From: Sphingomonas carotinifaciens
Lineage (GTDB): Bacteria > Pseudomonadota > Alphaproteobacteria > Sphingomonadales > Sphingomonadaceae
Reading direction: 5' to 3'
NCBI RefSeq assembly: GCF_009789535.1
Contig: NZ_WSUT01000005.1
Location: forward strand, 1,797,501 to 1,861,500
Length of the DNA stretch: 64,000 nucleotides
Shown here: one piece after another, positions 1-64,000 of the stretch
How positions within the stretch are numbered: position 1 is the stretch's first letter
How the letters are laid out: each line of letters begins with the position of its first letter
Position numbers and translations under genes: made by a program
The notes under the pieces: generated by a model
Told to the model about the DNA's origin: nothing
The model's database searches: none
Seen by the model: the letters and a program-made list of their open reading frames with translations, nothing else

Positions 1-1
1 C

Positions 2-454
2 CCTGCGCGCACCATGCCGCCGCCGATGCTGCATCCCTCACTGGACGATGCCGATGACGAGGATGAGGACGATGCAGGCGAGGTGCTGGAGTTGAGCGAC
101 CCCATGCCGGTTCCGCCGCCTGTGCCCGCCGCGCCCCCTGCCGCTTCGCCGCTGCTCAGCAAGCCCGCGCCGCGTGCCGCTGCGCCTGCCCCGGCGCCCG
201 CACCTGCACCCCAGCCCGAACCGGCTGCCGATCCGATCGTATCCCCCCGTGTCGCCGAGGCGAGCCGTGGTTCGCTGGAGGCGCTGACCCGGCTGATGGT
301 CAAGCCGGAGGCCGGGAGCGACGGGACGCTGGAGGGACTGGTGCGCGAGATGCTGCGCCCCATGCTGCGCGAGTGGCTGGATGCCAACCTGCCGAACATG
401 GTGGAAAGCATGGTGGCGCGGGAGATCGCCCGCATCACCGGCGAAGGGCATTGA
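2..454 (+). CDS. popZ: PopZ-type (DUF2497) polar organising protein, 5' truncated
   Basis: This is the C-terminal part of a PopZ/DUF2497 protein, a self-assembling cytoplasmic scaffold that in Caulobacter tethers the centromere and cell-cycle proteins at the pole. An acidic stretch (about residues 10-25) is followed by a long Pro/Ala-rich linker and a C-terminal helical block with the family signature LEGLVREMLRPMLREWLD and NLPNMVESMVAREI. The reading frame stays open to the window edge, and the N-terminal family helix is missing, so the ATG at 14 is probably internal and the gene begins outside the window. A position shortly upstream of valS is commonly seen in alphaproteobacteria and supports the call. 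Confidence 0.85.
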   Translation, partial: PARTMPPPMLHPSLDDADDEDEDDAGEVLELSDPMPVPPPVPAAPPAASPLLSKPAPRAAAPAPAPAPAPQPEPAADPIVSPRVAEASRGSLEALTRLMVKPEAGSDGTLEGLVREMLRPMLREWLDANLPNMVESMVAREIARITGEGH

Positions 455-487
455 TCCGGCAACTATCGGTACCGTCGGATACTATCG

Positions 488-2101
488 ATGCCTGACCACG
501 AGGGTGGCGAGACGCCGCACACGCCGCCACCGCGTGACCGCAAGGCCGAAGCCCAGCAGGGGGGCAGCAGCGACATCTTCTTTGCGGCCGTGAAGGCGAC
601 GCGGATGCCGATGATCGTCACCGATCCGCATCAGCCGGACAACCCGATCATCTTCTGCAACGACGCGTTCACGTTCATGACCGGCTATACCCAGGCGGAA
701 ATCGTCGGGAGCAACTGCCGCTTTCTTCAGGGGCCGGAAACCGATCGCAGCGTCGTCGATCAGGTGCGCACCGCGATCCGCACGCGCGAGGAGGTCGCGG
801 TCGAGATCCTGAACTACCGGAAGAACGGATCGACCTTCTGGAATGCGCTGTTCGTGTCGCCGGTTTATGACGATGACGGGGAACTCGTCTATTTCTTCGG
901 CAGCCAGCTCGACATTTCGCGGCGGCGCGAAGCGGAGGATGCGCTGCACGAGGCGCAGAAGATGGAGGCGGTCGGCAAGCTGACCGGCGGCATCGCGCAC
1001 GACTTCAACAACCTGCTCCAGGTCATTCTGGGCTATGTCGACATATTGGAAGCGCGGGTTGCCGATGGTGACCGGGCGTCGCGGCGTGCCGTGGAGGCGA
1101 TTTCGGGGGCGGCCAGTCGCGGTGCGACGCTGACCCAGCAATTGCTCGCCTTTGCGCGCAAGCAGGAACTGCGCGACCGGTTGCTCAACTTCAACTCGCT
1201 GGTCACCGATTTCCGCCCGATCCTGGACCGGACGGTGGGGGATTCGGTCGCGCTGCGACGGCAGCTGGCGGACAATCTGTGGAATTGCCGGATCGATCCG
1301 GTGCAGGCCGAGATGGCGCTGCTCAACATCGTCGGCAACGCGCGCGACGCGGTGGACGACGACAGCGGGCGCATCACCATCACCACGCGCAACGTCCTCC
1401 TGCCGGAAGATGCCGATGGCGAGGGGGGCGCCGCGCTGAAGCTGGATGCCGGTGAATATGTGCAGGTAACCGTTGCCGACAACGGTCCCGGCGTCGATCC
1501 GGCGATCGCCGACAAGATCTTCGACCCGTTCTTCACCACCAAGGACATGGGCAAGGGCACCGGCCTTGGCCTGGCGATGGTCTATGGCTTCATGCGCCAG
1601 TCCGGCGGGCTGGCGACGGTGGGGACCAGCGACGATGGCGGCGCGCTGTTCTCGCTCTATTTCCCGCGCGCCAGTGGTGCGACCGAGCGGCGATCGAACC
1701 CGGCCTTGTCCAAGCCCGCCGCCCACGGCGTGGAGCGCGTGCTGATGGTCGAGGACCAGGAGGAGGTGGGCGAACTGGGCCGTGCCATGCTTCAGGACCT
1801 GGGCTATGACGTGGTGCTTGCCCATAACGCGCGCGAAGCGCTGGACGTGCTGGCGCGCGACGCGAATTTCCAGTTGCTGTTTACCGACATATTGATGCCC
1901 GGCGGCATGAACGGCGTCGGTCTGGCGCAGGCGGTGAAGCGCGATTACCCGCGCACCGCGATCCTGCTGACCACCGGGTTTGCCGATGAGGCGATCGACG
2001 AGGGTTCGCGCTCCTACGAGCTGATCCGCAAGCCCTATCGTCGCGGGGAATTGAACGAGCGCATCCGCGCCGTCCTCGACAAGCCGGGCGCGCGCACCTG
2101 A
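488..2101 (+). CDS. LOV-domain hybrid histidine kinase with C-terminal receiver
   Basis: A predicted soluble blue-light sensor kinase of 537 residues. The N-terminal PAS domain carries the LOV signature [13 protein letters not shown], with C77 as the expected flavin-adduct cysteine. A short helical linker leads to a HisKA domain ([15 protein letters not shown], phosphoacceptor H171), then an HATPase_c domain with N box [11 protein letters not shown]1 DNGPGVD and G2 GKGTGLGLA. From about residue 415 there is a receiver domain (VLMVEDQEE, phosphoacceptor D467 in FTDILMPGG, conserved lysine in LIRKPY). No membrane segment or signal peptide is visible. The ATG lacks a clear ribosome-binding site. 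The output partner is not obvious locally, and the receiver has no DNA-binding domain, so it may phosphorylate another protein or act as a phosphate sink. Confidence 0.9.
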
Positions 2102-2142
2102 TGGTCTAGCGCCCGGCCGCGACGCCGATTAAGGGCAGGGGC

Positions 2143-4788
2143 ATGACCGAACTGCCCAAGACCTTCGACCCCGCCGCCATCGAGGCCCGCTGGTATGCCC
2201 ATTGGGAGCAGGAGGGGCTGTTCCGTCCCGAACGCCCGCAGGCCGAGCCGTGGACGATCGTCAACCCGCCGCCCAACGTCACGGGCAGCCTGCATATCGG
2301 CCACGCGCTGGACAATACGCTGCAGGACATCCTGACGCGCCACGCCCGGTTGAAGGGCAAGGACGCGCTGTGGGTGGTCGGCACCGATCATGCCGGCATC
2401 GCCACGCAGATGGTGGTCGAGCGCAACCTGGCGCAGCAGGGCGTGAAGCGCACCGATATTGGCCGCGATGATTTCGTCGCCCGAATCTGGGACTGGAAAG
2501 CGGAGTCGGGCGGCCAGATCACGCGCCAGCTTCGCCGGCTGGGCTGCTCGATGGACTGGGCGAACGAGCGCTTCACCATGGACGAGGGCTTCTCCAGGGC
2601 CGTGCTGAAGGTGTTCGTCGAACTGCACCGTCAGGGACTGCTCTACCGCGACAAGCGGTTGGTGAACTGGGACGCAGGCCTTGGCACCGCGATCAGCGAC
2701 CTGGAGGTCGAGACGCGCGAGGTGCAGGGCAAGTTCTGGCACCTGACCTATCCGCTGGCCGATGGCAGCGGCACGATCTCGGTGGCGACGACGCGGCCGG
2801 AGACGATGCTGGCCGACATGGCGGTGGCGGTAAATCCGGACGATCCGCGCTATACCGCGCTGATCGGTGCGCAAGTGCGCCTGCCGATCACCGGCCGCCT
2901 GATCCCGATCGTCGCCGACGAGCATGCCGACCCCGAACTGGGCTCGGGCGCGGTGAAGATCACGCCGGGCCACGACTTCAACGATTTCGAGGTCGGCCGC
3001 CGCGCCGGGATCGAGGCGCGCGACATGCTCAACATGCTCGATGCGAAGGCGCGTATCTGCCAGACCGCGGACGGGCTGGTGCCCGAAGCGCTGATCGGGC
3101 TCGACCGGTTCGAGGCACGCCAGGCGGTGATCGCGCTGCTGGAAGAGGCGGGCGTGCTGGAGCGGGTCGAGGACCGGGTGATCCAGACGCCCTATGGCGA
3201 CCGATCGGGCGTGGTGATCGAGCCGTGGCTGACCGACCAATGGTATGTCGATGCCAAGACGCTGGCCCAGCCGGCGATCGAGGCGGTGCGATCGGGCGCG
3301 ATCAAGCTGGTGCCGGCAAGCTGGGAGAAGACCTTCTTCAACTGGATGGAGAATATCCAGCCCTGGTGCGTCAGCCGCCAGCTTTGGTGGGGCCACCAGA
3401 TCCCCGCATGGTTCGCCGAGGATGGCCGTGCCTTCGTCGCTGAAACCGAGGAAGAGGCGCAGGCACAGGCCGGCGCCGGCGTGGTGCTGACCCGCGATCC
3501 GGACGTGCTCGACACCTGGTTCTCCTCCGCATTGTGGCCGTTCGCGACGCTCGGCTGGCCGGATGCAGCGGACCCGACGCTGGGTGGTCGCTATCCCAAT
3601 GACGTCCTCGTCTCCGGCTTCGACATCCTGTTCTTCTGGGATGCCCGGATGATGATGCAGGGCATGCAGTTCATGAAGGACGTGCCGTTCCGCACGCTCT
3701 ACCTGCACGGGCTGGTCCGCGCGGCCGACGGCTCGAAGATGTCGAAGTCGAAGGGCAACACGGTCGATCCGCTCGGCCTGATCGACCAATATGGCGCCGA
3801 CGCACTGCGCTTCTTCATGGCGGCGATGGAAAGCCAGGGCCGCGACATCAAGATGGATGAGCGCCGCGTCGAGGGGTATCGCAACTTCGCGACCAAGCTG
3901 TGGAACGCGGCCCGCTTCGCACAGGCCAATGGCATCGGTGCCTCCGCGACGCTGGATGCGCCGGTCGCCACGCTGGCGGTGAACAAGTGGATCATCGCCG
4001 AGACGGTGAAGACGGTGCAGGCGGTGGACCTGGCGCTGGCCGATTACCGGTTCGACGGGGCGGCCAATGCGATCTACCAGTTCGTCTGGAGCCGTTTCTG
4101 CGACTGGTATCTGGAACTCATCAAGCCGGTGCTGCAAGGCGGCGAGGCCGGTGGCGAAGAGACCCGCGCGGTCGCCGGCTGGGTGCTCGACCAGATCCTG
4201 GTGCTGCTCCACCCGTTCATGCCGTTCATCACGGAGGAATTGTGGCACGCAATGGGGTCGCGCGATCATGACCTGATCGTCGCCCAGTGGCCGATGGCGG
4301 ATGCCCGCGCGCTCGATCCGGAGGCGGAGCGCGAGATCGACTGGCTGATCCGGCTGGTCGGCGACATTCGCGCCGCGCGCACCGAACTGAACGTGCCGCC
4401 CGGCGCACGCCTGCCGCTGCATGTCCGTGATGCGCATGACGATACGCTGGCACGCCTCGACCGGCAGGCATCGGTGCTGGCGCGGCTGGCCCGCGTCGAC
4501 CGCGCCGAGGGCGACGCCGCCAGCGGCGGGGCCGCCCAAGTGGTGGTGGACGAGGCGACGTTCATCCTGCCGCTGGAAGGTGTGATCGATCTGGATGCGG
4601 AGCGCGCCCGTCTGACCAAGGCGATCGCCGCGGCCGAGAAGGAGCGCGATGCACTGGGCGCGCGGCTGGGCAATGCCAGCTTCGTCGAGCGCGCCAAGCC
4701 CGAGGCGGTGGACAAGGCGCGGGCCGATCATGCCGACAAGATGGCGGAGGCGGCCCGGCTGCACGCGGCGCTCGGCCGGTTGGGGTAA
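2143..4788 (+). CDS. valS: Valine--tRNA ligase
   Basis: Class I aminoacyl-tRNA synthetase of 881 residues, within the usual size range. It joins valine to tRNA-Val in the cytoplasm and edits mischarged threonine. The HIGH motif sits at residues 51-54 ([15 protein letters not shown]) and the KMSKS loop at 532-536. The CP1 editing domain lies between them ([17 protein letters not shown]), the anticodon-binding domain follows, and a C-terminal coiled coil runs from about residue 815 ([20 protein letters not shown]). The ATG at 2143 follows a purine-rich AGGGCAGGGGC. It is convergent with the antiporter gene downstream, with a GC-rich hairpin between the two stops. Confidence 0.98.
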
Positions 4789-4796
4789 GGTGGGGA

Positions 4797-4824
4797 GCGG
4801 GGCGGCACCTGGCGCCGTCCCCGC
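4797..4824. terminator. Hairpin between convergent valS and antiporter genes
   Basis: GCGGGGCGGC is mirrored by GCCG-T-CCCCGC with one bulge and a seven-base loop. It lies entirely between the two convergent stop codons, so it could serve as a shared terminator. There is no clear U tract. Confidence 0.5.
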
Positions 4825-4830
4825 CCGCGA

Positions 4831-6606
4831 TCAGCCGGTTTCGCTCAGCCGCTTGATCCGGCGGATGCGCGGTTCGCGGGTCAGTTGCGCCTCGCGCCGG
4901 ATCGTCTGGCGGAGTTCGTCGCGTTTTTCGTGGATCGAGGCGATCACCAAGCCCATCGCGACGCCAAGATCGACCAGCACCGCTTCCGAGAGTTGCAGCG
5001 AGCTTTCCAGCGTTTCGGGCACCGCATCGGTGACGCCCGCACGGTAGAGTTCGGCGGCATGGCTGGCATCGCGGGCGCGCGCGATGATCGGCAGGGCCGG
5101 CACCGCCTGCCGGATGCGCCGCGCCAGCCGGACGGTAAGCACCGGATCGTCCATGGTCAGGATCAGCGCGCGCGCCTGCGCCAGGTTCAGCCGGTCGACC
5201 AGTTCCGGCCGCGCGACATCGCCGAACAGCACCGGATAGCCCGCCCGCCGCGCCTCGGTCACGGCGTCGATGTTCGCTTCCACCGCCAGATAACGCTGGC
5301 CGTGCGCGGTCAGCATGTCCGACACCAGCTTGCCGACGCGGCCGAAACCGATGACGACCGCGCCGGGACCTTCCGTCTCCACCTCGGGGATCGGCGGGCC
5401 TTCTCCGGCCTGCTCGATCCGGCGCGAGGTGATACGCCCGGCCTTGGCGAGGAGCGGGGTCAGCGTCAGGCCGATTGCGGTGACGGTCTGCCAGAAGGCG
5501 GCGGTCGACGGCTGGATCAACTGCGCCTGTGCCGCCGTCCCCAGCACGATCAACGTGGTCTCCGACGGGCTGCCCATCAGCAGGCCGGTTTCGGCCGCGG
5601 TGCCGCGCCGGGCATGGGCGACGCGCAGCAGCAGATAAGTGACGATCGCCTTCACCGCGACGACGCCGACGACGGCCGCGAGCAGCGACGGCCAGTTCTT
5701 GGCGATCAGACGGAGGTCCAGGCTCATGCCCACGGTGATGAGGAAGACGCCGAGCGCCAGCCCCTTGAACGGGGCGGTCATCACCTCGACCTCGGAATGA
5801 TACTCGGTTTCCGCGATCAGCAGGCCGGCGAGCAGCGCACCGACGATCGGCGACAATCCGGCGGCGGTGGTCGCGACGCTGGCGACGATCACCACCAGCA
5901 GCGACGCGGCCAGGAACAACTCCGGGCTCTTGGTACGCGCGGCCTGTGCGAACAGGCGCGGCAGCACGATGCGCCCACCCAGATACATCGCGACCACGGT
6001 CAGGCCACCACGCAGGGCGACGCCGGCGATGCCCACCCAGCCTTCCTCGCTGGCCGTCGGCGCCATCGCACCGAGCGCGAAGATGATGGGGACCAGCGCC
6101 AGATCCTCGAACAACAGCATCGCGAACGCGCCGCGCCCGACCGGACTGGTCGTGCCCACCAGCGGCAGCACCAGCGCGGTGGACGAGAGCGCCAAGGCCA
6201 GCCCCAGTCCGATCGCGCCGCCCCAGCTTTGCCCCAGCAGATGCAGTGCCAGGCCGATCAGAAAGGCGGAGCCGAGCAGTTCGGTCACGCCGGTGCCGAA
6301 CACCAGCCGCCGCATCGACCATAAACGCCGGAACGACAATTCCAGTCCGATCGAGAACAGCAGCAGGATGATGCCGAACTCGGCGAAAGGCTCGATCGAT
6401 TCCGGGTCGGAAATGGTCACATAGTAAAGCCAGGAGGCGTCGGGCACGAGCGAGCCGAGCCCGGCCGGGCCGACCAGCAGGCCGACGAGGATGAAGCCGA
6501 TCACCGGGCTGACCCGGAAACGGGCAAAGGCCGGGATGACGATGCCTGCTGCACCAAGGATGACGAGCGCGTCGCTGAAGCCGTGATTGTCGAGCCGAAG
6601 TGCCAT
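4831..6606 (-). CDS. Monovalent cation:proton antiporter-2 (CPA2/KefB-like) with RCK domain
   Basis: An inner-membrane antiporter of 591 residues, expected to exchange K+ or Na+ for protons. The N-terminal two thirds is a Na_H_exchanger domain with about a dozen hydrophobic helices and the CPA2-like block FAEFGIILLLFSIGLELSFR. From about residue 410 there is a cytoplasmic RCK/TrkA-N Rossmann domain (VVIGFGRVGKLVSDML) that normally binds a nucleotide and gates transport, followed by a short basic tail. This resembles KefB/KefC or the sphingomonad YbaL/RosB-like group. The specific ion and any glutathione gating cannot be decided from sequence alone. It is transcribed towards valS and divergently from the cytochrome c gene, about 125 bases away. 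Confidence 0.9.
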   Translation of the reverse strand: MALRLDNHGFSDALVILGAAGIVIPAFARFRVSPVIGFILVGLLVGPAGLGSLVPDASWLYYVTISDPESIEPFAEFGIILLLFSIGLELSFRRLWSMRRLVFGTGVTELLGSAFLIGLALHLLGQSWGGAIGLGLALALSSTALVLPLVGTTSPVGRGAFAMLLFEDLALVPIIFALGAMAPTASEEGWVGIAGVALRGGLTVVAMYLGGRIVLPRLFAQAARTKSPELFLAASLLVVIVASVATTAAGLSPIVGALLAGLLIAETEYHSEVEVMTAPFKGLALGVFLITVGMSLDLRLIAKNWPSLLAAVVGVVAVKAIVTYLLLRVAHARRGTAAETGLLMGSPSETTLIVLGTAAQAQLIQPSTAAFWQTVTAIGLTLTPLLAKAGRITSRRIEQAGEGPPIPEVETEGPGAVVIGFGRVGKLVSDMLTAHGQRYLAVEANIDAVTEARRAGYPVLFGDVARPELVDRLNLAQARALILTMDDPVLTVRLARRIRQAVPALPIIARARDASHAAELYRAGVTDAVPETLESSLQLSEAVLVDLGVAMGLVIASIHEKRDELRQTIRREAQLTREPRIRRIKRLSETG

Positions 6607-6731
6607 GGCCGCAGCTTAACCAGCCCATGTCCCCCTTGTCAGGTATGTTTTGCACAAACCGGGCGCCCGGTCGCCGGATGGGACGAACTGTCCACTGCGC
6701 GGGGGGCGGGCGGGACCCTATCTGGCGCGGC

Positions 6732-7172
6732 ATGACGATATGCTGGTGGGCGCTGCCCGTGACCATCCTCTTGGCGCTGGCGGGATGCGGTGATGATGAC
6801 CATGCCAGGCGGCTGGCATCGGCGGGGCCGAACCCGTCGCTCGATGCGCTGATGCGGGTCGCCGATCCCGGCAATGGCCGGCGCGTGTTCGGCCAATGCC
6901 TGGCCTGTCACACGATCGGGCAGGGGCAGCTGGACCGTGCAGGGCCGAACCTGCATGCGATCATGGGCAAGCCGGTTGCGGGCGGCAGCGATCGGTTCGG
7001 CTATACGGTGGCGCTGTCGCGCGTCGGCGGGCGTTGGGACAGGGCGACGATGGATCGCTGGCTTGCCGATCCGCAGCGTTTCGCGCCGGGCACGCGGATG
7101 AGCTTCGCCGGGCTTGCCGATCCGCTCGATCGTGCCGACGTGATCTGGTATCTGGAGGCGGAAGGGAAATAG
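6732..7172 (+). CDS. Small lipoprotein cytochrome c
   Basis: A 146-residue class I cytochrome c, probably anchored in the periplasm by a lipid. The N-terminus is a signal peptide ending in a lipobox (ALAG-C19). One haem-binding motif, CLACH, lies at residues 56-60, followed by the usual GPNLHAIMGK loop, and a likely axial methionine occurs in GTRMSFAGL near the C-terminus. The ATG at 6732 is chosen over upstream in-frame starts because it places the signal peptide directly at the N-terminus. The family carries electrons between respiratory complexes, and the redox partner is unknown. The gene is convergent with icd, with a strong hairpin between them. Confidence 0.88.
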   Translation: MTICWWALPVTILLALAGCGDDDHARRLASAGPNPSLDALMRVADPGNGRRVFGQCLACHTIGQGQLDRAGPNLHAIMGKPVAGGSDRFGYTVALSRVGGRWDRATMDRWLADPQRFAPGTRMSFAGLADPLDRADVIWYLEAEGK

Positions 7173-7186
7173 CCCCACCGCGAAGG

Positions 7187-7220
7187 AAACGGGCCCCGGT
7201 CGTCGCCGGGGCCCGCTTTC
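7187..7220. terminator. Bidirectional terminator between the cytochrome c gene and icd
   Basis: A perfect 9-bp stem, GGGCCCCGG / CCGGGGCCC (7191-7199 and 7206-7214), with a six-base loop. It is flanked by GGAAAC on the left and GCTTTCC on the right, giving T-rich tails on both strands. It sits between convergent genes. Confidence 0.75.
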
Positions 7221-7232
7221 CGGTCGTTCAGC

Positions 7233-8453
7233 TCAGGCCCAGTTGCCCATCTCGGCTTCCAGGTTCGAACGGATCTGCTCGAAGAACTGTTCGGTGGTCA
7301 TCCAGGGCTGGTCCGGGCCGATCAGGATCGCCAGATCCTTGGTCATGTGGCCGTTCTCGACGGTCTTGATGCAGACCTGCTCCAGCGTCTCGGCGAAGCG
7401 CGTCACGTCCGGCGTACCGTCGAACTTGCCACGGAACTTCAGGCCGCCGGTCCAGGCGAAGATCGACGCGATCGGGTTGGTCGACGTCGCCTTGCCCTGC
7501 TGATGCTGGCGATAGTGGCGGGTGACGGTGCCATGCGCGGCCTCGGCCTCGATCGTCTGGCCGTCTGGCGTCATCAGCACCGAGGTCATCAGGCCCAGGG
7601 AGCCGAAGCCCTGCGCCACCTGATCCGACTGTACGTCGCCGTCATAGTTCTTGCAGGCCCAGACGAACTCGCCGTGCCACTTCAGCGCGGATGCGACCAT
7701 GTCGTCGATCAGGCGGTGCTGATACTCGATGCCCGCGGCCTGGAACTGGTCCTTGAACTCGGCGGCGTACACTTCCTCGAAGATGTCCTTGAAGCGGCCG
7801 TCATAGGCCTTCAGGATCGTGTTCTTCGTCGACAGGTACACCGGCCAGCCACGGCCCAGGCCGTAGTTCATCGATGCACGCGCAAAGTCGCGGATCGATT
7901 CGTCGAGGTTGTACATGCCCATCGCGACGCCGGCCGCGGGGAAGTCGAACACTTCCTCCTCGATCGTCTCGCCATTCTCGCCTTCCCACTTCATGGTCAG
8001 CTTGCCCTTGCCGGGCACCTTGAAGTCGGTGGCCTTGTACTGGTCGCCAAAGGCGTGACGGCCGACGACGATCGGGTGGGTCCAGCCGGGGATCAGGCGG
8101 GGTACGTTCTTGATGACGATCGGTTCGCGGAAGACGACGCCGCCCAGGATGTTGCGGATCGTGCCGTTGGGCGAGCGCCACATCTTCTTCAGGCCGAACT
8201 CTTCGACGCGCTGCTCGTCGGGGGTGATCGTCGCGCACTTCACGCCGACGCCGTACTTCTGGATCGCCTTGGCCGACTGGATGGTGATCTGGTCGTCCGT
8301 CTCGTCACGCTTCTGGATGCCCAGGTCGTAATATTCCAGGTCGATGTCCAGATACGGCTTGATAAGGCGCTCGCGGATCCATTCCCAGATGATCCGCGTC
8401 ATCTCGTCGCCGTCGATCTCCACGACGGGCGTTTTCACCTTGATCTTGGCCAT
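7233..8453 (-). CDS. icd: NADP-dependent isocitrate dehydrogenase
   Basis: A 406-residue enzyme that oxidatively decarboxylates isocitrate to 2-oxoglutarate in the TCA cycle, reducing NADP+. The sequence is of the eukaryote-like/alphaproteobacterial homodimeric type: [20 protein letters not shown] at the start, the substrate loop [14 protein letters not shown], and the metal and cofactor region around [21 protein letters not shown] lies six bases upstream in frame, but the AAGGAA ribosome-binding site is correctly spaced for the ATG at 8453, which also gives the standard N-terminus. It appears monocistronic. Confidence 0.97.
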
Positions 8454-8589
8454 CTTCACTTCCTTGGCAGGGGTGGTTTGGGCATGCGTCTAGGGGAGGG
8501 GGGCGGCCGGATCAACCGGGGGCAGGGACCACGGGCCGTCGCGTACCGAAAACATTGTGTCGTGCGTCCGCCACCGGTAGACTGGTGCG

Positions 8590-9312
8590 ATGCCTTCGCT
8601 TGAAAAGCCCCCTGTCGCCACGACCACGGTCAAGTGGCGCTTCCCCGCCGTCCATCCGGAAGGGCGCAAATACGTCCTGATCGCCGGCGGCCTTACGCTG
8701 CTCGCCACGCTCGTCACCAAGATCCTGTTCTGGCCGTTCATCGGCCTGTGCATCTGGGTGGCCGCGTTCTTTCGCGATCCGATCCGCACCACGCCGCAGG
8801 GTGACGACCTGATCGTCGCACCCGCCGACGGCCTCATCACCATGATCCAGCGCGTACCCATTCCGCGCGAGCTGACCGGGGAGCTGGGCACCGCGCCGAT
8901 GATGCGGGTGTCGATCTTCATGTCGGTGTTCGACGTGCACATCAACCGCACCCCGATCGCGGGCACGATCCGCCAGGTCGTCTATATCTCCGGCAAGTTC
9001 CTCAATGCCGACCTCGACAAGGCATCCGACGAAAACGAACGACAGCATTTCGTGGTCGAAGGCCGGGACGGTCGCAAGATCGGCTTTACCCAGATCGCGG
9101 GGCTGGTCGCACGCCGGATCGTCGGGTTCGTGAAGCCCGGAGACATGGTCGCGGCCGGCCAGCGCATCGGCCTGATCCGCTTCGGCAGCCGCGTCGACGT
9201 GTATCTGCCCGATGACGTGATGCCGCAGGTGACGTTGGGGCAGCGTTCGATCGCCGGGGAAACGGTGCTCGGCCGCGTCGGCGGACGACCCGTTACGGGC
9301 GTCGCGCAGTAA
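8590..9312 (+). CDS. psd: Phosphatidylserine decarboxylase proenzyme
   Basis: Converts phosphatidylserine to phosphatidylethanolamine at the inner membrane. At 240 residues it is the short form found in alphaproteobacteria. Two hydrophobic stretches lie near the N-terminus (about residues 30-65). The self-cleavage site, which creates the pyruvoyl prosthetic group, is visible as [11 protein letters not shown], with cleavage expected between G199 and S200. Conserved blocks DVHINRTPI and the histidine-containing HFVVEG are present. Its stop codon overlaps the start of pssA (TAATG), so the two steps of phosphatidylethanolamine synthesis are translationally coupled in reverse pathway order. Confidence 0.96.
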
Positions 9313-10124
9313 TGGCGCTGCCACGCCGGTCCCGGCTGCGCCGTGCGCCACGCGGACTGCCATTGCGGGCGGTAGCCCCCAATGCGGTAACGGCGCTCGC
9401 CCTCTGTTCCGGTCTGTCCGGCGTCCGCTTCGCCATCGGCGGAGAATGGCAGAGCGCGGTTGCGATGATCATGATTGCCGGCGTCCTGGACGGGCTGGAC
9501 GGGCGGATCGCTCGCCTGCTTCACGGTGAAAGCCGGTTCGGGGCGGAACTGGACTCGCTGTCCGACGCCATTTCGTTCGGCGTCGCGCCGGCGCTGATCC
9601 TCTACCTCTGGTCGCTGTCCAGCGCCCCGCGGATCGGATGGATCTGCGCCTTGCTGCTTGCGGTGTTTTGCGCGCTCCGACTGGCGCGGTTCAATGCCGC
9701 GATTGACGAAGTCGAGCAGCCGCACAAATCGGCCGGCTTCCTGACCGGCATTCCGGCACCCGCCGGGGCGGGGCTTGCCATGCTGCCCATGTATCTGTGG
9801 TTCTGGACCGGCGAGACGCTGTTCACCTCGCCCTATCTGGTCGGCCCCTGGGTCGCCTTCATCGCGATGCTGATGGTCTCAAGCGTCGCCACCTTTTCAT
9901 GGGGATCGCTCCGCCTGCGCCGTACGGTGCGTTTCGAAGCGCTGGCGCTGGTCGTCCTGCTCGGTGGGGCGCTGGTGTCCGTGCCGTGGCACACGCTCAC
10001 GCTGATCTGCGTCGCCTATCTCGCCAGCATCCCATTCAGCATGGTGAATTACGGTCGGGTCAGGCGGCAGCGCGCGACTGGCGCACCGGAACATAAGCCG
10101 GCGACATCGACGACCAGCGCCTGA
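9312..10124 (+). CDS. pssA: CDP-diacylglycerol--serine O-phosphatidyltransferase
   Basis: An integral membrane enzyme of 270 residues that makes phosphatidylserine from CDP-diacylglycerol and serine, the substrate of the preceding psd product. The CDP-alcohol phosphotransferase signature is intact: DGLDGRIARLLHGESRFG followed by AELDSLSD, which fits DGx2ARx8Gx3Dx3D. Six to eight hydrophobic helices follow. The start overlaps the psd stop by one base. The last 65 bases overlap the end of a small gene on the opposite strand. Confidence 0.96.
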   Translation: MALPRRSRLRRAPRGLPLRAVAPNAVTALALCSGLSGVRFAIGGEWQSAVAMIMIAGVLDGLDGRIARLLHGESRFGAELDSLSDAISFGVAPALILYLWSLSSAPRIGWICALLLAVFCALRLARFNAAIDEVEQPHKSAGFLTGIPAPAGAGLAMLPMYLWFWTGETLFTSPYLVGPWVAFIAMLMVSSVATFSWGSLRLRRTVRFEALALVVLLGGALVSVPWHTLTLICVAYLASIPFSMVNYGRVRRQRATGAPEHKPATSTTSA

Positions 10125-10299
10125 CGGCGATTCGGCGTTCGGCAACCACCAACTGGCTCAGGGGCGTGAACGCTGGTTCGACATGACCGGACGCAAGATG
10201 CAGAATGCGACGCCACTGGGGGGCGACCATCATGGCGATCACCGACACGGCAGTGACCAGGGCACCCACGAATACCAAGACACTCAGCACTGTAACCAT
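10060..10299 (-). CDS. Small single-pass membrane protein, hypothetical
   Basis: I do not recognise this family. It is a 79-residue protein with one strong N-terminal transmembrane helix (VTVLSVLVFVGALVTAVSVI, about residues 2-27) followed by a basic region (PQWRRI) and a polar tail. The ATG at 10299 is chosen because GGAGGG stands directly upstream at good spacing and codon use becomes typical from there. An open frame continues upstream to 10449, but that part has atypical codon use. It overlaps the 3' end of pssA. A LexA-type GTTC-N7-GTTC box lies about 155 bases upstream, so a DNA-damage-induced membrane protein is possible. Its reality as a gene is likely but not certain. Confidence 0.55.
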   Translation of the reverse strand: MVTVLSVLVFVGALVTAVSVIAMMVAPQWRRILHLASGHVEPAFTPLSQLVVAERRIAVRRWSSMSPAYVPVRQSRAAA

Positions 10300-10625
10300 G
10301 ATGCCCTCCGGTCCGACGCTCAGTCGAACGTCTCGATCAACAGACTCATAGTGGACAGGTTCCGGGGCTGAGTCGGTGAGTTGCACCGATTTCAAGACGT
10401 TTCGCATGTGAAACGCGACGAATCGCTCCGTGTCCTCTATGTGGTCCATTTATGTTCCACATTCGTTCCAGCGGTCAACCCGTTTTTCAGCGGATTGCAG
10501 AATGCCGTTCGATGCGGTAAGGCGCGCGCCTCAACACCGCATGGGAAGCATCACATACCGGTGCGCAGGCCTTGGGCTGACGCGTCATCCGCTTCCCAGA
10601 GGACAAACCGGAAAGGAATTTCACT
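10300..10625. other. Divergent intergenic region upstream of rpsB
   Basis: About 326 bases between the small membrane protein and rpsB. It holds the LexA-type box at 10454-10468, an overlapping inverted pair ATGTGG / CCACAT (10439-10444 and 10457-10462), and presumably the rpsB promoter. GGAAAGGA lies directly upstream of the rpsB start. I see no tRNA and no convincing gene in it. Confidence 0.5.
10454..10468. promoter_or_regulatory. LexA-type SOS box GTTC-N7-GTTC
   Basis: GTTCCACATTCGTTC is an exact match to the alphaproteobacterial LexA operator, a direct GTTC repeat with seven bases between. It lies upstream of the small membrane protein gene on the minus strand and about 160 bases upstream of rpsB on the plus strand. 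A chance match is possible, since only eight positions are fixed. Confidence 0.55.
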
Positions 10626-11444
10626 ATGGCGGCACCTGTCGTCACCATGCAGCAGCTTGTCGAGACCGGCGCGCACTTCGGCCACCAGACCCACCGCTGG
10701 AACCCGAAGATGAAGCCCTACATCTTCGGCGACCGCAACGGCGTCCACATCCTTGACCTCTCGCAGACCGTGCCGCTTTTCGCGCGCGCGCTGGAGTTCA
10801 TCAGCTCGTCGGTCGCCGGCGGCGGCAAGGTGCTGTTCGTCGGCACCAAGCGCCAGGCGCAGGAAGCGGTTGCCGATGCGGCCCGCCGCTCGAACCAGCA
10901 TTTTGTCAACCACCGCTGGCTGGGCGGCATGCTCACCAACTGGAAGACGATCTCGAACTCGATCAAGCGTCTCAAGTCGCTCGAAGAGCAGCTTTCGGGC
11001 AACACCGCGGGCCTGACCAAGAAGGAAGTCCTGCAGCTCACCCGTGAGCGCGACAAGCTGGAACTGTCGCTGGGCGGCATCCGCGACATGGGCGGCGTGC
11101 CCGACGTCATGTTCGTGATCGACGCGAACAAGGAAGAGCTGGCGATCAAGGAAGCCAACACGCTGGGCATCCCGGTCGTTGCCATCCTCGATTCGAACGT
11201 GTCGCCGGACGGCATCGCCTTCCCGGTGCCGGCCAACGACGACGCGAGCCGTGCGATCCGCCTGTATTGCGAGGCCGTGGCGATCGCCGCGACCCGCGGC
11301 GGCCAGGAGCAGCAGCGCCGCAGCGGTGCCGATGTCGGTGCGATGGCCGAGCCGCCCGTCGAGGAAGCGCTGAGCGTCGAAGAGCCCGCTGCGGCGAACG
11401 TCGAGGGCGCTGGCGCCGAGGCCGAGCGCCAGATCGACGCCTAA
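10626..11444 (+). CDS. rpsB: 30S ribosomal protein S2
   Basis: A structural protein of the small ribosomal subunit, 272 residues. It opens with the canonical [20 protein letters not shown], and the conserved blocks [12 protein letters not shown] and [17 protein letters not shown] are present. The C-terminus is a long Ala/Glu-rich acidic extension from about residue 235, common in alphaproteobacteria. GGAAAGGA precedes the ATG at good distance. It forms the classic rpsB-tsf operon, with a 90-base spacer containing a GC-rich stretch. Confidence 0.98.
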
Positions 11445-11534
11445 TCGTCGTCAAGACGTCATGCGGGCGGGATAGGGCGGCGACGCCCCGTCTCGCCCGC
11501 AACCATATCGAACGATTAAAGAGGATTACGGAAC

Positions 11535-12470
11535 ATGGCTGAGATCACGGCAGCGATGGTCAAGGAGCTGCGCGAAAAGAGCGGCGCCGGCATGATGGAC
11601 TGCAAGAAGGCGCTGAACGAGACCAGCGGCGACATGGACGCCGCAATGGACTGGCTGCGGACCAAGGGTCTGGCCGCGGCCGCCAAGAAGTCCAGCCGCA
11701 CGGCGGCCGAGGGCCTGGTCGGCGTCGCGACCGCCGGCACCAAGGGTGCCGCGATCGAGGTGAACTCCGAGACCGACTTCGTCGCCAAGAACGATCAGTT
11801 CCAGTCGTTCGTCCGCGAACTGACGCAGATCGCGCTCAACACCGGTGACGATCTGGACGCGATCAAGGGCGCCGCGATGCCGTCGGGTACGACGGTCGAG
11901 GAAACGCTGACCAACAACATCGCGACGATCGGCGAGAACCAGGCGATCCGTCGTGCCAAGCGCCTCGAAGTGTCCAAGGGCGCGGTTGTGTCCTACGTCC
12001 ACAACGCGGCATCGCCGGGCCTGGGCAAGATCGGCGTGCTGGTCGCGCTCGAGTCCGAAGCGTCCGACGAGGTGCTGCAGGGCCTGGGCAAGCAGCTTGC
12101 GATGCACATTGCGGCCGCTTTCCCGAAGGCGCTGAACGAAGGCGATCTGGACGAGGCCGAGATCGAGCGCGAGCGCGCGATCGCGACCGAAAAGGCGAGC
12201 GAGAGCGGCAAGCCCGCCGACATCATCGCCAAGATGGTGGAAGGCTCGATCGCCAAGTACCGCAAGGAGCATGCGCTGGTCAGCCAGCTGTTCGTGATGG
12301 ACGGCAAGACCAAGATCAGCGACGTCGTTGCCAAGGCCGGCAAGGACGCCGGGGCCGAGATCGTGCTGAAGGACTATGTCCGCTTCCAGCTCGGCGAAGG
12401 CATCGAGAAGGAAGCATCCGACTTCGCCGCCGAAGTGGCGGCGGCTTCGGGCGTTCCGCAGAAGGCCTGA
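11535..12470 (+). CDS. tsf: Elongation factor Ts
   Basis: The guanine nucleotide exchange factor for EF-Tu, 311 residues. The N-terminal UBA-like helix and signature [18 protein letters not shown] are intact, as is the TDFVAKN core block. The start is preceded by AAAGAGGA. A strong intrinsic terminator follows, so the usual downstream partners pyrH and frr are not contiguous here. Confidence 0.98.
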
Positions 12471-12517
12471 CCGTGCTTTTCCCCGGGCGGAAGCGTCCGG
12501 GGACCTGGCGACAGGAC

Positions 12518-12551
12518 AAAGACGCCGTGCAGCGATGCACGGCGTCTTTTC
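12518..12551 (+). terminator. Rho-independent terminator of rpsB-tsf
   Basis: A 13-bp perfect stem, AAAGACGCCGTGC / GCACGGCGTCTTT, with a six-base loop AGCGAT, ends in a T run. A weaker hairpin (CCCCGG / CCGGGG at 12481-12502) lies just before it and another GC-rich hairpin at 12580-12601 faces the convergent gene. Confidence 0.92.
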
Positions 12552-12608
12552 TGTTGGGCTCGGAACAGTGATGCAAAGCCCTCTCCCGGCCGGGGGGAGG
12601 GCACCGGA

Positions 12609-15335
12609 TCATGGCCGGGTCAGTTCGATCCTTGTGGTGCCATGGCCGAGCGGCACGGTGTAGCCACCGCGCTCCATCTTGCCGTTGTTCAGGACATAGG
12701 TCTTGGCACCCGCCATCGTTCCTTCGACGAATACCCGCGCGGTTGGCGTATTCGGTGCCGCCGGATCCAGAGTCAGCGTGATCCGGCCGGTCTTCGGCAC
12801 GTAACGCGCCTCGGCGATCCGCCCGGCCTCCAGGGTGATCCATTGGCCAATGGGCGCGACGAACAAGCGGGTGCGTGCACCGTCCTTCGGGACGATCGTC
12901 ACCGTGCCGGCGTTTTCGACCACGCTTCCGCCGAAACCGACCCAGCCAAAGGTCGGATGATCGACCAGATAGGTCGCCGCGGTCAGGGCATGGCCATAAT
13001 ATCCCATGCCATAGTCACCGCTATACGGGTCCCATTTCATCATGTCCGGCCAGGCGTGGAAAGCGGCGGACGAGAAGCCCTGCTGGTCGATATTGGTGAT
13101 GCCGCCCATCATGCCGCCATAGGCGACCCGCAACAGGTGCAGATCGGCCGGATTCTGGCGATAGGCATCGAACAGGGGTACCGCGTTCAGCGCCGATCCG
13201 TAGTGATGGATCTGTCGTTCGATACGCGGATATTTGCCGCCATACAGGAAATCCCAGTAGCGGCGGGCATTGCCGTTATACCCCCAGCTGGGCACCGTCG
13301 GATCATATCCCAGGATCACCTCGCGCGTGACGTCCGCCTGTGGCTGGAAACCGAAATAGCGCATCCAGGCATAGACTTCCGGCTGGCCGGTCGAATCCCA
13401 GGCCATTTCCGATCCGAACGGATATTTCAACGTGCGCCAGTGATCGGCCCGCGCCTTCATCAGCCGCTCCATGTCGGCAGCCTTTGCGGTCATGCCTTCG
13501 CGCTTCAGATCCTTCAGGATGTCGAGAAAGACGTCGCCTTCCATCAGGCCGAATTCGGCATAATGCGCGCGCGTCATCGCTACCGAGGTTTCATACGCCC
13601 GGTCCAGATACCAGCGCCAATCGTGCCGGCTGACCATGCCGGGATGATTGCGGGCGATGCGATACAGCACCCAATAGCCGATCGCGACATGGGGGTAGTT
13701 GTAGGCACGCCCCAGATCATTGGCATCCTTCTCCTTCCACAACGTCCAGCTTTTCCACTTCTCCGGATCACCGGTGTAGAGCGTAGGGAACTTGACCGGA
13801 TCGTAATAGAACAGGCTCTTCTTGACGCCGCCGGCCTGTGGCCCGCTGACCACCTGCAGGCGGCCATGCACGGTTTCATCCACCAGCCGTTCGATCTTGG
13901 CGACCTCCTGCGGGTCGGGATGATCGAGTTGCTTCATCGTCGCCGCAACCCAGCTGCCGCCGCCGCCCTCGTCGCTCATCCCCGCGATCCAGACGCGTGG
14001 TTCGACATCCACGATCGCCTTGCTTTCGTTGTCATAGGTCAGGATGGCCGGGTTGCGGCCAAAGGGATCGCCCTTGCCCTCATACCATTGCTGGTTCGTC
14101 GAAAAGCGCCCCAGGTCCGCCATCGCCTGATCGAGCGGCTTGGTGATGAAGTAGCTGACCGTCTGCTTCGTGCCGTCGGCATAGCCGATCGTCAGCCGCG
14201 CAGGCCCCCATTGGCTGCCGCGCAGCGCGAGCCGTGTCCAGCCCTTCACCGTGCCGGCGGGCTTCGCCGTTACCCTGCCTGCGGGATAGCTCTCGATCGA
14301 GGTGATCGCAGCCGGCCTGCGAACGAACAGCGCCGCATCCTGATCGGTAGGAACGACATAGCCGGGCAGGCCGACCGCGACGGGACGATTGTTGGCGATC
14401 AACGTCGGTTCGATCGCACGGATCGATGGAGACTGGGCGAAGCGTACGCCGACTTCCAGCGTTTCGCCGGGCGAAAGCGTGCGGGCGGTGGGGGCGTTCC
14501 ACTGTTCGCCCGCCTTTTTCCATTCACGCTCGACATAGCCGGCGGAATGCACCGTCCAGTCGTAGAAGCCCTCCGAGGTCTGTCCGCGCGGGCTGCGATC
14601 GGTGAAGATCGATCCGTCTTTGACCTCGCGGGGATTACGCAAGGGTACATATGCTTCCAGCGGCGTATTCTTTGCCGGCATGACAAGCAATGCGGGGCCC
14701 TTCCCGTTCAGGCGGGTCACCTGAAGATAACCGGCATCGCGCCCGATATACGGATCGACGAAACTGGCTTGGGCGTGGGCCTGTTCCAGATTGCGATCGG
14801 TGATGATGTTGTCGAACACCATCGGCATGCCCAGCGTGCCGATCTCGACCGGCGTCGCGGCCGTGTTGGTGATGCGAAAGGCAAGAGCGAGCCGCCCGCC
14901 TTCGTTGCGCCAGTGACGCTCGACCCGAACCGGGGCACCTTCGCCCATGCTGGCGGTGATGTCGGCCGCAGCGATGGTCGTGCCGCCGCTGGGAAGAGGC
15001 CGGATCGGGCGGCGTTCATGCGCGGAGGCGAAATCGCGCCACGTGCCACCGGGAGTCCGCAGGCGAAGGTTGAGATCGCCGAGATGGTTATAGCCGTCGC
15101 CGGCCCGCTCTGCCTCGCGGGACGTGGGCACGAAGCTGAAGCCCGGTTCATTCGCGGGAGACAGGCGTGCCAGCGTCTGTGTGTCCTGGCGCAACGCAAT
15201 GTGGAACGGTCCCACCCTATGCTCCGTCGTCACGACGGGGCGAACGGCCGGTTTGGGTGTATCCTGAGCAATCAACGCCGAGGTGGCGGTGCCCAACGTC
15301 ATGGCGATCATTATGGCTGGACGAAGGAGCGGCAT
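12609..15335 (-). CDS. Large secreted DUF5695-like protein, putative glycoside hydrolase
   Basis: A 908-residue exported protein with a signal peptide (AMTLGTATSALIAQD). The N-terminal part reads like a beta-rich domain found in carbohydrate-active enzymes (GYNHLGDLNLRLRTPGGTW). From about residue 390 there are many aromatic and acidic helical segments, such as YETSVAMTRAHYAEFGLMEG and HHYGSALNAVPLFDAYRQNP, of the kind seen in alpha/alpha-barrel glycosidases. I assign it to the DUF5695 group from recollection of the family, with no proven substrate. GAGG stands at good spacing before the ATG. It is divergent from a GH43 enzyme, with a shared AT-rich control region, which suggests work on the same plant polysaccharide. 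I cannot point to catalytic residues with certainty. Confidence 0.65.
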   Translation of the reverse strand: MPLLRPAIMIAMTLGTATSALIAQDTPKPAVRPVVTTEHRVGPFHIALRQDTQTLARLSPANEPGFSFVPTSREAERAGDGYNHLGDLNLRLRTPGGTWRDFASAHERRPIRPLPSGGTTIAAADITASMGEGAPVRVERHWRNEGGRLALAFRITNTAATPVEIGTLGMPMVFDNIITDRNLEQAHAQASFVDPYIGRDAGYLQVTRLNGKGPALLVMPAKNTPLEAYVPLRNPREVKDGSIFTDRSPRGQTSEGFYDWTVHSAGYVEREWKKAGEQWNAPTARTLSPGETLEVGVRFAQSPSIRAIEPTLIANNRPVAVGLPGYVVPTDQDAALFVRRPAAITSIESYPAGRVTAKPAGTVKGWTRLALRGSQWGPARLTIGYADGTKQTVSYFITKPLDQAMADLGRFSTNQQWYEGKGDPFGRNPAILTYDNESKAIVDVEPRVWIAGMSDEGGGGSWVAATMKQLDHPDPQEVAKIERLVDETVHGRLQVVSGPQAGGVKKSLFYYDPVKFPTLYTGDPEKWKSWTLWKEKDANDLGRAYNYPHVAIGYWVLYRIARNHPGMVSRHDWRWYLDRAYETSVAMTRAHYAEFGLMEGDVFLDILKDLKREGMTAKAADMERLMKARADHWRTLKYPFGSEMAWDSTGQPEVYAWMRYFGFQPQADVTREVILGYDPTVPSWGYNGNARRYWDFLYGGKYPRIERQIHHYGSALNAVPLFDAYRQNPADLHLLRVAYGGMMGGITNIDQQGFSSAAFHAWPDMMKWDPYSGDYGMGYYGHALTAATYLVDHPTFGWVGFGGSVVENAGTVTIVPKDGARTRLFVAPIGQWITLEAGRIAEARYVPKTGRITLTLDPAAPNTPTARVFVEGTMAGAKTYVLNNGKMERGGYTVPLGHGTTRIELTRP

Positions 15336-15432
15336 GACGGACCTCGTTGAGGAAACTGCAAAGAAGGAAAGGGGCGAAGGGTGCCCGTTCGATGCAAGCG
15401 TATCGGCCCATCAAACAAGTTTCAATCATTGT

Positions 15433-15443
15433 TATACCGTATA
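15433..15443. promoter_or_regulatory. AT-rich palindrome in the divergent glycosidase control region
   Basis: TATACCGTATA is a perfect palindrome around a central C, inside an AT-rich island (about 15415-15465) that contrasts with the GC-rich surroundings. It lies midway between the two divergent secreted glycosidase genes, as expected for an operator shared by both. The regulator is not in the window. Confidence 0.4.
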
Positions 15444-15488
15444 TTGTTTTTCGATTGTATTTGGGGAAAGGTGCCAGGGAGGGGAATG

Positions 15489-17045
15489 ATGATGATAAAG
15501 CCGATTGGACGGGTGGCGATCATACCGACATTGCTCGTGCTGGCCGGGACGGCGGCTGTCGCGCGCGTGGTCCAGTCGACCGGGAACCCCATTTTGGCAG
15601 ACGGCAGCTATTACACGACCGATCCCGCCCCCGTGGTCGATGGCGATACGCTGTACATCCTGGCAGGGCGCGACGAGGCCCCGGATGGGGTCAACGACTT
15701 CATCATGAACGAATGGCAGCTTTTATCCACGCAGGATCCGGCGTCGCGTCGGTGGCGCCATGATCCCGGCATCGCGCGGCCGGAGCGCCTGTTCGCCTGG
15801 GCGTCCCCGGGCCGCGCCTATGCCGGGCAGATCGTGAAGGCGAGGAACGGCCGCTTCTACTTCTACGCGCCCGTTGAGGAGCGGAACAGCGACGCCCGGG
15901 ACCGGTTCGCGATCGGTGTCGCCGTATCGGACAGCCCCCACGGTCCGTGGAAGGATGCGCATCCTGCGGGGCCAATCATCTCGCAGCGCGTGCCGGAAAG
16001 CAACGACATCCAGAATATCGATCCGACGGTGCTGGTGGATGAGGATGGGCGGGTGTTCATCTATTGGGGGACGTTCGGGCGGTTGCGGGGGATGGAGCTG
16101 GCGTCGGACATGGTGAGCGCCAAGGGTCCGGAGCAGGTGATCGAGGGGCTGACGGGCTTTTTCGAGGCGCCGTGGATCATGAAGCGCAAGGGCGTGTATT
16201 ATATGCTTTACGCCGGCAACAACGCCGGACCGGACAGCCCGTGCACGCCAGCATTGTACCATGCGTGCCAAGCCTATGGCACGGCCACGTCGCCGCTGGG
16301 CCCGTGGACCTATCGCGGGGTCGTGCTGAAGCCGGTGTCGTCCACCACGTCGCATGCGGGGGCGGTCGAATTCAAGGGAAAGTGGTACATCACCTACCAC
16401 ACCGCGGACGCAAAGGGCGGCGGGCATTTCCGCCGCTCGGTCGCGATCGACCGGCTGGAATGGGACGACAGCGTGACGCCGGCGGCGATCCGCCCGGTCG
16501 TACCGACCATCGCCCCCCGCGCCGCCCCGCGCCCCGGCCGCAACATCGCCCCCGCGGCCACCCCCACCGCCGGCCCGAACGCGCTACCCACCCAATTCTG
16601 GCTGAAATCGCTGAACGACGGCATCATACGCGCCGCACCGCTGCCGCCCGACATGTGGTCGAGCTGGCGGGGCAAGGACAATCCCGCGACGCCGTGGATC
16701 GAATATCGCTGGCCAGCCCCGGTCACGCTGAACGGCAGCCGCATCCGCTTCTTCGCGGACCAGCCGGCAGGAGCCGGCGAAGGGGTGGCGCCGCCCGCAT
16801 CGTGGCGGCTGGAATATTGGGACGGCGGCTGGAGGCCGGTCCGGGGAGCCGGCTCCTATGGCACGTCCGCCGATACGTGGCAGACGGTGGATTTCCCGCC
16901 CGTGACCACCCGGTGCCTGCGGGCGCAATTCGTGGCATCGAAAGGGGCGGGCGTCGGGGTGCAGGAATGGGAAGCGCTGGGCCCCCAGGCGACCGTGCCG
17001 CCGCTCGCCCCGAAAACCGCCGCCCCGCCCTGCGACCGCCCCTAG
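15489..17045 (+). CDS. Family 43 glycoside hydrolase with C-terminal binding-type domain
   Basis: A secreted five-bladed beta-propeller glycosidase of about 518 residues, acting on arabinose- or xylose-containing plant polymers by inversion. After a signal peptide (RVAIIPTLLVLAGTAAVA), the three GH43 carboxylates can be placed: general base D45 in YYTTDPAP, the pKa-modulating Asp in IDPTVLVDEDG, and the acid Glu in GFFEAPWI. A Pro/Ala linker leads to a C-terminal beta-sandwich-like domain (PWIEYRWPAPVTLNGSRIRF) of discoidin/carbohydrate-binding type. Three ATGs stand in a row at 15486, 15489 and 15492; GGAGG spacing favours 15489. The stop overlaps the stop of the converging L,D-transpeptidase gene. 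Confidence 0.85.
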   Translation: MMIKPIGRVAIIPTLLVLAGTAAVARVVQSTGNPILADGSYYTTDPAPVVDGDTLYILAGRDEAPDGVNDFIMNEWQLLSTQDPASRRWRHDPGIARPERLFAWASPGRAYAGQIVKARNGRFYFYAPVEERNSDARDRFAIGVAVSDSPHGPWKDAHPAGPIISQRVPESNDIQNIDPTVLVDEDGRVFIYWGTFGRLRGMELASDMVSAKGPEQVIEGLTGFFEAPWIMKRKGVYYMLYAGNNAGPDSPCTPALYHACQAYGTATSPLGPWTYRGVVLKPVSSTTSHAGAVEFKGKWYITYHTADAKGGGHFRRSVAIDRLEWDDSVTPAAIRPVVPTIAPRAAPRPGRNIAPAATPTAGPNALPTQFWLKSLNDGIIRAAPLPPDMWSSWRGKDNPATPWIEYRWPAPVTLNGSRIRFFADQPAGAGEGVAPPASWRLEYWDGGWRPVRGAGSYGTSADTWQTVDFPPVTTRCLRAQFVASKGAGVGVQEWEALGPQATVPPLAPKTAAPPCDRP

Positions 17046-17698
17046 CTGGTGATCGTATCGCCCATCTGCATCATCTTGCCATTGGTGACGATGACCGTGT
17101 CACCCAGCTTGGCCGCCGCGAACAGGCGCCGCGCGAAGCCTGGTGGCACGCCGATGCAGCCATGGGTCGCATAGCCGAACCGCACGTCGCTGGCGTGGAT
17201 CGCCACACCGTCGCGGGTGAGACGCAGCATATAGGGCATCGGTGCGTCATACAGGTTGGAGACGTGATCGACGTCCTTTTCCAGGATCGGAAAGACGCCA
17301 AGCGGGGTCGGCTTGTTATCCGCGCCGTACAGGATGGCGGCCGCGCCAATTTCGTAGCCGTCGCGAAACGCCGAAATGGTCTGCGCCGCCAGATCGATGG
17401 TGATGACCAGTGGACCCGCCGGTACGCCCGCATCATCCCAGACGAAATCGCCGTGGCGCAGGGGTTTTTCAAGGTGAAGGATGCGGCGGACGACCAGCGG
17501 GGTCGGGGTCGGGGTTGGGGTCGGTATGGGTGCGGGAGTTGGAGTAGGGGAAAGCTTTGCGGCGGCCTTCCGGGCCGGGGGCGGCGCCACGCCCGAACCA
17601 TCCGCCGCCATTGCGAACATGGCGGCGCTGCCCGCGGTGACGGACAGGATCGCGATCGCGGTGATCCGCGCGGCAAGGGGGCGCCAGGCATCGGCCAT
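17042..17698 (-). CDS. L,D-transpeptidase (YkuD family)
   Basis: A 218-residue exported protein expected to cross-link peptidoglycan or attach proteins to it in the periplasm. The N-terminus has a signal anchor or signal peptide (ITAIAILSVTAGSAAMF), followed by a Pro/Thr repeat linker (about residues 50-67) and the YkuD domain. Catalytic C181 lies in THGCIGVP, with H168 in AIHASD and H179 completing the site. The usual Arg two places after the Cys (HGCIR) is Gly here. The stop codon shares bases with the GH43 stop (CTAG at 17042-17045). Confidence 0.87.
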   Translation of the reverse strand: MADAWRPLAARITAIAILSVTAGSAAMFAMAADGSGVAPPPARKAAAKLSPTPTPAPIPTPTPTPTPLVVRRILHLEKPLRHGDFVWDDAGVPAGPLVITIDLAAQTISAFRDGYEIGAAAILYGADNKPTPLGVFPILEKDVDHVSNLYDAPMPYMLRLTRDGVAIHASDVRFGYATHGCIGVPPGFARRLFAAAKLGDTVIVTNGKMMQMGDTITS

Positions 17699-17771
17699 GA
17701 GCGCATCCTAACCCACTCCGCCCCGGCTTGTCAGGGTCCGGTTCCGTACCGTAGTGGGACGGAAAAAGGGT

Positions 17772-18674
17772 TCAGTGCACCTCTATGGTGACGTGGGCAA
17801 GGGCGGGGATCGGCGACAGGCGCTGGCGCAAGGTGGCCGATGTGACGGTGCCGCGCACCTCCACGATGGCGGCATGGGCGCCGGGGCCGATCCGCCAGAC
17901 GTGCATGTCGAGTATCTGGACATCGCCGGCGCCTTCCACGCACGCGCGGACGCGGGCAGCGAGCGCGGGATCGGTGGCGTCGAGCAGCACCGCGGACGCA
18001 TCGCGCATCAGCGTCCAGGACCAGCGTGCGATGACCACCGCGCCGATAAATCCGGTGAGCGGATCGAGCCACCACCAGCCCAGATAACGTCCCGCCAGAA
18101 GCGCGGCGATCGCCATGACCGAGGTCAGCGCGTCCGCCAGCACATGAAGATAGGCGGCACGCATATTGGCATCGTCGCCATGGGCGTGATCGTGGTCATG
18201 GGCGTGGCCGTGATCATGCCGGGAGCCGTGATGATGGTGCCCGCCGCCGAGCAGCGCCGCGCTGGCGAAATTGACCAGCAGGCCGAGGACCGCGACCAGC
18301 GTGGCGTCGCCGAACGCAACAGGGTGATGTTCACCCAGCCGCATGATCGATTCGACCGCGATGCCGAGCGACACGATCCCCAGCACCAGTGCCGATGCGA
18401 AGGCGGCAAGTTCGCCCACCTTGCCGGTGCCCCAGCCATAGCGCGGATTGCCGACGTTGCGGCGTGCATAGGAATAGGCGAGCGCCGCCAGACCCAGCGC
18501 ACCGACATGCGTCGCCATATGGAAGCCGTCGGCGAGCAGGGCCATCGACCCGGTCAGCCAGCCCGCGACGATTTCGGCCACCATCATGCCGGCGCTCAAC
18601 CAGACGACCCAGCGCGTCCGGCGCGCATTCTCGTCATGATGGTGGCCCAGATAATCGTGATCGTGCGAGACCAT
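17772..18674 (-). CDS. dmeF: Cation diffusion facilitator, DmeF-like Co/Ni efflux protein
   Basis: An inner-membrane antiporter of 300 residues that exports divalent metal in exchange for protons. Six hydrophobic helices are present, with HxxxD-type motifs in LLADGFHMATH and YLHVLADALTS. A His/Asp-rich cytoplasmic loop (HHHHGSRHDHGHAHDHDHAH) lies between helices 4 and 5, and another His cluster (VSHDHDYLGHHHDE) at the N-terminus. The N-terminal His cluster and linkage to a DmeR-type repressor favour cobalt and nickel over zinc. The ATG at 18674 lies 13 bases after the dmeR stop, so the two genes form an operon. Confidence 0.88.
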   Translation of the reverse strand: MVSHDHDYLGHHHDENARRTRWVVWLSAGMMVAEIVAGWLTGSMALLADGFHMATHVGALGLAALAYSYARRNVGNPRYGWGTGKVGELAAFASALVLGIVSLGIAVESIMRLGEHHPVAFGDATLVAVLGLLVNFASAALLGGGHHHHGSRHDHGHAHDHDHAHGDDANMRAAYLHVLADALTSVMAIAALLAGRYLGWWWLDPLTGFIGAVVIARWSWTLMRDASAVLLDATDPALAARVRACVEGAGDVQILDMHVWRIGPGAHAAIVEVRGTVTSATLRQRLSPIPALAHVTIEVH

Positions 18675-18687
18675 GGTCGCGAAACCT

Positions 18688-18963
18688 TTAGCGGAAGTGG
18701 CGACGGAGCAGCTTGGCGAGTTCGGCGGCGGCAGCGGCACGCTCCGCATCGGTGACGCCGGCGGCCGCGACATGGGCGTGGAGATGATCCTCGACCAGTT
18801 CGTCCATCAGCCCGGCGACCGCGCCGCGCACGGCGGCGACGAGATGCAGCGTGTCCGCACATTCTGCGTCGGCAAGCACCGAGCGTTCGACCGCGGCGAC
18901 CTGCCCGGCAATGCGGCGAACGCGCGCGACGATCTTGTCCTTGTTGGTGGTGACATGGGCCAT
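18688..18963 (-). CDS. dmeR: DmeR/RcnR-type Ni/Co-sensing repressor (CsoR/RcnR/FrmR family)
   Basis: A 91-residue all-helical repressor. It carries H3, C35, H60 and H64, the four residues that bind Ni and Co in E. coli RcnR, and lacks the Cu-binding pattern of CsoR. Metal binding is expected to release it from the operator just upstream of its own start, inducing itself and the efflux gene dmeF. The start is set by the conserved MAHVTTNKDKIVARVRRIAG. The operator overlaps its leader, 4-24 bases upstream. Confidence 0.9.
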   Translation of the reverse strand: MAHVTTNKDKIVARVRRIAGQVAAVERSVLADAECADTLHLVAAVRGAVAGLMDELVEDHLHAHVAAAGVTDAERAAAAAELAKLLRRHFR

Positions 18964-18966
18964 AGC

Positions 18967-18987
18967 ATATAGGGGTATAGGGTATAT
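18967..18987. promoter_or_regulatory. Probable DmeR operator
   Basis: ATATAGGGG-TATA-GGGTATAT is an AT-flanked G-tract element just upstream of the dmeR ATG. Operators of the RcnR/DmeR family have the same make-up, with a G/C tract bounded by inverted ATAT or TATA arms. It lies on the likely promoter, so autorepression fits. Confidence 0.7.
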
Positions 18988-19056
18988 CGCCTGTTGGCGC
19001 AAGGATCGCCGGGCGGCTAGGGGCGTTGCGCGCACGCACAGTGTTTGGGGGGAGCC

Positions 19057-19905
19057 ATGAGGATCGGGATCATCGTTGCCGCGCTGGGTGCGCTGCTTGC
19101 CACGCCGGCGGCGGCGGAGACGATCCTGTTCGTCGGCAACAGCTTTACCTTTGGCGCGAATTCGCCGGTGATGCGCTACCGCCCCGATGTGGTGACCGAC
19201 CTGAACCGGGAGGGGATCGGCGGCGTGCCGGCGCTGTTCAAGACCTTTGCCGAGCAGGCGAAGCTCGACTGGAAGGTCAGCCTGGAGACGGTGCCGGGCA
19301 AGGATCTGGCCTATCATTTCGAGCATAAGCAGCGGCACATCGACCGTCGTTGGGACGTGGTGATCCTGCAAGGGTACAGCACGCTGGACCCGGAAAAGCC
19401 CGGCGACCCGATGCGTCATGCCGGGGCGGCCGCGCAACTGGCCGCCATGGTGAAGCGTGCCAACTCCAAGGTGCGCGTCGAGCTGGTGACGACGTGGAGC
19501 CGCGCCGACCTGACCTATCGCCACCCCAGCCCGTGGCGGGGGCAGGGCTATGCCGCGATGGCCGAGACACTGGCGGCGGGCAACGCACTGGCGGTGCGCG
19601 CCAGTTCCGATATTGCCGGCGCGATTCCGGTGGGACAGGCATGGACGCGGGCGATGCGCGACCGGATCGCCGATCCCAATCCCTATGACGGCATCGCCTT
19701 CGGGCAGGTCGACCTGTGGACCTGGGACCAGTATCATGCGAGTGCGGCGGGCTATTATCTGGAAGCGCTGACGATCTTCGGACGGGTGACCGGGGTCGAC
19801 GTTCGCACGCTGGGCCGCAACGAGCGTGCCGGGCGTGACCTGGGGCTGGAGCCACAACTGATGGAGCGCCTGCAGGCGGTGGCGCAGGCCGAGCTGGCGG
19901 CCTAG
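19057..19905 (+). CDS. Secreted SGNH/GDSL-like hydrolase
   Basis: A 282-residue exported protein with a cleavable signal peptide ending in ATPAAA-E. The SGNH fold is shown by the block I motif FVGNSFTFG (nucleophile S29) and by the C-terminal DQYHASAAG with D224 and H227. The family comprises esterases and carbohydrate deacetylases; the substrate is not predictable. GGGGGGAG lies directly before the ATG at 19057, which gives the best start. It stands alone, divergent from dmeR. Confidence 0.72.
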   Translation: MRIGIIVAALGALLATPAAAETILFVGNSFTFGANSPVMRYRPDVVTDLNREGIGGVPALFKTFAEQAKLDWKVSLETVPGKDLAYHFEHKQRHIDRRWDVVILQGYSTLDPEKPGDPMRHAGAAAQLAAMVKRANSKVRVELVTTWSRADLTYRHPSPWRGQGYAAMAETLAAGNALAVRASSDIAGAIPVGQAWTRAMRDRIADPNPYDGIAFGQVDLWTWDQYHASAAGYYLEALTIFGRVTGVDVRTLGRNERAGRDLGLEPQLMERLQAVAQAELAA

Positions 19906-20250
19906 GCCGCAGCCGTGCGGTCATCGCGGGGTACGGTCCGGCGCAATGGCGAACGCGTCGACCTGATGGTGCGCGCCTGACGCGCAAGGTCGCGCTGCCA
20001 TTGGCGGGTGACAGCTGTGCCTGGCGCGCCGCCGGTGTGTGATCCACCTTTGCGCCTGACATGCTCCGTACACGGGATCGCGTTTCATCCCGCGGATCGG
20101 CGCGATCAGCTCCGAACCTGAAGGTGTCGGATCGGGCTTGGTCCTCACGGGATCTCCTGACCTCTGCGATGGGGAGGGGCGGCAGGGGGCACGGCGGATT
20201 GACCTGGAATATATGAAACGTATATGTTCCATATCGAGGAGCAATTCGGC
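19906..20250. other. Intergenic region upstream of the ParD-like gene
   Basis: About 345 bases. The first 300 are GC-rich with no gene I accept; a GTG-initiated minus-strand frame with a good GGAG site at about 20146 was considered and rejected. The last part is AT-rich and holds an imperfect palindrome at 20206-20230. Confidence 0.4.
20206..20230. promoter_or_regulatory. Imperfect palindrome upstream of the ParD-like gene
   Basis: GGAATATATG and CGTATATGTTCC face each other around GAAA, in an AT-rich stretch ending 20 bases before the start codon. It is a candidate autoregulatory operator, since ParD-type proteins often bind their own promoter. Confidence 0.4.
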
Positions 20251-20454
20251 ATGGGTATCGTGAAGATCGACGACGACCTGCATGAAGAGGCGCGTCGGGC
20301 GAGCGCAGTGATGTGCAGGTCGATCAATGCGCAGGCGGAATTCTGGATGAAGGTGGGCATGATCGCTGAGTGCAATCCCACGCTTTCGTTCAACGATATC
20401 ATGAGGATGCAGGTCGAGGCCGCACAGGTTGGCGGCGTGCGGGTGGCGGCCTGA
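20251..20454 (+). CDS. ParD-like ribbon-helix-helix family protein
   Basis: A 67-residue protein of the ParD-like antitoxin family, with the conserved opening MGIVKIDDDLHEEARRAS and the block CRSINAQAEFWMKVGMIAE. Such proteins have a ribbon-helix-helix DNA-binding fold and usually neutralise a ParE toxin, but no toxin gene is next to it. The gene ends one base before the start of map, so the two are translationally coupled. The start at 20251 matches the family N-terminus and has GAGGAG upstream. It may be a conserved partner of methionine aminopeptidase and not a true antitoxin; that is inference. Confidence 0.78.
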   Translation: MGIVKIDDDLHEEARRASAVMCRSINAQAEFWMKVGMIAECNPTLSFNDIMRMQVEAAQVGGVRVAA

Positions 20455-20455
20455 T

Positions 20456-21229
20456 ATGGTGAAGACCCCCGACGAACTGGCATTGATGCGCGCGTCCGGC
20501 CGGTTGCTGGCATCGGTGTTCGAGATGCTGGACGAACAGGATCTGGCGGGCATGTCGACGCTGGCGGTGAACGACATGGTGGACCGCTTCATCACCCATG
20601 ATCTGGCGGCGCGGCCGGCGAGCAAGGGGCAATATGGCTTTGCCTATGTGTTGAACTGTTCGATCAACGCAGTGGTGTGCCACGGCGTGCCGGATGCGGC
20701 GACCATCATCCGGGACGGCGACATCATCAACCTGGACATCACGCTGGAAAAGAACGGGTTCATCGCCGACTCCAGCAAGACCTACATGGTCGGCGAGGTG
20801 TCACCGGGCGCAAAACGACTGGTGCGGGTTGCGCAGGAGGCGATGTGGAAGGGCATCGCGCAGGTGCGACCGGGCGCGCATGTCGGTGACATCGGCTTTG
20901 CGATCGAGCGGCATGCCAAGAAGAACGGCTATTCGGTGGTGCGCGACTTTTGCGGCCATGGCATTGGCCGCGAGATGCACGAGGCGCCCGATGTGCTGAA
21001 CTTCGGGCGGCCGGGTACGGGCGCGCCGCTGCGCGAGGGGATGACCTTTACCGTCGAGCCGATGATCAACCAGGGCACGCGCAAGGTGTCGACCATGGAC
21101 GATGGCTGGACGGTGGTAACCGGCGACGGCAAGCTCTCGGCACAGTTCGAGCATACGGTCGCGGTCACGAAGGACGGCGTCGAGGTCCTGACGCTGCGCC
21201 GGGACGAACGGCCGATGGCGGCGCGCTGA
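20456..21229 (+). CDS. map: Type I methionine aminopeptidase
   Basis: Removes the initiator methionine from new proteins in the cytoplasm. At 257 residues it has the standard pita-bread fold without an N-terminal zinc finger. The five metal ligands can be placed: Asp in NLDITL, Asp in IADSSKT, His in GHGIGREMHE, Glu in FTVEPM and Glu in AQFEHT. The ATG overlaps the region just after the ParD-like stop (TGATATG). A second His in the active site lies in VCHGVPD. Confidence 0.96.
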   Translation: MVKTPDELALMRASGRLLASVFEMLDEQDLAGMSTLAVNDMVDRFITHDLAARPASKGQYGFAYVLNCSINAVVCHGVPDAATIIRDGDIINLDITLEKNGFIADSSKTYMVGEVSPGAKRLVRVAQEAMWKGIAQVRPGAHVGDIGFAIERHAKKNGYSVVRDFCGHGIGREMHEAPDVLNFGRPGTGAPLREGMTFTVEPMINQGTRKVSTMDDGWTVVTGDGKLSAQFEHTVAVTKDGVEVLTLRRDERPMAAR

Positions 21230-21236
21230 CCAGCGG

Positions 21237-21632
21237 TCAGTTCGCCACGCGGGTCAGGCGCAGCCCCGGGGGTTGCACAAAGGTCGGACGCGTCGCGGCC
21301 GAATAGACCGCGCGGCCATTGCTATCCACCGCCAGTATGTCGGCCCGGCGGCGACGTTCGGCGTAGCGGAAGTGGATGCGGTCGAGCTTGCGCTGCAATT
21401 CGGCGCGATGTTCGGCGGTCAGTGTGCCGCCGTCGAGCGCCTGTTGCTGCAACGCTTCCTCGCGAAAGGCCAGCATGCGGCGGCGAAAGGCGCGGTCATC
21501 GCCCTGGGTGTAGAGCGTCGGATAATATTGGATGCCCTGCCACATATTCGGTGTGGGCGCATCGATGCCGAATTCGGGAGGCTGGTCGGTGGCCTGACCG
21601 GCGGCGGCGGCGAAAAGGAGGATGGAGAGCAT
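21237..21632 (-). CDS. Small exported hypothetical protein
   Basis: I do not recognise a family. It has 131 residues. The N-terminus MLSILLFAAAAGQA looks like a short signal peptide. The rest is rich in Arg and Gln, with a probable helical stretch (RRRMLAFREEALQQQALDGG to ERRRRADIL, about residues 45-95), and ends in a Pro-containing strand. AAAGGA lies upstream of the ATG. It may be the last gene of the homogentisate operon, 68 bases after the Rieske gene, or a separate unit. Confidence 0.6.
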   Translation of the reverse strand: MLSILLFAAAAGQATDQPPEFGIDAPTPNMWQGIQYYPTLYTQGDDRAFRRRMLAFREEALQQQALDGGTLTAEHRAELQRKLDRIHFRYAERRRRADILAVDSNGRAVYSAATRPTFVQPPGLRLTRVAN

Positions 21633-21700
21633 GCTCACGGCGTCCTTTCGTATCGGGTTGCGGTAACAACTCCCCAAGCTGCACCATCGTTGCCGCGCGA

Positions 21701-22090
21701 TCAATCCCGGTCGCTGGTGGCGGTGACGATCTGGCCATCGGTGACGGTAACGGGCCACGGCGTCAGCCGCTGGCCCGTGCAGGGACCGCCGAGGCAAAGC
21801 CCATTCTCCACCGCGAAGACGGCGCCGTGCCAGGAGCAGGCGATATGGATGCCGTCAGGCGTCAGATAGGCGTCGAGCGCCTGTGCGAGGGGCAGGCCCA
21901 TGTGCGGGCAGCGATCGACATAGCCATGCACGGCATCGCCGCGGCGGACGATGAAGCCGTGGAAACGGCCGGCGCGCATCTGGAGAACGAAGTTGCGTGC
22001 GGCACCGTCCGCGATGGTGTCGAGCGGCCCCAGGCGAACACCGGCGGGGGTGGCGGTCAGGCGCGTTTCGCTTGCGCCGCTGTCGTTCAT
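21701..22090 (-). CDS. Rieske (2Fe-2S) domain protein
   Basis: A 129-residue soluble single-domain Rieske protein. The cluster ligands are C61 and H63 in DRCPHMG, and C85 and H88 in ACSWHG. Such proteins act as ferredoxins for oxygenases or as small electron carriers. The start codon overlaps the maiA stop (ATGA), placing it in the tyrosine/homogentisate operon. No step of the known pathway needs it, so its partner is unknown. Confidence 0.88.
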   Translation of the reverse strand: MNDSGASETRLTATPAGVRLGPLDTIADGAARNFVLQMRAGRFHGFIVRRGDAVHGYVDRCPHMGLPLAQALDAYLTPDGIHIACSWHGAVFAVENGLCLGGPCTGQRLTPWPVTVTDGQIVTATSDRD

Positions 22091-22719
22091 GGCGCGTCCG
22101 GCTGCGCGTCGGGATGGGCTTGCGGCACGCGGGCGTCGAGCTTTGCGGCGGCGGCGGCGAGGAGGGGGAAGGGGGCGAGGTCGAGGTCGAAGCGCAGTGC
22201 GTTATAGACCTGGGGGAGCAGGTGGCAATCGGCGACCGTCGGTGTGTCGCCATAGGCGAAGCCGCCGCCGTGACGGGCGATCATGACCTCCAGCGCTTCG
22301 AACCCTTGCGTGATCCAGCGGCGTATCCAGCGCGAGACCGCGACATCCTGCGCGTCGAAGTCGCGGCGAAGCGCGGAGAGGATGCGCAGATTGTTCACCG
22401 GATGGATGTCGCAGGCGACGATCGCCGCCATGGCGCGAACGACGGCGCGCGCATCGGGGTCGGCGGGCAGCAGCGGGGGATCGGGAAAGCGCTCGTCCAG
22501 CCATTCCAGGATGGCGGGGCTTTGCGTCAGGACCAGGCCGTCCGCCTCCAGCGTCGGCAGCAGCGCCTGCGGGTTCAGTGCGCGGTAGTCGGGCGTAGCC
22601 TGCGCGCCGGTGCGCAGGTCGTGCGGGACCTGTTCATAGGCCAGCCCCTTCAGCCCGAGCGCGAGGCGGACACGGTAGGCGGCGCTGGAGCGCCAATAGC
22701 CGTGCAGCCGCAGGGTCAC
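22087..22719 (-). CDS. maiA: Maleylacetoacetate isomerase
   Basis: A zeta-class glutathione transferase of 210 residues that isomerises maleylacetoacetate to fumarylacetoacetate using glutathione. The N-terminal thioredoxin-fold carries the zeta-type active-site region [16 protein letters not shown], and the glutathione-binding block [16 protein letters not shown] follows. A GTG start at 22719 overlaps the hmgA stop (GTGA) and gives the normal N-terminus. It is the third step of the homogentisate pathway encoded here. Confidence 0.9.
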
Positions 22720-23993
22720 GGCAGCAGGGCCTTGGGGAAGTCCTTCCACACCGCATCATAATCGAGCTGCGCATGATCCTGCGCGAAGCGGGTGGGGCGA
22801 TAGGGCCAGCAGCTTTCCAGCATGAACGCCATCGTGCCGTCGATCTTGTGCGGTTTCAATGCGGCATGCGAGGCGCCCTGCCAACTGGCGAGGTCCGGCC
22901 CGTGGCCGGCCATGAGGTTGTGGAGCGAGAGGCCACCGGGCTGAAACCCTTCCGCCTTGGCATCATAGGCGCCGGTGATGAGGCCCATCGCCTCGGACAT
23001 GACGTTGCGGTGGAACCAGGGGGGGCGGAACGTATCCTCCGCCACCATCCAGCGCGGCGGAAACAGGACGAAATCGGCATTGGCGCGGCCGGGCACGTCG
23101 GAGGGCGAGGTCAGGAGCGTGAAGATCGACGGATCGGGATGGTCGAAGCTGACCGTGCCGATCGTGTTGAAGCGCGACAGGTCATAGCGCCAGGGCGCAA
23201 GATTGCCGTGCCACGCGACGACGTCGAGCGGACTGTGATCGAGTTGGGTCGTCCACAGATGCCCGAGATATTTCTGGACGACCTGTGTGGGGGTATCCCG
23301 ATCCTCGAACCAAGCGTGCGGCGTCTCGAAATCGCGGGGATTGGCGAGGCCGTTGGCACCGATCGGCCCGAGATCGGGCAAGCGGAACAGGGCGCCGTGG
23401 TTTTCGCAGACATAGCCGCGGGCTTGGGTGTCGGGGAGGGTGATGCGGAAGCGGACGCCGCGGGGGATGAGGGCGATTTGGCCGGGGGCGAGATCGAGGC
23501 GGCCGAGTTCGGTGAAGATCGCGAGGCGGCCGAACTGGGGGACGAAGAGCAGTTCGCCGTCCGCGTCCATGAAGACGCGGTCCTGCATGTCCTTGTTCGC
23601 GGCGTAGAGGTGGATGGCGACGCCCTCGAGATCGGCGGGGTCGCGGTTGGCGAGCATCGTCGTCAGGCTGTCGAGCCAGTCGGTGCCGTGGGCGGTATTG
23701 GCGATGGGGTCCCAGCGGAGGCGGTTGGGGGGCAGCGGGCCTTCGACGGTGCCCGGAGCGAAGCGGGGGGCGCCCTCGTAGCGGGTGTAGGGCGGATGCT
23801 CCGCGGTGGGGCGCATTCGGTAGAGCCAGGAGCGGCGGTTCTCGTGACGCGGCGCGGTGAAGGCGGTGCCGGACAGTTGCTCGGCATAGAGACCGAAGGC
23901 GGGGCGCTGCGGCGAGTTGCGGCCGATGGGGAGCGCGCCGGGGACGGCCTCCGTCGAAACGTGGTTGCCGAAGCCGGGGGTGTAGTCGGTCAT
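22716..23993 (-). CDS. hmgA: Homogentisate 1,2-dioxygenase
   Basis: An Fe(II) ring-cleaving enzyme of 425 residues that converts homogentisate to maleylacetoacetate. It opens with [20 protein letters not shown], typical of the family. The iron ligands are expected to be the His and Glu in WFHRNVMSE and a later His in [16 protein letters not shown] lies before the ATG at 23993. It forms an operon with maiA and the Rieske gene and lies behind hppD, separated from it by a repeat-bearing spacer. Confidence 0.95.
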
Positions 23994-24017
23994 CGCCGAT
24001 CTCCTGCAAGAAGATTG

Positions 24018-24161
24018 TTCACGCGAAGACGCGAAGGCGCGAAGATGATGCGTATGCCGCGTGAGCGGCCTTCCCATATCGACCGCAGGCATCGGTTTGA
24101 CCGCTGACGCGGTCGCTTGCCCGGGACGGTACCTCTTCGCGTCTTCGCGCCTTCGCGTGAT
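24018..24161. repeat. Facing pair of CGCGAAG-type repeats between hppD and hmgA
   Basis: A 28-base arm at 24018-24045 (ACGCGAAGACGCGAAGGCGC core) is repeated in inverted orientation at 24134-24161, about 88 bases away, with only a few mismatches. Each arm is itself a run of GCGAAG units. It resembles the REP-like interspersed elements of sphingomonad genomes and could fold into a long hairpin in the hppD-hmgA transcript. Confidence 0.65.
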
Positions 24162-24172
24162 CCACTTTTTTC

Positions 24173-25234
24173 TTAAGCGTCGACGGTGATGACGCCCCGG
24201 CGAATTTGATCGAGTTCAATGGACTCGAACAGCGCCTGGAAATTGCCGTTGCCGAAGCCCTCATTGCCCTTGCGCTGGATGATCTCGAAGAAGATCGGGC
24301 CGACCATGTTCTCGGTGAAGATCTGGAGAAGCAGTCCCTCGCCACGCTCGACCGAGCCGTCGATTAGGATGCGGTTCTTGCGAAGGCGTTCCAGATCCTC
24401 GCCATGGCCGGGCACGCGCTTGTCGACCAGTTCGAAATAGGTTTCGATCGTGTCCTGCAGGCGCACGCCGCGCTCGCGCAGTTTTTCGACGGTGGTGTAG
24501 ATGTCATCGGTGGTCAGCGCGAGGTGCTGGATGCCCTCGCCCTGATATTGCCGGATGAATTCCTCGATCTGGCTGTTCTCGTCCTGGCTTTCGTTGAGCG
24601 GGATACGGATCGCCTGATCGGGGGCGATCATCGCCTGGCTGAACAGGCCGGTCGCCTTGCCCTTGATGTCGAAGTATTTCTGTTCTTCGAAGCCGAAGAT
24701 GCGGCCGTAGAAGCTGGACCAGGTGCGCATCTCGCCGCGGCGGACATTGTGGGTCAGGTGATCGAGCAGGTCGAGCCCGACGCTGTTTTCCCGTGCCGCC
24801 TGTTGCCAGCCGGGGATTTCGGTCCAGTCCGCGTACATGTCCCCGCCGGCGGCGACGAGATAGAGATAGGAGCCGCCGATCCCCTCGACCGCGAAGCTGT
24901 CCGCGCCCAGCGCGCCGACAGAGGGATCGACCGCGACCGCGCCGTGCTGAAGCGCATGGGCGTGCGCCGCGGCCGGATCGGTGACGCGAAAGCCCATGCC
25001 GCTGGCCGACGGGCCATGTTCGGCACGGAAGTCGGCGGCCTGGCCGGTTTCCTCCGCATTGAGCAGCAGGTTGATGCGACCCTGCACATAGCGGGTGATC
25101 GCCTTGGTCGGGTGGCGATGTGCAGGCACGAAGCCCATCATCTCGAACTGGCGGGCCAGCGCTTCGGGTTCGGGCGAGGTGAACTCGCAGAAGGCGAAGC
25201 CGTCCAGGCCCAGCGGGTTCGTTTCGACGGACAT
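24173..25234 (-). CDS. hppD: 4-Hydroxyphenylpyruvate dioxygenase
   Basis: Converts 4-hydroxyphenylpyruvate to homogentisate, the entry step of tyrosine breakdown. It has 353 residues in two glyoxalase-like halves. The Fe(II) ligands are a His in LDHLTHNV, a His in [11 protein letters not shown] and a Glu in [17 protein letters not shown], the hallmark C-terminal block. The ATG at 25234 is preceded by AGGAG and gives the normal family N-terminus. It is divergent from a MarR-type regulator, with palindromic DNA between. Confidence 0.96.
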
Positions 25235-25252
25235 GGCATCCAACTCCTAATC

Positions 25253-25271
25253 TGGTATCGTTGGTTACCAA
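25253..25271. promoter_or_regulatory. Probable MarR-type operator in the hppD promoter
   Basis: TTGGTTACCAA (25261-25271) is a perfect palindrome around a central T, overlapping a second inverted pair TGGTA-N8-TACCA (25253-25270). It lies between the divergent hppD and regulator genes, 19-37 bases from hppD, a natural position for a repressor site. Confidence 0.6.
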
Positions 25272-25298
25272 TGTGCCGCACGGGAAGGATGGTGTCAA

Positions 25299-25760
25299 AT
25301 GTTACGATCGCAAGACGGCGGTGCGGCGGTGCTGCGGCTGGACGATTTCCTGCCCTACCGGTTGTCGATCGCGTCCAATCTGGTGAGCGGGCATATCGCC
25401 AGTGCGTATGAGCAATTGTTCGGGTTGAGCATTCCCGAATGGCGGCTGGTCGCGATCGTGGCGGAAGAGGGCCGCATCGCCCAGTCGGCGATCTGCGAGC
25501 GGAGCCGGATGGACAAGGTGACGGTCAGCCGCGCCGCGATCGCGCTGGCCGATCGCGGTCTGGTGGCGCGGGTGCCGCATGACGGTGACCGGCGGTCGCA
25601 CCTGTTGATGCTGACCGCGGCGGGGGAGGAACTGTACGCACAGGTGGCGCCCAAGGCGCTGGAACTGGAGGCGCGGTTGTTTGCCGAGTTTTCGGAGGAG
25701 GAACTGGCGGGGTTTACCGCGATGCTCAGGCGGATGGAGCGGGCGGTTTTGGAGTCGTAG
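25299..25760 (+). CDS. MarR family transcriptional regulator
   Basis: A 153-residue winged-helix regulator. The recognition helix region reads MDKVTVSRAAIALADRGLV, followed by the wing VPHDGDRRSHLLMLT, both typical of MarR. It is divergent from hppD with 64 bases between, so it most likely represses the tyrosine/homogentisate genes and responds to a pathway intermediate; that role is inferred from position. Confidence 0.88.
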   Translation: MLRSQDGGAAVLRLDDFLPYRLSIASNLVSGHIASAYEQLFGLSIPEWRLVAIVAEEGRIAQSAICERSRMDKVTVSRAAIALADRGLVARVPHDGDRRSHLLMLTAAGEELYAQVAPKALELEARLFAEFSEEELAGFTAMLRRMERAVLES

Positions 25761-25797
25761 AGCATCGCGCGCAAAACCTGACGCAACATCCGTTCGG

Positions 25798-25821
25798 CCT
25801 GAGCCCCTCGACAAGCTCAGG
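25798..25821. terminator. Hairpin after the MarR gene
   Basis: CCTGAGC / GCTCAGG forms a 7-bp stem with a CCCCTCGACA loop. This matches a dispersed intergenic motif (CCTGAGCTTGTCGA type) that I recall from sphingomonads. A second hairpin, CTCCCC-GAA-GGGGAG, follows at 25845-25859. Both lie between convergent genes. Confidence 0.5.
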
Positions 25822-25865
25822 ATAAACTTCGGCGCGTGGCGCTGCTCCCCGAAGGGGAGAGGGCA

Positions 25866-26876
25866 TCATGTATCCAAAATGTCCCGGTAGAGCGCGATGT
25901 AGGCGTCGGCCATGCGGTCGATCGAGAAGCGCTCAACCGCCGTGCGGCGGCAGGCGGCGCGGTCTATGGTGTCGAGGCGGTCGATGGCCCTTACCGCTTC
26001 CGCCACGTCCTTTACCAGGAAACCGTTGACGCCGTCCTCGATTAGCTCCGGCATCGATCCGCGGTCGATCGCGATGACCGGGGTGCCGCAGGCCATCGCC
26101 TCGACCACCGACAGGCCGAAGGGTTCGTCGAAGTTGATGAGGTGGAGAAGCGCCCTCGCGCTGCCGAGTGCGCGGGTGCGCGCCTCGCCGCCGAGCGGGC
26201 CGTGATAGATCACGCGATCACCGTCGACATGCGGCCGGACGTCGCGGTCCCAGTAACCCTGATCTTGAACAATGCCGGCCATGTGGAGGCGACGGCCGGT
26301 GGCGCGGGCGGCGTCGATCGCTTCGCGGGCGCCCTTGTCGGGGTGCATGCGGCCGAAAAAGAGGAGGTCATCGCTGCCGACGGGGTCGAAGGGGAAGTCG
26401 TCCACCGGGATGCCGTGGTGGATGGTGGCGGCGTAGCGGAGCGCGGGGTGGCGGTCGGCGTTCGAGATCGCGACATAGTGCACGCGGTCCTGATAGGGGG
26501 CGTACATCGGCAGGATCCGGTCGGACGAGAAGCCGTGGATGGTGGTGACCATCGGGGTGGAGACGAGGGGCGCGAAGGCGTGGGCGGGGAAGTCGGCCTG
26601 GTTGTGGATCAGGTCGAATTCGGCCGCGCGCGCGAAGACGGTGGAGAGATGGCGCATCTCCCATACCTTGGCGTCGATCGAGGGATCTTCGGAATAGGCG
26701 GCGGGAACGGGGCCGGCGAGGGTGGCGGCGGTGATGCTGTCCTGAGTGGCGAACAGGGTGACGTCCACCCCGCGCGCGACAAGCGCCTCGGTCAGCAGGC
26801 TGGTGACGAGTTCCCAGGGACCATAGGCGCGCGGCGGGGTGCGCCAGGCGATCGGGGCGATCATCGCGATCTTCAT
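25866..26876 (-). CDS. Glycosyltransferase family 4 protein
   Basis: A GT-B retaining glycosyltransferase of 336 residues, cytoplasmic or membrane-associated. The N-terminal domain opens with MKIAMIAPIAWRTPPRAYGP, and the C-terminal nucleotide-sugar domain carries the EX7E motif in DEPFGLSVVEAMACGTPVIA. It is the last gene of a tetR-GH130-GH13-GT4 operon, 10 bases after GH13. With a glycoside phosphorylase and a glucosidase alongside, it may build or recycle a small glucoside or mannoside; acceptor and donor are unknown. Confidence 0.85.
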   Translation of the reverse strand: MKIAMIAPIAWRTPPRAYGPWELVTSLLTEALVARGVDVTLFATQDSITAATLAGPVPAAYSEDPSIDAKVWEMRHLSTVFARAAEFDLIHNQADFPAHAFAPLVSTPMVTTIHGFSSDRILPMYAPYQDRVHYVAISNADRHPALRYAATIHHGIPVDDFPFDPVGSDDLLFFGRMHPDKGAREAIDAARATGRRLHMAGIVQDQGYWDRDVRPHVDGDRVIYHGPLGGEARTRALGSARALLHLINFDEPFGLSVVEAMACGTPVIAIDRGSMPELIEDGVNGFLVKDVAEAVRAIDRLDTIDRAACRRTAVERFSIDRMADAYIALYRDILDT

Positions 26877-26886
26877 GAAAAGGGCG

Positions 26887-28506
26887 TTACCGTTCTGGCT
26901 GGAGGATGACGCCCTGGTTGGGCGCAAGGGTATCGGTGAAGGGGTCGGGGGTGGTGGACAGCAGCAGGCGCCATGCGCCCGGCGGCAGGATGACGGGGTG
27001 CGGCGTCGCGCCCAGATTGAGTGCGACGACGATGCGGTCGTCGCCGCAGACGCGTTCATAGGCGAGGACATCGCCCTCCGCCTCGATCAACCGGAACTGG
27101 CCGACGCCCAGCGCAGGATGGCGGCGGCGCAGGGCGAGCAGCGCCCGGTGCAGCGACAGCATCGAGGCCGGGTCATCCCGTTCGGCCGCGACGTTCCGCG
27201 TCCGCCAGTCCGCTCCGAGCGGAAGCCATGGTTCGGCGGTGGAGAAGCCGGCATGGGCGCCGGCATCCCATGGCATCGGTGCGCGTACCGGATCGCGGCC
27301 AAGGCCGAGGCCGGGTTCGCGCAACTCGCGCGGGTCCTGCACCCGGTCGGGCGGGATGACCGCATCCTCCAGCCCCAGTTCGTCGCCATAATAAAGGGTG
27401 GGCGTGCCGCGCAGGGTGAGCAGCAGCATGGCGGCGACACGGGCCTGTTCCGCCCCGCGCTTGGTGGCGCTGCGTGGGCGGTCGTGATTGCCCAGCACCC
27501 AGTTGGGCCAGCCGCCGGGGGGCAGCGCCGCCTCATAATCGGCGATCATCTGCGCCAGCGTGCGCGCGTCCCAGCGGGCGTCGATCAACTGGAAGTTGAA
27601 GGGCAGGTGGACGCCGCTTTCGTCCTGCCCGTAATAGTGCATCAGGCGTTCGAGCGGCAGGTAGATCTCGCCGATCAGCACGCGCTCCTCGCCGGGGGTG
27701 CTGTAATCGTCGGCGATGCGGCGCATGTCGCCGGCGATGGCGTGCACCTCGGGCTGGTCGGTGGAGTGGCGTTGCAGCACGCGGTGCATCTCGCCCATGC
27801 TGACGTGCCAGGCGGGGTTCAACGGATTGTCGGGGAAGTCGGCATGCTTGACCATGTGCCACAGCACGTCGATGCGGAAACCATCGACGCCGCGAGCGAA
27901 CCAGAAGCGCAGCACGTCCAGCATCGCCGCACGCACATCCGGGTTGCGCCAGTTGAGGTCGGGCTGTTCCTTCAAAAAGGCGTGGTAGTAATATTGGCCG
28001 GTCGCCTCGTCCCATTCCCAGGCGGGCCCGCCGAAGTCGCTGATCCAGTTGTTGGGCACGCCGCCATCCGGTGCGGCGTCGCGCCACAGATACCAGTCGC
28101 GTTTCGGGTTGGTGCGCGACGCGCGGCTTTCGCGAAACCAGGGATGCTGGTCCGAACTGTGGTTCGGCACGAAATCGAGCAGGATCTTCAGCCCGCGGGC
28201 ATGGGCGGCGGCGAGCAGCGCATCGAAATCGGCCAGCGTGCCGAAGCGCGGATCGATCCCGCAATAATCCTCCACGTCATAGCCGAAATCGGCCATGGGC
28301 GAGGGGAAGATGGGCGAGATCCAGATCGCATCGACGCCGAGATCGACCAGATAATCGAGCCGGGCGGCGATGCCGTTCAGGTCGCCGATGCCGTCGCCGT
28401 CGCTGTCCTGAAACGAGCGGGGATAGATCTGGTACAGGACGGCGGATCGCCACCATGGTGCGTTCGGGGTCACGTCCGGGGTGACGTCCGGGGCCGATAT
28501 GCTCAT
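26887..28506 (-). CDS. Family 13 alpha-glucosidase / alpha-amylase-like enzyme
   Basis: A GH13 (beta/alpha)8 enzyme of 539 residues, apparently cytoplasmic. The catalytic triad is D213 (GFRIDVLWH), E280 (LIGEIYLP) and D342 (LGNHDRPR). The conserved DFVPNHSSDQHPWF and the opening WWRSAVLYQIYPRSFQDSDG place it with oligo-1,6-glucosidases and alpha-glucosidases. A short VTPDVTP repeat lies at the N-terminus. Its start overlaps the GH130 stop (ATGA). It probably releases glucose from short alpha-glucosides; transglycosylation is also possible. Confidence 0.92.
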   Translation of the reverse strand: MSISAPDVTPDVTPNAPWWRSAVLYQIYPRSFQDSDGDGIGDLNGIAARLDYLVDLGVDAIWISPIFPSPMADFGYDVEDYCGIDPRFGTLADFDALLAAAHARGLKILLDFVPNHSSDQHPWFRESRASRTNPKRDWYLWRDAAPDGGVPNNWISDFGGPAWEWDEATGQYYYHAFLKEQPDLNWRNPDVRAAMLDVLRFWFARGVDGFRIDVLWHMVKHADFPDNPLNPAWHVSMGEMHRVLQRHSTDQPEVHAIAGDMRRIADDYSTPGEERVLIGEIYLPLERLMHYYGQDESGVHLPFNFQLIDARWDARTLAQMIADYEAALPPGGWPNWVLGNHDRPRSATKRGAEQARVAAMLLLTLRGTPTLYYGDELGLEDAVIPPDRVQDPRELREPGLGLGRDPVRAPMPWDAGAHAGFSTAEPWLPLGADWRTRNVAAERDDPASMLSLHRALLALRRRHPALGVGQFRLIEAEGDVLAYERVCGDDRIVVALNLGATPHPVILPPGAWRLLLSTTPDPFTDTLAPNQGVILQPER

Positions 28507-29618
28507 CGGAAGCGATCCTTGCGCAGGCGGGTCATCCGGCAGGCGAGATCGGCCTCGCCGCTGGCGACCAGATAATGGTCGCCGCCATCGGCCAGCCCGG
28601 TGGAAAAGACGACGGGGGTCGGCAGGTACATCTGGTGCGCGATGTCGGCGGTGAGGGCGGGTGCGGCCTCGATCAATGGTGCATCGTCCTCCAGCCGCAG
28701 GATGCGGGTGGGGTCGTCGCGGTCGAGCAGCGCCCAGAAACTGCGATAGATGCCCACCGTCTCGCGGCGTTCGACGCCGTGATAGATGGTCAGCCAGCCG
28801 TCATCGGTCAGTACCGGTTGCGTGCCGCCGCCGATCTTCATCGCCGAGGTGGATCCCTTGCGCGCGCGGATGCCGGGTGCCTCCAGCGGCTTCCAGTGGA
28901 GCGCATCGGGCGAGGCGGCGAAGTTGATCGCAGGGCCGCCGACATAGGGGCTGTCCTCGGGATAGGCGAAATACACCTCTCCCAGCGGGCGGGTGAGGGC
29001 CATGAAGCGGTCGCCGACCAGCCCTTCGAACAGGATCATGTCCTTGTTCTGATGGTCGAGGACGATCCCCTCCAGCCAGTAGTCTATGCCGTTGTCGGAG
29101 ACGTGGAGCGTGGTGCAGTGACGCTCGGCAGAGACCGAACAGGTGGTCATGTACCAGCGGTCGGCGATGCGGCTGATCCGGGCATCCTCGACGCCGTAAT
29201 CCTGATAGGGCGCAGCGGGCTCGATCGCCTTGTCGTAATGGACCGCGACGATGCGCTCGCCATCGGGGGTGAGTTCGACCGGCAGCAGCCAGGACAGCGA
29301 GGTGAGCGCCAGCATGCGGTGGGCATGGCCCTTCAGCGCGAACTGGCGCGGGTCGGTCATGTCGACGCCGGCAAGGGGATAGCGGTCGAGCACATAGCCG
29401 CCGGGCGTCCAGCGGATGGCGCGGACATGGCCGTCCACCACCGGTTGCGCCAGTGCCTCGGCGATGCGGACCATCAGCAACAGGTTGCCGTTCGGCAGTC
29501 GCGCCATGCCGGGATTGAACGCGCCCAGCACATAGGTCGGCTCGGCGATCCCGCGACGCAGCGGCGAGCGTGCGAGGTCGACATCGTCGGGACGGAAGAT
29601 CAGGAAGTCGTCGGCCAT
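28503..29618 (-). CDS. Family 130 glycoside phosphorylase-like protein
   Basis: A five-bladed beta-propeller of 371 residues in the GH130 group, which phosphorolyses beta-mannosides. Family blocks are visible: FNPGMARLPNGNLLLMVRIA, DYGVEDARISRI with the general-acid Asp, and GGGTQPVLTDDGWLTIYHGV. It lacks a signal peptide, so the enzyme is cytoplasmic and would release a sugar 1-phosphate. The substrate in this operon is unknown. The ATG at 29618 follows the tetR stop by 37 bases. Confidence 0.82.
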   Translation of the reverse strand: MADDFLIFRPDDVDLARSPLRRGIAEPTYVLGAFNPGMARLPNGNLLLMVRIAEALAQPVVDGHVRAIRWTPGGYVLDRYPLAGVDMTDPRQFALKGHAHRMLALTSLSWLLPVELTPDGERIVAVHYDKAIEPAAPYQDYGVEDARISRIADRWYMTTCSVSAERHCTTLHVSDNGIDYWLEGIVLDHQNKDMILFEGLVGDRFMALTRPLGEVYFAYPEDSPYVGGPAINFAASPDALHWKPLEAPGIRARKGSTSAMKIGGGTQPVLTDDGWLTIYHGVERRETVGIYRSFWALLDRDDPTRILRLEDDAPLIEAAPALTADIAHQMYLPTPVVFSTGLADGGDHYLVASGEADLACRMTRLRKDRFR

Positions 29619-29655
29619 GCGGGCGCGAACGCGGCGGCGTGGGCCGGCGTTCCCG

Positions 29656-30282
29656 TCAGATCGCGGCGTCGCGCAGGAAGACGCGCCAGCGTTCCTCGAA
29701 AAACGCGTCCGGCGAAAGGCCGCAAAAGGGATCGGGCAGGCCGAATTGCAGGCGCCGGGTCGGGCCGTCGAGCAGATCGCCGAGCAGATGGTAGAGGCAG
29801 GTCGGATCGGCCTGGCGGAGCAGCCCGGCGGCTTGCGCGTGGCGGATGCGGTCGAGCATGGGCGCGGACATGATCCGGTTCCACGCGGCGAAGCGGGTGC
29901 GCAGCTCCTCCGAATAGGCGGCCTCCGAGGTGAGAAAGGCCATGAAGCGGACATTGTCGGGCGACAGGCAGAAACCGAAGAAATGGCGCGAGGCGCGCTT
30001 CAGCGAGGCGAGGGGATTTTCCGCGCCGTCGCCCTCAACGAACGCCTCGGCCAGTCGCTCAAGGTCGCGCGTCACCACCGCATCGAGGAGCGCCATCTTG
30101 CCGGGATAGCGGCGATAGATGGTGTGCTTGCTGACGCCGACGGCGGCGGCGATCTCCTCCATCGAGGTGCCGTCGATGCCGCGGCAGCAAAAGGCCTCGC
30201 GCGCGCCGGTGAGGACCAGGTCGTTGATCTGCTGCGCCTGTTCGCGGGTGGGTCGTCCGGTGGTGCGTTTGTCGGTGGGCAT
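29656..30282 (-). CDS. TetR family transcriptional regulator
   Basis: A 208-residue repressor-type protein. The N-terminal helix-turn-helix reads TSMEEIAAAVGVSKHTIYRRYPGK; the C-terminal ligand-binding domain is variable. It heads a co-directional run with GH130, GH13 and GT4 and lies 30 bases after cobU. It most likely controls the carbohydrate genes behind it; the inducer is unknown. Confidence 0.88.
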   Translation of the reverse strand: MPTDKRTTGRPTREQAQQINDLVLTGAREAFCCRGIDGTSMEEIAAAVGVSKHTIYRRYPGKMALLDAVVTRDLERLAEAFVEGDGAENPLASLKRASRHFFGFCLSPDNVRFMAFLTSEAAYSEELRTRFAAWNRIMSAPMLDRIRHAQAAGLLRQADPTCLYHLLGDLLDGPTRRLQFGLPDPFCGLSPDAFFEERWRVFLRDAAI

Positions 30283-30312
30283 GATCTTCTTTTGCGGGCG
30301 GGGTCGCGCACG

Positions 30313-30825
30313 TCAAATATCGGGCGGCTGCAGGCGCAGCGCCAGACCGGCGGCGACGAAATAGGTGCGCTCCACCACCCCGGCCACCGCCTGGTTGAGC
30401 CGGCCCGCCTCGTCGCGAAACGCGCGGCCGAGCGGGGTTTCGGGGACGAGGCCGAGCCCCACCTCGTTGGAGACGAGGAACAGCGGCGCGCGCGCCGCGC
30501 CGATCGCGGCGAGCAGGTCGGCGCGGGCGGCAGCGACATCGTGATCGCCGAGCATGACGTTGGTGAGCCACAGGGTCAGGCAATCGACTAGGATCGCACC
30601 GCCCACAGCCTCGCGGATCGCCGCGGGCAGCGCGACCGGGCAGTCGATCGTCGTCCAGCGCGCGTCGCGATCGGCACGGTGCCGGGCGATGCGCTCCGCC
30701 ATCTCGTCGTCGAACGCCTGGCCCGTCGCGCAGTAGATCAGCGGCGCGGCGAAGCGCTCCGCCGCGGTCTGGGCCAGCCGGCTCTTGCCCGAGCGGGCAC
30801 CCCCGAGGAACAACGTCGTCGCCAT
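30313..30825 (-). CDS. cobU: Adenosylcobinamide kinase / adenosylcobinamide-phosphate guanylyltransferase
   Basis: A 170-residue bifunctional enzyme that phosphorylates adenosylcobinamide and then transfers GMP to give adenosylcobinamide-GDP, in nucleotide-loop assembly of cobalamin. The P-loop GGARSGKS lies at residues 8-15, and IYCATGQAFDDEMAERIARH and VDCLTLWLTNVM are family blocks. It runs opposite to the rest of the cobalamin genes. Its start lies 35 bases from the beginning of the riboswitch aptamer. No aptamer for its own transcript is visible. Confidence 0.94.
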   Translation of the reverse strand: MATTLFLGGARSGKSRLAQTAAERFAAPLIYCATGQAFDDEMAERIARHRADRDARWTTIDCPVALPAAIREAVGGAILVDCLTLWLTNVMLGDHDVAAARADLLAAIGAARAPLFLVSNEVGLGLVPETPLGRAFRDEAGRLNQAVAGVVERTYFVAAGLALRLQPPDI

Positions 30826-30860
30826 CTTGCCCCCGTGCCCGCCCCCGCCTAAGGGCGCAA

Positions 30861-31047
30861 GCGTGACAGGTTCCCGGAGACGGGATGAAAAGGGAATTCG
30901 GAAGCGACGCCCGGACCGGGCCGGCGTGATCCGAAGCTGCCCCCGCAACTGTGACCGGCGAGCCTCGCCCATCCCCATGCCACTGGAGTTGATCCGGGAA
31001 GGCCGGGCGCGGCGCTGACCCGGGAGCCAGGAGACCTGCCTGTCGCG
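30861..31047 (+). ncRNA. Cobalamin (B12) riboswitch
   Basis: Conserved elements of the adenosylcobalamin aptamer appear in order: the P1 arm GACAGGTT, GCTGCCCCCGCAACTGT (30936-30952), GCCACTG (30979-30985), GGGAAGGC (30996-31003) and the B12 box AGCCAGGAGACCTGCC (31025-31040), followed by the P1 partner TGTCG. It controls btuB and the downstream operon by shutting off expression when cobalamin is plentiful. The 150 bases to the btuB start contain hairpins, including CGAGGA-ATGA-TCCTCG at 31084-31099, that could form the switch platform. Confidence 0.95.
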
Positions 31048-31197
31048 GTCTGTCCTTCGCGCGGACGGGGTGTGCCGGGCGATCGAGGAATGATCCTCGC
31101 GTGACGACGTCTTTGGGGGCGTGGGTGCAGCGGGGCTTGTCCGGCGCCGCCCGTGCGCGTGCCCCCTGTTGCGAACGCGAACGGGGAAACAAGAGCT

Positions 31198-33129
31198 GTG
31201 ACGATTCGATATCTATTGGCGGCACCGGTGCTACTCGCCGCGCTGCCGGCCTGGGGCCAGAGCGCGCAGTCCAATGCCGGACTGGAACAGGTGCAGGGCG
31301 CCGACGACCGCATCGTGGTGACGGCCAATCGCGCCGCGCAACCGATCGACCGGGTGGGCCAGGCGATAAGCGTGCTGGACACCGCCGAGATCACGCGGCG
31401 CCAGTCGGTGGCGGTGGCCGACCTGCTGCGCCAGACACCCGGCGTGACGATCGCGCGCAACGGCGGGATCGGCACGCAGACCGGGGTCAGCATCCGCGGT
31501 GCGGAGACCGACCAGACGGTGGCACTGATCGACGGCATCAAGCTGAACGATCCGTCGGCGCCCGGCGGCGGGTTCAACTTCGGCGGATTGCTGGTGGGGA
31601 ATATCGCGCGGATCGAGGTGCTTCGGGGTGCGCAGTCGGTGCTGTGGGGCAGCCAGGCGATCGGCGGTGTGGTGAACCTGATCACGCGGCAGCCGACCGA
31701 GGCGCTGTCGGTCAACGCGCGCGCGGAAGGGGGCTGGCGCGATACGGGGCAGGTGTTCGCCAATATGTCGGGCAAGGCGGGGCCGGTCGCGGCGAGCCTT
31801 GGCGGCGGGTATTTCACCAGCGACGGCCTGTCCGCCTTTGCCGGCGGGACCGAGCGCGACGGATATCGCAACTACGGCGCCAATGGCAGCGTGACGGTGG
31901 ACGTTGCCACCAACCTGTCGCTGGACCTGCGCGGCTTCTATTCGGATGGCCGGACGGAGATTGACGGCTTTCCGGCACCCGCCTTCACCTTTGGCGATAC
32001 GCGCGAATATGGCACGTCGAAGCAGTTCGTCGGCTATGGCGGCGCGAACCTGGCGCTGTTCGACGGGCGGCTGCGCAACCGGCTGGGCTATGCCTATACG
32101 CAGACGCGGCGGCGCAACATCGATCCGGACGGGGTGCCGACCGAGACGTTTCGCGGCAATGGCCGCAACGAGCGTATCGAATATCAGGGGCTGCTCGACC
32201 TGAGCGACGCGGTGCAGGGCACGTTCGGCGCGGAGCGGGAGGTGACGCGGTTCACCACCACGAGCTTTGGCGGGCCGGAAACGCGCGGGCGGGCGCGGCT
32301 GTTCAGCGTCTATGGCCAGTTGGCGGTGACGCCCGTCGCAGGGCTGACCGTGACGGGCGGCGTGCGCCATGACGACCATAATGTGTTCGGCGGCGCGACC
32401 ACGGTGTCGGCCAGCGGCGTCTGGTCGCCCAATGGCGGCAATACGCTGTTCCGGGGCAGCTATTCGGAAGGGTTCAAGGCGCCGACGCTGTACCAGTTGC
32501 AGAGCGAATATGGCAACGCGCTGCTCGATCCCGAACGGTCGAAGGGCTGGGACGCGGGCATCACGCAGCGCGCGCTGGACGGTGCGATCGAGGCGAGCGC
32601 GACATGGTTTCACCGCACCTCGCGCGACCTGATCACCTTCGTGTCGTGCGCCGCGCCGCTTTCCGGCATCTGTGCGGGGCGGCCGTTCGGCACCTATGAC
32701 AATGTCGCGCGGGCACGGTCACAGGGGCTGGAGTTCACCCTGGCGCTGGTGCCGGTCGAGGCGTTGCGGCTGAGCGTGGCCTATACCTATCTGGATGCCG
32801 AGAATCGCTCGACCGGCACCGCCGGTTTCGGGCGGCGGCTGGCGCGGCGGCCGGATCACAGCGTGACGGTGAATGCCGATTACCGCTGGGCGTTCGGACT
32901 GGAGACGGGGGCGACGGTGACGAGTGTCGGCGACAGCTTCAACGATGCGGCCAATGCGCGGCGGCTGGACGGATATACGTTGGTCGACCTGCGCGCATCG
33001 ATGCCGGTGACGGGCAATCTGGCCGTCTATGGCCGGATCGAGAACCTGTTCGACGAACGCTACCAGACGGTGCTCGATTACGGCCAGCAGGGGCGTGCGG
33101 CCTTTGCCGGCGTGCGGCTGGCGTACTGA
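31198..33129 (+). CDS. btuB: TonB-dependent vitamin B12 receptor
   Basis: An outer-membrane beta-barrel of 643 residues that imports corrinoids with TonB energy. A signal peptide ends in LPAWGQSAQ, the TonB box is near DRIVVTANR, a plug domain follows (LLRQTPGVTIARNGG, LRGAQSVLWGSQAIGGVVNL), then the barrel, and the C-terminus NLFDERYQTVLDYGQQGR ends in an aromatic Tyr. A GTG start at 31198 gives the signal peptide; GGGGAA is nearby. It is the first gene behind the cobalamin riboswitch, which supports corrinoid as its substrate. Confidence 0.93.
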   Translation: MTIRYLLAAPVLLAALPAWGQSAQSNAGLEQVQGADDRIVVTANRAAQPIDRVGQAISVLDTAEITRRQSVAVADLLRQTPGVTIARNGGIGTQTGVSIRGAETDQTVALIDGIKLNDPSAPGGGFNFGGLLVGNIARIEVLRGAQSVLWGSQAIGGVVNLITRQPTEALSVNARAEGGWRDTGQVFANMSGKAGPVAASLGGGYFTSDGLSAFAGGTERDGYRNYGANGSVTVDVATNLSLDLRGFYSDGRTEIDGFPAPAFTFGDTREYGTSKQFVGYGGANLALFDGRLRNRLGYAYTQTRRRNIDPDGVPTETFRGNGRNERIEYQGLLDLSDAVQGTFGAEREVTRFTTTSFGGPETRGRARLFSVYGQLAVTPVAGLTVTGGVRHDDHNVFGGATTVSASGVWSPNGGNTLFRGSYSEGFKAPTLYQLQSEYGNALLDPERSKGWDAGITQRALDGAIEASATWFHRTSRDLITFVSCAAPLSGICAGRPFGTYDNVARARSQGLEFTLALVPVEALRLSVAYTYLDAENRSTGTAGFGRRLARRPDHSVTVNADYRWAFGLETGATVTSVGDSFNDAANARRLDGYTLVDLRASMPVTGNLAVYGRIENLFDERYQTVLDYGQQGRAAFAGVRLAY

Positions 33130-33133
33130 GGTG

Positions 33134-34105
33134 ATGTCCGGCGCACGCAATCTGGCGCCGTTCTACGTTCATGGCGGGCGGGTGGCGGAGGCGCGTGCCG
33201 TGTTCGGGGGCGAGAACTGGATCGACCTGTCGACGGGGATCGCGCCGCACGCCTATCCGGTCGGGGAGACCGGGCTGGCACGTCTGCCGGAGAGCGGGGC
33301 GGTGGCGGCGCTGGAGGCGGCGGCGGGGCGTGCGTTCGGGGTGCCGGCGGGGCGCGCGGTGGTGGCGGTGCCGGGGACGGACCTGGCGATGCGGCTGCTG
33401 GCGCTGTTGATGCCGGGGGAGCGTCCGGCAGTGGTGGTGCCGGGCTATGGCGGGCACCGGGCGGCGTGGCCGGCGGCGGTGCCGATCGCGTGGGAGGCGC
33501 TGGGGCAGGGCGGCCACGACCTGACCATTCTTGCCAGCCCCGCCAACCCCGACGGCCGGCGGCTGGATCCGGTGAGCGCGCGCGACCTGCTGGCGCGCGG
33601 CATGCTGGTGGTGGACGAGGCCTATGCCGACCCGGCGCCGGGGCTGGCGGCGATGGATGACGCGAGGCTGGTGGTGCTGCGGTCGTTCGGCAAATTCTAT
33701 GGGTTGCCGGGGGTGAGGCTGGGCTTCGTCATCGCGGCGCCGGCGCTGGCGGACGCCTTGCGGGCGTTGCTGGGGGACTGGCCGGTGAGCGGGCCGGCGG
33801 TGACGATCGGGACGCAGGCCTATGGCGACACGGCGTGGCAGGTGGAGCAGGTGCGCAGGATCGGGGATGCGGCAGTGGCGCTGGATGCGGTACTGGATGC
33901 AGCCGGGTTCGCGGTGTCGGGGCGGGCGGGGTTGTTCCGGCTGGTCGCGGTACCCGGTGCCGGGCGCCTGTTCCGCCATCTGGCCGAGCGTGCGATCCTG
34001 GTGCGGCCGCTGGCCGACCAGCCGGACCGGTTGCGCATCGGCCTGCCCGGAGACGCGGCCGCGGTGTGGCGACTGGCCGACGCGTTACAGGAGTTCAAGC
34101 GATGA
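33134..34105 (+). CDS. cobD: Threonine-phosphate decarboxylase (CobD/CobC type)
   Basis: A PLP-dependent aminotransferase-fold enzyme of 323 residues that makes (R)-1-amino-2-propanol phosphate for the cobalamin side chain. The PLP-binding lysine is K187 in RSFGKFYGLPGVRLGF, and DEAYADP binds the cofactor ring. The ATG is four bases after the btuB stop, and the end overlaps cobO (ATGA). Its product is joined to cobyric acid by the cbiB product. Nomenclature varies: cobD in Salmonella, cobC in Pseudomonas. Confidence 0.92.
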   Translation: MSGARNLAPFYVHGGRVAEARAVFGGENWIDLSTGIAPHAYPVGETGLARLPESGAVAALEAAAGRAFGVPAGRAVVAVPGTDLAMRLLALLMPGERPAVVVPGYGGHRAAWPAAVPIAWEALGQGGHDLTILASPANPDGRRLDPVSARDLLARGMLVVDEAYADPAPGLAAMDDARLVVLRSFGKFYGLPGVRLGFVIAAPALADALRALLGDWPVSGPAVTIGTQAYGDTAWQVEQVRRIGDAAVALDAVLDAAGFAVSGRAGLFRLVAVPGAGRLFRHLAERAILVRPLADQPDRLRIGLPGDAAAVWRLADALQEFKR

Positions 34106-34713
34106 CCGATACGCCCGAGGACTATGCCCGCCACAACGCCAAGATGAAGCGGATGCAGGCGGCGCGCGAGAAGATGCAGGCCAGGCGCACGCTGGAGCGC
34201 GGCCTGTTGATCGTCCATACCGGCAACGGCAAGGGCAAGTCGTCCTCCGCTTTCGGCATGGCGATCCGCAGCATCGGCTGGGGCATGAAGGTCGCCATCC
34301 TGCAATATGTGAAGGGCAAGTGGGAGACGGGGGAGCGCAACTTCTTCGAAGCGCATCCCGATCTCGCCACCTTCGAGGTGATGGGCGAAGGCTTCACCTG
34401 GGACACGCAGGACCGCGAGCAGGATATCCGCGCGGCGCGCGCGGCGTGGGAACGGTCCAAGGCGATGATCCTCGACCCCGAGATCGACTTCGTGATCCTG
34501 GACGAACTGAACATCGTGTTGCGCGACGGGACGTTGCCGGCGGACGAGATCGTCGCGTTCCTGAAGGACCGGCCGCTGACCAAGCATATCTGCGTCACCG
34601 GGCGCCATGCCAAGCCCGAACTGCTGGAGATCGCCGATCTGGTGACCGAGTTCGGCGAGGTGAAACATCCCTACAACGCAGGCTTCAAGGCGCAGAAGGG
34701 CGTCGAATATTGA
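34102..34713 (+). CDS. cobO: Cob(I)yrinic acid a,c-diamide adenosyltransferase
   Basis: Adds the upper adenosyl group to reduced corrinoids using ATP; 203 residues, CobA/CobO family. The P-loop GNGKGKSS is at residues 41-48. FVILDELNIVLRDG and GRHAKPELLEIADLVTE are family blocks. It overlaps the preceding and nearly touches the following gene. In a salvage setting it adenosylates imported cobinamide or cobalamin. Confidence 0.95.
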   Translation: MTDTPEDYARHNAKMKRMQAAREKMQARRTLERGLLIVHTGNGKGKSSSAFGMAIRSIGWGMKVAILQYVKGKWETGERNFFEAHPDLATFEVMGEGFTWDTQDREQDIRAARAAWERSKAMILDPEIDFVILDELNIVLRDGTLPADEIVAFLKDRPLTKHICVTGRHAKPELLEIADLVTEFGEVKHPYNAGFKAQKGVEY

Positions 34714-34715
34714 GC

Positions 34716-35537
34716 ATGGCGCGCGCGATCGGCGCGGCGACGTGCCTGATGACGGTGTCGGCGGCGCCGGTGCCGGTGCCGGTGCCGGGGACCTTGCGCA
34801 TCGTGTCGATCAATCCGTGCATCGATGCGATCCTGATGCGCATCGCCGATCCCGCCGAGATCGCCGGGATCAGCCATTATTCGCAGGATGCGCGCGCCTC
34901 CTCCATCCCGCTGGACCTCGCGCGGCGCTTTCACGCGACCTCGGGCACCGCGGAGGAGGTGGTGGCGCTGCGCCCCGATCTGGTGCTGAGCGGCCCCCAT
35001 GTCGCGCCCTCCACGATCGCGGCGTTGAAGCGGATGAAGATCCGGCTGGTGCAATATCCGGTACCCGACAGCGTGGACGAAAGCGTGGCGCAGGTGCGCG
35101 AGATGGCCGCCGCGATCGGCCATGCCGACCGGGGCGCGCGTCTGGCGGGGGCGATCACGGCGGCGGCGCGGCCGGTGGCAGGGGCAAAGGTGCCGGCGCT
35201 GATCTGGCAGGGTGGCGGACTGGTGCCGGGAGCGGGAACCCTGTCCGACGACCTGTTGGCGCGCAGCGGGTTCCGCAACATGAGCGCGGCCTATGGCCTG
35301 AAGAAATGGGACGTGCTGCCGCTGGAATATCTGGTGGCGCGACCGCCGCGGGTGTTGCTGTCGGTGGGCACGGCGGAGGCCGGCGGCGACCGGCTGGCGC
35401 GGCATCCGGCGGTGCGGCGGCTGGGTGAGCGGATCACGGTGGCGCCCTATCCGGCGCGGCTGATGAATTGCGGCGGGCCGACGATCGTCGCAGCGATGGC
35501 GCGGCTGCGCACGGTACGAGAAGGTTTGGGGCGATGA
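34716..35537 (+). CDS. btuF: Cobalamin ABC transporter substrate-binding protein
   Basis: A periplasmic binding protein of 273 residues with a class III fold. A signal peptide precedes the first strand LRIVSINPCIDAILMRIADP, and VVALRPDLVLSGPH is the family block. It should hand corrinoid from BtuB to BtuC-BtuD. The ATG at 34716 is two bases past the cobO stop; a TTG at 34710 is an alternative. It overlaps btuC (ATGA). Confidence 0.87.
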   Translation: MARAIGAATCLMTVSAAPVPVPVPGTLRIVSINPCIDAILMRIADPAEIAGISHYSQDARASSIPLDLARRFHATSGTAEEVVALRPDLVLSGPHVAPSTIAALKRMKIRLVQYPVPDSVDESVAQVREMAAAIGHADRGARLAGAITAAARPVAGAKVPALIWQGGGLVPGAGTLSDDLLARSGFRNMSAAYGLKKWDVLPLEYLVARPPRVLLSVGTAEAGGDRLARHPAVRRLGERITVAPYPARLMNCGGPTIVAAMARLRTVREGLGR

Positions 35538-36496
35538 AGCGGTTGAGCCTGTTTCTGCTGCTGGCGTTGATCGCGGCGGCGTTGCTGTCGGTGGCGGCGG
35601 GCAAGGTCTGGGTGCCGTGGGGCGCATGGACCGCGGACGATCCGCGCGGGATCATCATCGCCGAGTTGCGCCTGCCGCGCACCGTGCTGGCGATGGCGGT
35701 GGGCGCGGCGCTCGGCCTGTCGGGTGCGGTGATGCAAGGCTATCTGCGCAACCCGCTGGCCGATCCGGGGCTGTTCGGCGTGTCGTCTGGCGCGGCGCTG
35801 GGGGCGGTCTTGTCACTGTTCTTCGGCTATGCCGCGCAGGCGTGGTTGCTGCCGGGCTTCGCGCTGGCCGGGGCAGGCGTGACGATGGCGCTGCTCGCGC
35901 TGATCGCCGGGCGGTCGGGCAGCCTGATCCTGTTCACGCTGGCGGGGATGATCCTGACCAGCATCGCGGGATCGCTGACGACGCTGGCGATCAGCCTGGC
36001 GCCGACGCCGTTCGTCGCGAGCGAGATCGTCACCTGGCTGATCGGTGCGCTGACCGACCGGAGCTGGGACGACGTCAAGGTCGCGCTGCCGCTGATCGCA
36101 GGCGGGATCGCGGTGCTGGCGACGACGGCGCGGTCGCTGGATGCGCTGACGCTGGGCGAGGCGGCGGCACGGTCGATCGGGGTCGATCCCCGGCGGCTGC
36201 AACTGGCGGTGATCGCGGGCACCGCGCTGACCGTGGGGGCGAGCGTGGCGACGGCCGGGGTGATCGGCTTTGTCGGGTTGATGGTGCCGCATCTGGTGCG
36301 GCCGCTGGCGGGTAATCGCCCCTCGGCGATCCTGCTGCCCTCCGCGCTGGGCGGGGCGCTGCTGGTCACGGTGGCGGACAGTCTGGTGCGGATCGCGCCG
36401 ACGGTCAGCGAACTGAGGCTGGGCGTGGCGATGTCGATGCTGGGCGGGCCGTTCTTCCTGTATCTGCTGATCCGCATGCGGCGGGGGCTGGCATGA
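35534..36496 (+). CDS. btuC: Cobalamin ABC transporter permease
   Basis: An inner-membrane FecCD/BtuC-family permease of 320 residues with about ten helices. Family blocks include LRLPRTVLAMAVGAALGLSG, MQGYLRNPLADPGLFGVSSG and GFVGLMVPHLVRPLAG, the last being the coupling-helix region that contacts the ATPase. It overlaps both neighbours. Corrinoid specificity follows from the riboswitch and operon, since iron-siderophore permeases look similar. Confidence 0.92.
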   Translation: MKRLSLFLLLALIAAALLSVAAGKVWVPWGAWTADDPRGIIIAELRLPRTVLAMAVGAALGLSGAVMQGYLRNPLADPGLFGVSSGAALGAVLSLFFGYAAQAWLLPGFALAGAGVTMALLALIAGRSGSLILFTLAGMILTSIAGSLTTLAISLAPTPFVASEIVTWLIGALTDRSWDDVKVALPLIAGGIAVLATTARSLDALTLGEAAARSIGVDPRRLQLAVIAGTALTVGASVATAGVIGFVGLMVPHLVRPLAGNRPSAILLPSALGGALLVTVADSLVRIAPTVSELRLGVAMSMLGGPFFLYLLIRMRRGLA

Positions 36497-37266
36497 GCGT
36501 GCTGGCGATCGAGGGCGTCTCGCTGGCGCTGGGCGGCAATCCGGTGCTGCACGAGGTGTCGTTCGCGTTTGCACAGGGGCGCGTGACCGCACTGCTGGGG
36601 CCGAACGGGGCGGGCAAGAGCAGTCTGTTGTCCTGCGTGGCGGGGTTGCGGCGGCCGGATGCGGGCCGCGTGACGCTGGACGGCGCCGGGGTGACGGCGC
36701 TCGACCGGCGCGAGCGGGGGCGGCGGATCGGGTTGCTGCCGCAAGACGGCGACGTGCACTGGAATATCGACGTGGCGACGCTGGTCGCGCTGGGTCGCCT
36801 GCCGCATCGGGGGCGCTGGGGCGAGACCGATGCCGACCGCGCGGCGGTGGCGCGGGCGATGGCCGAAACCGATGTGGAGCATCTGGCCCGGCGCGGCGTC
36901 GAACGCCTGTCGGGCGGGGAGCGGGGGCGCGCGCTGCTGGCGCGGGTGCTGGCGGGGGAGCCGGACTGGCTGCTGGCCGACGAGCCGCTGGCGAGCCTGG
37001 ACCCGGCGCATCAACTGGACGTGCTGGCGCGGCTGCGCGCCGTGGCGGATGCCGGGCGCGGCGTGGTGGTGGTGCTGCACGACCTGCATCTGGCGGGACG
37101 GATCGCCGACGATGTGGTGCTGCTGAACCGGGGGCGGGTCGTTGCGGCGGGAGCGGCGGAGGCGGTGCTGACCGCGCCGCTGATCGCCCGGACCTATGGT
37201 GTCGCGGTGGAGATCGGGCGGACACCGGGCGGGCACCGCTTCATCCTGCCGACTGCGCGGGCATGA
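36493..37266 (+). CDS. btuD: Cobalamin ABC transporter ATP-binding protein
   Basis: The ATPase of the corrinoid importer, 257 residues. Walker A is GPNGAGKSS (residues 36-44), the signature motif is LSGGERGRALLAR, and Walker B is LLADEPLASLD, with the switch His in VVVLHDLHLAG. It overlaps btuC and cbiB by four bases each, so BtuF, BtuC and BtuD would be made in step. Confidence 0.94.
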   Translation: MSVLAIEGVSLALGGNPVLHEVSFAFAQGRVTALLGPNGAGKSSLLSCVAGLRRPDAGRVTLDGAGVTALDRRERGRRIGLLPQDGDVHWNIDVATLVALGRLPHRGRWGETDADRAAVARAMAETDVEHLARRGVERLSGGERGRALLARVLAGEPDWLLADEPLASLDPAHQLDVLARLRAVADAGRGVVVVLHDLHLAGRIADDVVLLNRGRVVAAGAAEAVLTAPLIARTYGVAVEIGRTPGGHRFILPTARA

Positions 37267-38147
37267 ACCAGGCGGCGGCGCTGTTGGCGATCCTGATGCT
37301 GGAGGCGGTGCTGGGCTATCCGCGGCGGTGGCGGCATCCGGTGGAGGCGGTGGGGGCGCTGATCGCGGCGTTCGAGCGGCGTTGGCGGCGGCACCGCCGG
37401 ATCGGGGGCGTGGTGTTGCTGGCGGTGCTGATCGGATTGGCGGTCGCGGCCGGGCTGGCGATCGGGATGCTCGGGTGGGTCGCGGTCATACTGGTGGGCA
37501 CGACGGGGTTGGCGCAGCGAAGCCTTCACGACCATGTTTCGGCGGTGGCGACCCCCCTTGCGGCGGGCGATCTGGTGGCGGCGCGCGGCGCGGTGGCGAT
37601 GATCGTCGGGCGCGATACCGACACGCTGGACGAGGGCGGGGTGGCGACGGCGGCGATCGAGAGCCTGGCGGAGAGTTTCTGCGACGGGGTGGTGGCGCCG
37701 GCCTTCTGGTTCCTGATCGGCGGTTTGCCGGGGCTGTTCGTGGCCAAGGCGATCAACACCGCGGACAGCATGGTGGGGCATCGCACCGCGCGGCTGGCGG
37801 CGTTCGGATGGGCGAGTGCGAAGGCCGATGATGTGATCAACTGGTTGCCGGCGCAGATCGCGGGGTTGCTGATCTGTCTGGTCGGGCGGGGCGGATGGCG
37901 GGTGATGCTGCGCGATGCGGGCAAACATGCCTCGCCCAATGGCGGTTGGCCGGAGAGCGCGATGGCCGGCGTGCTAGGGCGGCGGCTGGGCGGGCCGGTA
38001 TGCTATGACGGCGAGCCGGCGATGCGGGCGGTGCTGGGCGAGGGGGCGGTGCCGGATGCGGGCGATCTGAGGCGGGCGCTGCGCGTCTATCGCGGCGCAT
38101 GCATGATGATGTGGGTGCTGGTGGGGGTGATCGCTTGGGCGCGGTGA
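37263..38147 (+). CDS. cbiB: Adenosylcobinamide-phosphate synthase
   Basis: An integral membrane protein of 294 residues (CbiB, called CobD in Pseudomonas) that joins aminopropanol phosphate to adenosylcobyric acid. Blocks are [44 protein letters not shown] and [17 protein letters not shown]. It overlaps btuD and touches cobQ. It uses the product of the local cobD, which links the two in the pathway. Confidence 0.95.
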
Positions 38148-39592
38148 TGCTGCAAGGGACGGGGTCGGACGTGGGCAAGTCGGTGCTGGTCGCCGGGCTG
38201 TGCCGGCTCTTTGCCAATCGGGGGCTGAAGGTGCGGCCGTTCAAGCCGCAGAACATGTCGAACAATGCGGCGGTGGCCGTGGATGGCGGCGAGATCGGGC
38301 GGGCGCAGGCGTTGCAGGCGATCGCCGCGCGCACGCCGCCGACGACGGACATGAACCCGGTGCTGATGAAGCCGCAGTCCGACCGGACGTCGCAACTGGT
38401 GGTGCAGGGGCGGGTCGCAGGCGTGGTGCAGGCGGGGCGCTGGCGCGAGGCGAAGGCGGGGCTGATGACGCCGGTGCTGGCGTCCTATCGCCGGTTGCGC
38501 GGGCAAGCCGATCTGGTGATCGTGGAGGGGGCGGGAAGCCCGGCGGAGATCAACCTGCGCGACGGCGACATCGCCAATATGGGCTTTGCGCGCGCGGCGG
38601 GCGTGCCGGTGGTGCTGGTGGGCGATATCGACCGGGGCGGGGTGATCGCATCGCTGGTCGGCACGCGCGCGGTGCTGGACGAGGCGGATGCGGCGATGGT
38701 GCGCGGGTTCCTGATCAACAAGTTCCGCGGCGACCCGGCGCTGTTCGGCGAAGGCATGGCGGCGATCGAGACGCGGACCGGGTGGGAGGCGCTGGGGCTG
38801 GTGCCATGGCTGAACGCGGCGGCGCGCTTGCCGGCGGAGGATGCGGTGGCGCTCGACCGGATGGGCGGGGGCCAGGGGGTGGTGATCGCGGTGCCGATGC
38901 TGTCGCGGATCGCCAATTTCGACGATTTCGATGCGCTGGCGAGCGAGCCGGGCGTGCGGCTGGCGATGATCCCGCCGGGGCAGCCTTTGCCGGCCGATGC
39001 GGCGCTGGTGATCCTGCCGGGGAGCAAGGCGACGATCGCGGACTTGGCGTTCCTGCGCGCGCAGGGGTGGGACGTGGACCTGTTCGCGCATGTCCGGCGT
39101 GGCGGCCGGGTGCTGGGGATTTGCGGCGGATACCAGATGCTGGGGCGGCGGGTGTCCGATCCGGAGGGGATCGAGGGCGCGGCGGACAGCGTCGCGGGAC
39201 TGGGCCTGTTGCCGGTGGAGACCGAACTCGGCCGCGACAAGCGGGTGCGGGCGGTGACGGGCACGCTGTATGGCGGCGGGGGCGACTTTGCCGGGTACGA
39301 GATCCATGCCGGGGTGACGCGGGTGGACGCGGGAACGCCGCCGCTGCTTCGCTTCGAGGATGGCGGCGTCGATGGCGCGACCGCTGAGGATGGGCGGATC
39401 GCGGGCTGTTATGTCCATGGGTTGTTCGACCGGGTGGGCGCGCGGGGGCATTGGCTGAAGGTGATCGGGGCGGTGTCGGACGGGTGGGACCGCAGCGAGG
39501 CGATCGATGCGGCGCTGGATGCGATCGCGGGGGAACTGGAGGCGGTGGTGGCGGTGGAGCGGATATTGGCGCTGGCGGGGGAGGCGGCATGA
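38147..39592 (+). CDS. cobQ: Cobyric acid synthase
   Basis: A glutamine-dependent amidotransferase of 481 residues that amidates four side chains of adenosylcobyrinic a,c-diamide. The N-terminal ATPase domain has the P-loop-like [20 protein letters not shown], and the C-terminal GATase domain has the nucleophile region [14 protein letters not shown] and a catalytic His in CYVHGLFD. The ATG shares one base with the cbiB stop, and the end overlaps cobT. Its presence without the earlier ring genes suggests use of imported incomplete corrinoids. Confidence 0.95.
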
Positions 39593-40602
39593 TCGCCGAG
39601 GCGGAGGTGCGCGCGCATCTGGATGCGCTGGCCAAGCCGCGGGGCGCCATGGGCCGGCTGGAGGATGTGGCGGTGCGGCTGGCGCTGAGCCAGGGGTGGA
39701 TCGATCCGGAGACCCGGCCGCGGCAACTGGTGCTGTTCGCGGGCGACCATGGCTGTGTAGACGATGGCGTGTCGGCCTGGCCCTCGGCGGTGACGGGGGT
39801 GATGGTCGGGGCGATCCTGGGCGGGCGGGCGACGAGCAATGCGCTGGCGGCGGCGCAGGACTGTGCGCTCAGGCTGGTGGATGTCGGCGTGGCCGGGCCG
39901 CGCACCACCGATGCGCCGGCCTTTTTCCGCGATGCGCGGGTCGGTGACGGGACGGCGAGCCTTGCGCGGGGGCCTGCGATGTCGGTCGACGCGTTCGAGG
40001 CGGCATGGGCGGTGGGCGCCGACGAGGCGCGCCGCGCGGTCGGTGACGGCGCGGCGGTGCTGATCGCGGGCGAGATGGGGATCGGGAATACGACGCCGGC
40101 GGCATGCCTGACTGCGCTCATTACGGGGATCGAGGCCGATGCCGCGGTGGGGCGCGGGGCGGGTGCGGACGATGCGGTGATGGCGGCAAAGCGGGCGGTG
40201 GTGGCGGGGGCGGTGGCGCGGGCGCGGGGCGAGGGTGATGCGCGGGCGGCGATCGCGGGTATCTGCGGCTATGAAATCGCGGCGATGGCGGGCTTTTATG
40301 CGGAGGGGGCGCGGGCCGGCGTGACCCTGTTGATCGACGGCTATGTCGCGACGGCGGCGGCGCTGGTGGCGGAGCGGCTGGCGCCGGGGACGGCGCGGGC
40401 GATGATCGCGGCGCATCGCTCGGCCGAGCCGGGACACGCAGCGGCGCTGGCGGCGCTGGGGCTGGCGCCGATGCTGGAATGGGACATGCGGCTGGGCGAG
40501 GGAAGCGGGGCGCTGGTCGCCCTGCCGCTGCTCGACAGCGCGGCGGCGCTGCTGCGCGACGTGGCGCGGCTGGATGCGATCGGCGTGGGCCGTGCGGACT
40601 AG
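39589..40602 (+). CDS. cobT: Nicotinate-nucleotide--dimethylbenzimidazole phosphoribosyltransferase
   Basis: Makes alpha-ribazole phosphate from the lower-ligand base and nicotinate mononucleotide; 337 residues. The opening [18 protein letters not shown], the block [16 protein letters not shown] and [11 protein letters not shown] are typical. The catalytic Glu is E304 in RLGEGSGA. It overlaps cobQ by four bases. No bluB gene for dimethylbenzimidazole synthesis is seen in the window. Confidence 0.96.
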
Positions 40603-41365
40603 GGCGCCGTTCTGGGCACCGCCGCTGATGGCGGTACAGTTCCTGACGCGCGTGCCCGTGCCGTGGCTGGCGCGGCTGGACGGCGCAAGGGCGGGCGACG
40701 CGTTCGTGCGGTCGACCGGATGGCTGCCGCTGGTGGGGACCGCCATCGGGATCGTGACGGCGACCGTGTTCGCGCTGGGGCAGTTATGGTGGCCGCCGCT
40801 GGTCGCGCTGCTGGTCGCGCTGGCCGTGGAGGCGTGGCTGACCGGTGCGTTCCATGAGGATGCGGTGGCCGATTTCTGCGACGCGTTCGGGGCTGCGCGC
40901 GATGCGGAGACGACGCGGCGGATCATGAAGGACAGCCGGATCGGCAGTTACGGTGCGCTGGGGCTGGGACTGGCGGTCGCGCTGCGCGTGGCGGCGACGC
41001 TGGCGGTGCCGGGTTCGGTCGGGCTGTATGCGATCGTCGCCGCGGCCGGCATCGCACGGTGGTGCGCGGTGCTGTTGATGGCGATGGCGCCGCCGGCGGC
41101 GACGGGCGAGGGCGTCGCAAAGGATATCGGACGCCTGCCGCGACGATCCTTCTGGCTGGCGGCGGTGACCGTCCTGCCGGCGATCGGACTGCTGGCGGCC
41201 GGCGGACGATGGACTGCGTCGGTCGTGCTGGTGGTAATCAGCCTGATGCTGGTGTGGATCGCGCGCGGGATACGACGGCGGATCGGGGGCAGCACGGGGG
41301 ATTGTCTGGGCTTTGCGGCCTATGCGGCGCAGATACTGGTGCTGCTGGTGGTGGCCGGCGCGTGA
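40592..41365 (+). CDS. cobS: Adenosylcobinamide-GDP ribazoletransferase
   Basis: An inner-membrane cobalamin synthase of about 257 residues that joins adenosylcobinamide-GDP to alpha-ribazole (phosphate). Family blocks are AVQFLTRVPVPWL, LTGAFHEDAVADFCDAFGA and RIMKDSRIGSYGALGLGL, with six or so helices. The start is uncertain: GTG at 40592 gives a standard-length N-terminus and overlaps cobT by 11 bases; ATG at 40574 and ATG at 40628 are possible. The end overlaps the phosphatase gene. Confidence 0.92.
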   Translation: MRTRAPFWAPPLMAVQFLTRVPVPWLARLDGARAGDAFVRSTGWLPLVGTAIGIVTATVFALGQLWWPPLVALLVALAVEAWLTGAFHEDAVADFCDAFGAARDAETTRRIMKDSRIGSYGALGLGLAVALRVAATLAVPGSVGLYAIVAAAGIARWCAVLLMAMAPPAATGEGVAKDIGRLPRRSFWLAAVTVLPAIGLLAAGGRWTASVVLVVISLMLVWIARGIRRRIGGSTGDCLGFAAYAAQILVLLVVAGA

Positions 41366-41883
41366 CGGTGCGGCTGTTGCGGCACCCGCCGGTCGCCAAG
41401 GCCTGGGCCGGGCGGTGCTACGGCGTGTCGGACATGGGATGGAGCCGCGAAGGGCGGGCGATGGCGTGGTCGCTGGCGGCGGCGGTGCGGGCGGACCGGG
41501 TCGTGCATTCGGGGCTGGAGCGGACGCGGCGACTGGCCGAGATGCTGTGTTCCGCGCCGATCGAGGACGCGCGGTGGCGCGAGCGCGACTTCGGCGCGTG
41601 GGAGGGCCGGCGCTGGGACGCGATCTGGCGCGAGAGCGGAAATGCGATGGACGGCCTGATGACCGACCCGCACGGTTTCCGTCCGGGTGGCGGCGAGACG
41701 GGGGCGATGCTGGCCGCGCGGGTGCGGGCGGCCTGGGACGCGCTGCCCGACGCTGACCATGTGCTGGTGATCGCGCATGGCGGGTCGATCGCGACGCTCC
41801 GCTGCCTGTTGGCGGGGGCGCCGCTGACCGAGGCGGTGCGGTTCATCCCCGCCTGCGGCGAGATGGTGGAACTGGCGCGCTGA
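41362..41883 (+). CDS. Histidine phosphatase, probable alpha-ribazole phosphatase (CobC-like)
   Basis: A phosphoglycerate-mutase-fold phosphatase of 173 residues. The phosphohistidine is in LLRHPPV, with supporting ERDFGAWEGRRWD and the second His in VLVIAHGGSIA. The usual RHG tripeptide is RHP. Operon position after cobS, with a GTGA overlap, points to removal of phosphate from alpha-ribazole phosphate or cobalamin phosphate, the last step of loop assembly. The start is a GTG. Confidence 0.83.
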   Translation: MTVRLLRHPPVAKAWAGRCYGVSDMGWSREGRAMAWSLAAAVRADRVVHSGLERTRRLAEMLCSAPIEDARWRERDFGAWEGRRWDAIWRESGNAMDGLMTDPHGFRPGGGETGAMLAARVRAAWDALPDADHVLVIAHGGSIATLRCLLAGAPLTEAVRFIPACGEMVELAR

Positions 41884-41891
41884 CCGGCGGG

Positions 41892-42578
41892 TCAGCGGCC
41901 GCCCAGCACCGCGATCAGCACGGGGTCGCGCGTCGCCAGCGGGTCGGCGCGGATCGCGGCCTCCTCGCGACCGATCGCGCGGAAGATGGCGCTGCCGGCC
42001 TGTTCGGCGACGTCCCGGGCGAGCGCGGTGTAATCCACCCCGGTGCGCGCGGCGATGACCGCGCCCAGTATCTCCGCGCCGTCGGAGCGTAGCGCGCCGC
42101 CAATCTCGGGAAACATGGCGTCGACCACGGCGCCGCGCGCCTGGCGTTCGAGCAGGGTCGTTGCCGCGGTCGGCCCGCCGCGCAGCACCGATACGGCATC
42201 GGCCACGCTAAGGCCGCGAATCGCATCGAGCACGACCGGCGTCGCCCGGTCGGCGGCATCCACGGCCACGTCGTTCAGGGCAAAGGCGATGCGGTCGCGT
42301 ACCGCGCGCGTGCGCAGGATCGCGGCCAGCACGTCGCCATCGCGGCCGCCCGCCACCTGTTGCGGCACGGTGATGCGGGTCAGCTGGTCGTCGTAGAAGC
42401 CGCCGGGTTGCAGCAGCCGGGCAAAGGCACGCTGGCTGGACAGGGTGAGCAGACGGTGGATGCCGTCGCCCAGGCTGTAGGAGCCGAGCGGCGTGGTGCA
42501 GGCGCCGATCGTGACCAGCGGCAGCAGCGCGGCACCGCGGAGCAGGTGACGGCGGGCAAGGAGAGGCGACATGGCCAT
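41892..42578 (-). CDS. DUF4197 lipoprotein
   Basis: A 228-residue exported protein. An N-terminal RRHLLRGAALL stretch with twin arginines precedes a lipobox-like TIGAC (C27), so it may be a lipoprotein, possibly Tat-exported. The rest matches the DUF4197 pattern: LLTLSSQRAFARLLQPGGFY, ITVP and DAIRGLSVADAVSVLRGG. The function is unknown. It is convergent with the cobalamin operon, only eight bases from the last stop. Confidence 0.8.
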   Translation of the reverse strand: MAMSPLLARRHLLRGAALLPLVTIGACTTPLGSYSLGDGIHRLLTLSSQRAFARLLQPGGFYDDQLTRITVPQQVAGGRDGDVLAAILRTRAVRDRIAFALNDVAVDAADRATPVVLDAIRGLSVADAVSVLRGGPTAATTLLERQARGAVVDAMFPEIGGALRSDGAEILGAVIAARTGVDYTALARDVAEQAGSAIFRAIGREEAAIRADPLATRDPVLIAVLGGR

Positions 42579-42893
42579 TCGAGCATCCCGATTTGGGTGG
42601 ATTTCACTGGTCGATATGACCTAGCCTGTGTGGGACGGGGGATTGCGACAGGGTGAACGGACCGGCAGAATCGCGGTTTGGCGCAGCATTGTTGTCCAGC
42701 GGTGTCAGGAAACGCACAGATCATTGACGTTTCCACGTTCCATTGCATAGCTAAAGTTAATCTAGGTTACGGTGCGCTGGTTTGGAACGATGCACACGAC
42801 CGAACCGACATGTCGTGAAGCTACGGATCGATAAGCAAAAGATCGAGCCAGACAGCAGGAACGGGGGAACGGCGTTTGGAAGCGGAAGCGGAA
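42579..42893. other. Intergenic region upstream of the IclR gene
   Basis: About 315 bases between divergent genes. It is AT-richer than its surroundings, and a 7-bp inverted pair CGTTCCA / TGGAACG (42736-42742 and 42783-42789) is present with 40 bases between. It may hold the promoter and an operator of the IclR gene. I see no gene in it. Confidence 0.35.
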
Positions 42894-43676
42894 ATGGAAG
42901 ACGGCATCCTGGAGCGGGACGGCAAGCGGCTCTATCGCGCGCCCGCGCTGGAAAAGGGTCTGGATATCCTGGAGCTGCTGGCGGGTGAGGAACAGCCGCT
43001 GACGGTCAGCGCCATCGTGCAGCGACTGGGGCGATCCACGGGCGAACTGTTTCGCATGATCCAGGTGCTGGAGCATCGCGGTTTCGTGGAACAAGGACCC
43101 GCCGGCTATGTCATGACGCCGCGCCTGTTTCATCTGGGATTGAAGCGGCCGCCGGTGCGCAGCATGCTGGAACAGGCCCTGCCGATCATGCGGCAACTGA
43201 CCATCGATATCGGTCAATCCTGCCATCTGGGCATCCAGACCGGCAGCGACATGGCGGTGGTCGCGCGCATGGAGTCGACCGCGGCGGTGGGCTTTGCGGT
43301 ACGGGTCGGATATCGGCAGCCGTTGCACCGGACCTCCTCGGGAGCGGTGCTCTATGCGTTTCAGTCGCCCTCGATCCGGGGTGACTGGGAGCGGTCGTTC
43401 CAGCCGGCACCCTCGGCCGACGAACTGAACGCGTTCCGGGCGCAAGCCGACGAGATTCGCGTTACCGGCCTGGGGCGGCAGGATAACCCCTGCGTCAATG
43501 GGATGCGCGATCTGTCGGCGCCGATCCTGCGCGGCCGGCAGGCGATCGCGGTGTTGACCGTACCGTTCCTGCGCCTGACCGATTCGACGGTATCGGAAGA
43601 TGCCGCATGCAACGCGATCCGGGCGGCGGCGGCGGAGATTTCGAGCAGCTTGGCGTTCAACGACAGCCACGCCTGA
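42894..43676 (+). CDS. IclR family transcriptional regulator
   Basis: A 260-residue regulator. The N-terminal winged helix reads YRAPALEKGLDILELLAGEE and TVSAIVQRLGRSTGELFRMI, and the C-terminal effector domain has IGQSCHLGIQTGSDMAVVAR and GYRQPLHRTSSGAVLYAF. A TTG at 42876 (behind GGGGGA) is a possible earlier start; the ATG at 42894 is preferred. It stands upstream of the Ter-type cluster on the same strand, so it could control it, but IclR regulators more often govern carbon catabolism. Confidence 0.88.
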   Translation: MEDGILERDGKRLYRAPALEKGLDILELLAGEEQPLTVSAIVQRLGRSTGELFRMIQVLEHRGFVEQGPAGYVMTPRLFHLGLKRPPVRSMLEQALPIMRQLTIDIGQSCHLGIQTGSDMAVVARMESTAAVGFAVRVGYRQPLHRTSSGAVLYAFQSPSIRGDWERSFQPAPSADELNAFRAQADEIRVTGLGRQDNPCVNGMRDLSAPILRGRQAIAVLTVPFLRLTDSTVSEDAACNAIRAAAAEISSSLAFNDSHA

Positions 43677-43708
43677 GGATACCCGGTCGGACCTTCGCGG
43701 CGGAGGCG

Positions 43709-43762
43709 GTTTCAGGGCGATACCGGCCGGGGGCGCTATCGCCGGCGCGCAAAGTCTGAAAC
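43709..43762 (+). promoter_or_regulatory. Nested inverted repeat upstream of the Ter cluster
   Basis: Outer arms GTTTCAG / CTGAAAC (43709-43715, 43756-43762) enclose inner arms GGCGATA / TATCGCC (43716-43722, 43737-43743). This would fold into a two-step hairpin ending ten bases before the ATP-grasp start. It could be a terminator for the IclR gene, a leader control or an operator. Confidence 0.45.
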
Positions 43763-43772
43763 AGCGCCGGCG

Positions 43773-44813
43773 ATGAAGACGATCTGGTTCGATCGCGGGC
43801 ATTCGGTCCGCAATGCGCTGGCCCTGATAAGGGCGGGGGCGAACGGGCGGGTGCGATTGATCGCCTCGCACCCTTATGCCGATGCCGCGGCGCTGGCGGC
43901 CGCCGATCTGGCGCTGATCGAGCCGATTACGGCGGACGGCTATCGCGACTGGTGTCTGGACATGTGCCGGGTGCACGGCGTCGACCTGTTCGTGCCCGGC
44001 ATGCGCCGCGACCTGATCGCGGGCGACGCGGCCGCCTTTGCCGCGCTCGGCACCCGGCTGGCGCTGCCGGCGGCGCCCGACATGCTGGACCTGCTGGACG
44101 ACAAATGGGCGTTCATGGACGCGGTGGCGGCGGCCGGGCTGCCGGTACCGCAGGCGTGGCTGGCGCGGGGCGGCGATGACGTGCGCCGCGCCGTCGCCGC
44201 CCTGCGCGGGCAGGGACTTGGCGCGTGCGTCAAGCCGCGGCGCGGCGTGTTCGGGGCGGGCTTCTGGCGGCTGGAGGACGAGCGGCCGCTGATCGCGACG
44301 CTGATGGATGTCGATGCGCGGACGATCGGGGTCGAGGCCTTTGCGCAGGCGCTGGACGACGGGCAGGCGCCCGACCTGCTGATACTGGAATATCTGCCGG
44401 GGCATGAGACGAGCGTCGATATGCTGGCGGACGGCGGCCGCGTGGTGAGCGCCGTCGCCCGGCGCAAGGAGCGCGTGGGGCAGTGGGTGGAAAGCGAGGG
44501 CGAGGCGATCGATCTGGCGGCAGCGACGGTGCAACTGTTCGGCCTGTCCGGCCTGATCAACGTGCAGATGATCGAGGATGCGGCCGGGCAGCTGCGGCTG
44601 ATCGAGGTCAATACGCGGATGAGCGGCGGGTGCCTGAACACCGTGTTTGCGGGCGTGAACCTGCCCTGGTGGCATGTCGCGCTGGAACTGGGGCTGGCGC
44701 ATGCGGACATGGTGCCGCGCCCCCGCGGCCGCGCGCTGGTGGCGGCGGTACCCGATGCGATCCGGCTGGATGCGCCGGCGCCGCCCTTTTCCGCGATGAT
44801 CCGCGACGAATAG
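43773..44813 (+). CDS. ATP-grasp ligase of the Ter biosynthetic cluster
   Basis: A 346-residue protein with an ATP-grasp fold, expected to form an amide or similar bond through an acyl-phosphate. The N-terminal Rossmann-like part opens with MKTIWFDRGHSVRNALALIR. Central ATP-binding features include LLDDKWAFMDAVAAAGLPVP, GACVKPRRGVFGAG and EYLPGHETSVDML; the C-terminal metal site is in LIEVNTRMSGGCLN. This type accompanies TerD-family genes with PRTase, HAD and CitE-like partners. The substrate is unknown. It starts ten bases after a nested hairpin. Confidence 0.85.
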   Translation: MKTIWFDRGHSVRNALALIRAGANGRVRLIASHPYADAAALAAADLALIEPITADGYRDWCLDMCRVHGVDLFVPGMRRDLIAGDAAAFAALGTRLALPAAPDMLDLLDDKWAFMDAVAAAGLPVPQAWLARGGDDVRRAVAALRGQGLGACVKPRRGVFGAGFWRLEDERPLIATLMDVDARTIGVEAFAQALDDGQAPDLLILEYLPGHETSVDMLADGGRVVSAVARRKERVGQWVESEGEAIDLAAATVQLFGLSGLINVQMIEDAAGQLRLIEVNTRMSGGCLNTVFAGVNLPWWHVALELGLAHADMVPRPRGRALVAAVPDAIRLDAPAPPFSAMIRDE

Positions 44814-44890
44814 CGGTTGCGGGCGCCCGCAGGGGCGGTCTAGCGTGGTGCGGACATCTTCCGATCTTTTGCCTTGGGAGGGGCAGCGCG

Positions 44891-45475
44891 ATGGTAAATC
44901 TTCAAAAAGGTCAGACGGTTCGATTGGAAAAGCGCGGTGGCGGCACGCTGACCCGCGTGGCCATGGGGCTGGGCTGGGACGTGAAAAAGGCCAAGGGGCT
45001 GTTCGGCGCGCTGCTGGGCGGCGGGGGCGGCGACATCGACCTGGATGCGTCCTGCCTGCTGTTCGATGCCGGCGGGCAGATGGTGGACCAGGTGTGGTTC
45101 CGGCAACTGACCAGCCGCGACGGCAGCATCGTCCATTCGGGCGACAATCTGACGGGGGCGGGTGCTGGCGATGACGAGACGATCAATGTCGACCTGACGC
45201 GTCTGCCCTCCACGGTGCGCGCGCTGGTGTTCACGGTGAACAGCTTTCGCGGCGACACGTTCGACCGGATCGACAATGCCTATTGCCGGCTGGTGGATGC
45301 CACCAACGGCAGCGAACTGGCGCGGTTCGATCTGTCGGGATCGGGCACGCATACCGGGCAGGTGATGGCGCAGGTGGTGCGCGTCGGCGACGGGTGGGAG
45401 ATGAAGGCGCTGGGCGAGAAGACCACGGGCCGCACCTTTCACGACATGATGGGGCCGATCACGGCCGCGTTGTAA
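44891..45475 (+). CDS. TerD family protein (first copy)
   Basis: A 194-residue TerD/TerE/TerZ-type protein, cytoplasmic, with a calcium-binding beta-sandwich. Both Ca-binding regions are intact: DIDLDAS (residues 48-54) and GDNLTGAG-AGDDE (about 83-95). It opens with [25 protein letters not shown] precedes the ATG. The family is tied to tellurite resistance and phage or colicin resistance, and is thought to take part in stress sensing at the membrane with TerC. A glycine-rich insert GALLGGGGG precedes the Ca motif. Confidence 0.92.
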   Translation: MVNLQKGQTVRLEKRGGGTLTRVAMGLGWDVKKAKGLFGALLGGGGGDIDLDASCLLFDAGGQMVDQVWFRQLTSRDGSIVHSGDNLTGAGAGDDETINVDLTRLPSTVRALVFTVNSFRGDTFDRIDNAYCRLVDATNGSELARFDLSGSGTHTGQVMAQVVRVGDGWEMKALGEKTTGRTFHDMMGPITAAL

Positions 45476-45489
45476 GGACGCCCCTCGCG

Positions 45490-46593
45490 ATGCGCGAACT
45501 GAGCCAGGGCGGCAATGCACCGGTGGCGGGGGACGCGGTGCGCGTCGCCCTGACCCTGCCGGCGGAGGCCGATGTGTCCGCTTACCTGCTGCGCGGGGAC
45601 GGGCGGGTGCGCGGCGATGCCGACATGCTGTTCTACAACCAGCCCGCCGATCCCGCGGGCGCGGTCCGGCTGGACGTGGCGACGCGGACCTTTGCGGTCA
45701 CCCTGTCGCGGCTGGACCCGGCGATCGAACGGATCGTGTTCTGCGTGACGGTGGACCGGGGCACGGTGGCCGCGCTGGAGGGCGCCGCGATCACGGCGGG
45801 CGATGTCGAATATCGCCCTCGACTGGCAGGGGCGAGCGAGGCGGCGATGATGCTGGGCGAGCTGTACCGGCGCGCCGGGCAGTGGAAGTTCCGCGCGGTG
45901 GGGCAGGGCTTCGACGGCGGGCTGGCGCCGCTCGCCCGCTCGTTCGGGATCGAGGTGGCGGAGCCTGTCGCCGCGCCGCCGCCACCGCCACCGCCGCCAC
46001 CCCCGCCGGTGCGGCTGAGCAAGGTGACGCTGGACAAGCCGCGCCAGACGGTCAGCCTTGCCAAGCCGACCGGCGAGATCGTCATCAACCTGAACTGGTC
46101 GCGCGGCAAGGGCGGCTGGGGGCGCAGCGGCGCGGTCGACTTGGACCTGGGCTGCCTGTTCGAGCTGGACGATGGCTGGAAGGGCGTGATCCAGGCGCTG
46201 GGCGGCACCTTCGGCGATTATGAGGGCGAGCCGTGGATCGCGCTGTCCGCCGACGATCGATCGGGCGACACCGCCAGCGGCGAGACGATGCGGGTAAACG
46301 GCCGGCATTGGGACCGAATCCGCCGCATCCTCGTTTTCGCGCTGATCTACGAAGGCGTGCCGAACTGGCAGGCGACGGACGGCGTGGTGACGGTGAAGAT
46401 GCCCGGCGAACAGGATATCGAAGTGCGCATGACCGAGGGTCGCAACGACCGCCGGCTGTGCGCGGTCGCGATGCTGGAAAATGTCGGCGGCCGGTTCCAG
46501 GCGATGCGGCTGGTGGATTACCATCAGGGGCAGCGCAAGCTGGACGAAGCCTATCGCTGGGGCTTGCGCTGGACGGCGGGGTCAAAGGACTGA
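45490..46593 (+). CDS. terA: TerA family protein with two TerD-like domains
   Basis: A 367-residue protein. The first domain (about 1-157) is TerD-like, but lacks both DLDAS and GDDE calcium motifs: it reads EADVSAYLLRGDGRVRGDAD. An 11-residue polyproline run (P163-P173) leads to the second domain, which keeps an AVDLDLGCLFELDDG strand and ALSADDRSGD. TerA proteins in enteric plasmids have a similar two-part plan. It is 14 bases behind the first TerD gene and probably forms a complex with the TerD proteins. Confidence 0.85.
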   Translation: MRELSQGGNAPVAGDAVRVALTLPAEADVSAYLLRGDGRVRGDADMLFYNQPADPAGAVRLDVATRTFAVTLSRLDPAIERIVFCVTVDRGTVAALEGAAITAGDVEYRPRLAGASEAAMMLGELYRRAGQWKFRAVGQGFDGGLAPLARSFGIEVAEPVAAPPPPPPPPPPPVRLSKVTLDKPRQTVSLAKPTGEIVINLNWSRGKGGWGRSGAVDLDLGCLFELDDGWKGVIQALGGTFGDYEGEPWIALSADDRSGDTASGETMRVNGRHWDRIRRILVFALIYEGVPNWQATDGVVTVKMPGEQDIEVRMTEGRNDRRLCAVAMLENVGGRFQAMRLVDYHQGQRKLDEAYRWGLRWTAGSKD

Positions 46594-46638
46594 CATAAGC
46601 GCCCCATACACCAAAAACGGCGCATCCGGGGGACATTC

Positions 46639-47727
46639 GTGCTGCTGAAATATTACAAGGGTTCGTTCATCTTCACGGGCATCTGCCTGGCCATCGCGGC
46701 CTGGCTGGGGATGCAGAGCACCGGCACCGTCGGCGGCACGCTGGGCGTGCTGTGGATCGTGGCGGTGCTGGGCGTGCTGGAGGTGTCGCTGTCGTTCGAC
46801 AACGCCGTCGTCAACGCGACGGTGCTGCGCGACATGGACGAGAAATGGCGCCGCCGCTTCCTGACCTGGGGCATCCTGATCGCTGTGTTCGGCATGCGCA
46901 TCGTCTTCCCGCTGGCAATCGTCGCGATCGCGGCCAGCCTGGGGCCGGTCGAGGCGCTGAAGCTGGCGGCGGGCGATCCCGTGCGCTACGAACAGATCAT
47001 CACCTCCGCCCATGTCGGCATTTCAGGCTTTGGCGGCGCGTTCCTGGCGATGGTCGGCCTGAACTTCTTCTTCGACGACGAGAAGGAGGAGCACTGGATC
47101 GGCGTGATCGAGCGGCCGCTGGCCAAGCTGACCGACATTTCGGGTCTGGCGGTCGGCATCGTGCTGCTGGCGATGTACGTGATCTCGCGCTTCATCCCCG
47201 TCGAGGAGGCGATGACCTACATCACCTCGGGCATCTTCGGGCTGTTGACCTATATCGCGGTGCATGCGCTGGGCGTGCTGCTGGAAGGCGACGGCGATGC
47301 CGCGACGGGCGCGGCGGCACGGTCGGGCCTGGCATCCTTCCTATATCTGGAAGTGCTGGACGCCAGCTTCTCGTTCGACGGGGTGATCGGTGCGTTTGCC
47401 TTGTCGAACAACCTGTTCATCATCGCGCTGGGCCTTGGCATCGGGGCGATGTTCGTGCGTTCGATGACGATCATGCTGGTCGATAAGGGCACGCTGACCC
47501 AGTATCGCTATCTGGAGCACGGCGCCTTTTACGCGATCATCGCGCTGGCCGCGATCATGCTGCTGTCGGTCGAGTTCGAGATTCCGGAGACGGTGACCGG
47601 CCTGATCGGCGCCGCGCTGATCGGCCTGGCCTTCTGGGCGTCGGTGCGCAGCAACAAGCGGGATCCGGAACAGCCGATCGAGGCGGCCGATCCGGTCAAG
47701 CCGTCGGGCACCGCGCTGAAGGACTAA
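46639..47727 (+). CDS. TerC-like DUF475 integral membrane protein
   Basis: A 362-residue inner-membrane protein with about nine helices. The two TerC repeat motifs are [20 protein letters not shown] and [20 protein letters not shown], whose acidic residues inside helices suggest ion binding. It belongs to the DUF475 branch of TerC. The GTG at 46639 is preceded by GGGGGA and gives a standard N-terminus. Ter models hold that TerC forms the membrane anchor for a TerD complex; metal transport, such as manganese, is known for other TerC branches. Confidence 0.9.
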
Positions 47728-47786
47728 GCGCAACCTTTACGTCAATATCGGTCGATGATCGGCCGGCAAGCAATGGAGACGATCAG

Positions 47787-48362
47787 ATGGCGGTATCCCT
47801 GTCCAAGGGCGGCAATGTCAGCCTGTCGAAGGAAGCACCCGGCCTGAAGGCGGTACGCGTCGGCCTGGGTTGGGACACGCGGGTGACGGACGGCAGCGGG
47901 TTCGACCTGGATGCGTCGGTGTTCCTGCTGAACGAGGCGGGACAGGTGCGGTCGGACGCGGACTTCGTGTTCTACAACAACAAGCTGGGCGCAAACGGCG
48001 CGGTCGAGCATCAGGGCGACAACCTGACCGGCGAAGGCTCGGGCGACGACGAGACGGTGAGCGTCAACCTCGACACGCTGCCTGCCGACATCGCCAAGAT
48101 CAGCTTTGCGGTGACGATCCATGAGGCCGAGGCGCGTCGGCAGAATTTCGGCATGGTATCGAACGCGTTCATCCGCGTGCTGAACGCCGATGGCGGCACC
48201 GAGATCGCGCGCTACGACCTGTCGGAGGACGCATCGACCGAGACGGCGATGATCTTCGGCGACCTGTATCGCCATGGTGGCGAGTGGAAGTTCAAGGCGA
48301 TCGGCCAGGGCTTTGCCGGTGGCCTGGGGCCGCTGGCCCGGTCGTTCGGCGTCAACGTCTAG
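47787..48362 (+). CDS. terD: TerD family protein (second copy)
   Basis: A 191-residue canonical TerD/TerE protein: [20 protein letters not shown], calcium motif DLDAS (residues 40-44), GDNLTGEG and GDDE (86-89), and the C-terminal [20 protein letters not shown]. It is closer to plasmid TerD and TerE than the first copy is. A GGAGA site lies before the ATG. It leads the biosynthetic half of the cluster, ending three bases before the PRTase gene. Confidence 0.95.
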
Positions 48363-48365
48363 GCG

Positions 48366-49469
48366 ATGATGGCGGCGGGGGGGCAGGTGTCGGCAGCGGC
48401 GGTGTCGCTGCCGACGGGGCAGTTGCGTGTGGAGGTGACGGGGGGCGATCCGGACTGGCCGCTCGCGCGGCTGTGCGGGTTCGCGGCGCGGCGCAATCCC
48501 AGGCGCGGTTTCCTGGTGGTGTCCAAGGTGCTGGGGCGGCATTGGCCGGCGCGGCCGGGGGAGATGCGCGCCGCGGTGCGCGCGCTGGCGGCGCGGTTGC
48601 CGGGCGATCTGGCGGGGCCCATCGTGGTGATGGGGCTGGCCGAGACGGCGGTGTGCCTGGGACAGACGCTGCATGAGGAGATGGCGCGGGGCGACGCGCT
48701 GTTCCTGCATTCGACGCGGCAGCGGATCGACCATCCGCTGCTGGCGCGGTTCGAGGAGCCGCACAGCCATGCGTCCGCGCATCTGGTGTACGAGCCGGTG
48801 GAGCCGGGGTTCGAGGCGCCGAGGACGCTGGTGCTGGTCGATGACGAGGTGTCGACGGGGACGACGCTGACCAATCTGGCGAGGGTGCTGGTGGCGCGCT
48901 GGCCGAGCGTCGAGCGGATCGTGGTGGCGACGCTGACCGACTGGTCGGGGGGCGGATGGCTGACAGCGATGCCGCGGCCGGCGACGATCGCGAGCCTGTT
49001 GCAAGGGCGGCTGGACTGGACGCCGGGCGGGGTGGCGGAGGACGTGGCCGGGTTCGAGGCGGCGGCGGGAACGCTGGGCGTGCTGGACGATCCCGTCAAT
49101 CACGGGCGGCTGGGCCGCCGTGACAGTGATGTTGCCGGGCCGGACAGCGAGCCGGCGGTGCACGGTCCGCTGCGGATCGTGGGGACGGGGGAGTTCACCT
49201 ATGCGCCGTTCCGGCTGGCGGAGCGGCTGGAGGCGGCGGGGCTGGACGTGGTGGTGCAGGCGACGAGCCGCAGTCCGGCGCGGATCGGCGGGGCGCTGGC
49301 CTGCGCGCTGTGTTTCGACGACAATTATGGGACGGGTGTGCCGAACTTCCTTTATAATGCGGATGCCGCCGATGGGCGGACGACATGGATCTGCCACGAG
49401 ACGCCGGATGTCGATCCGGCGCTGGTCGCGGCGCTGGATGCAGAAACGCTGCGCTGGAGCGCGCGCTGA
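48366..49469 (+). CDS. Phosphoribosyltransferase with C-terminal TRSP-type domain
   Basis: A 367-residue protein. The PRPP-binding loop is VLVDDEVSTGTTL, residues 156-168, typical of type I PRTases. The C-terminal part (LRIVGTGEFTYAPFRLAERL and FLYNADAADGRT) fits the TRSP domain seen only with Ter-linked PRTases. It would transfer a base or other nucleophile onto PRPP. ATGs at 48366 and 48369 are both possible. It overlaps the HAD gene by one base. Confidence 0.84.
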   Translation: MMAAGGQVSAAAVSLPTGQLRVEVTGGDPDWPLARLCGFAARRNPRRGFLVVSKVLGRHWPARPGEMRAAVRALAARLPGDLAGPIVVMGLAETAVCLGQTLHEEMARGDALFLHSTRQRIDHPLLARFEEPHSHASAHLVYEPVEPGFEAPRTLVLVDDEVSTGTTLTNLARVLVARWPSVERIVVATLTDWSGGGWLTAMPRPATIASLLQGRLDWTPGGVAEDVAGFEAAAGTLGVLDDPVNHGRLGRRDSDVAGPDSEPAVHGPLRIVGTGEFTYAPFRLAERLEAAGLDVVVQATSRSPARIGGALACALCFDDNYGTGVPNFLYNADAADGRTTWICHETPDVDPALVAALDAETLRWSAR

Positions 49470-50209
49470 TGCGGGCGATCGCGCTGGTCGATCTGGACGA
49501 CACGCTGTTCCAGACGCGGGCGAAATGCCCCGAGGACCTGGCCGTCGAGGCGCTGACCCCGATCGGCTTTGCGGTCGACGGGGCACCGCTGAGCTATGCC
49601 ACCCCGCGGCAGATGCGCTTCATCGAATGGCTGGCCGAGACGACGCATCTGGTGCCCGTCACCGGCCGCAGCCTGGATGCGCTGCGCCGGGTGAACGTGC
49701 CCTTTGCCGCCGGCGTGTGCGCGCATGGCGGCGTGGTGCTGGGCGAGGATGGCGAGCCGGATGAAGGCTGGGCGGCCGAGATCGCGCGTGCCGCGGCCGA
49801 CCATGCCGGGGCGCTGGAGGGCTATGCCGCGGCGATCACCCATGAGGCGGAAGCACAGGGCGTGTCGCTGAGGGTACGGGTGCTGGAGGAGGCGGGCGTG
49901 CCGATCTACACGCTGGCCAAGCATCCCGAGGCGGATCATGCCGCCTTGTTCAAGGTGGTGGACGCCGCGATCCCGGACGTGCCGGCGGGATGGACGCTGC
50001 ATCGCAACGGCAACAACGTCGCGATGATGCCGCCCTATCTGGGCAAGGCCAATGCGGTGGCGCATCTGCTGCCCGGCCTTCGCGCGCGGTTTCCGGAGGC
50101 GAGCGTGATCGGGGTGGGCGACAGCCTGACCGATGCACCGTTCATGGCGCTGTGCGATTTCGCGATGCTGCCGACGCGATCCCAACTGGCCGACCGGCTA
50201 TTCGCATGA
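49469..50209 (+). CDS. HAD-superfamily hydrolase of the Ter cluster
   Basis: A 246-residue phosphatase. Motif I is VDLDDTLF (nucleophile D8, acid/base D10), motif II is VTGRS, and motif IV is GVGDSLTDAPFM. The cap between residues 80 and 190 resembles sucrose-phosphatase-like HADs. Within the cluster it would remove phosphate from the product of the PRTases. Its start shares a base with the preceding stop and its end overlaps the StiP-type gene (ATGA). Confidence 0.86.
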   Translation: MRAIALVDLDDTLFQTRAKCPEDLAVEALTPIGFAVDGAPLSYATPRQMRFIEWLAETTHLVPVTGRSLDALRRVNVPFAAGVCAHGGVVLGEDGEPDEGWAAEIARAAADHAGALEGYAAAITHEAEAQGVSLRVRVLEEAGVPIYTLAKHPEADHAALFKVVDAAIPDVPAGWTLHRNGNNVAMMPPYLGKANAVAHLLPGLRARFPEASVIGVGDSLTDAPFMALCDFAMLPTRSQLADRLFA

Positions 50210-51294
50210 GCGGCTTTTCCGGAAGCTACGATCCGGCGGACGTCACCTTCCTGTTGAAACCGGTGGTGCTGGCAGCCACCGACGTCGCGGCCAAGGAACG
50301 GGCGATCCAGTCCGGCGCGCGGCATTATTCGGAGATGATCGCGCCCGAGGCGGTGCCCGATGCCGCCTATCTGGCGCTGTACGATGCCGCCCTGCAACGC
50401 AACGGCCTGAGGCTGGCGAGCGATATCGCCGCGCTGGCCGCGCATCTGGCGGCGCGGGCAGAGGGCCGCGAGGTGGTGATCGCCAGCCTGGCGCGGGCGG
50501 GGACGCCGATCGGCGTGCTGCTGCTGCGCACGCTGCGTGCGCACGGCGTCAAAGCGGCGCATTATGCGATCAGCATCATCCGCGACCGGGGGATCGACCG
50601 CGCGGCGCTGGCCCATATCGCGGCGCGGCACGATCCGGCGGACGTGGTGTTCGTCGATGGCTGGACGGGCAAGGGGGCGATCGCGGGCGAGTTGCAGCGC
50701 AGCCTGGCCGACCGGCCGTTCGGCTTTGCGCCGGTGCTGGCGGTGGTGGCGGACCCGGCGGGCGTGGCCGATATCGCGGCGACCGCGGACGATTACCTGA
50801 TCGCGTCGGGCCTGTTGAACGGCATCGTGTCCGGGCTGGTCAGCCGGTCGATCCTGTCGGATGCGGTGGTGGGGCCGGGGGATTTCCATGCCTGCGTCAC
50901 CTATCCCGAACATGCGGCGGCGGACCGGTCGCGCGCATTCGTCGACGCGCTGGCGCCTATGGCGGCGCTGGCGCAACCGCGGCCGATCGGGGGGCACGGG
51001 GCGGAGCGCGCGGCCTTGCGCGCGGCGAGCGGTGCACTGGTGACGCAGATGCTGGCGGCGATCGGCAGCGAGGATGCGAACCGGGTGAAGCCGGGCATCG
51101 CGGAGGCGACACGCGCCCTGTTGCGGCGGATGCCCGAGCGGCTGTTCGTGCGCGATCCCGGCGATGCCGATGTCGCGCACCTGATCCATCTGGCCGAACA
51201 GGGCGGCGTGCCGGTGGAGCGGCTGGATCCCGATAGTCGGTACCGGGCGGTGACGATCATCCGCTCGCTGGGCCGGGACCGGGTGGCGGCATGA
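50206..51294 (+). CDS. StiP-type phosphoribosyltransferase-like protein (PELOTA-domain PRTase family)
   Basis: A 362-residue protein of the family annotated as cysteine protease StiP, which comparative studies reinterpret as a PRTase with an RNA-binding-like domain. The opening FSGSYDPADVTFLLKPV is the family hallmark. The PRPP-loop-like motif VDGWTGKG lies at residues 150-157. A C-terminal segment (VTIIRSLGRDRV) ends the protein. I favour a PRTase over a protease because of the loop and the neighbours. It overlaps the next gene by four bases. Confidence 0.8.
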   Translation: MSGFSGSYDPADVTFLLKPVVLAATDVAAKERAIQSGARHYSEMIAPEAVPDAAYLALYDAALQRNGLRLASDIAALAAHLAARAEGREVVIASLARAGTPIGVLLLRTLRAHGVKAAHYAISIIRDRGIDRAALAHIAARHDPADVVFVDGWTGKGAIAGELQRSLADRPFGFAPVLAVVADPAGVADIAATADDYLIASGLLNGIVSGLVSRSILSDAVVGPGDFHACVTYPEHAAADRSRAFVDALAPMAALAQPRPIGGHGAERAALRAASGALVTQMLAAIGSEDANRVKPGIAEATRALLRRMPERLFVRDPGDADVAHLIHLAEQGGVPVERLDPDSRYRAVTIIRSLGRDRVAA

Positions 51295-52184
51295 CCGTGT
51301 CCGCGATCGAACTGGGCGCGACCCTGTACATGCCGTGCACGCGGGGCGACCTGGCGGCGGCGCTGGCGCGGGCGGCGGCGTCGGGGCTGCGATCGGCGGT
51401 GTTGTGCGTCGAGGACTCGGTGCATGCGCGCGACGTGCCGGCGGCGCTGGACAATCTGGCGGCGGTGTTGCCGGTCCTTGGCGCCATTCCGCTGGCGGTG
51501 TTTGTCCGACCGCGAAGTGCGGGCATGCTGGAGCATATCCTGCACCTGGACGGGATCGGCCATGCGGCAGGCTTCGTGATCCCCAAGGCGCATGCCGACA
51601 GCCTGCCCGCCTATCTGGCGCTGCCGCTGCACGAGGGGCACCGGCTGATGCCGACGCTGGAAACGCGCGAGGTATGCGACGGGCACGAGATGCGCCGCCT
51701 GCGCGACCAGTTGCTGGGGCAGCAGGAGCGTATCCTGGCGCTGCGCATCGGCGGCAACGACCTGTTGCAGATACTGGGGGCGCGGCGATCGGCGACGCGC
51801 ACCGTTTATGACGGTCCGCTCGGCCCGCTGATCGGGACGCTGGTGGCGACGTTCGCGCCCTGGGGGTTCGAGCTGACCGCGCCGGTGATGGAGAATTTCG
51901 CGAACCCTGCGCTGCTCGCCGCCGAGGTGGAGCGCGACCTGGACCATGGGCTGTGCGCCAAGACCGCGATCCACCCGTCCCAGGTGCCGGTGATCCATGC
52001 CGCGCTGGCGGTGCCGATGGCGCAACTGGCCGAAGCGCAGGCGATCCTCGGCGAGGACAGCCCGGCGGTGTTCAACAGCGCGGGCGTGATGTGCGAACCT
52101 GCAACGCATGCCCGCTGGGCGCGGCGGGTGATGGCGCGGGCCGAAGCGTTCGGGACGACGGGCGCCGAACTGAAGATCGCGTGA
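51291..52184 (+). CDS. CitE-like HpcH/HpaI lyase of the Ter cluster
   Basis: A 297-residue TIM-barrel protein of the citrate-lyase beta/HpcH aldolase group. Visible features are LYMPCTRGD, SAVLCVEDSVHARDVP (metal-binding Glu and Asp), LRIGGNDLLQILGARRS and KTAIHPSQVPVI. It would cleave or form a C-C bond adjacent to a carboxylate. It is the last enzyme of the likely pathway. No citrate-lyase alpha or gamma genes are near, so it is not citrate lyase. Confidence 0.86.
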   Translation: MTVSAIELGATLYMPCTRGDLAAALARAAASGLRSAVLCVEDSVHARDVPAALDNLAAVLPVLGAIPLAVFVRPRSAGMLEHILHLDGIGHAAGFVIPKAHADSLPAYLALPLHEGHRLMPTLETREVCDGHEMRRLRDQLLGQQERILALRIGGNDLLQILGARRSATRTVYDGPLGPLIGTLVATFAPWGFELTAPVMENFANPALLAAEVERDLDHGLCAKTAIHPSQVPVIHAALAVPMAQLAEAQAILGEDSPAVFNSAGVMCEPATHARWARRVMARAEAFGTTGAELKIA

Positions 52185-52200
52185 CGTGACGGAGGACGAG

Positions 52201-52998
52201 ATGGCCGATTTCAGGACGAAGATCGACGAGCAGCAGGGCAATGGCATGCGGCTGGAACTCTTTCAGTTCAAGCGCAAGAGCTATGCCATGGCGCGCGCGG
52301 TGCAGGCGACGGCGCAGGGCGGAACGGCCGGGCAGGCCGCCGCGGCCCCGGTCTATGTCTACCCCGCGCATGAGGCGACCGCGCGGCAGGTTCGCATTGT
52401 GCTGGAGGGCGGGGCTGCGCTGCTGGAGCCGGGGGCGCTGCAATATGCGCACGGCGCGATCCATACCGAGGTGCAGCGCAACGAGAGCGGCGGTTTTCTG
52501 GCACGGGCGGTGAAATCGGCGGGGTCGGGTGAATCGGCCTATGCGACGCGCTTTTCGGGGCGGGGCGAGGTGTGGACCGAGCCGACCACCAAGCATTTCA
52601 TCCTGGCGGCGATGGACGGGCCGCAGGACTCGCTGATCCTGGACGACGGCGCCTTTTATGCCTGCGACGCGAACATCCAGGTGTCGACGCATGTCCACCG
52701 CTCGGTCGCCGGGCTGTTCTCCGGCAACGGGCTGATGCAGCCCAAGCTGACGGGTGCGGGCGCGTTCGTGGTCGAGGCGCCGGTGCCGGTGGACGAGATC
52801 GAGGTGATCGAACTGGACGGGTCGGGCGAACTGATCGTCGATGGCGACCTGATGCTGATGTATTCGGCGACGTTGCAGGTGGATTTGCGGCCGCTGGTGC
52901 AGGGCATTCGCAACGCGATGCGCAGCGGCGAGGGGCTGGTGTTCGTCTTTCGCGGGCGCGGCACGGTATGGCTGACGCCTACCGCCAAGCTGGGGTGA
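52201..52998 (+). CDS. AIM24 family protein
   Basis: A 265-residue protein of the AIM24 (TIGR00266-like) family, a beta-rich fold of unknown function first known from mitochondria. Blocks include QVRIVLEGGAALLEPGALQY, EVWTEPTTKHFILAAM and GEGLVFVFRGRGTVWLTP. GGAGG at correct spacing chooses the ATG at 52201 over a GTG at 52186. It closes the Ter cluster, 16 bases after the CitE-like gene, so it may be part of the same response. Confidence 0.85.
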   Translation: MADFRTKIDEQQGNGMRLELFQFKRKSYAMARAVQATAQGGTAGQAAAAPVYVYPAHEATARQVRIVLEGGAALLEPGALQYAHGAIHTEVQRNESGGFLARAVKSAGSGESAYATRFSGRGEVWTEPTTKHFILAAMDGPQDSLILDDGAFYACDANIQVSTHVHRSVAGLFSGNGLMQPKLTGAGAFVVEAPVPVDEIEVIELDGSGELIVDGDLMLMYSATLQVDLRPLVQGIRNAMRSGEGLVFVFRGRGTVWLTPTAKLG

Positions 52999-53102
52999 GG
53001 GGCCGGGGGGCGTGAGCGAACAGTCCAGCGACCCTGCATCTTCAAAGGTCGAAGCGATGGCGCCTCGACGAGCGCCGCGTTCGAGGAAACGCCCCACCTC
53101 AA

Positions 53103-53124
53103 CCCCTCCCCTGAAGGGGAGGGG
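53103..53124. terminator. Hairpin after the Ter cluster
   Basis: A perfect 9-bp stem CCCCTCCCC-TGAA-GGGGAGGGG. No U tract follows. It resembles a dispersed intergenic hairpin; smaller versions lie at 25845-25859 and 12580-12601. Confidence 0.5.
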
Positions 53125-53220
53125 CTCCCCATGCCATTCCGATAGCGTCGGTCTTTGACGAGCAGCATTGCTGCATTGCAGCGAAACGGCCGATGCGGCC
53201 GCGCTGTGTCATCCCGGCAT

Positions 53221-53248
53221 CGTCACGAAACCGTCACGCAGCCGTAAC
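53221..53248 (+). promoter_or_regulatory. Pho-box-like triple direct repeat
   Basis: CGTCAC, CGTCAC and CGTAAC begin at 53221, 53232 and 53243, an exact 11-base period. PhoB binds tandem 11-bp repeats with a GTCA-type core, so this is a likely Pho box driving the lipoprotein-TonB receptor pair under phosphate limitation. Confidence 0.65.
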
Positions 53249-53366
53249 CGTTCTGACCCCGAAACCACATCTTCCCGTCATGCGGCCCGCCTAACCGCCG
53301 CGGGGAGATCGGCAGGGGGGAATGCTCTGGTCGATCGCACCATCCAAGATCGACCAGGAGCTTCAC

Positions 53367-54956
53367 ATGGCCCGCTTCAACCGCCTCGGCACTCTTTTAC
53401 TGGCGACGACCGCGAGCCTGGCACTTGCCGGCTGCAACGGCGCGGACGGCGTCGCTTCGCCGGGCGAAGGCGTCATCGTCGTGCCGGGCACCCCGACCCC
53501 GACGCCCTCCACCCCCACGCCGACCCCCACCGCACCGGGCACGCCCGCCGCGTCCTGCCCCACCGGCACGTCGGACGCCGGCATCGTCGGCAGCTATCGC
53601 GGCTGCCGCCTGCCGAGCCGCATCGAGGGTTCGCTGTCGCTCCAGAAGGTCGCGGGCGTCGCCTATGAGATTAACGGCCGCGTCGATGTCGGCGTGGACA
53701 TCGGCGGCGCGGGCAACGCACCGGGCGGTGCGTCGGCCACGCTGACGATCGCGCCGGGCGTGCTGATCTATGCCAACACGACCAACGCCGACAACGACTT
53801 CCTGGTCGTCAATCGCGGCTCGCGCATGAATGCCGAGGGCACCGAGACGCAGCCGATCATCTTCACCGCGCAGCAGAACCTGACCGGCGGTGTCACCGAC
53901 GAGAGCCAGGGCCTGTGGGGCGGCATCATCATGGCGGGCCGCGCGCCAATCTCAAACTGCAACGCGACCGTCGCGGGTGGTTCGGTGAACTGCGAAAACG
54001 TGGTGGAGGGCACTTCCACCGCGCTCTACGGCGGCGCGACGCCGACCGACAACTCGGGCACCGTGCGCTACGTCCAGATCCGGTATTCGGGCACGATCAT
54101 CAGCCCGAACAACGAGCTGCAGGGCCTGACGCTCGGCGGCACGGGTTCCGGCACGACGATCGACCACGTCCAGGTCCATAACTCGTCGGACGACGGCATC
54201 GAGGTCTTCGGCGGTCGCACCAACATGCGCTACCTGGTGATGACCGGCACCGACGACGACGCGGTGGATACCGATGTGGGTTGGCAGGGCTTCATCCAGT
54301 TCGTGCTGGCGATCCAGAAGCCGGTGAATACGCAGACCGACAATTATTCGACCGAGATCGACTCGAACAACAACGAGGACGCGCTGCCGCGTCAGCGCTA
54401 CACGCTGTCGAACTTCACCTTCGTGCAGACCTCGACCGCGACCAACGCCGCGATCCGCCTGCGTGGCGGCGCCGATGCGCGCTTCGTCAACGGCATCGTG
54501 GTCGGCCCGACCGCCTGCCTCAACATCGTTGCCGGCGCCGATGCGCAGGGCAAGACGACGATCCGTCCCGCCAACACCGCGCTGGAGGACAATGGCCCGC
54601 CGGTGTTCAACTCGGTGCTGTTCGGTTGCGCCAACCCCTATGCGGAGACGACGGTGAACAACGTCACCGTCACCAATGCGGAAATGGCGGCGATCTTCAA
54701 CGCGGCGGGCGGCAACAATGTGGAAAGCGCCACGGGCCTGCTGACCAACGGCTTCTACCCCGCCGGCCAGGCCACGACCGCAACCGCGTTCAACGCCTCC
54801 ACGTTGAACCCGGCGGGCACCTCGGTCCTGGTCCAGACCAGCTATGTCGGCGCGGTCAGCGGGCCGAACGACACCTGGTTCCGCGGCTGGACGTGCAATT
54901 CCAACCGCGCCAACTTCGGCGCGACGTCGGGCGCCTGCACCAGCCTGCCGAGCTAA
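53367..54956 (+). CDS. Secreted lipoprotein, probable parallel beta-helix
   Basis: A 529-residue exported protein with a lipobox ALAGC (C23), then a Pro/Thr linker (TPTPTPSTPTPTPT, about residues 44-62), and a repeat-rich body with motifs such as LTIAPGVLIYANTTNAD, LTLGGTGSGTTIDHVQVHNS and DDGIEVFGGRTNMRYLVM, typical of right-handed beta-helices. AGGAG precedes the ATG. The C-terminus has a probable disulfide pair (WTCNSNRANFGATSGACTS). It precedes a TonB-dependent receptor and may be its surface partner. The function is unknown. Confidence 0.82.
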   Translation: MARFNRLGTLLLATTASLALAGCNGADGVASPGEGVIVVPGTPTPTPSTPTPTPTAPGTPAASCPTGTSDAGIVGSYRGCRLPSRIEGSLSLQKVAGVAYEINGRVDVGVDIGGAGNAPGGASATLTIAPGVLIYANTTNADNDFLVVNRGSRMNAEGTETQPIIFTAQQNLTGGVTDESQGLWGGIIMAGRAPISNCNATVAGGSVNCENVVEGTSTALYGGATPTDNSGTVRYVQIRYSGTIISPNNELQGLTLGGTGSGTTIDHVQVHNSSDDGIEVFGGRTNMRYLVMTGTDDDAVDTDVGWQGFIQFVLAIQKPVNTQTDNYSTEIDSNNNEDALPRQRYTLSNFTFVQTSTATNAAIRLRGGADARFVNGIVVGPTACLNIVAGADAQGKTTIRPANTALEDNGPPVFNSVLFGCANPYAETTVNNVTVTNAEMAAIFNAAGGNNVESATGLLTNGFYPAGQATTATAFNASTLNPAGTSVLVQTSYVGAVSGPNDTWFRGWTCNSNRANFGATSGACTSLPS

Positions 54957-54969
54957 GCGGCGTATCCAC

Positions 54970-54991
54970 GCGGGCGGCCGGAGCCGCCCGC
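54970..54991. terminator. Hairpin between the lipoprotein and TonB receptor genes
   Basis: GCGGGCGGC-CGGA-GCCGCCCGC is a perfect 9-bp stem just after the lipoprotein stop. Without a U tract it may attenuate or stabilise the message. A 14-base direct repeat TTCAAGGCTCGGGG follows at 54999-55012 and 55040-55053. Confidence 0.45.
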
Positions 54992-55058
54992 GAACCCATT
55001 CAAGGCTCGGGGCGGCGGGGGTCGCCCACGAGCCATTACTTCAAGGCTCGGGGCCATC

Positions 55059-57782
55059 ATGACGTCATCCTACCTTTCCACCCTGCTGGCGAGCACTATC
55101 CTGCTTCCGGCCGCCGCCGTCGCGCAGACCGGCACTGCGGCGCCCGCGGGCGGCGGGGCTCCGGCCGGTCAGGTGGTGTCGCCGCAGGCCGGCACGCCGG
55201 CGCAGCAGGACCCGCAAGCGGCCGCCGAGCAGCAGCAGGAACAGGTCGACGTCTCGACCCCGGGCGGGGCGGCGAACACGGACGAGATCGTCGTGGTCGG
55301 TCGCAACATCCCCAACGTCGTGCGCGCCACGCCGGAGGTGCTGAACGTCCTGTCCACCGCCGACATCCAGCGGACGGGCGAGGGCGACATCGCCGGTGCG
55401 CTCAGCCGCGTGACCGGCCTGTCGGTGGTCGGCAACGGCTTCGTCTATGTCCGCGGCCTGGGCGATCGTTACTCCTCGTCGCTGCTCAACGGATCGCCGC
55501 TGCCCAGCCCCGAGCCGCTGCGCCGTGTGGTGCCGCTCGACATCTTCCCGACCAACGTCATCGCCTCTGCGCTGGTGCAGAAAAGCTATTCGGTGAACTA
55601 CCCGGCCGAATTCGGCGGCGGCGTCATCAACCTGACCACCAAGGCGGTGCCGGACAAGACCTTCTTCCAGATCGGCGGATCGCTGGGCGCGGACACGGTG
55701 ACGACCAGCGAGCTGGGCTATACCTATGCCGGCGGCGATGCGGACTGGACCGGGTTCGACGACGGCACGCGCACCACGCCGGGCTTCATCAAGCGCGCTG
55801 GCATCGCGGGCACGTCGCCCGGATCGTCCGAGATCATCGGCCTGAACAACGCGCAGACGACGCTGCTCCAGCAGAACAACCAGTTGCCGGCCAATTTCTC
55901 CTATGAGGCGAGCTTTGGCAGCTCCACCGATATCGGCAATGTCCGGCTGGGCGTGATCGCGGCGGCCGGGCTGTCGAACAGCTGGCGGACCCGCGATTCG
56001 CGCCAGCAGCTATCCGACGACATCGACGGCGGCCTGCTGCGCGATTTCCGCACCGTGCTGACCGATCACCGTGCGATCGTGAACGGCATGCTGGGCATGG
56101 GTGCCGAGTTCGGCGCGCACAAGATCCGGCTGACCAACCTCTACATCCACGACACGCTGAAGCAGGGGCGCCTGTCGCGCGGGACGACCGCCAATATCGG
56201 TACGCTGCCGGGCGGGATCGACCCGTTCATCAACCAGAATACGAGCTGGTTCGAGCGCGAGCTGCGCGACACGCAGCTGGTGGGCGAGTTCAAGTTCGAC
56301 GACATCTCGTTCGATGCACGCGGCGCCTATGCCAAGACCAAGCGCAACAGCCCGTATGAGCGCGGCTTCACCTATCAGTATAACGAGGCGATCGGCGACT
56401 ATACGAACAATCTGAGCGGGTTGCAGTCCGCCGCCATCGCGTTCAGCGAACTGGACGAGCGCCTGTGGTCGGGTCAGGCGAACCTGACCTGGAACGTGCC
56501 GTTCGACCGGCCGTTCGCGGTGTCGGTCGGTTATGCCTATAACGACACGGCACGTAGCTCCAGCCGCTACACCTTCCAATATTCGGGGCCGAACAACGGA
56601 CCGGTGTCCGACACCATCGCGCAGTTGCGTCCCGATTACCTGCTGTCCGACTTCACCATCCAGAATGCGGGCATCTATCTGCGCAATACGTCGACCGGGC
56701 AGGGAGCGGCCGCGTATGACGCGAGCCTGCGCGTCCACGGCGCCTATGCGCAGGTGGAGGGCGAGATCACCGACGGGCTGCGTGCCACGGTCGGCGTGCG
56801 CTACGAGAATGGCGACGAGCAGGTGATGCCCTCGGGCAACGCCGCGCCGACGCGTATCCAGAATGACTACTGGTTGCCGGCGGTGACGATTACCTGGAAT
56901 TTCGCCGAGGACATGCAGCTTCGCGGGCACATGTCCAAAACGCTGGCCCGGCCGCAATTCCGCGAACTGGCACCGCAGCTTTACCAGGATTTCGAGAGCG
57001 ATCGCCTGTTCTTCGGCAATGCCTTCCTGAAGGACTCGCAGCTTTACAACGGCGAGTTGCGCTACGAATGGTATTTCGCGCGCGACCAGCGGTTCAGCGC
57101 CTCCGGCTTCTACAAGCGGATCGACGATCCGATCGAGGCAGTGGCGTTCTTCCCCGGCGGCGCGGACGTGCTCCAGACCGGTTTCGCCAATGCCCCGCGT
57201 GCCAAGCTGTACGGTGGCGAGGTCGAGTTGCAGAAATATATCCCGCTCGACGGGTTGGACATCGGCTTCCTGGCGACACGCCGCCTGGTCGCGATCGCCA
57301 ACTACACCTTTACCAAATCGTCGATCGACGCGACGGACCAGTTGATCGCCAGCCCGCTGCAGACCGGCGTCAACCCGGTGCTGCGCCCGGCCAACATCCT
57401 GTTCCAGGACGGTGCCTCGCTGGTCGGCCAGTCGGACCATCTGGTGAACCTGCAACTCGGGCTGGAGGACAAGGAGAGCCTGTCGCAGCTGACCGTGCTG
57501 TTCAACTATGCCAGCAACCGCGTGACCAATCGCGGGCCGGTGTCGGGCGGCGGCGGCCTGCGCCTGCCGGATCTGATCGAGCGTCCGGGCATCCGTCTGG
57601 ACGTGGTGGCGCGGCAGGGCGTTGATCTGTTGGGTGGTCAGTTCGAGGTGAAGTTCGAGGCACGGAACCTGACGGGCACCGGTTACCGCGAATTCCAGAC
57701 CTTCGAAAACGGCGCGCAGGTGGACATCAACCGGTATCGCCTGGGTCGCATCTTCACGCTGGGCGTCAGCACGACCTTCTAA
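55059..57782 (+). CDS. TonB-dependent receptor
   Basis: An outer-membrane receptor of 907 residues. A signal peptide (SSYLSTLLASTILLPAAAVA) and a Gln/Ala/Pro-rich N-terminal stretch (to about residue 70) precede a TonB-box-like DEIVVVG and the plug domain. The plug has FVYVRGLGDRYSSSLLNGSP and PSPEPLRRVVPLDIFPTNVI, typical of a receptor class found beside exported lipoproteins. The barrel ends in Phe (LGVSTTF). It is co-directional with the beta-helix lipoprotein and shares its Pho-type promoter. The stop overlaps the stop of the facing hydrolase gene. The substrate is unknown. Confidence 0.92.
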   Translation: MTSSYLSTLLASTILLPAAAVAQTGTAAPAGGGAPAGQVVSPQAGTPAQQDPQAAAEQQQEQVDVSTPGGAANTDEIVVVGRNIPNVVRATPEVLNVLSTADIQRTGEGDIAGALSRVTGLSVVGNGFVYVRGLGDRYSSSLLNGSPLPSPEPLRRVVPLDIFPTNVIASALVQKSYSVNYPAEFGGGVINLTTKAVPDKTFFQIGGSLGADTVTTSELGYTYAGGDADWTGFDDGTRTTPGFIKRAGIAGTSPGSSEIIGLNNAQTTLLQQNNQLPANFSYEASFGSSTDIGNVRLGVIAAAGLSNSWRTRDSRQQLSDDIDGGLLRDFRTVLTDHRAIVNGMLGMGAEFGAHKIRLTNLYIHDTLKQGRLSRGTTANIGTLPGGIDPFINQNTSWFERELRDTQLVGEFKFDDISFDARGAYAKTKRNSPYERGFTYQYNEAIGDYTNNLSGLQSAAIAFSELDERLWSGQANLTWNVPFDRPFAVSVGYAYNDTARSSSRYTFQYSGPNNGPVSDTIAQLRPDYLLSDFTIQNAGIYLRNTSTGQGAAAYDASLRVHGAYAQVEGEITDGLRATVGVRYENGDEQVMPSGNAAPTRIQNDYWLPAVTITWNFAEDMQLRGHMSKTLARPQFRELAPQLYQDFESDRLFFGNAFLKDSQLYNGELRYEWYFARDQRFSASGFYKRIDDPIEAVAFFPGGADVLQTGFANAPRAKLYGGEVELQKYIPLDGLDIGFLATRRLVAIANYTFTKSSIDATDQLIASPLQTGVNPVLRPANILFQDGASLVGQSDHLVNLQLGLEDKESLSQLTVLFNYASNRVTNRGPVSGGGGLRLPDLIERPGIRLDVVARQGVDLLGGQFEVKFEARNLTGTGYREFQTFENGAQVDINRYRLGRIFTLGVSTTF

Positions 57783-58537
57783 TCAAGGGCTGCCAGGATC
57801 GCCGCGTCCACCGCTTGGCGGTGGCCGGCGAAACTGTGGGAGGCGGTGGCCACGTAGCCGGTGGCGAAACGGTGGCGGCGGGCGGCGGCCTGGAAGCCGA
57901 TGGCGGTGGCGTCGCCCTCGGCAAGCAGGATGGAGGCGTCCGTCCCCCAGCCGGCGATGGCACGCATCACGCGGTCCGAAAGGGGTGGGGTGGGCGAGCG
58001 CCACAGCTTCACCAGACCGGCGCGCAGGCGGGTCCGGTCGATGTCGCCGCGGGCGAGGCGCCACCATGTCGCGGGCGCGAACAGGCGTTGCGCATAATGC
58101 CGGCGGATAGCGGCAGCGGGGGGAAGTGCGTCATCGTCCTTGCCCAGCCAGGGATTCGCCAGAACGACGCGGTCGATCCCGGCGGCGCGACCATAGAGCG
58201 CCAGGGTGGTGGCGGCATCGCAATTGCCGAAGCCGATCAGCCGCGTGACCTGCGGCGCTGCGGCACGGAATATAGCGGCGGCGGCGGCGAGATCGGGCGC
58301 GGCGGATTGCCAGCCGCCGTTCGCCCCGTCCGAATCACCGATGCCGCGCCGGTCGTAGCGGAAGACGGGGTGGCCCTGTGCGGCGAGCCGGATCGCGAGC
58401 ATCGTCATGCCGCGGTGTGCGCCCATGCGAGGTTCGTTGCCGCCGGAGACGATCAGGATGCCGGTGCTGCCCGTCGCCTCGTCCAGCGTGCCGAGCAGGG
58501 ACGCCCCCTCGCACGCGAACGCGATCAGGCGGCGCAT
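57779..58537 (-). CDS. Exosortase A system-associated hydrolase 1
   Basis: An alpha/beta hydrolase of 252 residues of the type linked to XrtA loci. Features are GILIVSGGNEPRMGAHRGM, VFRYDRRGIGDSDGANGGW, and LIGFGNCDAATTLALYGR, where the usual serine elbow GxSxG is GNCDA, so a Cys takes the nucleophile place. A C-terminal His lies in ATASHSFAG. It overlaps hydrolase 2 by 13 bases. It may act on acyl-carrier-bound intermediates of the polysaccharide pathway. Confidence 0.83.
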   Translation of the reverse strand: MRRLIAFACEGASLLGTLDEATGSTGILIVSGGNEPRMGAHRGMTMLAIRLAAQGHPVFRYDRRGIGDSDGANGGWQSAAPDLAAAAAIFRAAAPQVTRLIGFGNCDAATTLALYGRAAGIDRVVLANPWLGKDDDALPPAAAIRRHYAQRLFAPATWWRLARGDIDRTRLRAGLVKLWRSPTPPLSDRVMRAIAGWGTDASILLAEGDATAIGFQAAARRHRFATGYVATASHSFAGHRQAVDAAILAALD

Positions 58538-59166
58538 CGCCGGACCCATGTCGCGATATCGTCCGCCAGCGCCGTGCCGAGCGTCAGGTCCGTGTCCGGT
58601 TCCGAACGGTGCCAGGGGGGAGCGCCGGGCAGCTTCATGTCCGCGGGGCGGGGATCGGTGTCCAGGCGCACGACGCGGGTCGGTACGTCGCTGGCGACGG
58701 GGTCGGTGCCGGGCAGCGCGGCGAGCAGTGCGGGTGCGACGGCATTTCCCGCCACCATCTCGCCCGTCGACAGTCGCCGCCATGCGCGCAGCAGATCGTC
58801 GCCCCCCTGCGGCGCCAGAAGCCAGCGCGCGACCATCGGCGCGTCGGCATCGAGAAGCGCGGCGCTGCGGATGGCGAGCGTGACGGCGGGGCGGTTCAGG
58901 GAGCGGACGGCGGTAGCGAGTGCGGTGCGCAGGTCGGGCAGGCACAGCGCATCGGTAGGAAGCGGGCTTTCGCCGGTGCCGGGCAGATCGGGCAGCGCCC
59001 CGGCGATGCCGCGATCCGCCAGATGTCGCAAGATCGTGACGGCAAGGCCGCGGGTGCGATTCGCTTCTTCGAGAAGCGGAAGGATGGCGATGACCACCAC
59101 ACCGGTCGGAGGGCCGAAGCGCAGCATCGCCTCGGTCCCCCCCGACCAGGTGTAGCGATCGATCAA
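58525..59166 (-). CDS. XrtA-locus alpha/beta-hydrolase-like protein (hydrolase 2 type)
   Basis: A 213-residue protein that follows the acyl carrier gene. Features include VVVIAILPLLEEANRTRGLA, GALPDLPGTGESPLP and LAIRSAALLDADAPMVARWL, where no standard GxSxG is seen. The TTG at 59166 overlaps the acyl carrier stop; an ATG at 59127 behind GGGGGGA is an alternative start. Family and position suggest a role in exosortase-linked polysaccharide synthesis. The enzyme may be inactive as a serine hydrolase. Confidence 0.7.
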   Translation of the reverse strand: MIDRYTWSGGTEAMLRFGPPTGVVVIAILPLLEEANRTRGLAVTILRHLADRGIAGALPDLPGTGESPLPTDALCLPDLRTALATAVRSLNRPAVTLAIRSAALLDADAPMVARWLLAPQGGDDLLRAWRRLSTGEMVAGNAVAPALLAALPGTDPVASDVPTRVVRLDTDPRPADMKLPGAPPWHRSEPDTDLTLGTALADDIATWVRRCAA

Positions 59167-59435
59167 ACGAGCGCCTTGCCGGCGGCGAACGCGACGAGGC
59201 TGCCGAAGCTTTCCAGCATCTCGCCGTCCACCTCGTCATCCTCGATCAGGACGCCCAACCGGTCCTCAAGCTCGGTCAGCACGCCGGCGACCGCCATCGA
59301 GTCCAGTTCGGGCAGCGCGCCGAACAGCGGCGTGTCGGCGGTGAAGCCGGCAACGCGCTCCGGCGTCAGTCCCAGCACGTCGGCCAGGACGGCGCGGACG
59401 GTATGTTCGATTTCGTGGCGGCCTTCGGGGATCAC
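59163..59435 (-). CDS. Acyl carrier protein, XrtA system-associated
   Basis: A 90-residue acyl carrier protein. The phosphopantetheine site is S46 in ELDSMAV, and the flanking helices (TVRAVLADVLGLTPERV and VLTELEDRLGVLIEDDEV) are typical. The start is a GTG with GAGG upstream. It faces the acyl-CoA ligase gene across an 84-base promoter region, and probably receives its acyl or aminoacyl group from that ligase. Confidence 0.88.
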   Translation of the reverse strand: MIPEGRHEIEHTVRAVLADVLGLTPERVAGFTADTPLFGALPELDSMAVAGVLTELEDRLGVLIEDDEVDGEMLESFGSLVAFAAGKALV

Positions 59436-59519
59436 GGCTTGTGGCCTCGCTATGGTTCAGCCCGCCCGTTAATGCGCGGGGGTGAATTCGGCAACGGCTT
59501 GGCGCATAGCGGCGGTGTC

Positions 59520-60989
59520 ATGATCGCACTGGATGCCACCCCCCGACCCATCGACCATGTTCTGGCCGGCGCGCCCGGTGCGCCTGCGCTGATCGAGCGG
59601 GCGGGGGTGATGGACTATGCCACGCTGGAGGATGCGGTCGCGCGGGCGGCCGGATGGCTGGCGGCGCAGGGCTTTTCGCAAGGGGACCGGGTGGCGAGCT
59701 GGCTGCCCAAGACGCGGATGGCCTGCATCCTGCCGCTGGCGGTGCCGCGCGCCGGGCTGGTGCACGTGCCGATCAATCCGGCGCTGCGCCGGGCACAGGT
59801 GGAGCATATCCTGAACGACAGCGGTGCGCGGATGCTGGTGACGCAGGATGCGCGGGCGGCGGGCCTTGAGGATGTGGCGACGCCGATCGTTGCCGAGGAT
59901 GCGCTGGACGGCCCGCCGCTCGGCCGCTCCGACGCCGATACCGGTGCGCTGGCGGCGATCCTGTATACGAGCGGATCGACCGGGCGGCCCAAGGGGGTGA
60001 TGCTGAGCCATGCCAATCTGTGGCTGGGGGCGGTGTCGGTCGCGCATTACCTGAAGCTGGCGCCCGACGACCGGGTGCTGGGCGTGTTGCCGCTGAGTTT
60101 CGATTACGGGCAGAACCAGTTGTTTTCGAGCTGGATCGCGGGCGCAAGCGTGGCGCCGCTGGACTATCTGACCGCGCGCGACGTGGTGAAGGCGGTGGCG
60201 CGGGTCGGTGCGACGACGCTGGCCGGGGTGCCGCCCCTGTGGGTGCAGGTGCTGGAGGCGGAATGGCCGGCGGAGGTCGCGGCATCGCTGCGGCGACTGA
60301 CCAATTCCGGCGGCGCACTGACGCCGCGCCTGGTGCGCGATCTGCGGGCGCGCTTTCCCGGTGCCGACCTGTACGCGATGTACGGGCTGACCGAGGCGTT
60401 CCGCTCCACCTATCTCGATCCAGCGCTGCTCGACGCGCATCCCGACGCGATCGGCCGGGCCATTCCCTTTGCCGAGGTGATGGTGGTGCGGGCCGACGGC
60501 ACGCGTGCGGTCCCCGGCGAGCAGGGGGAACTGGTCCATGCCGGGCCGCTCGTCGCGGGAGGCTATTGGCAGGACGAGGAGCGTAGCGCGCAACGCTTTC
60601 GCCCGGCGCCGGAATTTGCCGTGTCGGGGGGCATGGCGGTGTGGTCGGGCGACACGGTGGTGGAGGGGGAGGACGGGTTGTTGCGCTTCGTCGGGCGGGA
60701 CGATGAGATGATCAAGTCGGCCGGGAACCGGATCAGTCCGCAGGAGATCGAGGAGGCGGTATTGGCGGGTGGCGAGGCGCGCGAAGCGGTGGCGATGGGC
60801 TTGACGGACGACAGGCTGGGCCAGGCGATCCATGTCGTACTGGCCGGCGATCCGGCGCAGGAGGCGGGCTTGCGCGCGCGGTTGAAGCGCGATTTGCCAA
60901 GTTTCATGCAACCACGCAGCTATGACTGGCGAGAAGCCCTGCCGCGCAACGCCAATGGCAAGCTGGACCGGGCGGGGTTGCGCGCATGA
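59520..60989 (+). CDS. Acyl-CoA ligase (AMP-forming), exosortase A system-associated
   Basis: An ANL-superfamily adenylating enzyme of 489 residues. The P-loop motif is AAILYTSGSTGRPKGVMLSH; YAMYGLTEAF and LRFVGRDDEMIKSAGNRISP are the later core motifs, and the catalytic Lys is in NANGKLDRAGL. It would activate a carboxylate and load it on CoA or the adjacent acyl carrier protein. The ATG at 59520 is chosen by fit to the family. It overlaps the decarboxylase gene by four bases. Confidence 0.9.
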   Translation: MIALDATPRPIDHVLAGAPGAPALIERAGVMDYATLEDAVARAAGWLAAQGFSQGDRVASWLPKTRMACILPLAVPRAGLVHVPINPALRRAQVEHILNDSGARMLVTQDARAAGLEDVATPIVAEDALDGPPLGRSDADTGALAAILYTSGSTGRPKGVMLSHANLWLGAVSVAHYLKLAPDDRVLGVLPLSFDYGQNQLFSSWIAGASVAPLDYLTARDVVKAVARVGATTLAGVPPLWVQVLEAEWPAEVAASLRRLTNSGGALTPRLVRDLRARFPGADLYAMYGLTEAFRSTYLDPALLDAHPDAIGRAIPFAEVMVVRADGTRAVPGEQGELVHAGPLVAGGYWQDEERSAQRFRPAPEFAVSGGMAVWSGDTVVEGEDGLLRFVGRDDEMIKSAGNRISPQEIEEAVLAGGEAREAVAMGLTDDRLGQAIHVVLAGDPAQEAGLRARLKRDLPSFMQPRSYDWREALPRNANGKLDRAGLRA

Positions 60990-62197
60990 AGCCGATGGGA
61001 CCGATCCCGCCGGAGTTCGCCGGGCAGCAGGGTGCGCTGGCGATCGGCGGGCGCGCGGCGGCGGACTGGATCGAGGGGGATGCGCCGGTATTCGTCTATG
61101 ACCCCGCCATCGTCGCGGCGCGGGTGGCGCGGTTCCGGGCGAGCTTTGCGGGCATCGACCTGCATTATGCGATCAAGGCCAATCCGTTCCCGCCGCTGCT
61201 GGCAGCGATGGCCGGCATGGTCGACGGTTTCGACGTCGCATCCGCGGGAGAACTGGACAAGGTCGCAGGGCTTGGCCTGCCGGTCAGTTTTGCCGGGCCG
61301 GGCAAGCGCGACGGCGAACTGGCAGCGGCGATCGCCGCCGGGATCGCGCTAAACGTGGAATCGGAAGGGGAGGCGGAGCGGGCGCTGACCATCGCGGCAC
61401 GCCTTGGCCGGGTGCCGCGGCTGGCGGTCAGGGTGAACCCGGATGTGGAGTTGCGCGGATCAGGCATGCGGATGGGCGGGCGCCCCTCGCCATTCGGGAT
61501 CGACGCGGTGCGGGTGCCCGTGCTGGTGCGACGGCTGGTGGCGGCGGACGCGGACTGGCGCGGGTTCCACATCTATGCGGGCAGCCAGGCGCTGGACGCG
61601 CAGGCGATCATCGACACGCATGCCGCGACGCTGGATCTGGCGGCGCGGCTGGCGGACGAGGCAGGCCATGCGCCGCCGCTGGTCAATCTGGGGGGCGGGT
61701 TCGGCGTGCCCTATTTCGCGGGCGACACGGCGCTGGAGGTGGAAAAGGTCGGCGCGGCGCTGACCGATGCCCTGTCGGGGCGTGCCGCGGTGCTGGCCGA
61801 CAGCCGGTTCGCGATCGAACTGGGCCGCTGGCTGGTCGCGGAGGCGGGCGTGTATCTGGCGCGGGTGATCGATCGCAAGGAGAGCGGGGGCGAGACCTTC
61901 CTGATCCTGTCGGGCGGGTTGAACCATCAACTGGCCGCGAGCGGCAATTTCGGCACGGTGGTGCGGCGCAACTATCCGCTGGCGGTGGCGCATGCGATGG
62001 GCGCGGAATGGCACGAGACGGTATCGGTGGTCGGGCCGCTGTGCACGCCGCTGGACCGGCTGGGCGACCGGGTGGCGTTGCCCGCCGCCGCGGCGGGGGA
62101 CGTGATCGCGATCTTTCTGGCGGGGGCGTATGGCGCGAGCGCGAGTCCGGCGGCGTTTCTGGGCCATCCGGCGGCGGCGGAGCGGCTGGCGCGGTGA
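60986..62197 (+). CDS. PLP-dependent decarboxylase, exosortase A system-associated
   Basis: A 403-residue fold type III enzyme related to diaminopimelate and ornithine decarboxylases. The PLP lysine is K64 in LHYAIKANPFPPLL, and other features are FDVASAGELDKV, HIYAGSQALDAQ and VNLGGGFGVPYF. This subgroup is found only with XrtA loci. The usual DAP-decarboxylase active Cys region may be VVGPLCTPLDRLG. It probably supplies an amino-containing piece for the polysaccharide or its acyl donor. Confidence 0.9.
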   Translation: MKPMGPIPPEFAGQQGALAIGGRAAADWIEGDAPVFVYDPAIVAARVARFRASFAGIDLHYAIKANPFPPLLAAMAGMVDGFDVASAGELDKVAGLGLPVSFAGPGKRDGELAAAIAAGIALNVESEGEAERALTIAARLGRVPRLAVRVNPDVELRGSGMRMGGRPSPFGIDAVRVPVLVRRLVAADADWRGFHIYAGSQALDAQAIIDTHAATLDLAARLADEAGHAPPLVNLGGGFGVPYFAGDTALEVEKVGAALTDALSGRAAVLADSRFAIELGRWLVAEAGVYLARVIDRKESGGETFLILSGGLNHQLAASGNFGTVVRRNYPLAVAHAMGAEWHETVSVVGPLCTPLDRLGDRVALPAAAAGDVIAIFLAGAYGASASPAAFLGHPAAAERLAR

Positions 62198-62315
62198 CGG
62201 TGCCGCCGTTTTGCGACTTTCCATCCGCCTCTAACGCTATGTTCACCTCTGGCACAGCATAGCGGAGGGTGAAGACGATGGCGCCGGACATGGCGTCTTG
62301 AGGAGTGATGTTCCG

Positions 62316-62960
62316 ATGCCCGGCCCATTTGTCCGTTCCTGCCTGCTCGCCGGCATCGCTGCCACGGCCCTGACCGGGTGCGCCACGACGACGACGCCGG
62401 CGGCGCAGTTGCCCGCGGCGTCCTATGTGGCGAGCAAGGAGCAGCCGGGCGAGGAATATGTGATCGGTCCGCTGGACCAGTTGAACATCTTCGTGTGGCG
62501 CAATCCCGAACTGACCGCCAAGGTGCAGGTGCGCCCCGACGGCCGGATCACGACGCCGCTGGTCAACGACATGCCCGCCGTCGGCAAGACGCCGGCGATG
62601 CTGGCCGACGACATGACCAAGGCCCTGTCCGAATATATCTCCAAGCCGATCGTTTCGGTGATCGTGGAGAATTTCTCCGGCACGTTCAGCCAGCAGGTGC
62701 GCATCGTCGGCGCCACCGAAAAGCCGGCATCGCTGCCCTACCGCGCGAACATGACGCTGCTCGATGCGATGATCGCGGTCGGCGGCCTCAGCCAATATGC
62801 CGCGGGCAACAAGGCCAAGCTGGTGCGGTACGACCGGGCGACGGGCAAGCAGAAGGAATATGCGCTGAAGATCGCCGACCTGCTGAAGCGCGGCAATTCC
62901 TCCGCCAATGTCCGGCTGGAGCCGGGCGACGTGATCATCATCCCTGAGTCGATGTTCTGA
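62316..62960 (+). CDS. XrtA-type polysaccharide export lipoprotein (Wza-like)
   Basis: A 214-residue outer-membrane lipoprotein (lipobox ALTGC, C22) with a Poly_export domain (YVIGPLDQLNIFVWRNPELT, VQVRPDGRITTPLVNDMPAV) and an SLBB domain (VRIVGATEKPASLPYRANMT). It forms part of the export channel of an exopolysaccharide. GAGGAG precedes the ATG at 62316; a TTG at 62298 is unlikely. It leads the chain-length gene by ten bases. Confidence 0.93.
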   Translation: MPGPFVRSCLLAGIAATALTGCATTTTPAAQLPAASYVASKEQPGEEYVIGPLDQLNIFVWRNPELTAKVQVRPDGRITTPLVNDMPAVGKTPAMLADDMTKALSEYISKPIVSVIVENFSGTFSQQVRIVGATEKPASLPYRANMTLLDAMIAVGGLSQYAAGNKAKLVRYDRATGKQKEYALKIADLLKRGNSSANVRLEPGDVIIIPESMF

Positions 62961-62970
62961 GGATGCGCGC

Positions 62971-64000
62971 ATGAACGGCATCCTGGACGAGGTAAGGCTG
63001 GCGCTGCACGCGGTGTGGACGCGGCGCTGGGTCGCGCTGGCGGTCGCCTGGGCCGTGTGCGTGCTCGGCTGGCTGTTCGTGGCGCAGATACCGAGCCGGT
63101 ACGAATCGCGCGCCCGCGTGCTGGTCGACATGCAGTCGATCCTGCCCGCGGACCTGAACGGGGCGCCGCAGGCGGCGCAGCAGACGGTGGACCAGGTGCG
63201 CCAGACGCTGATCTCGGCGGTGAACCTGCAGAAGGTGGTGCGCGGCACCGATCTGGCGAACACGGTGGCGAACGACCGCGACGTGGCCGACCGGGTGTCG
63301 TCGCTGGCGCAGTCGATCAAGATCGACAGCCAGCAGGACAATCTGTTCCAGATCACCACGACGATGAGCAGCCCCAAGCTGGCGCGCGACGTGACGCAGA
63401 AGCTGATCGACATTTTCGTCGAAACCAATCTGGCGGGCGATCGCAGCGCGACGAGCCAGAGTCTGGCGTTTCTGGACAAGCAACTGGCGCAGCGCCAGCG
63501 GCAACTGGCGGATGCGGAGGCCAAGCGCGCCGACTTCCAGAACCGGTATCTGGGCGGCCTGCCGGGTACCGGATCGGTGAGCGACCGGATCGGTGCGTCG
63601 CGCGCGCAGATGGCGCAGGTGGACGGCGATCTGGCCGCGGCGCAGTCCGGGCTGGCGGCGGTGCAGGGGCAGATGGCGTCCACCGCACAGACCGTGGCGG
63701 GGCCGGGGGGCACCACGGGCGGCCCGGCGCGCGCGCGGCTGGCGGCGATCCAGGGGCAGCTGGCCGATGCGCGGGCACGCGGCTATACCGACAATCACCC
63801 CGATGTGGTGGCGCTGAAGAGCCAGCTGGGCGCGGCGACCGCGGCGGCGCGGGCCGAGCCGGCGGGCACGGCGGGCGGTGCGACGGCCAATCCGCTCTAC
63901 CTGTCGCTGCAATCGCTGGCGGCGGACAAGCAGGCGCAGGTCGCGGCACTCCGGATGCGAAAGGCGCAGTTGCAGGGCGACCTGGACCAGTTGAACGCCA
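62971..64000 (+). CDS. XrtA-type chain-length determinant (Wzz-like), 3' truncated
   Basis: The first 343 residues of a polysaccharide co-polymerase. A transmembrane helix (WVALAVAWAVCVLGWLFVAQ, about residues 20-40) is followed by the Wzz domain (YESRARVLVDMQSIL) and a long coiled coil (QRQRQLADAEAKRADFQNR). The frame is open to the window edge, so the second helix lies outside. GAGG precedes the ATG. It sets polymer length with the export protein and belongs to the pepcterm_ChnLen type. Confidence 0.9.
   Translation, partial: MNGILDEVRLALHAVWTRRWVALAVAWAVCVLGWLFVAQIPSRYESRARVLVDMQSILPADLNGAPQAAQQTVDQVRQTLISAVNLQKVVRGTDLANTVANDRDVADRVSSLAQSIKIDSQQDNLFQITTTMSSPKLARDVTQKLIDIFVETNLAGDRSATSQSLAFLDKQLAQRQRQLADAEAKRADFQNRYLGGLPGTGSVSDRIGASRAQMAQVDGDLAAAQSGLAAVQGQMASTAQTVAGPGGTTGGPARARLAAIQGQLADARARGYTDNHPDVVALKSQLGAATAAARAEPAGTAGGATANPLYLSLQSLAADKQAQVAALRMRKAQLQGDLDQLNA

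What the first reader, a model, noticed from the sequence alone, without database searches (positions are those of the whole stretch)
43773..52998. A ten-gene Ter-type stress-response cluster with an apparent metabolite pathway
ATP-grasp, TerD, TerA, TerC/DUF475, TerD, PRTase-TRSP, HAD, StiP-type PRTase, CitE-like lyase and AIM24 all lie on one strand, and the enzyme genes from PRTase to CitE overlap by 1-4 bases. The Ter-dependent stress-response model of Anantharaman, Iyer and Aravind proposes that such enzymes make a nucleoside-like compound. Here the full set with two PRTases and a CitE lyase stands in a chromosome otherwise full of household genes. My suggested order is PRTase transfer onto PRPP, HAD dephosphorylation, CitE-type side-chain trimming and ATP-grasp ligation; that order is inference.
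Basis: partly seen in the sequence, partly recalled or inferred. Interest (0 to 1): 0.85.

Follow-up and report, generated by a model that had tools for sequence, protein, structure and literature searches.

The report
Chromosomal Ter stress cluster with ribosylation enzymes
A Sphingomonas chromosome carries a patchily distributed version of a known bacterial stress-response gene cluster; two phosphoribosyltransferase-like proteins and one phosphatase form its most conserved enzyme core, and a relative of that phosphatase has already been crystallised under the name trehalose phosphatase.

Summary
Nine of ten match the expected Pfam families, several named for the Ter operon; the HAD has no Pfam hit. 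So this is a new member of the published Ter-associated biosynthetic cluster, not a new kind. It is patchy: StiP is strong in 17 of 295 genomes of the genus. It is not the 'full set'.

(1) PRTase_2 and StiP pass their cut-offs in the same 12 genomes of a 398-genome phylum sample. (2) In 9 of 9 StiP-positive Bradyrhizobium genomes there is no TerD, and CitE is broken in 10 of 10 loci, yet PRTase-HAD-StiP stays open with dN/dS below 1: the trio can outlive the Ter genes. (3) The HAD matches PDB 6cj0 'Trehalose phosphatase' over its length; a gene 92.5% identical to 6cj0 lies inside a P. aeruginosa plasmid Ter cluster. Trehalose-6-phosphate is unlikely to be its natural substrate.

The product remains unknown; a ribosylated, dephosphorylated metabolite is most likely.

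The parts
43773..44813 (+). ATP-grasp ligase of the Ter type (346 aa); optional member
   Evidence: Pfam ATPgrasp_Ter 7e-34; PDB 2pn1 E 1e-6; E<1e-20 in 15 of 38 StiP+ genomes
44891..45475 (+). TerD-domain protein 1 (194 aa)
   Evidence: Pfam TerD 4e-45
45490..46593 (+). TerA-like protein: N-terminal TerD domain, proline run, C-terminal extension (367 aa)
   Evidence: Pfam TerD residues 25-152, 1e-28; sequence
46639..47727 (+). DUF475/TerC integral membrane protein (362 aa, GTG start)
   Evidence: Pfam DUF475 2e-113, TerC 2e-19; NF010620 over its cut-off
47787..48362 (+). TerD-domain protein 2 (191 aa)
   Evidence: Pfam TerD 1e-84
48366..49469 (+). Phosphoribosyltransferase with C-terminal TRSP domain (367 aa); vicinal DD at 159-160
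49469..50209 (+). HAD-IIB-like phosphatase (246 aa)
   Evidence: PDB 6cj0/6d3v 'Trehalose phosphatase' E 7e-42, 39% identity; weak TIGR01484 7.5e-5, under its cut-off
50206..51294 (+). StiP: divergent phosphoribosyltransferase fold plus C-terminal PELOTA/L7Ae-like domain (362 aa)
51291..52184 (+). CitE/HpcH-like C-C bond lyase (297 aa); tailoring member
   Evidence: Pfam C-C_Bond_Lyase 9e-84; PDB 3qll citrate lyase E 4e-11
52186..52998 (+). AIM24 protein (270 aa, GTG start); found after CitE in most sphingomonad loci
   Evidence: Pfam AIM24 9e-39; follows CitE in 15 of 17 sphingomonad loci
42876..43676 (+). Upstream IclR-family regulator (266 aa); link to the cluster unproven
   Evidence: Pfam IclR_C 2e-17, HTH_IclR 2e-14; found by tblastn in 1 of 17 sphingomonad loci, the nearest relative L046

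Best explanation
A chromosomal, patchily distributed Ter-type stress cluster with a small-molecule pathway. Shown here: gene content, order, predicted folds, and which genes travel together. Inferred: PRTase-TRSP and StiP attach ribose-5-phosphate from PRPP to an acceptor; the HAD removes the 5-phosphate; the CitE-type lyase and ATP-grasp, where present, trim and ligate a side chain. The TerD/TerA/DUF475 arm senses or handles metal and envelope stress and probably uses the product, but it is separable, because the PRTase-HAD-StiP trio persists where Ter genes are absent. The trehalose-phosphatase name of the HAD's relatives fits a phosphatase for a ribose- or sugar-linked phosphate better than a trehalose pathway.
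For: Families. Synteny. PRTase_2 and StiP over cut-off in the same 12 genomes of 398. PRTase folds. HAD belongs with the crystallised 'Trehalose phosphatase'; its plasmid relative lies between PRTase and StiP. OtsA and OtsB occur in the same 25 of 33 StiP-positive genomes and both are missing in 8. Trio kept without TerD or intact CitE in Bradyrhizobium.
Against: No product, substrate or transcript is known. StiP lacks the second Asp of the usual PRTase DD motif (Gly at 152 in 31 of 32), so its catalysis is uncertain; its best Foldseek match is only E 2.7e-4 with TM 0.24 by query length. dN/dS among the nine close Bradyrhizobium copies is only moderately low (medians 0.35, 0.17, 0.29; maxima 0.66, 0.26, 0.48), from few changes and non-independent pairs. 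No HAD was found beside StiP in L067, and in 17 of 63 actinobacterial loci, some of them short contigs, none was detected.
Confidence: 0.6

Rival explanations
1. O-ribosylation, as in capsule enzymes: a PRTase-fold enzyme transfers ribose-5-phosphate from PRPP to a sugar, polyol or other hydroxyl acceptor, and the HAD removes the phosphate. The product is a glycoside, not a nucleoside.
Against: PyrR and HPRT entries score within 1 Z unit of CriT, so the ranking is a tie. PRTase-TRSP keeps the canonical DD motif and is nearest to APRT. No glycosyltransferase domain was found among the ten genes.
Confidence: 0.2
2. StiP is an RNA-binding regulator or RNA-acting enzyme: its PRTase fold senses PRPP or a nucleotide and its L7Ae-like domain binds a structured RNA, in the way PyrR couples a PRTase fold to RNA.
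Against: StiP comes with PRTase-TRSP in 12 of 12 genomes and keeps invariant residues in its PRTase loops, as expected of an enzyme. No RNA partner was looked for.
Confidence: 0.15
3. The HAD is a real trehalose-6-phosphate phosphatase and the cluster regulates trehalose or T6P under stress.
For: Relatives crystallised as 'Trehalose phosphatase'; extra-chromosomal P. aeruginosa TPP assayed in a T6P study (PMC6838324 passages); 25 of 33 StiP-positive genomes have OtsA and could make T6P.
Against: OtsA and a genuine OtsB (PF02358) occur in the same 25 of 33 genomes, none has OtsA without OtsB, and 8 lack both; in 7 of those 8 a HAD still lies beside StiP. The window HAD does not hit PF02358. Other routes to T6P were not searched.
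Confidence: 0.05
4. The Bradyrhizobium trio is a decaying remnant with no function, so the 'core' is an artefact.
For: CitE broken in 10 of 10 loci; IS66 and IS3 genes annotated near the plasmid copy; short divergence among nine of the ten copies (dS at most 0.07).
Against: All 30 trio reading frames are open and dN/dS medians are 0.35, 0.17 and 0.29; the older L166 copy, with its own CitE decay, gives 0.14-0.20 against the others.
Confidence: 0.2

Closest known systems
Ter-associated biosynthetic module and ter locus of IncHI2-type plasmids (example pEC5502-NDM5)
   Same: ATP-grasp, PRTase, a gene at the HAD match, StiP and HpcH/CitE genes in this order beside TerD-family and TerC genes
   Different: The plasmid has its TerD, TerC and TerB genes divergent from the enzymes, plus TerW, VWA, TerY-C and PP2C genes; the window has all ten genes on one strand, DUF475 in place of TerC, AIM24 added, and none of those extra families among the ten genes or the seven neighbours scanned
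P. aeruginosa plasmid p2017-45-85 Ter cluster
   Same: ATP-grasp, PRTase, 'trehalose phosphatase', StiP, HpcH lyase, TerD genes and TerC on one strand
   Different: Has TerB and a second HAD; Ter genes follow the enzymes instead of preceding them; no AIM24 is listed in the stretch (the gene table is incomplete)
CriT-CrpP of Bcs3 (H. influenzae b capsule) and Cj1432 (C. jejuni capsule)
   Same: PRTase fold coupled to a HAD-like phosphatase; departure from the vicinal DD motif
   Different: Single polypeptide with glycosyltransferase domains making a polymer; about 10% identity to StiP; acceptor of StiP unknown

Membership tests
Ter-associated biosynthetic module | PRTase_2 with TRSP domain | tested here: met
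Ter-associated biosynthetic module | StiP PRTase with PELOTA domain | tested here: met
Ter-associated biosynthetic module | HAD phosphatase between the PRTases | tested here: met
   no Pfam hit
Ter-associated biosynthetic module | CitE-like C-C lyase and Ter ATP-grasp | tested here: met
Ter-associated biosynthetic module | Linked TerD and TerC-type genes | tested here: met
   TerC role presumably taken by DUF475
Ter-associated biosynthetic module | Makes a nucleoside-like metabolite | not testable with these tools
   prediction in the literature only (passages)
Complete ter locus (TerB, TerF, TelA, TerW, TerY) | These genes beside the cluster | tested here: inconclusive
   none among the ten genes or seven neighbouring frames; the rest of the genome was not searched for them
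Trehalose-6-phosphate phosphatase (OtsB) | PF02358 Trehalose_PPase match | tested here: not met
   no PF02358 hit for the window HAD; the genome's own OtsB is at C5:253339
Trehalose-6-phosphate phosphatase (OtsB) | T6P hydrolysis as biological role | not testable with these tools
   genome co-occurrence speaks against it
Cysteine protease (the database name of StiP) | Invariant catalytic cysteine | tested here: not met
   best Cys column is 81% of 32 sequences
CriT/CrpP O-ribosyltransferase pair | PRTase fold for StiP | tested here: met
CriT/CrpP O-ribosyltransferase pair | CriT-specific relationship rather than any PRTase | tested here: inconclusive
CriT/CrpP O-ribosyltransferase pair | Transfer of ribose-5-phosphate to a hydroxyl acceptor | not testable with these tools
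   needs an in vitro assay

The most novel reading that the evidence does not exclude
The unit that matters is the PRTase-HAD-StiP trio, not the Ter operon. It makes a ribosylated, non-nucleobase compound by CriT/CrpP-like chemistry, works on its own in Bradyrhizobium without any TerD protein, and was recruited into Ter clusters, with CitE and ATP-grasp as optional tailoring. Its phosphatase has been studied for years under the wrong pathway name.
Probability: 0.15. Interest if true: 0.75.

Novelty: new member of a known kind. Interest (0 to 1): 0.42.

Why it matters
The metabolite of the Ter system has been predicted since 2012; I saw no identified product in the search listings or in the passages read. 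The cluster sits in Sphingomonas, where it can be deleted and profiled. The trio in Bradyrhizobium is a three-gene test bed free of TerD. The link to PDB 6cj0 means that a member of the pathway already has a crystal structure and has been made as a recombinant protein, so substrate screening can start from there.

Tried and rejected
Defence system: PADLOC gave no hit for any of the ten proteins. Chance clustering: rejected by synteny. Cysteine protease reading of StiP: no invariant Cys. Trehalose pathway: see rivals. Promoter and terminator scan: 0 promoters against 1.2 expected, 4 terminators against 4.1; uninformative, and sphingomonad promoters may not fit sigma-70. The TRSP domain was not tested by fold search on its own: matches span residues 25-221, so nothing is claimed about its fold. 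Of the nine StiP matches at Foldseek E<=0.001 one is DndA, not a PRTase.

Thresholds and dropped rows. ATPgrasp_Ter at E<=0.001 rings in 38 of 38 genomes and 13 of 14 controls, mostly in frames of about 1100 residues; I counted only E<1e-20. CitE at E<=0.001 rings in 36 of 38; I counted only E<1e-70 (25). Weak rows dropped: G151 (1 of 18), G909 (1 of 10), 10 of 13 under the StiP cut-off, 4 of 16 and 20 of 32. Of the 39 strongly StiP-positive genomes found, I gave 33; G419, with a broken contig, was left out throughout, and five Bradyrhizobium were left out of the first two. G419 is also missing from the 17 sphingomonad loci. That searches drew the same 398 genomes is inferred from their equal size and shared handles. 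Loci were chosen by StiP, and the actinobacterial set comes from the best 80 of 553 candidates, so linkage counts are not a random sample. Several loci are the same contigs under two ids; (dN/dS medians 0.27, 0.15, 0.27) counted such duplicates, one search does not.

Literature: Anantharaman 2012 and Cross 2018 FASEB J are not held. One search, pairing trehalose phosphatase with Ter terms, found 176 papers with two or more terms and listed 20; none of those 20 has a trehalose term; the other 156 were not seen.

Full report
WHAT IS THERE. Ten frames on the + strand of the window, 43773-52998, were confirmed with start, stop and spacing: ATP-grasp, TerD, TerA-like, DUF475/TerC, TerD, PRTase-TRSP, HAD, StiP, CitE-like lyase, AIM24. 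Pfam assigns nine of ten above their curated cut-offs. PADLOC has no match. The genome is 4,094,655 bases in 7 contigs and the window lies in contig C5, 3,353,608 bases long. The genus is Sphingomonas by the record titles of near relatives (L074, P0122). Neighbours scanned with Pfam are ordinary: DBI_PRT, CobS, a histidine phosphatase, DUF4197 and an IclR regulator upstream, a frame without hit and a TonB receptor downstream.

HOW COMMON AND HOW CONSERVED. StiP was used as the marker. It is strong in 17 of 295 genomes of the genus, own genome included (an eighteenth match, G151, is weak and partial), over cut-off in 3 of 149 of the family sample and in 12 of 398 of the phylum sample. The spread is patchy, which suggests horizontal transfer or repeated loss; I built no tree. 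Seventeen sphingomonad loci were fetched (15 of the 16 other positives of the genus and 2 of the family; G419 left out). In 17 of 17 PRTase, HAD, StiP and CitE follow each other and TerD genes lie upstream; AIM24 is found in 15, DUF475 in 15 and ATP-grasp in 8 within the stretch fetched. The window is a shortened version: 16 of these 17 genomes have two tandem full-length TerD genes and 7 of 17 a second TerA-like gene before the PRTase. Here a TerD paralogue sits alone about 554 kb away; G428, the nearest relative, likewise has its second TerD on another contig.

THE CORE. PRTase_2 and StiP pass their cut-offs in the same 12 genomes of the 398-genome phylum sample. Across 38 StiP-positive genomes full-length Ter-type CitE (E<1e-70) is in 25, TerD in 28 and Ter-type ATP-grasp (E<1e-20) in 15. 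In the genus of G821 (Bradyrhizobium, by record titles) 9 of 265 genomes carry StiP strongly. None of these 9 has TerD. CitE is broken in 10 of 10 Bradyrhizobium loci, counting the plasmid copy of B. elkanii USDA 94: six keep a fragment detectable by tblastn and four keep none. The trio PRTase-HAD-StiP is open in all 10; median dN/dS among nine close copies is 0.35, 0.17 and 0.29 for pairs with dS above 0.02, and L166 against the others gives 0.18-0.20, 0.14-0.15 and 0.16-0.17. The pairs are not independent and the L166 values partly reflect time before the loss. G684, another genome of the class with a different gene order, also has the trio and no TerD; as it is not among the matches I take it for another genus.

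THE PHOSPHATASE. The window HAD matches PDB 6cj0, 6d3v and 6d3w, named trehalose phosphatase, at E 7e-42 over residues 2-242. On P. aeruginosa plasmid CP109756.1 a gene annotated trehalose phosphatase lies between the PRTase and StiP of a Ter cluster and is 92.5% identical to 6cj0 over 240 residues. PMC6838324 (passages read) reports an extra-chromosomal TPP of P. aeruginosa and names Cys85 and Cys231; the plasmid HAD has Cys at 85, 231 and 239, the PDB chain at 87 and 233, two positions on by its tag. I take this as good but indirect evidence that the assayed enzyme is a Ter-cluster HAD. The passages name T6P as substrate for the nematode enzymes and speak of the bacterial ones only as phosphatase activity of TPPs; the primary paper (Cross 2018) is not held, and that it reports T6P hydrolysis is my recall. 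Is T6P the natural substrate? OtsA occurs in 25 of 33 StiP-positive genomes and true OtsB in the same 25. No genome has OtsA without OtsB, and 8 have neither; in 7 of these 8 the HAD still lies beside StiP. A trehalose role is therefore unlikely.

MECHANISM. Shown: the genes, their order, their predicted folds, which ones travel together, and that the trio can exist alone. Inferred: ribosyl transfer from PRPP, 5-phosphate removal, optional C-C cleavage and ATP-driven ligation, with the Ter arm as sensor or membrane partner. A solved precedent for a PRTase fold followed by a HAD is O-ribosylation in capsule synthesis (PMC10299916 and PMC12096443, passages read). This is why I keep a glycoside product open beside a nucleoside.

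KNOWN OR NEW. The kind is known: the model is described in PMC7824862 and PMC8115787 (passages), both citing Anantharaman et al. 2012, which I could not read. A reference layout in an IncHI2 plasmid is given. In the two Klebsiella papers the passages seen concern terC and terZ-F; I saw no test of the enzyme module, but read only passages. I found no paper that joins the P. aeruginosa phosphatase to the Ter cluster among the 20 listed of 176, nor one on Ter-free trios; the latter was not searched for by name, and searches used Ter and StiP terms. Verdict: an ordinary member of a known kind in itself, with two follow-up observations that make an old open question easier to test.

Noticed in passing
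L082, L083, L084, L090, L165-L170: Bradyrhizobium loci with an open PRTase-HAD-StiP trio, a CitE broken at different points, and no TerD in nine of nine genomes; one copy is on a conjugative plasmid near IS66 and IS3 genes.
   Followed up: partly
L164:8989-9747: P. aeruginosa plasmid gene annotated trehalose phosphatase lies inside a Ter cluster and is 92.5% identical to PDB 6cj0.
   Followed up: yes
L001:8743-9315 (G000:C5:2404754-2405314): A lone TerD paralogue about 554 kb from the cluster, 70% identical to the window's second TerD; its neighbours were only read, not identified.
   Followed up: partly
window 39451-41883: Just upstream lie cobalamin genes: DBI_PRT phosphoribosyltransferase, CobS and a histidine phosphatase, unrelated in family to the Ter enzymes.
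   Followed up: partly
window 52186-52998: AIM24 follows CitE in 15 of 17 sphingomonad loci, so it may be a lineage-specific part of the system.
   Followed up: partly
L068 (G684:C41): Genome of the same class with PRTase, StiP and HAD in a different order and no TerD.
   Followed up: partly
plasmid collection: HAD relatives occur in 2555 plasmid records, most often Klebsiella, Escherichia, Enterobacter and Salmonella; 2551 are under 60% identity to the window's.
   Followed up: no
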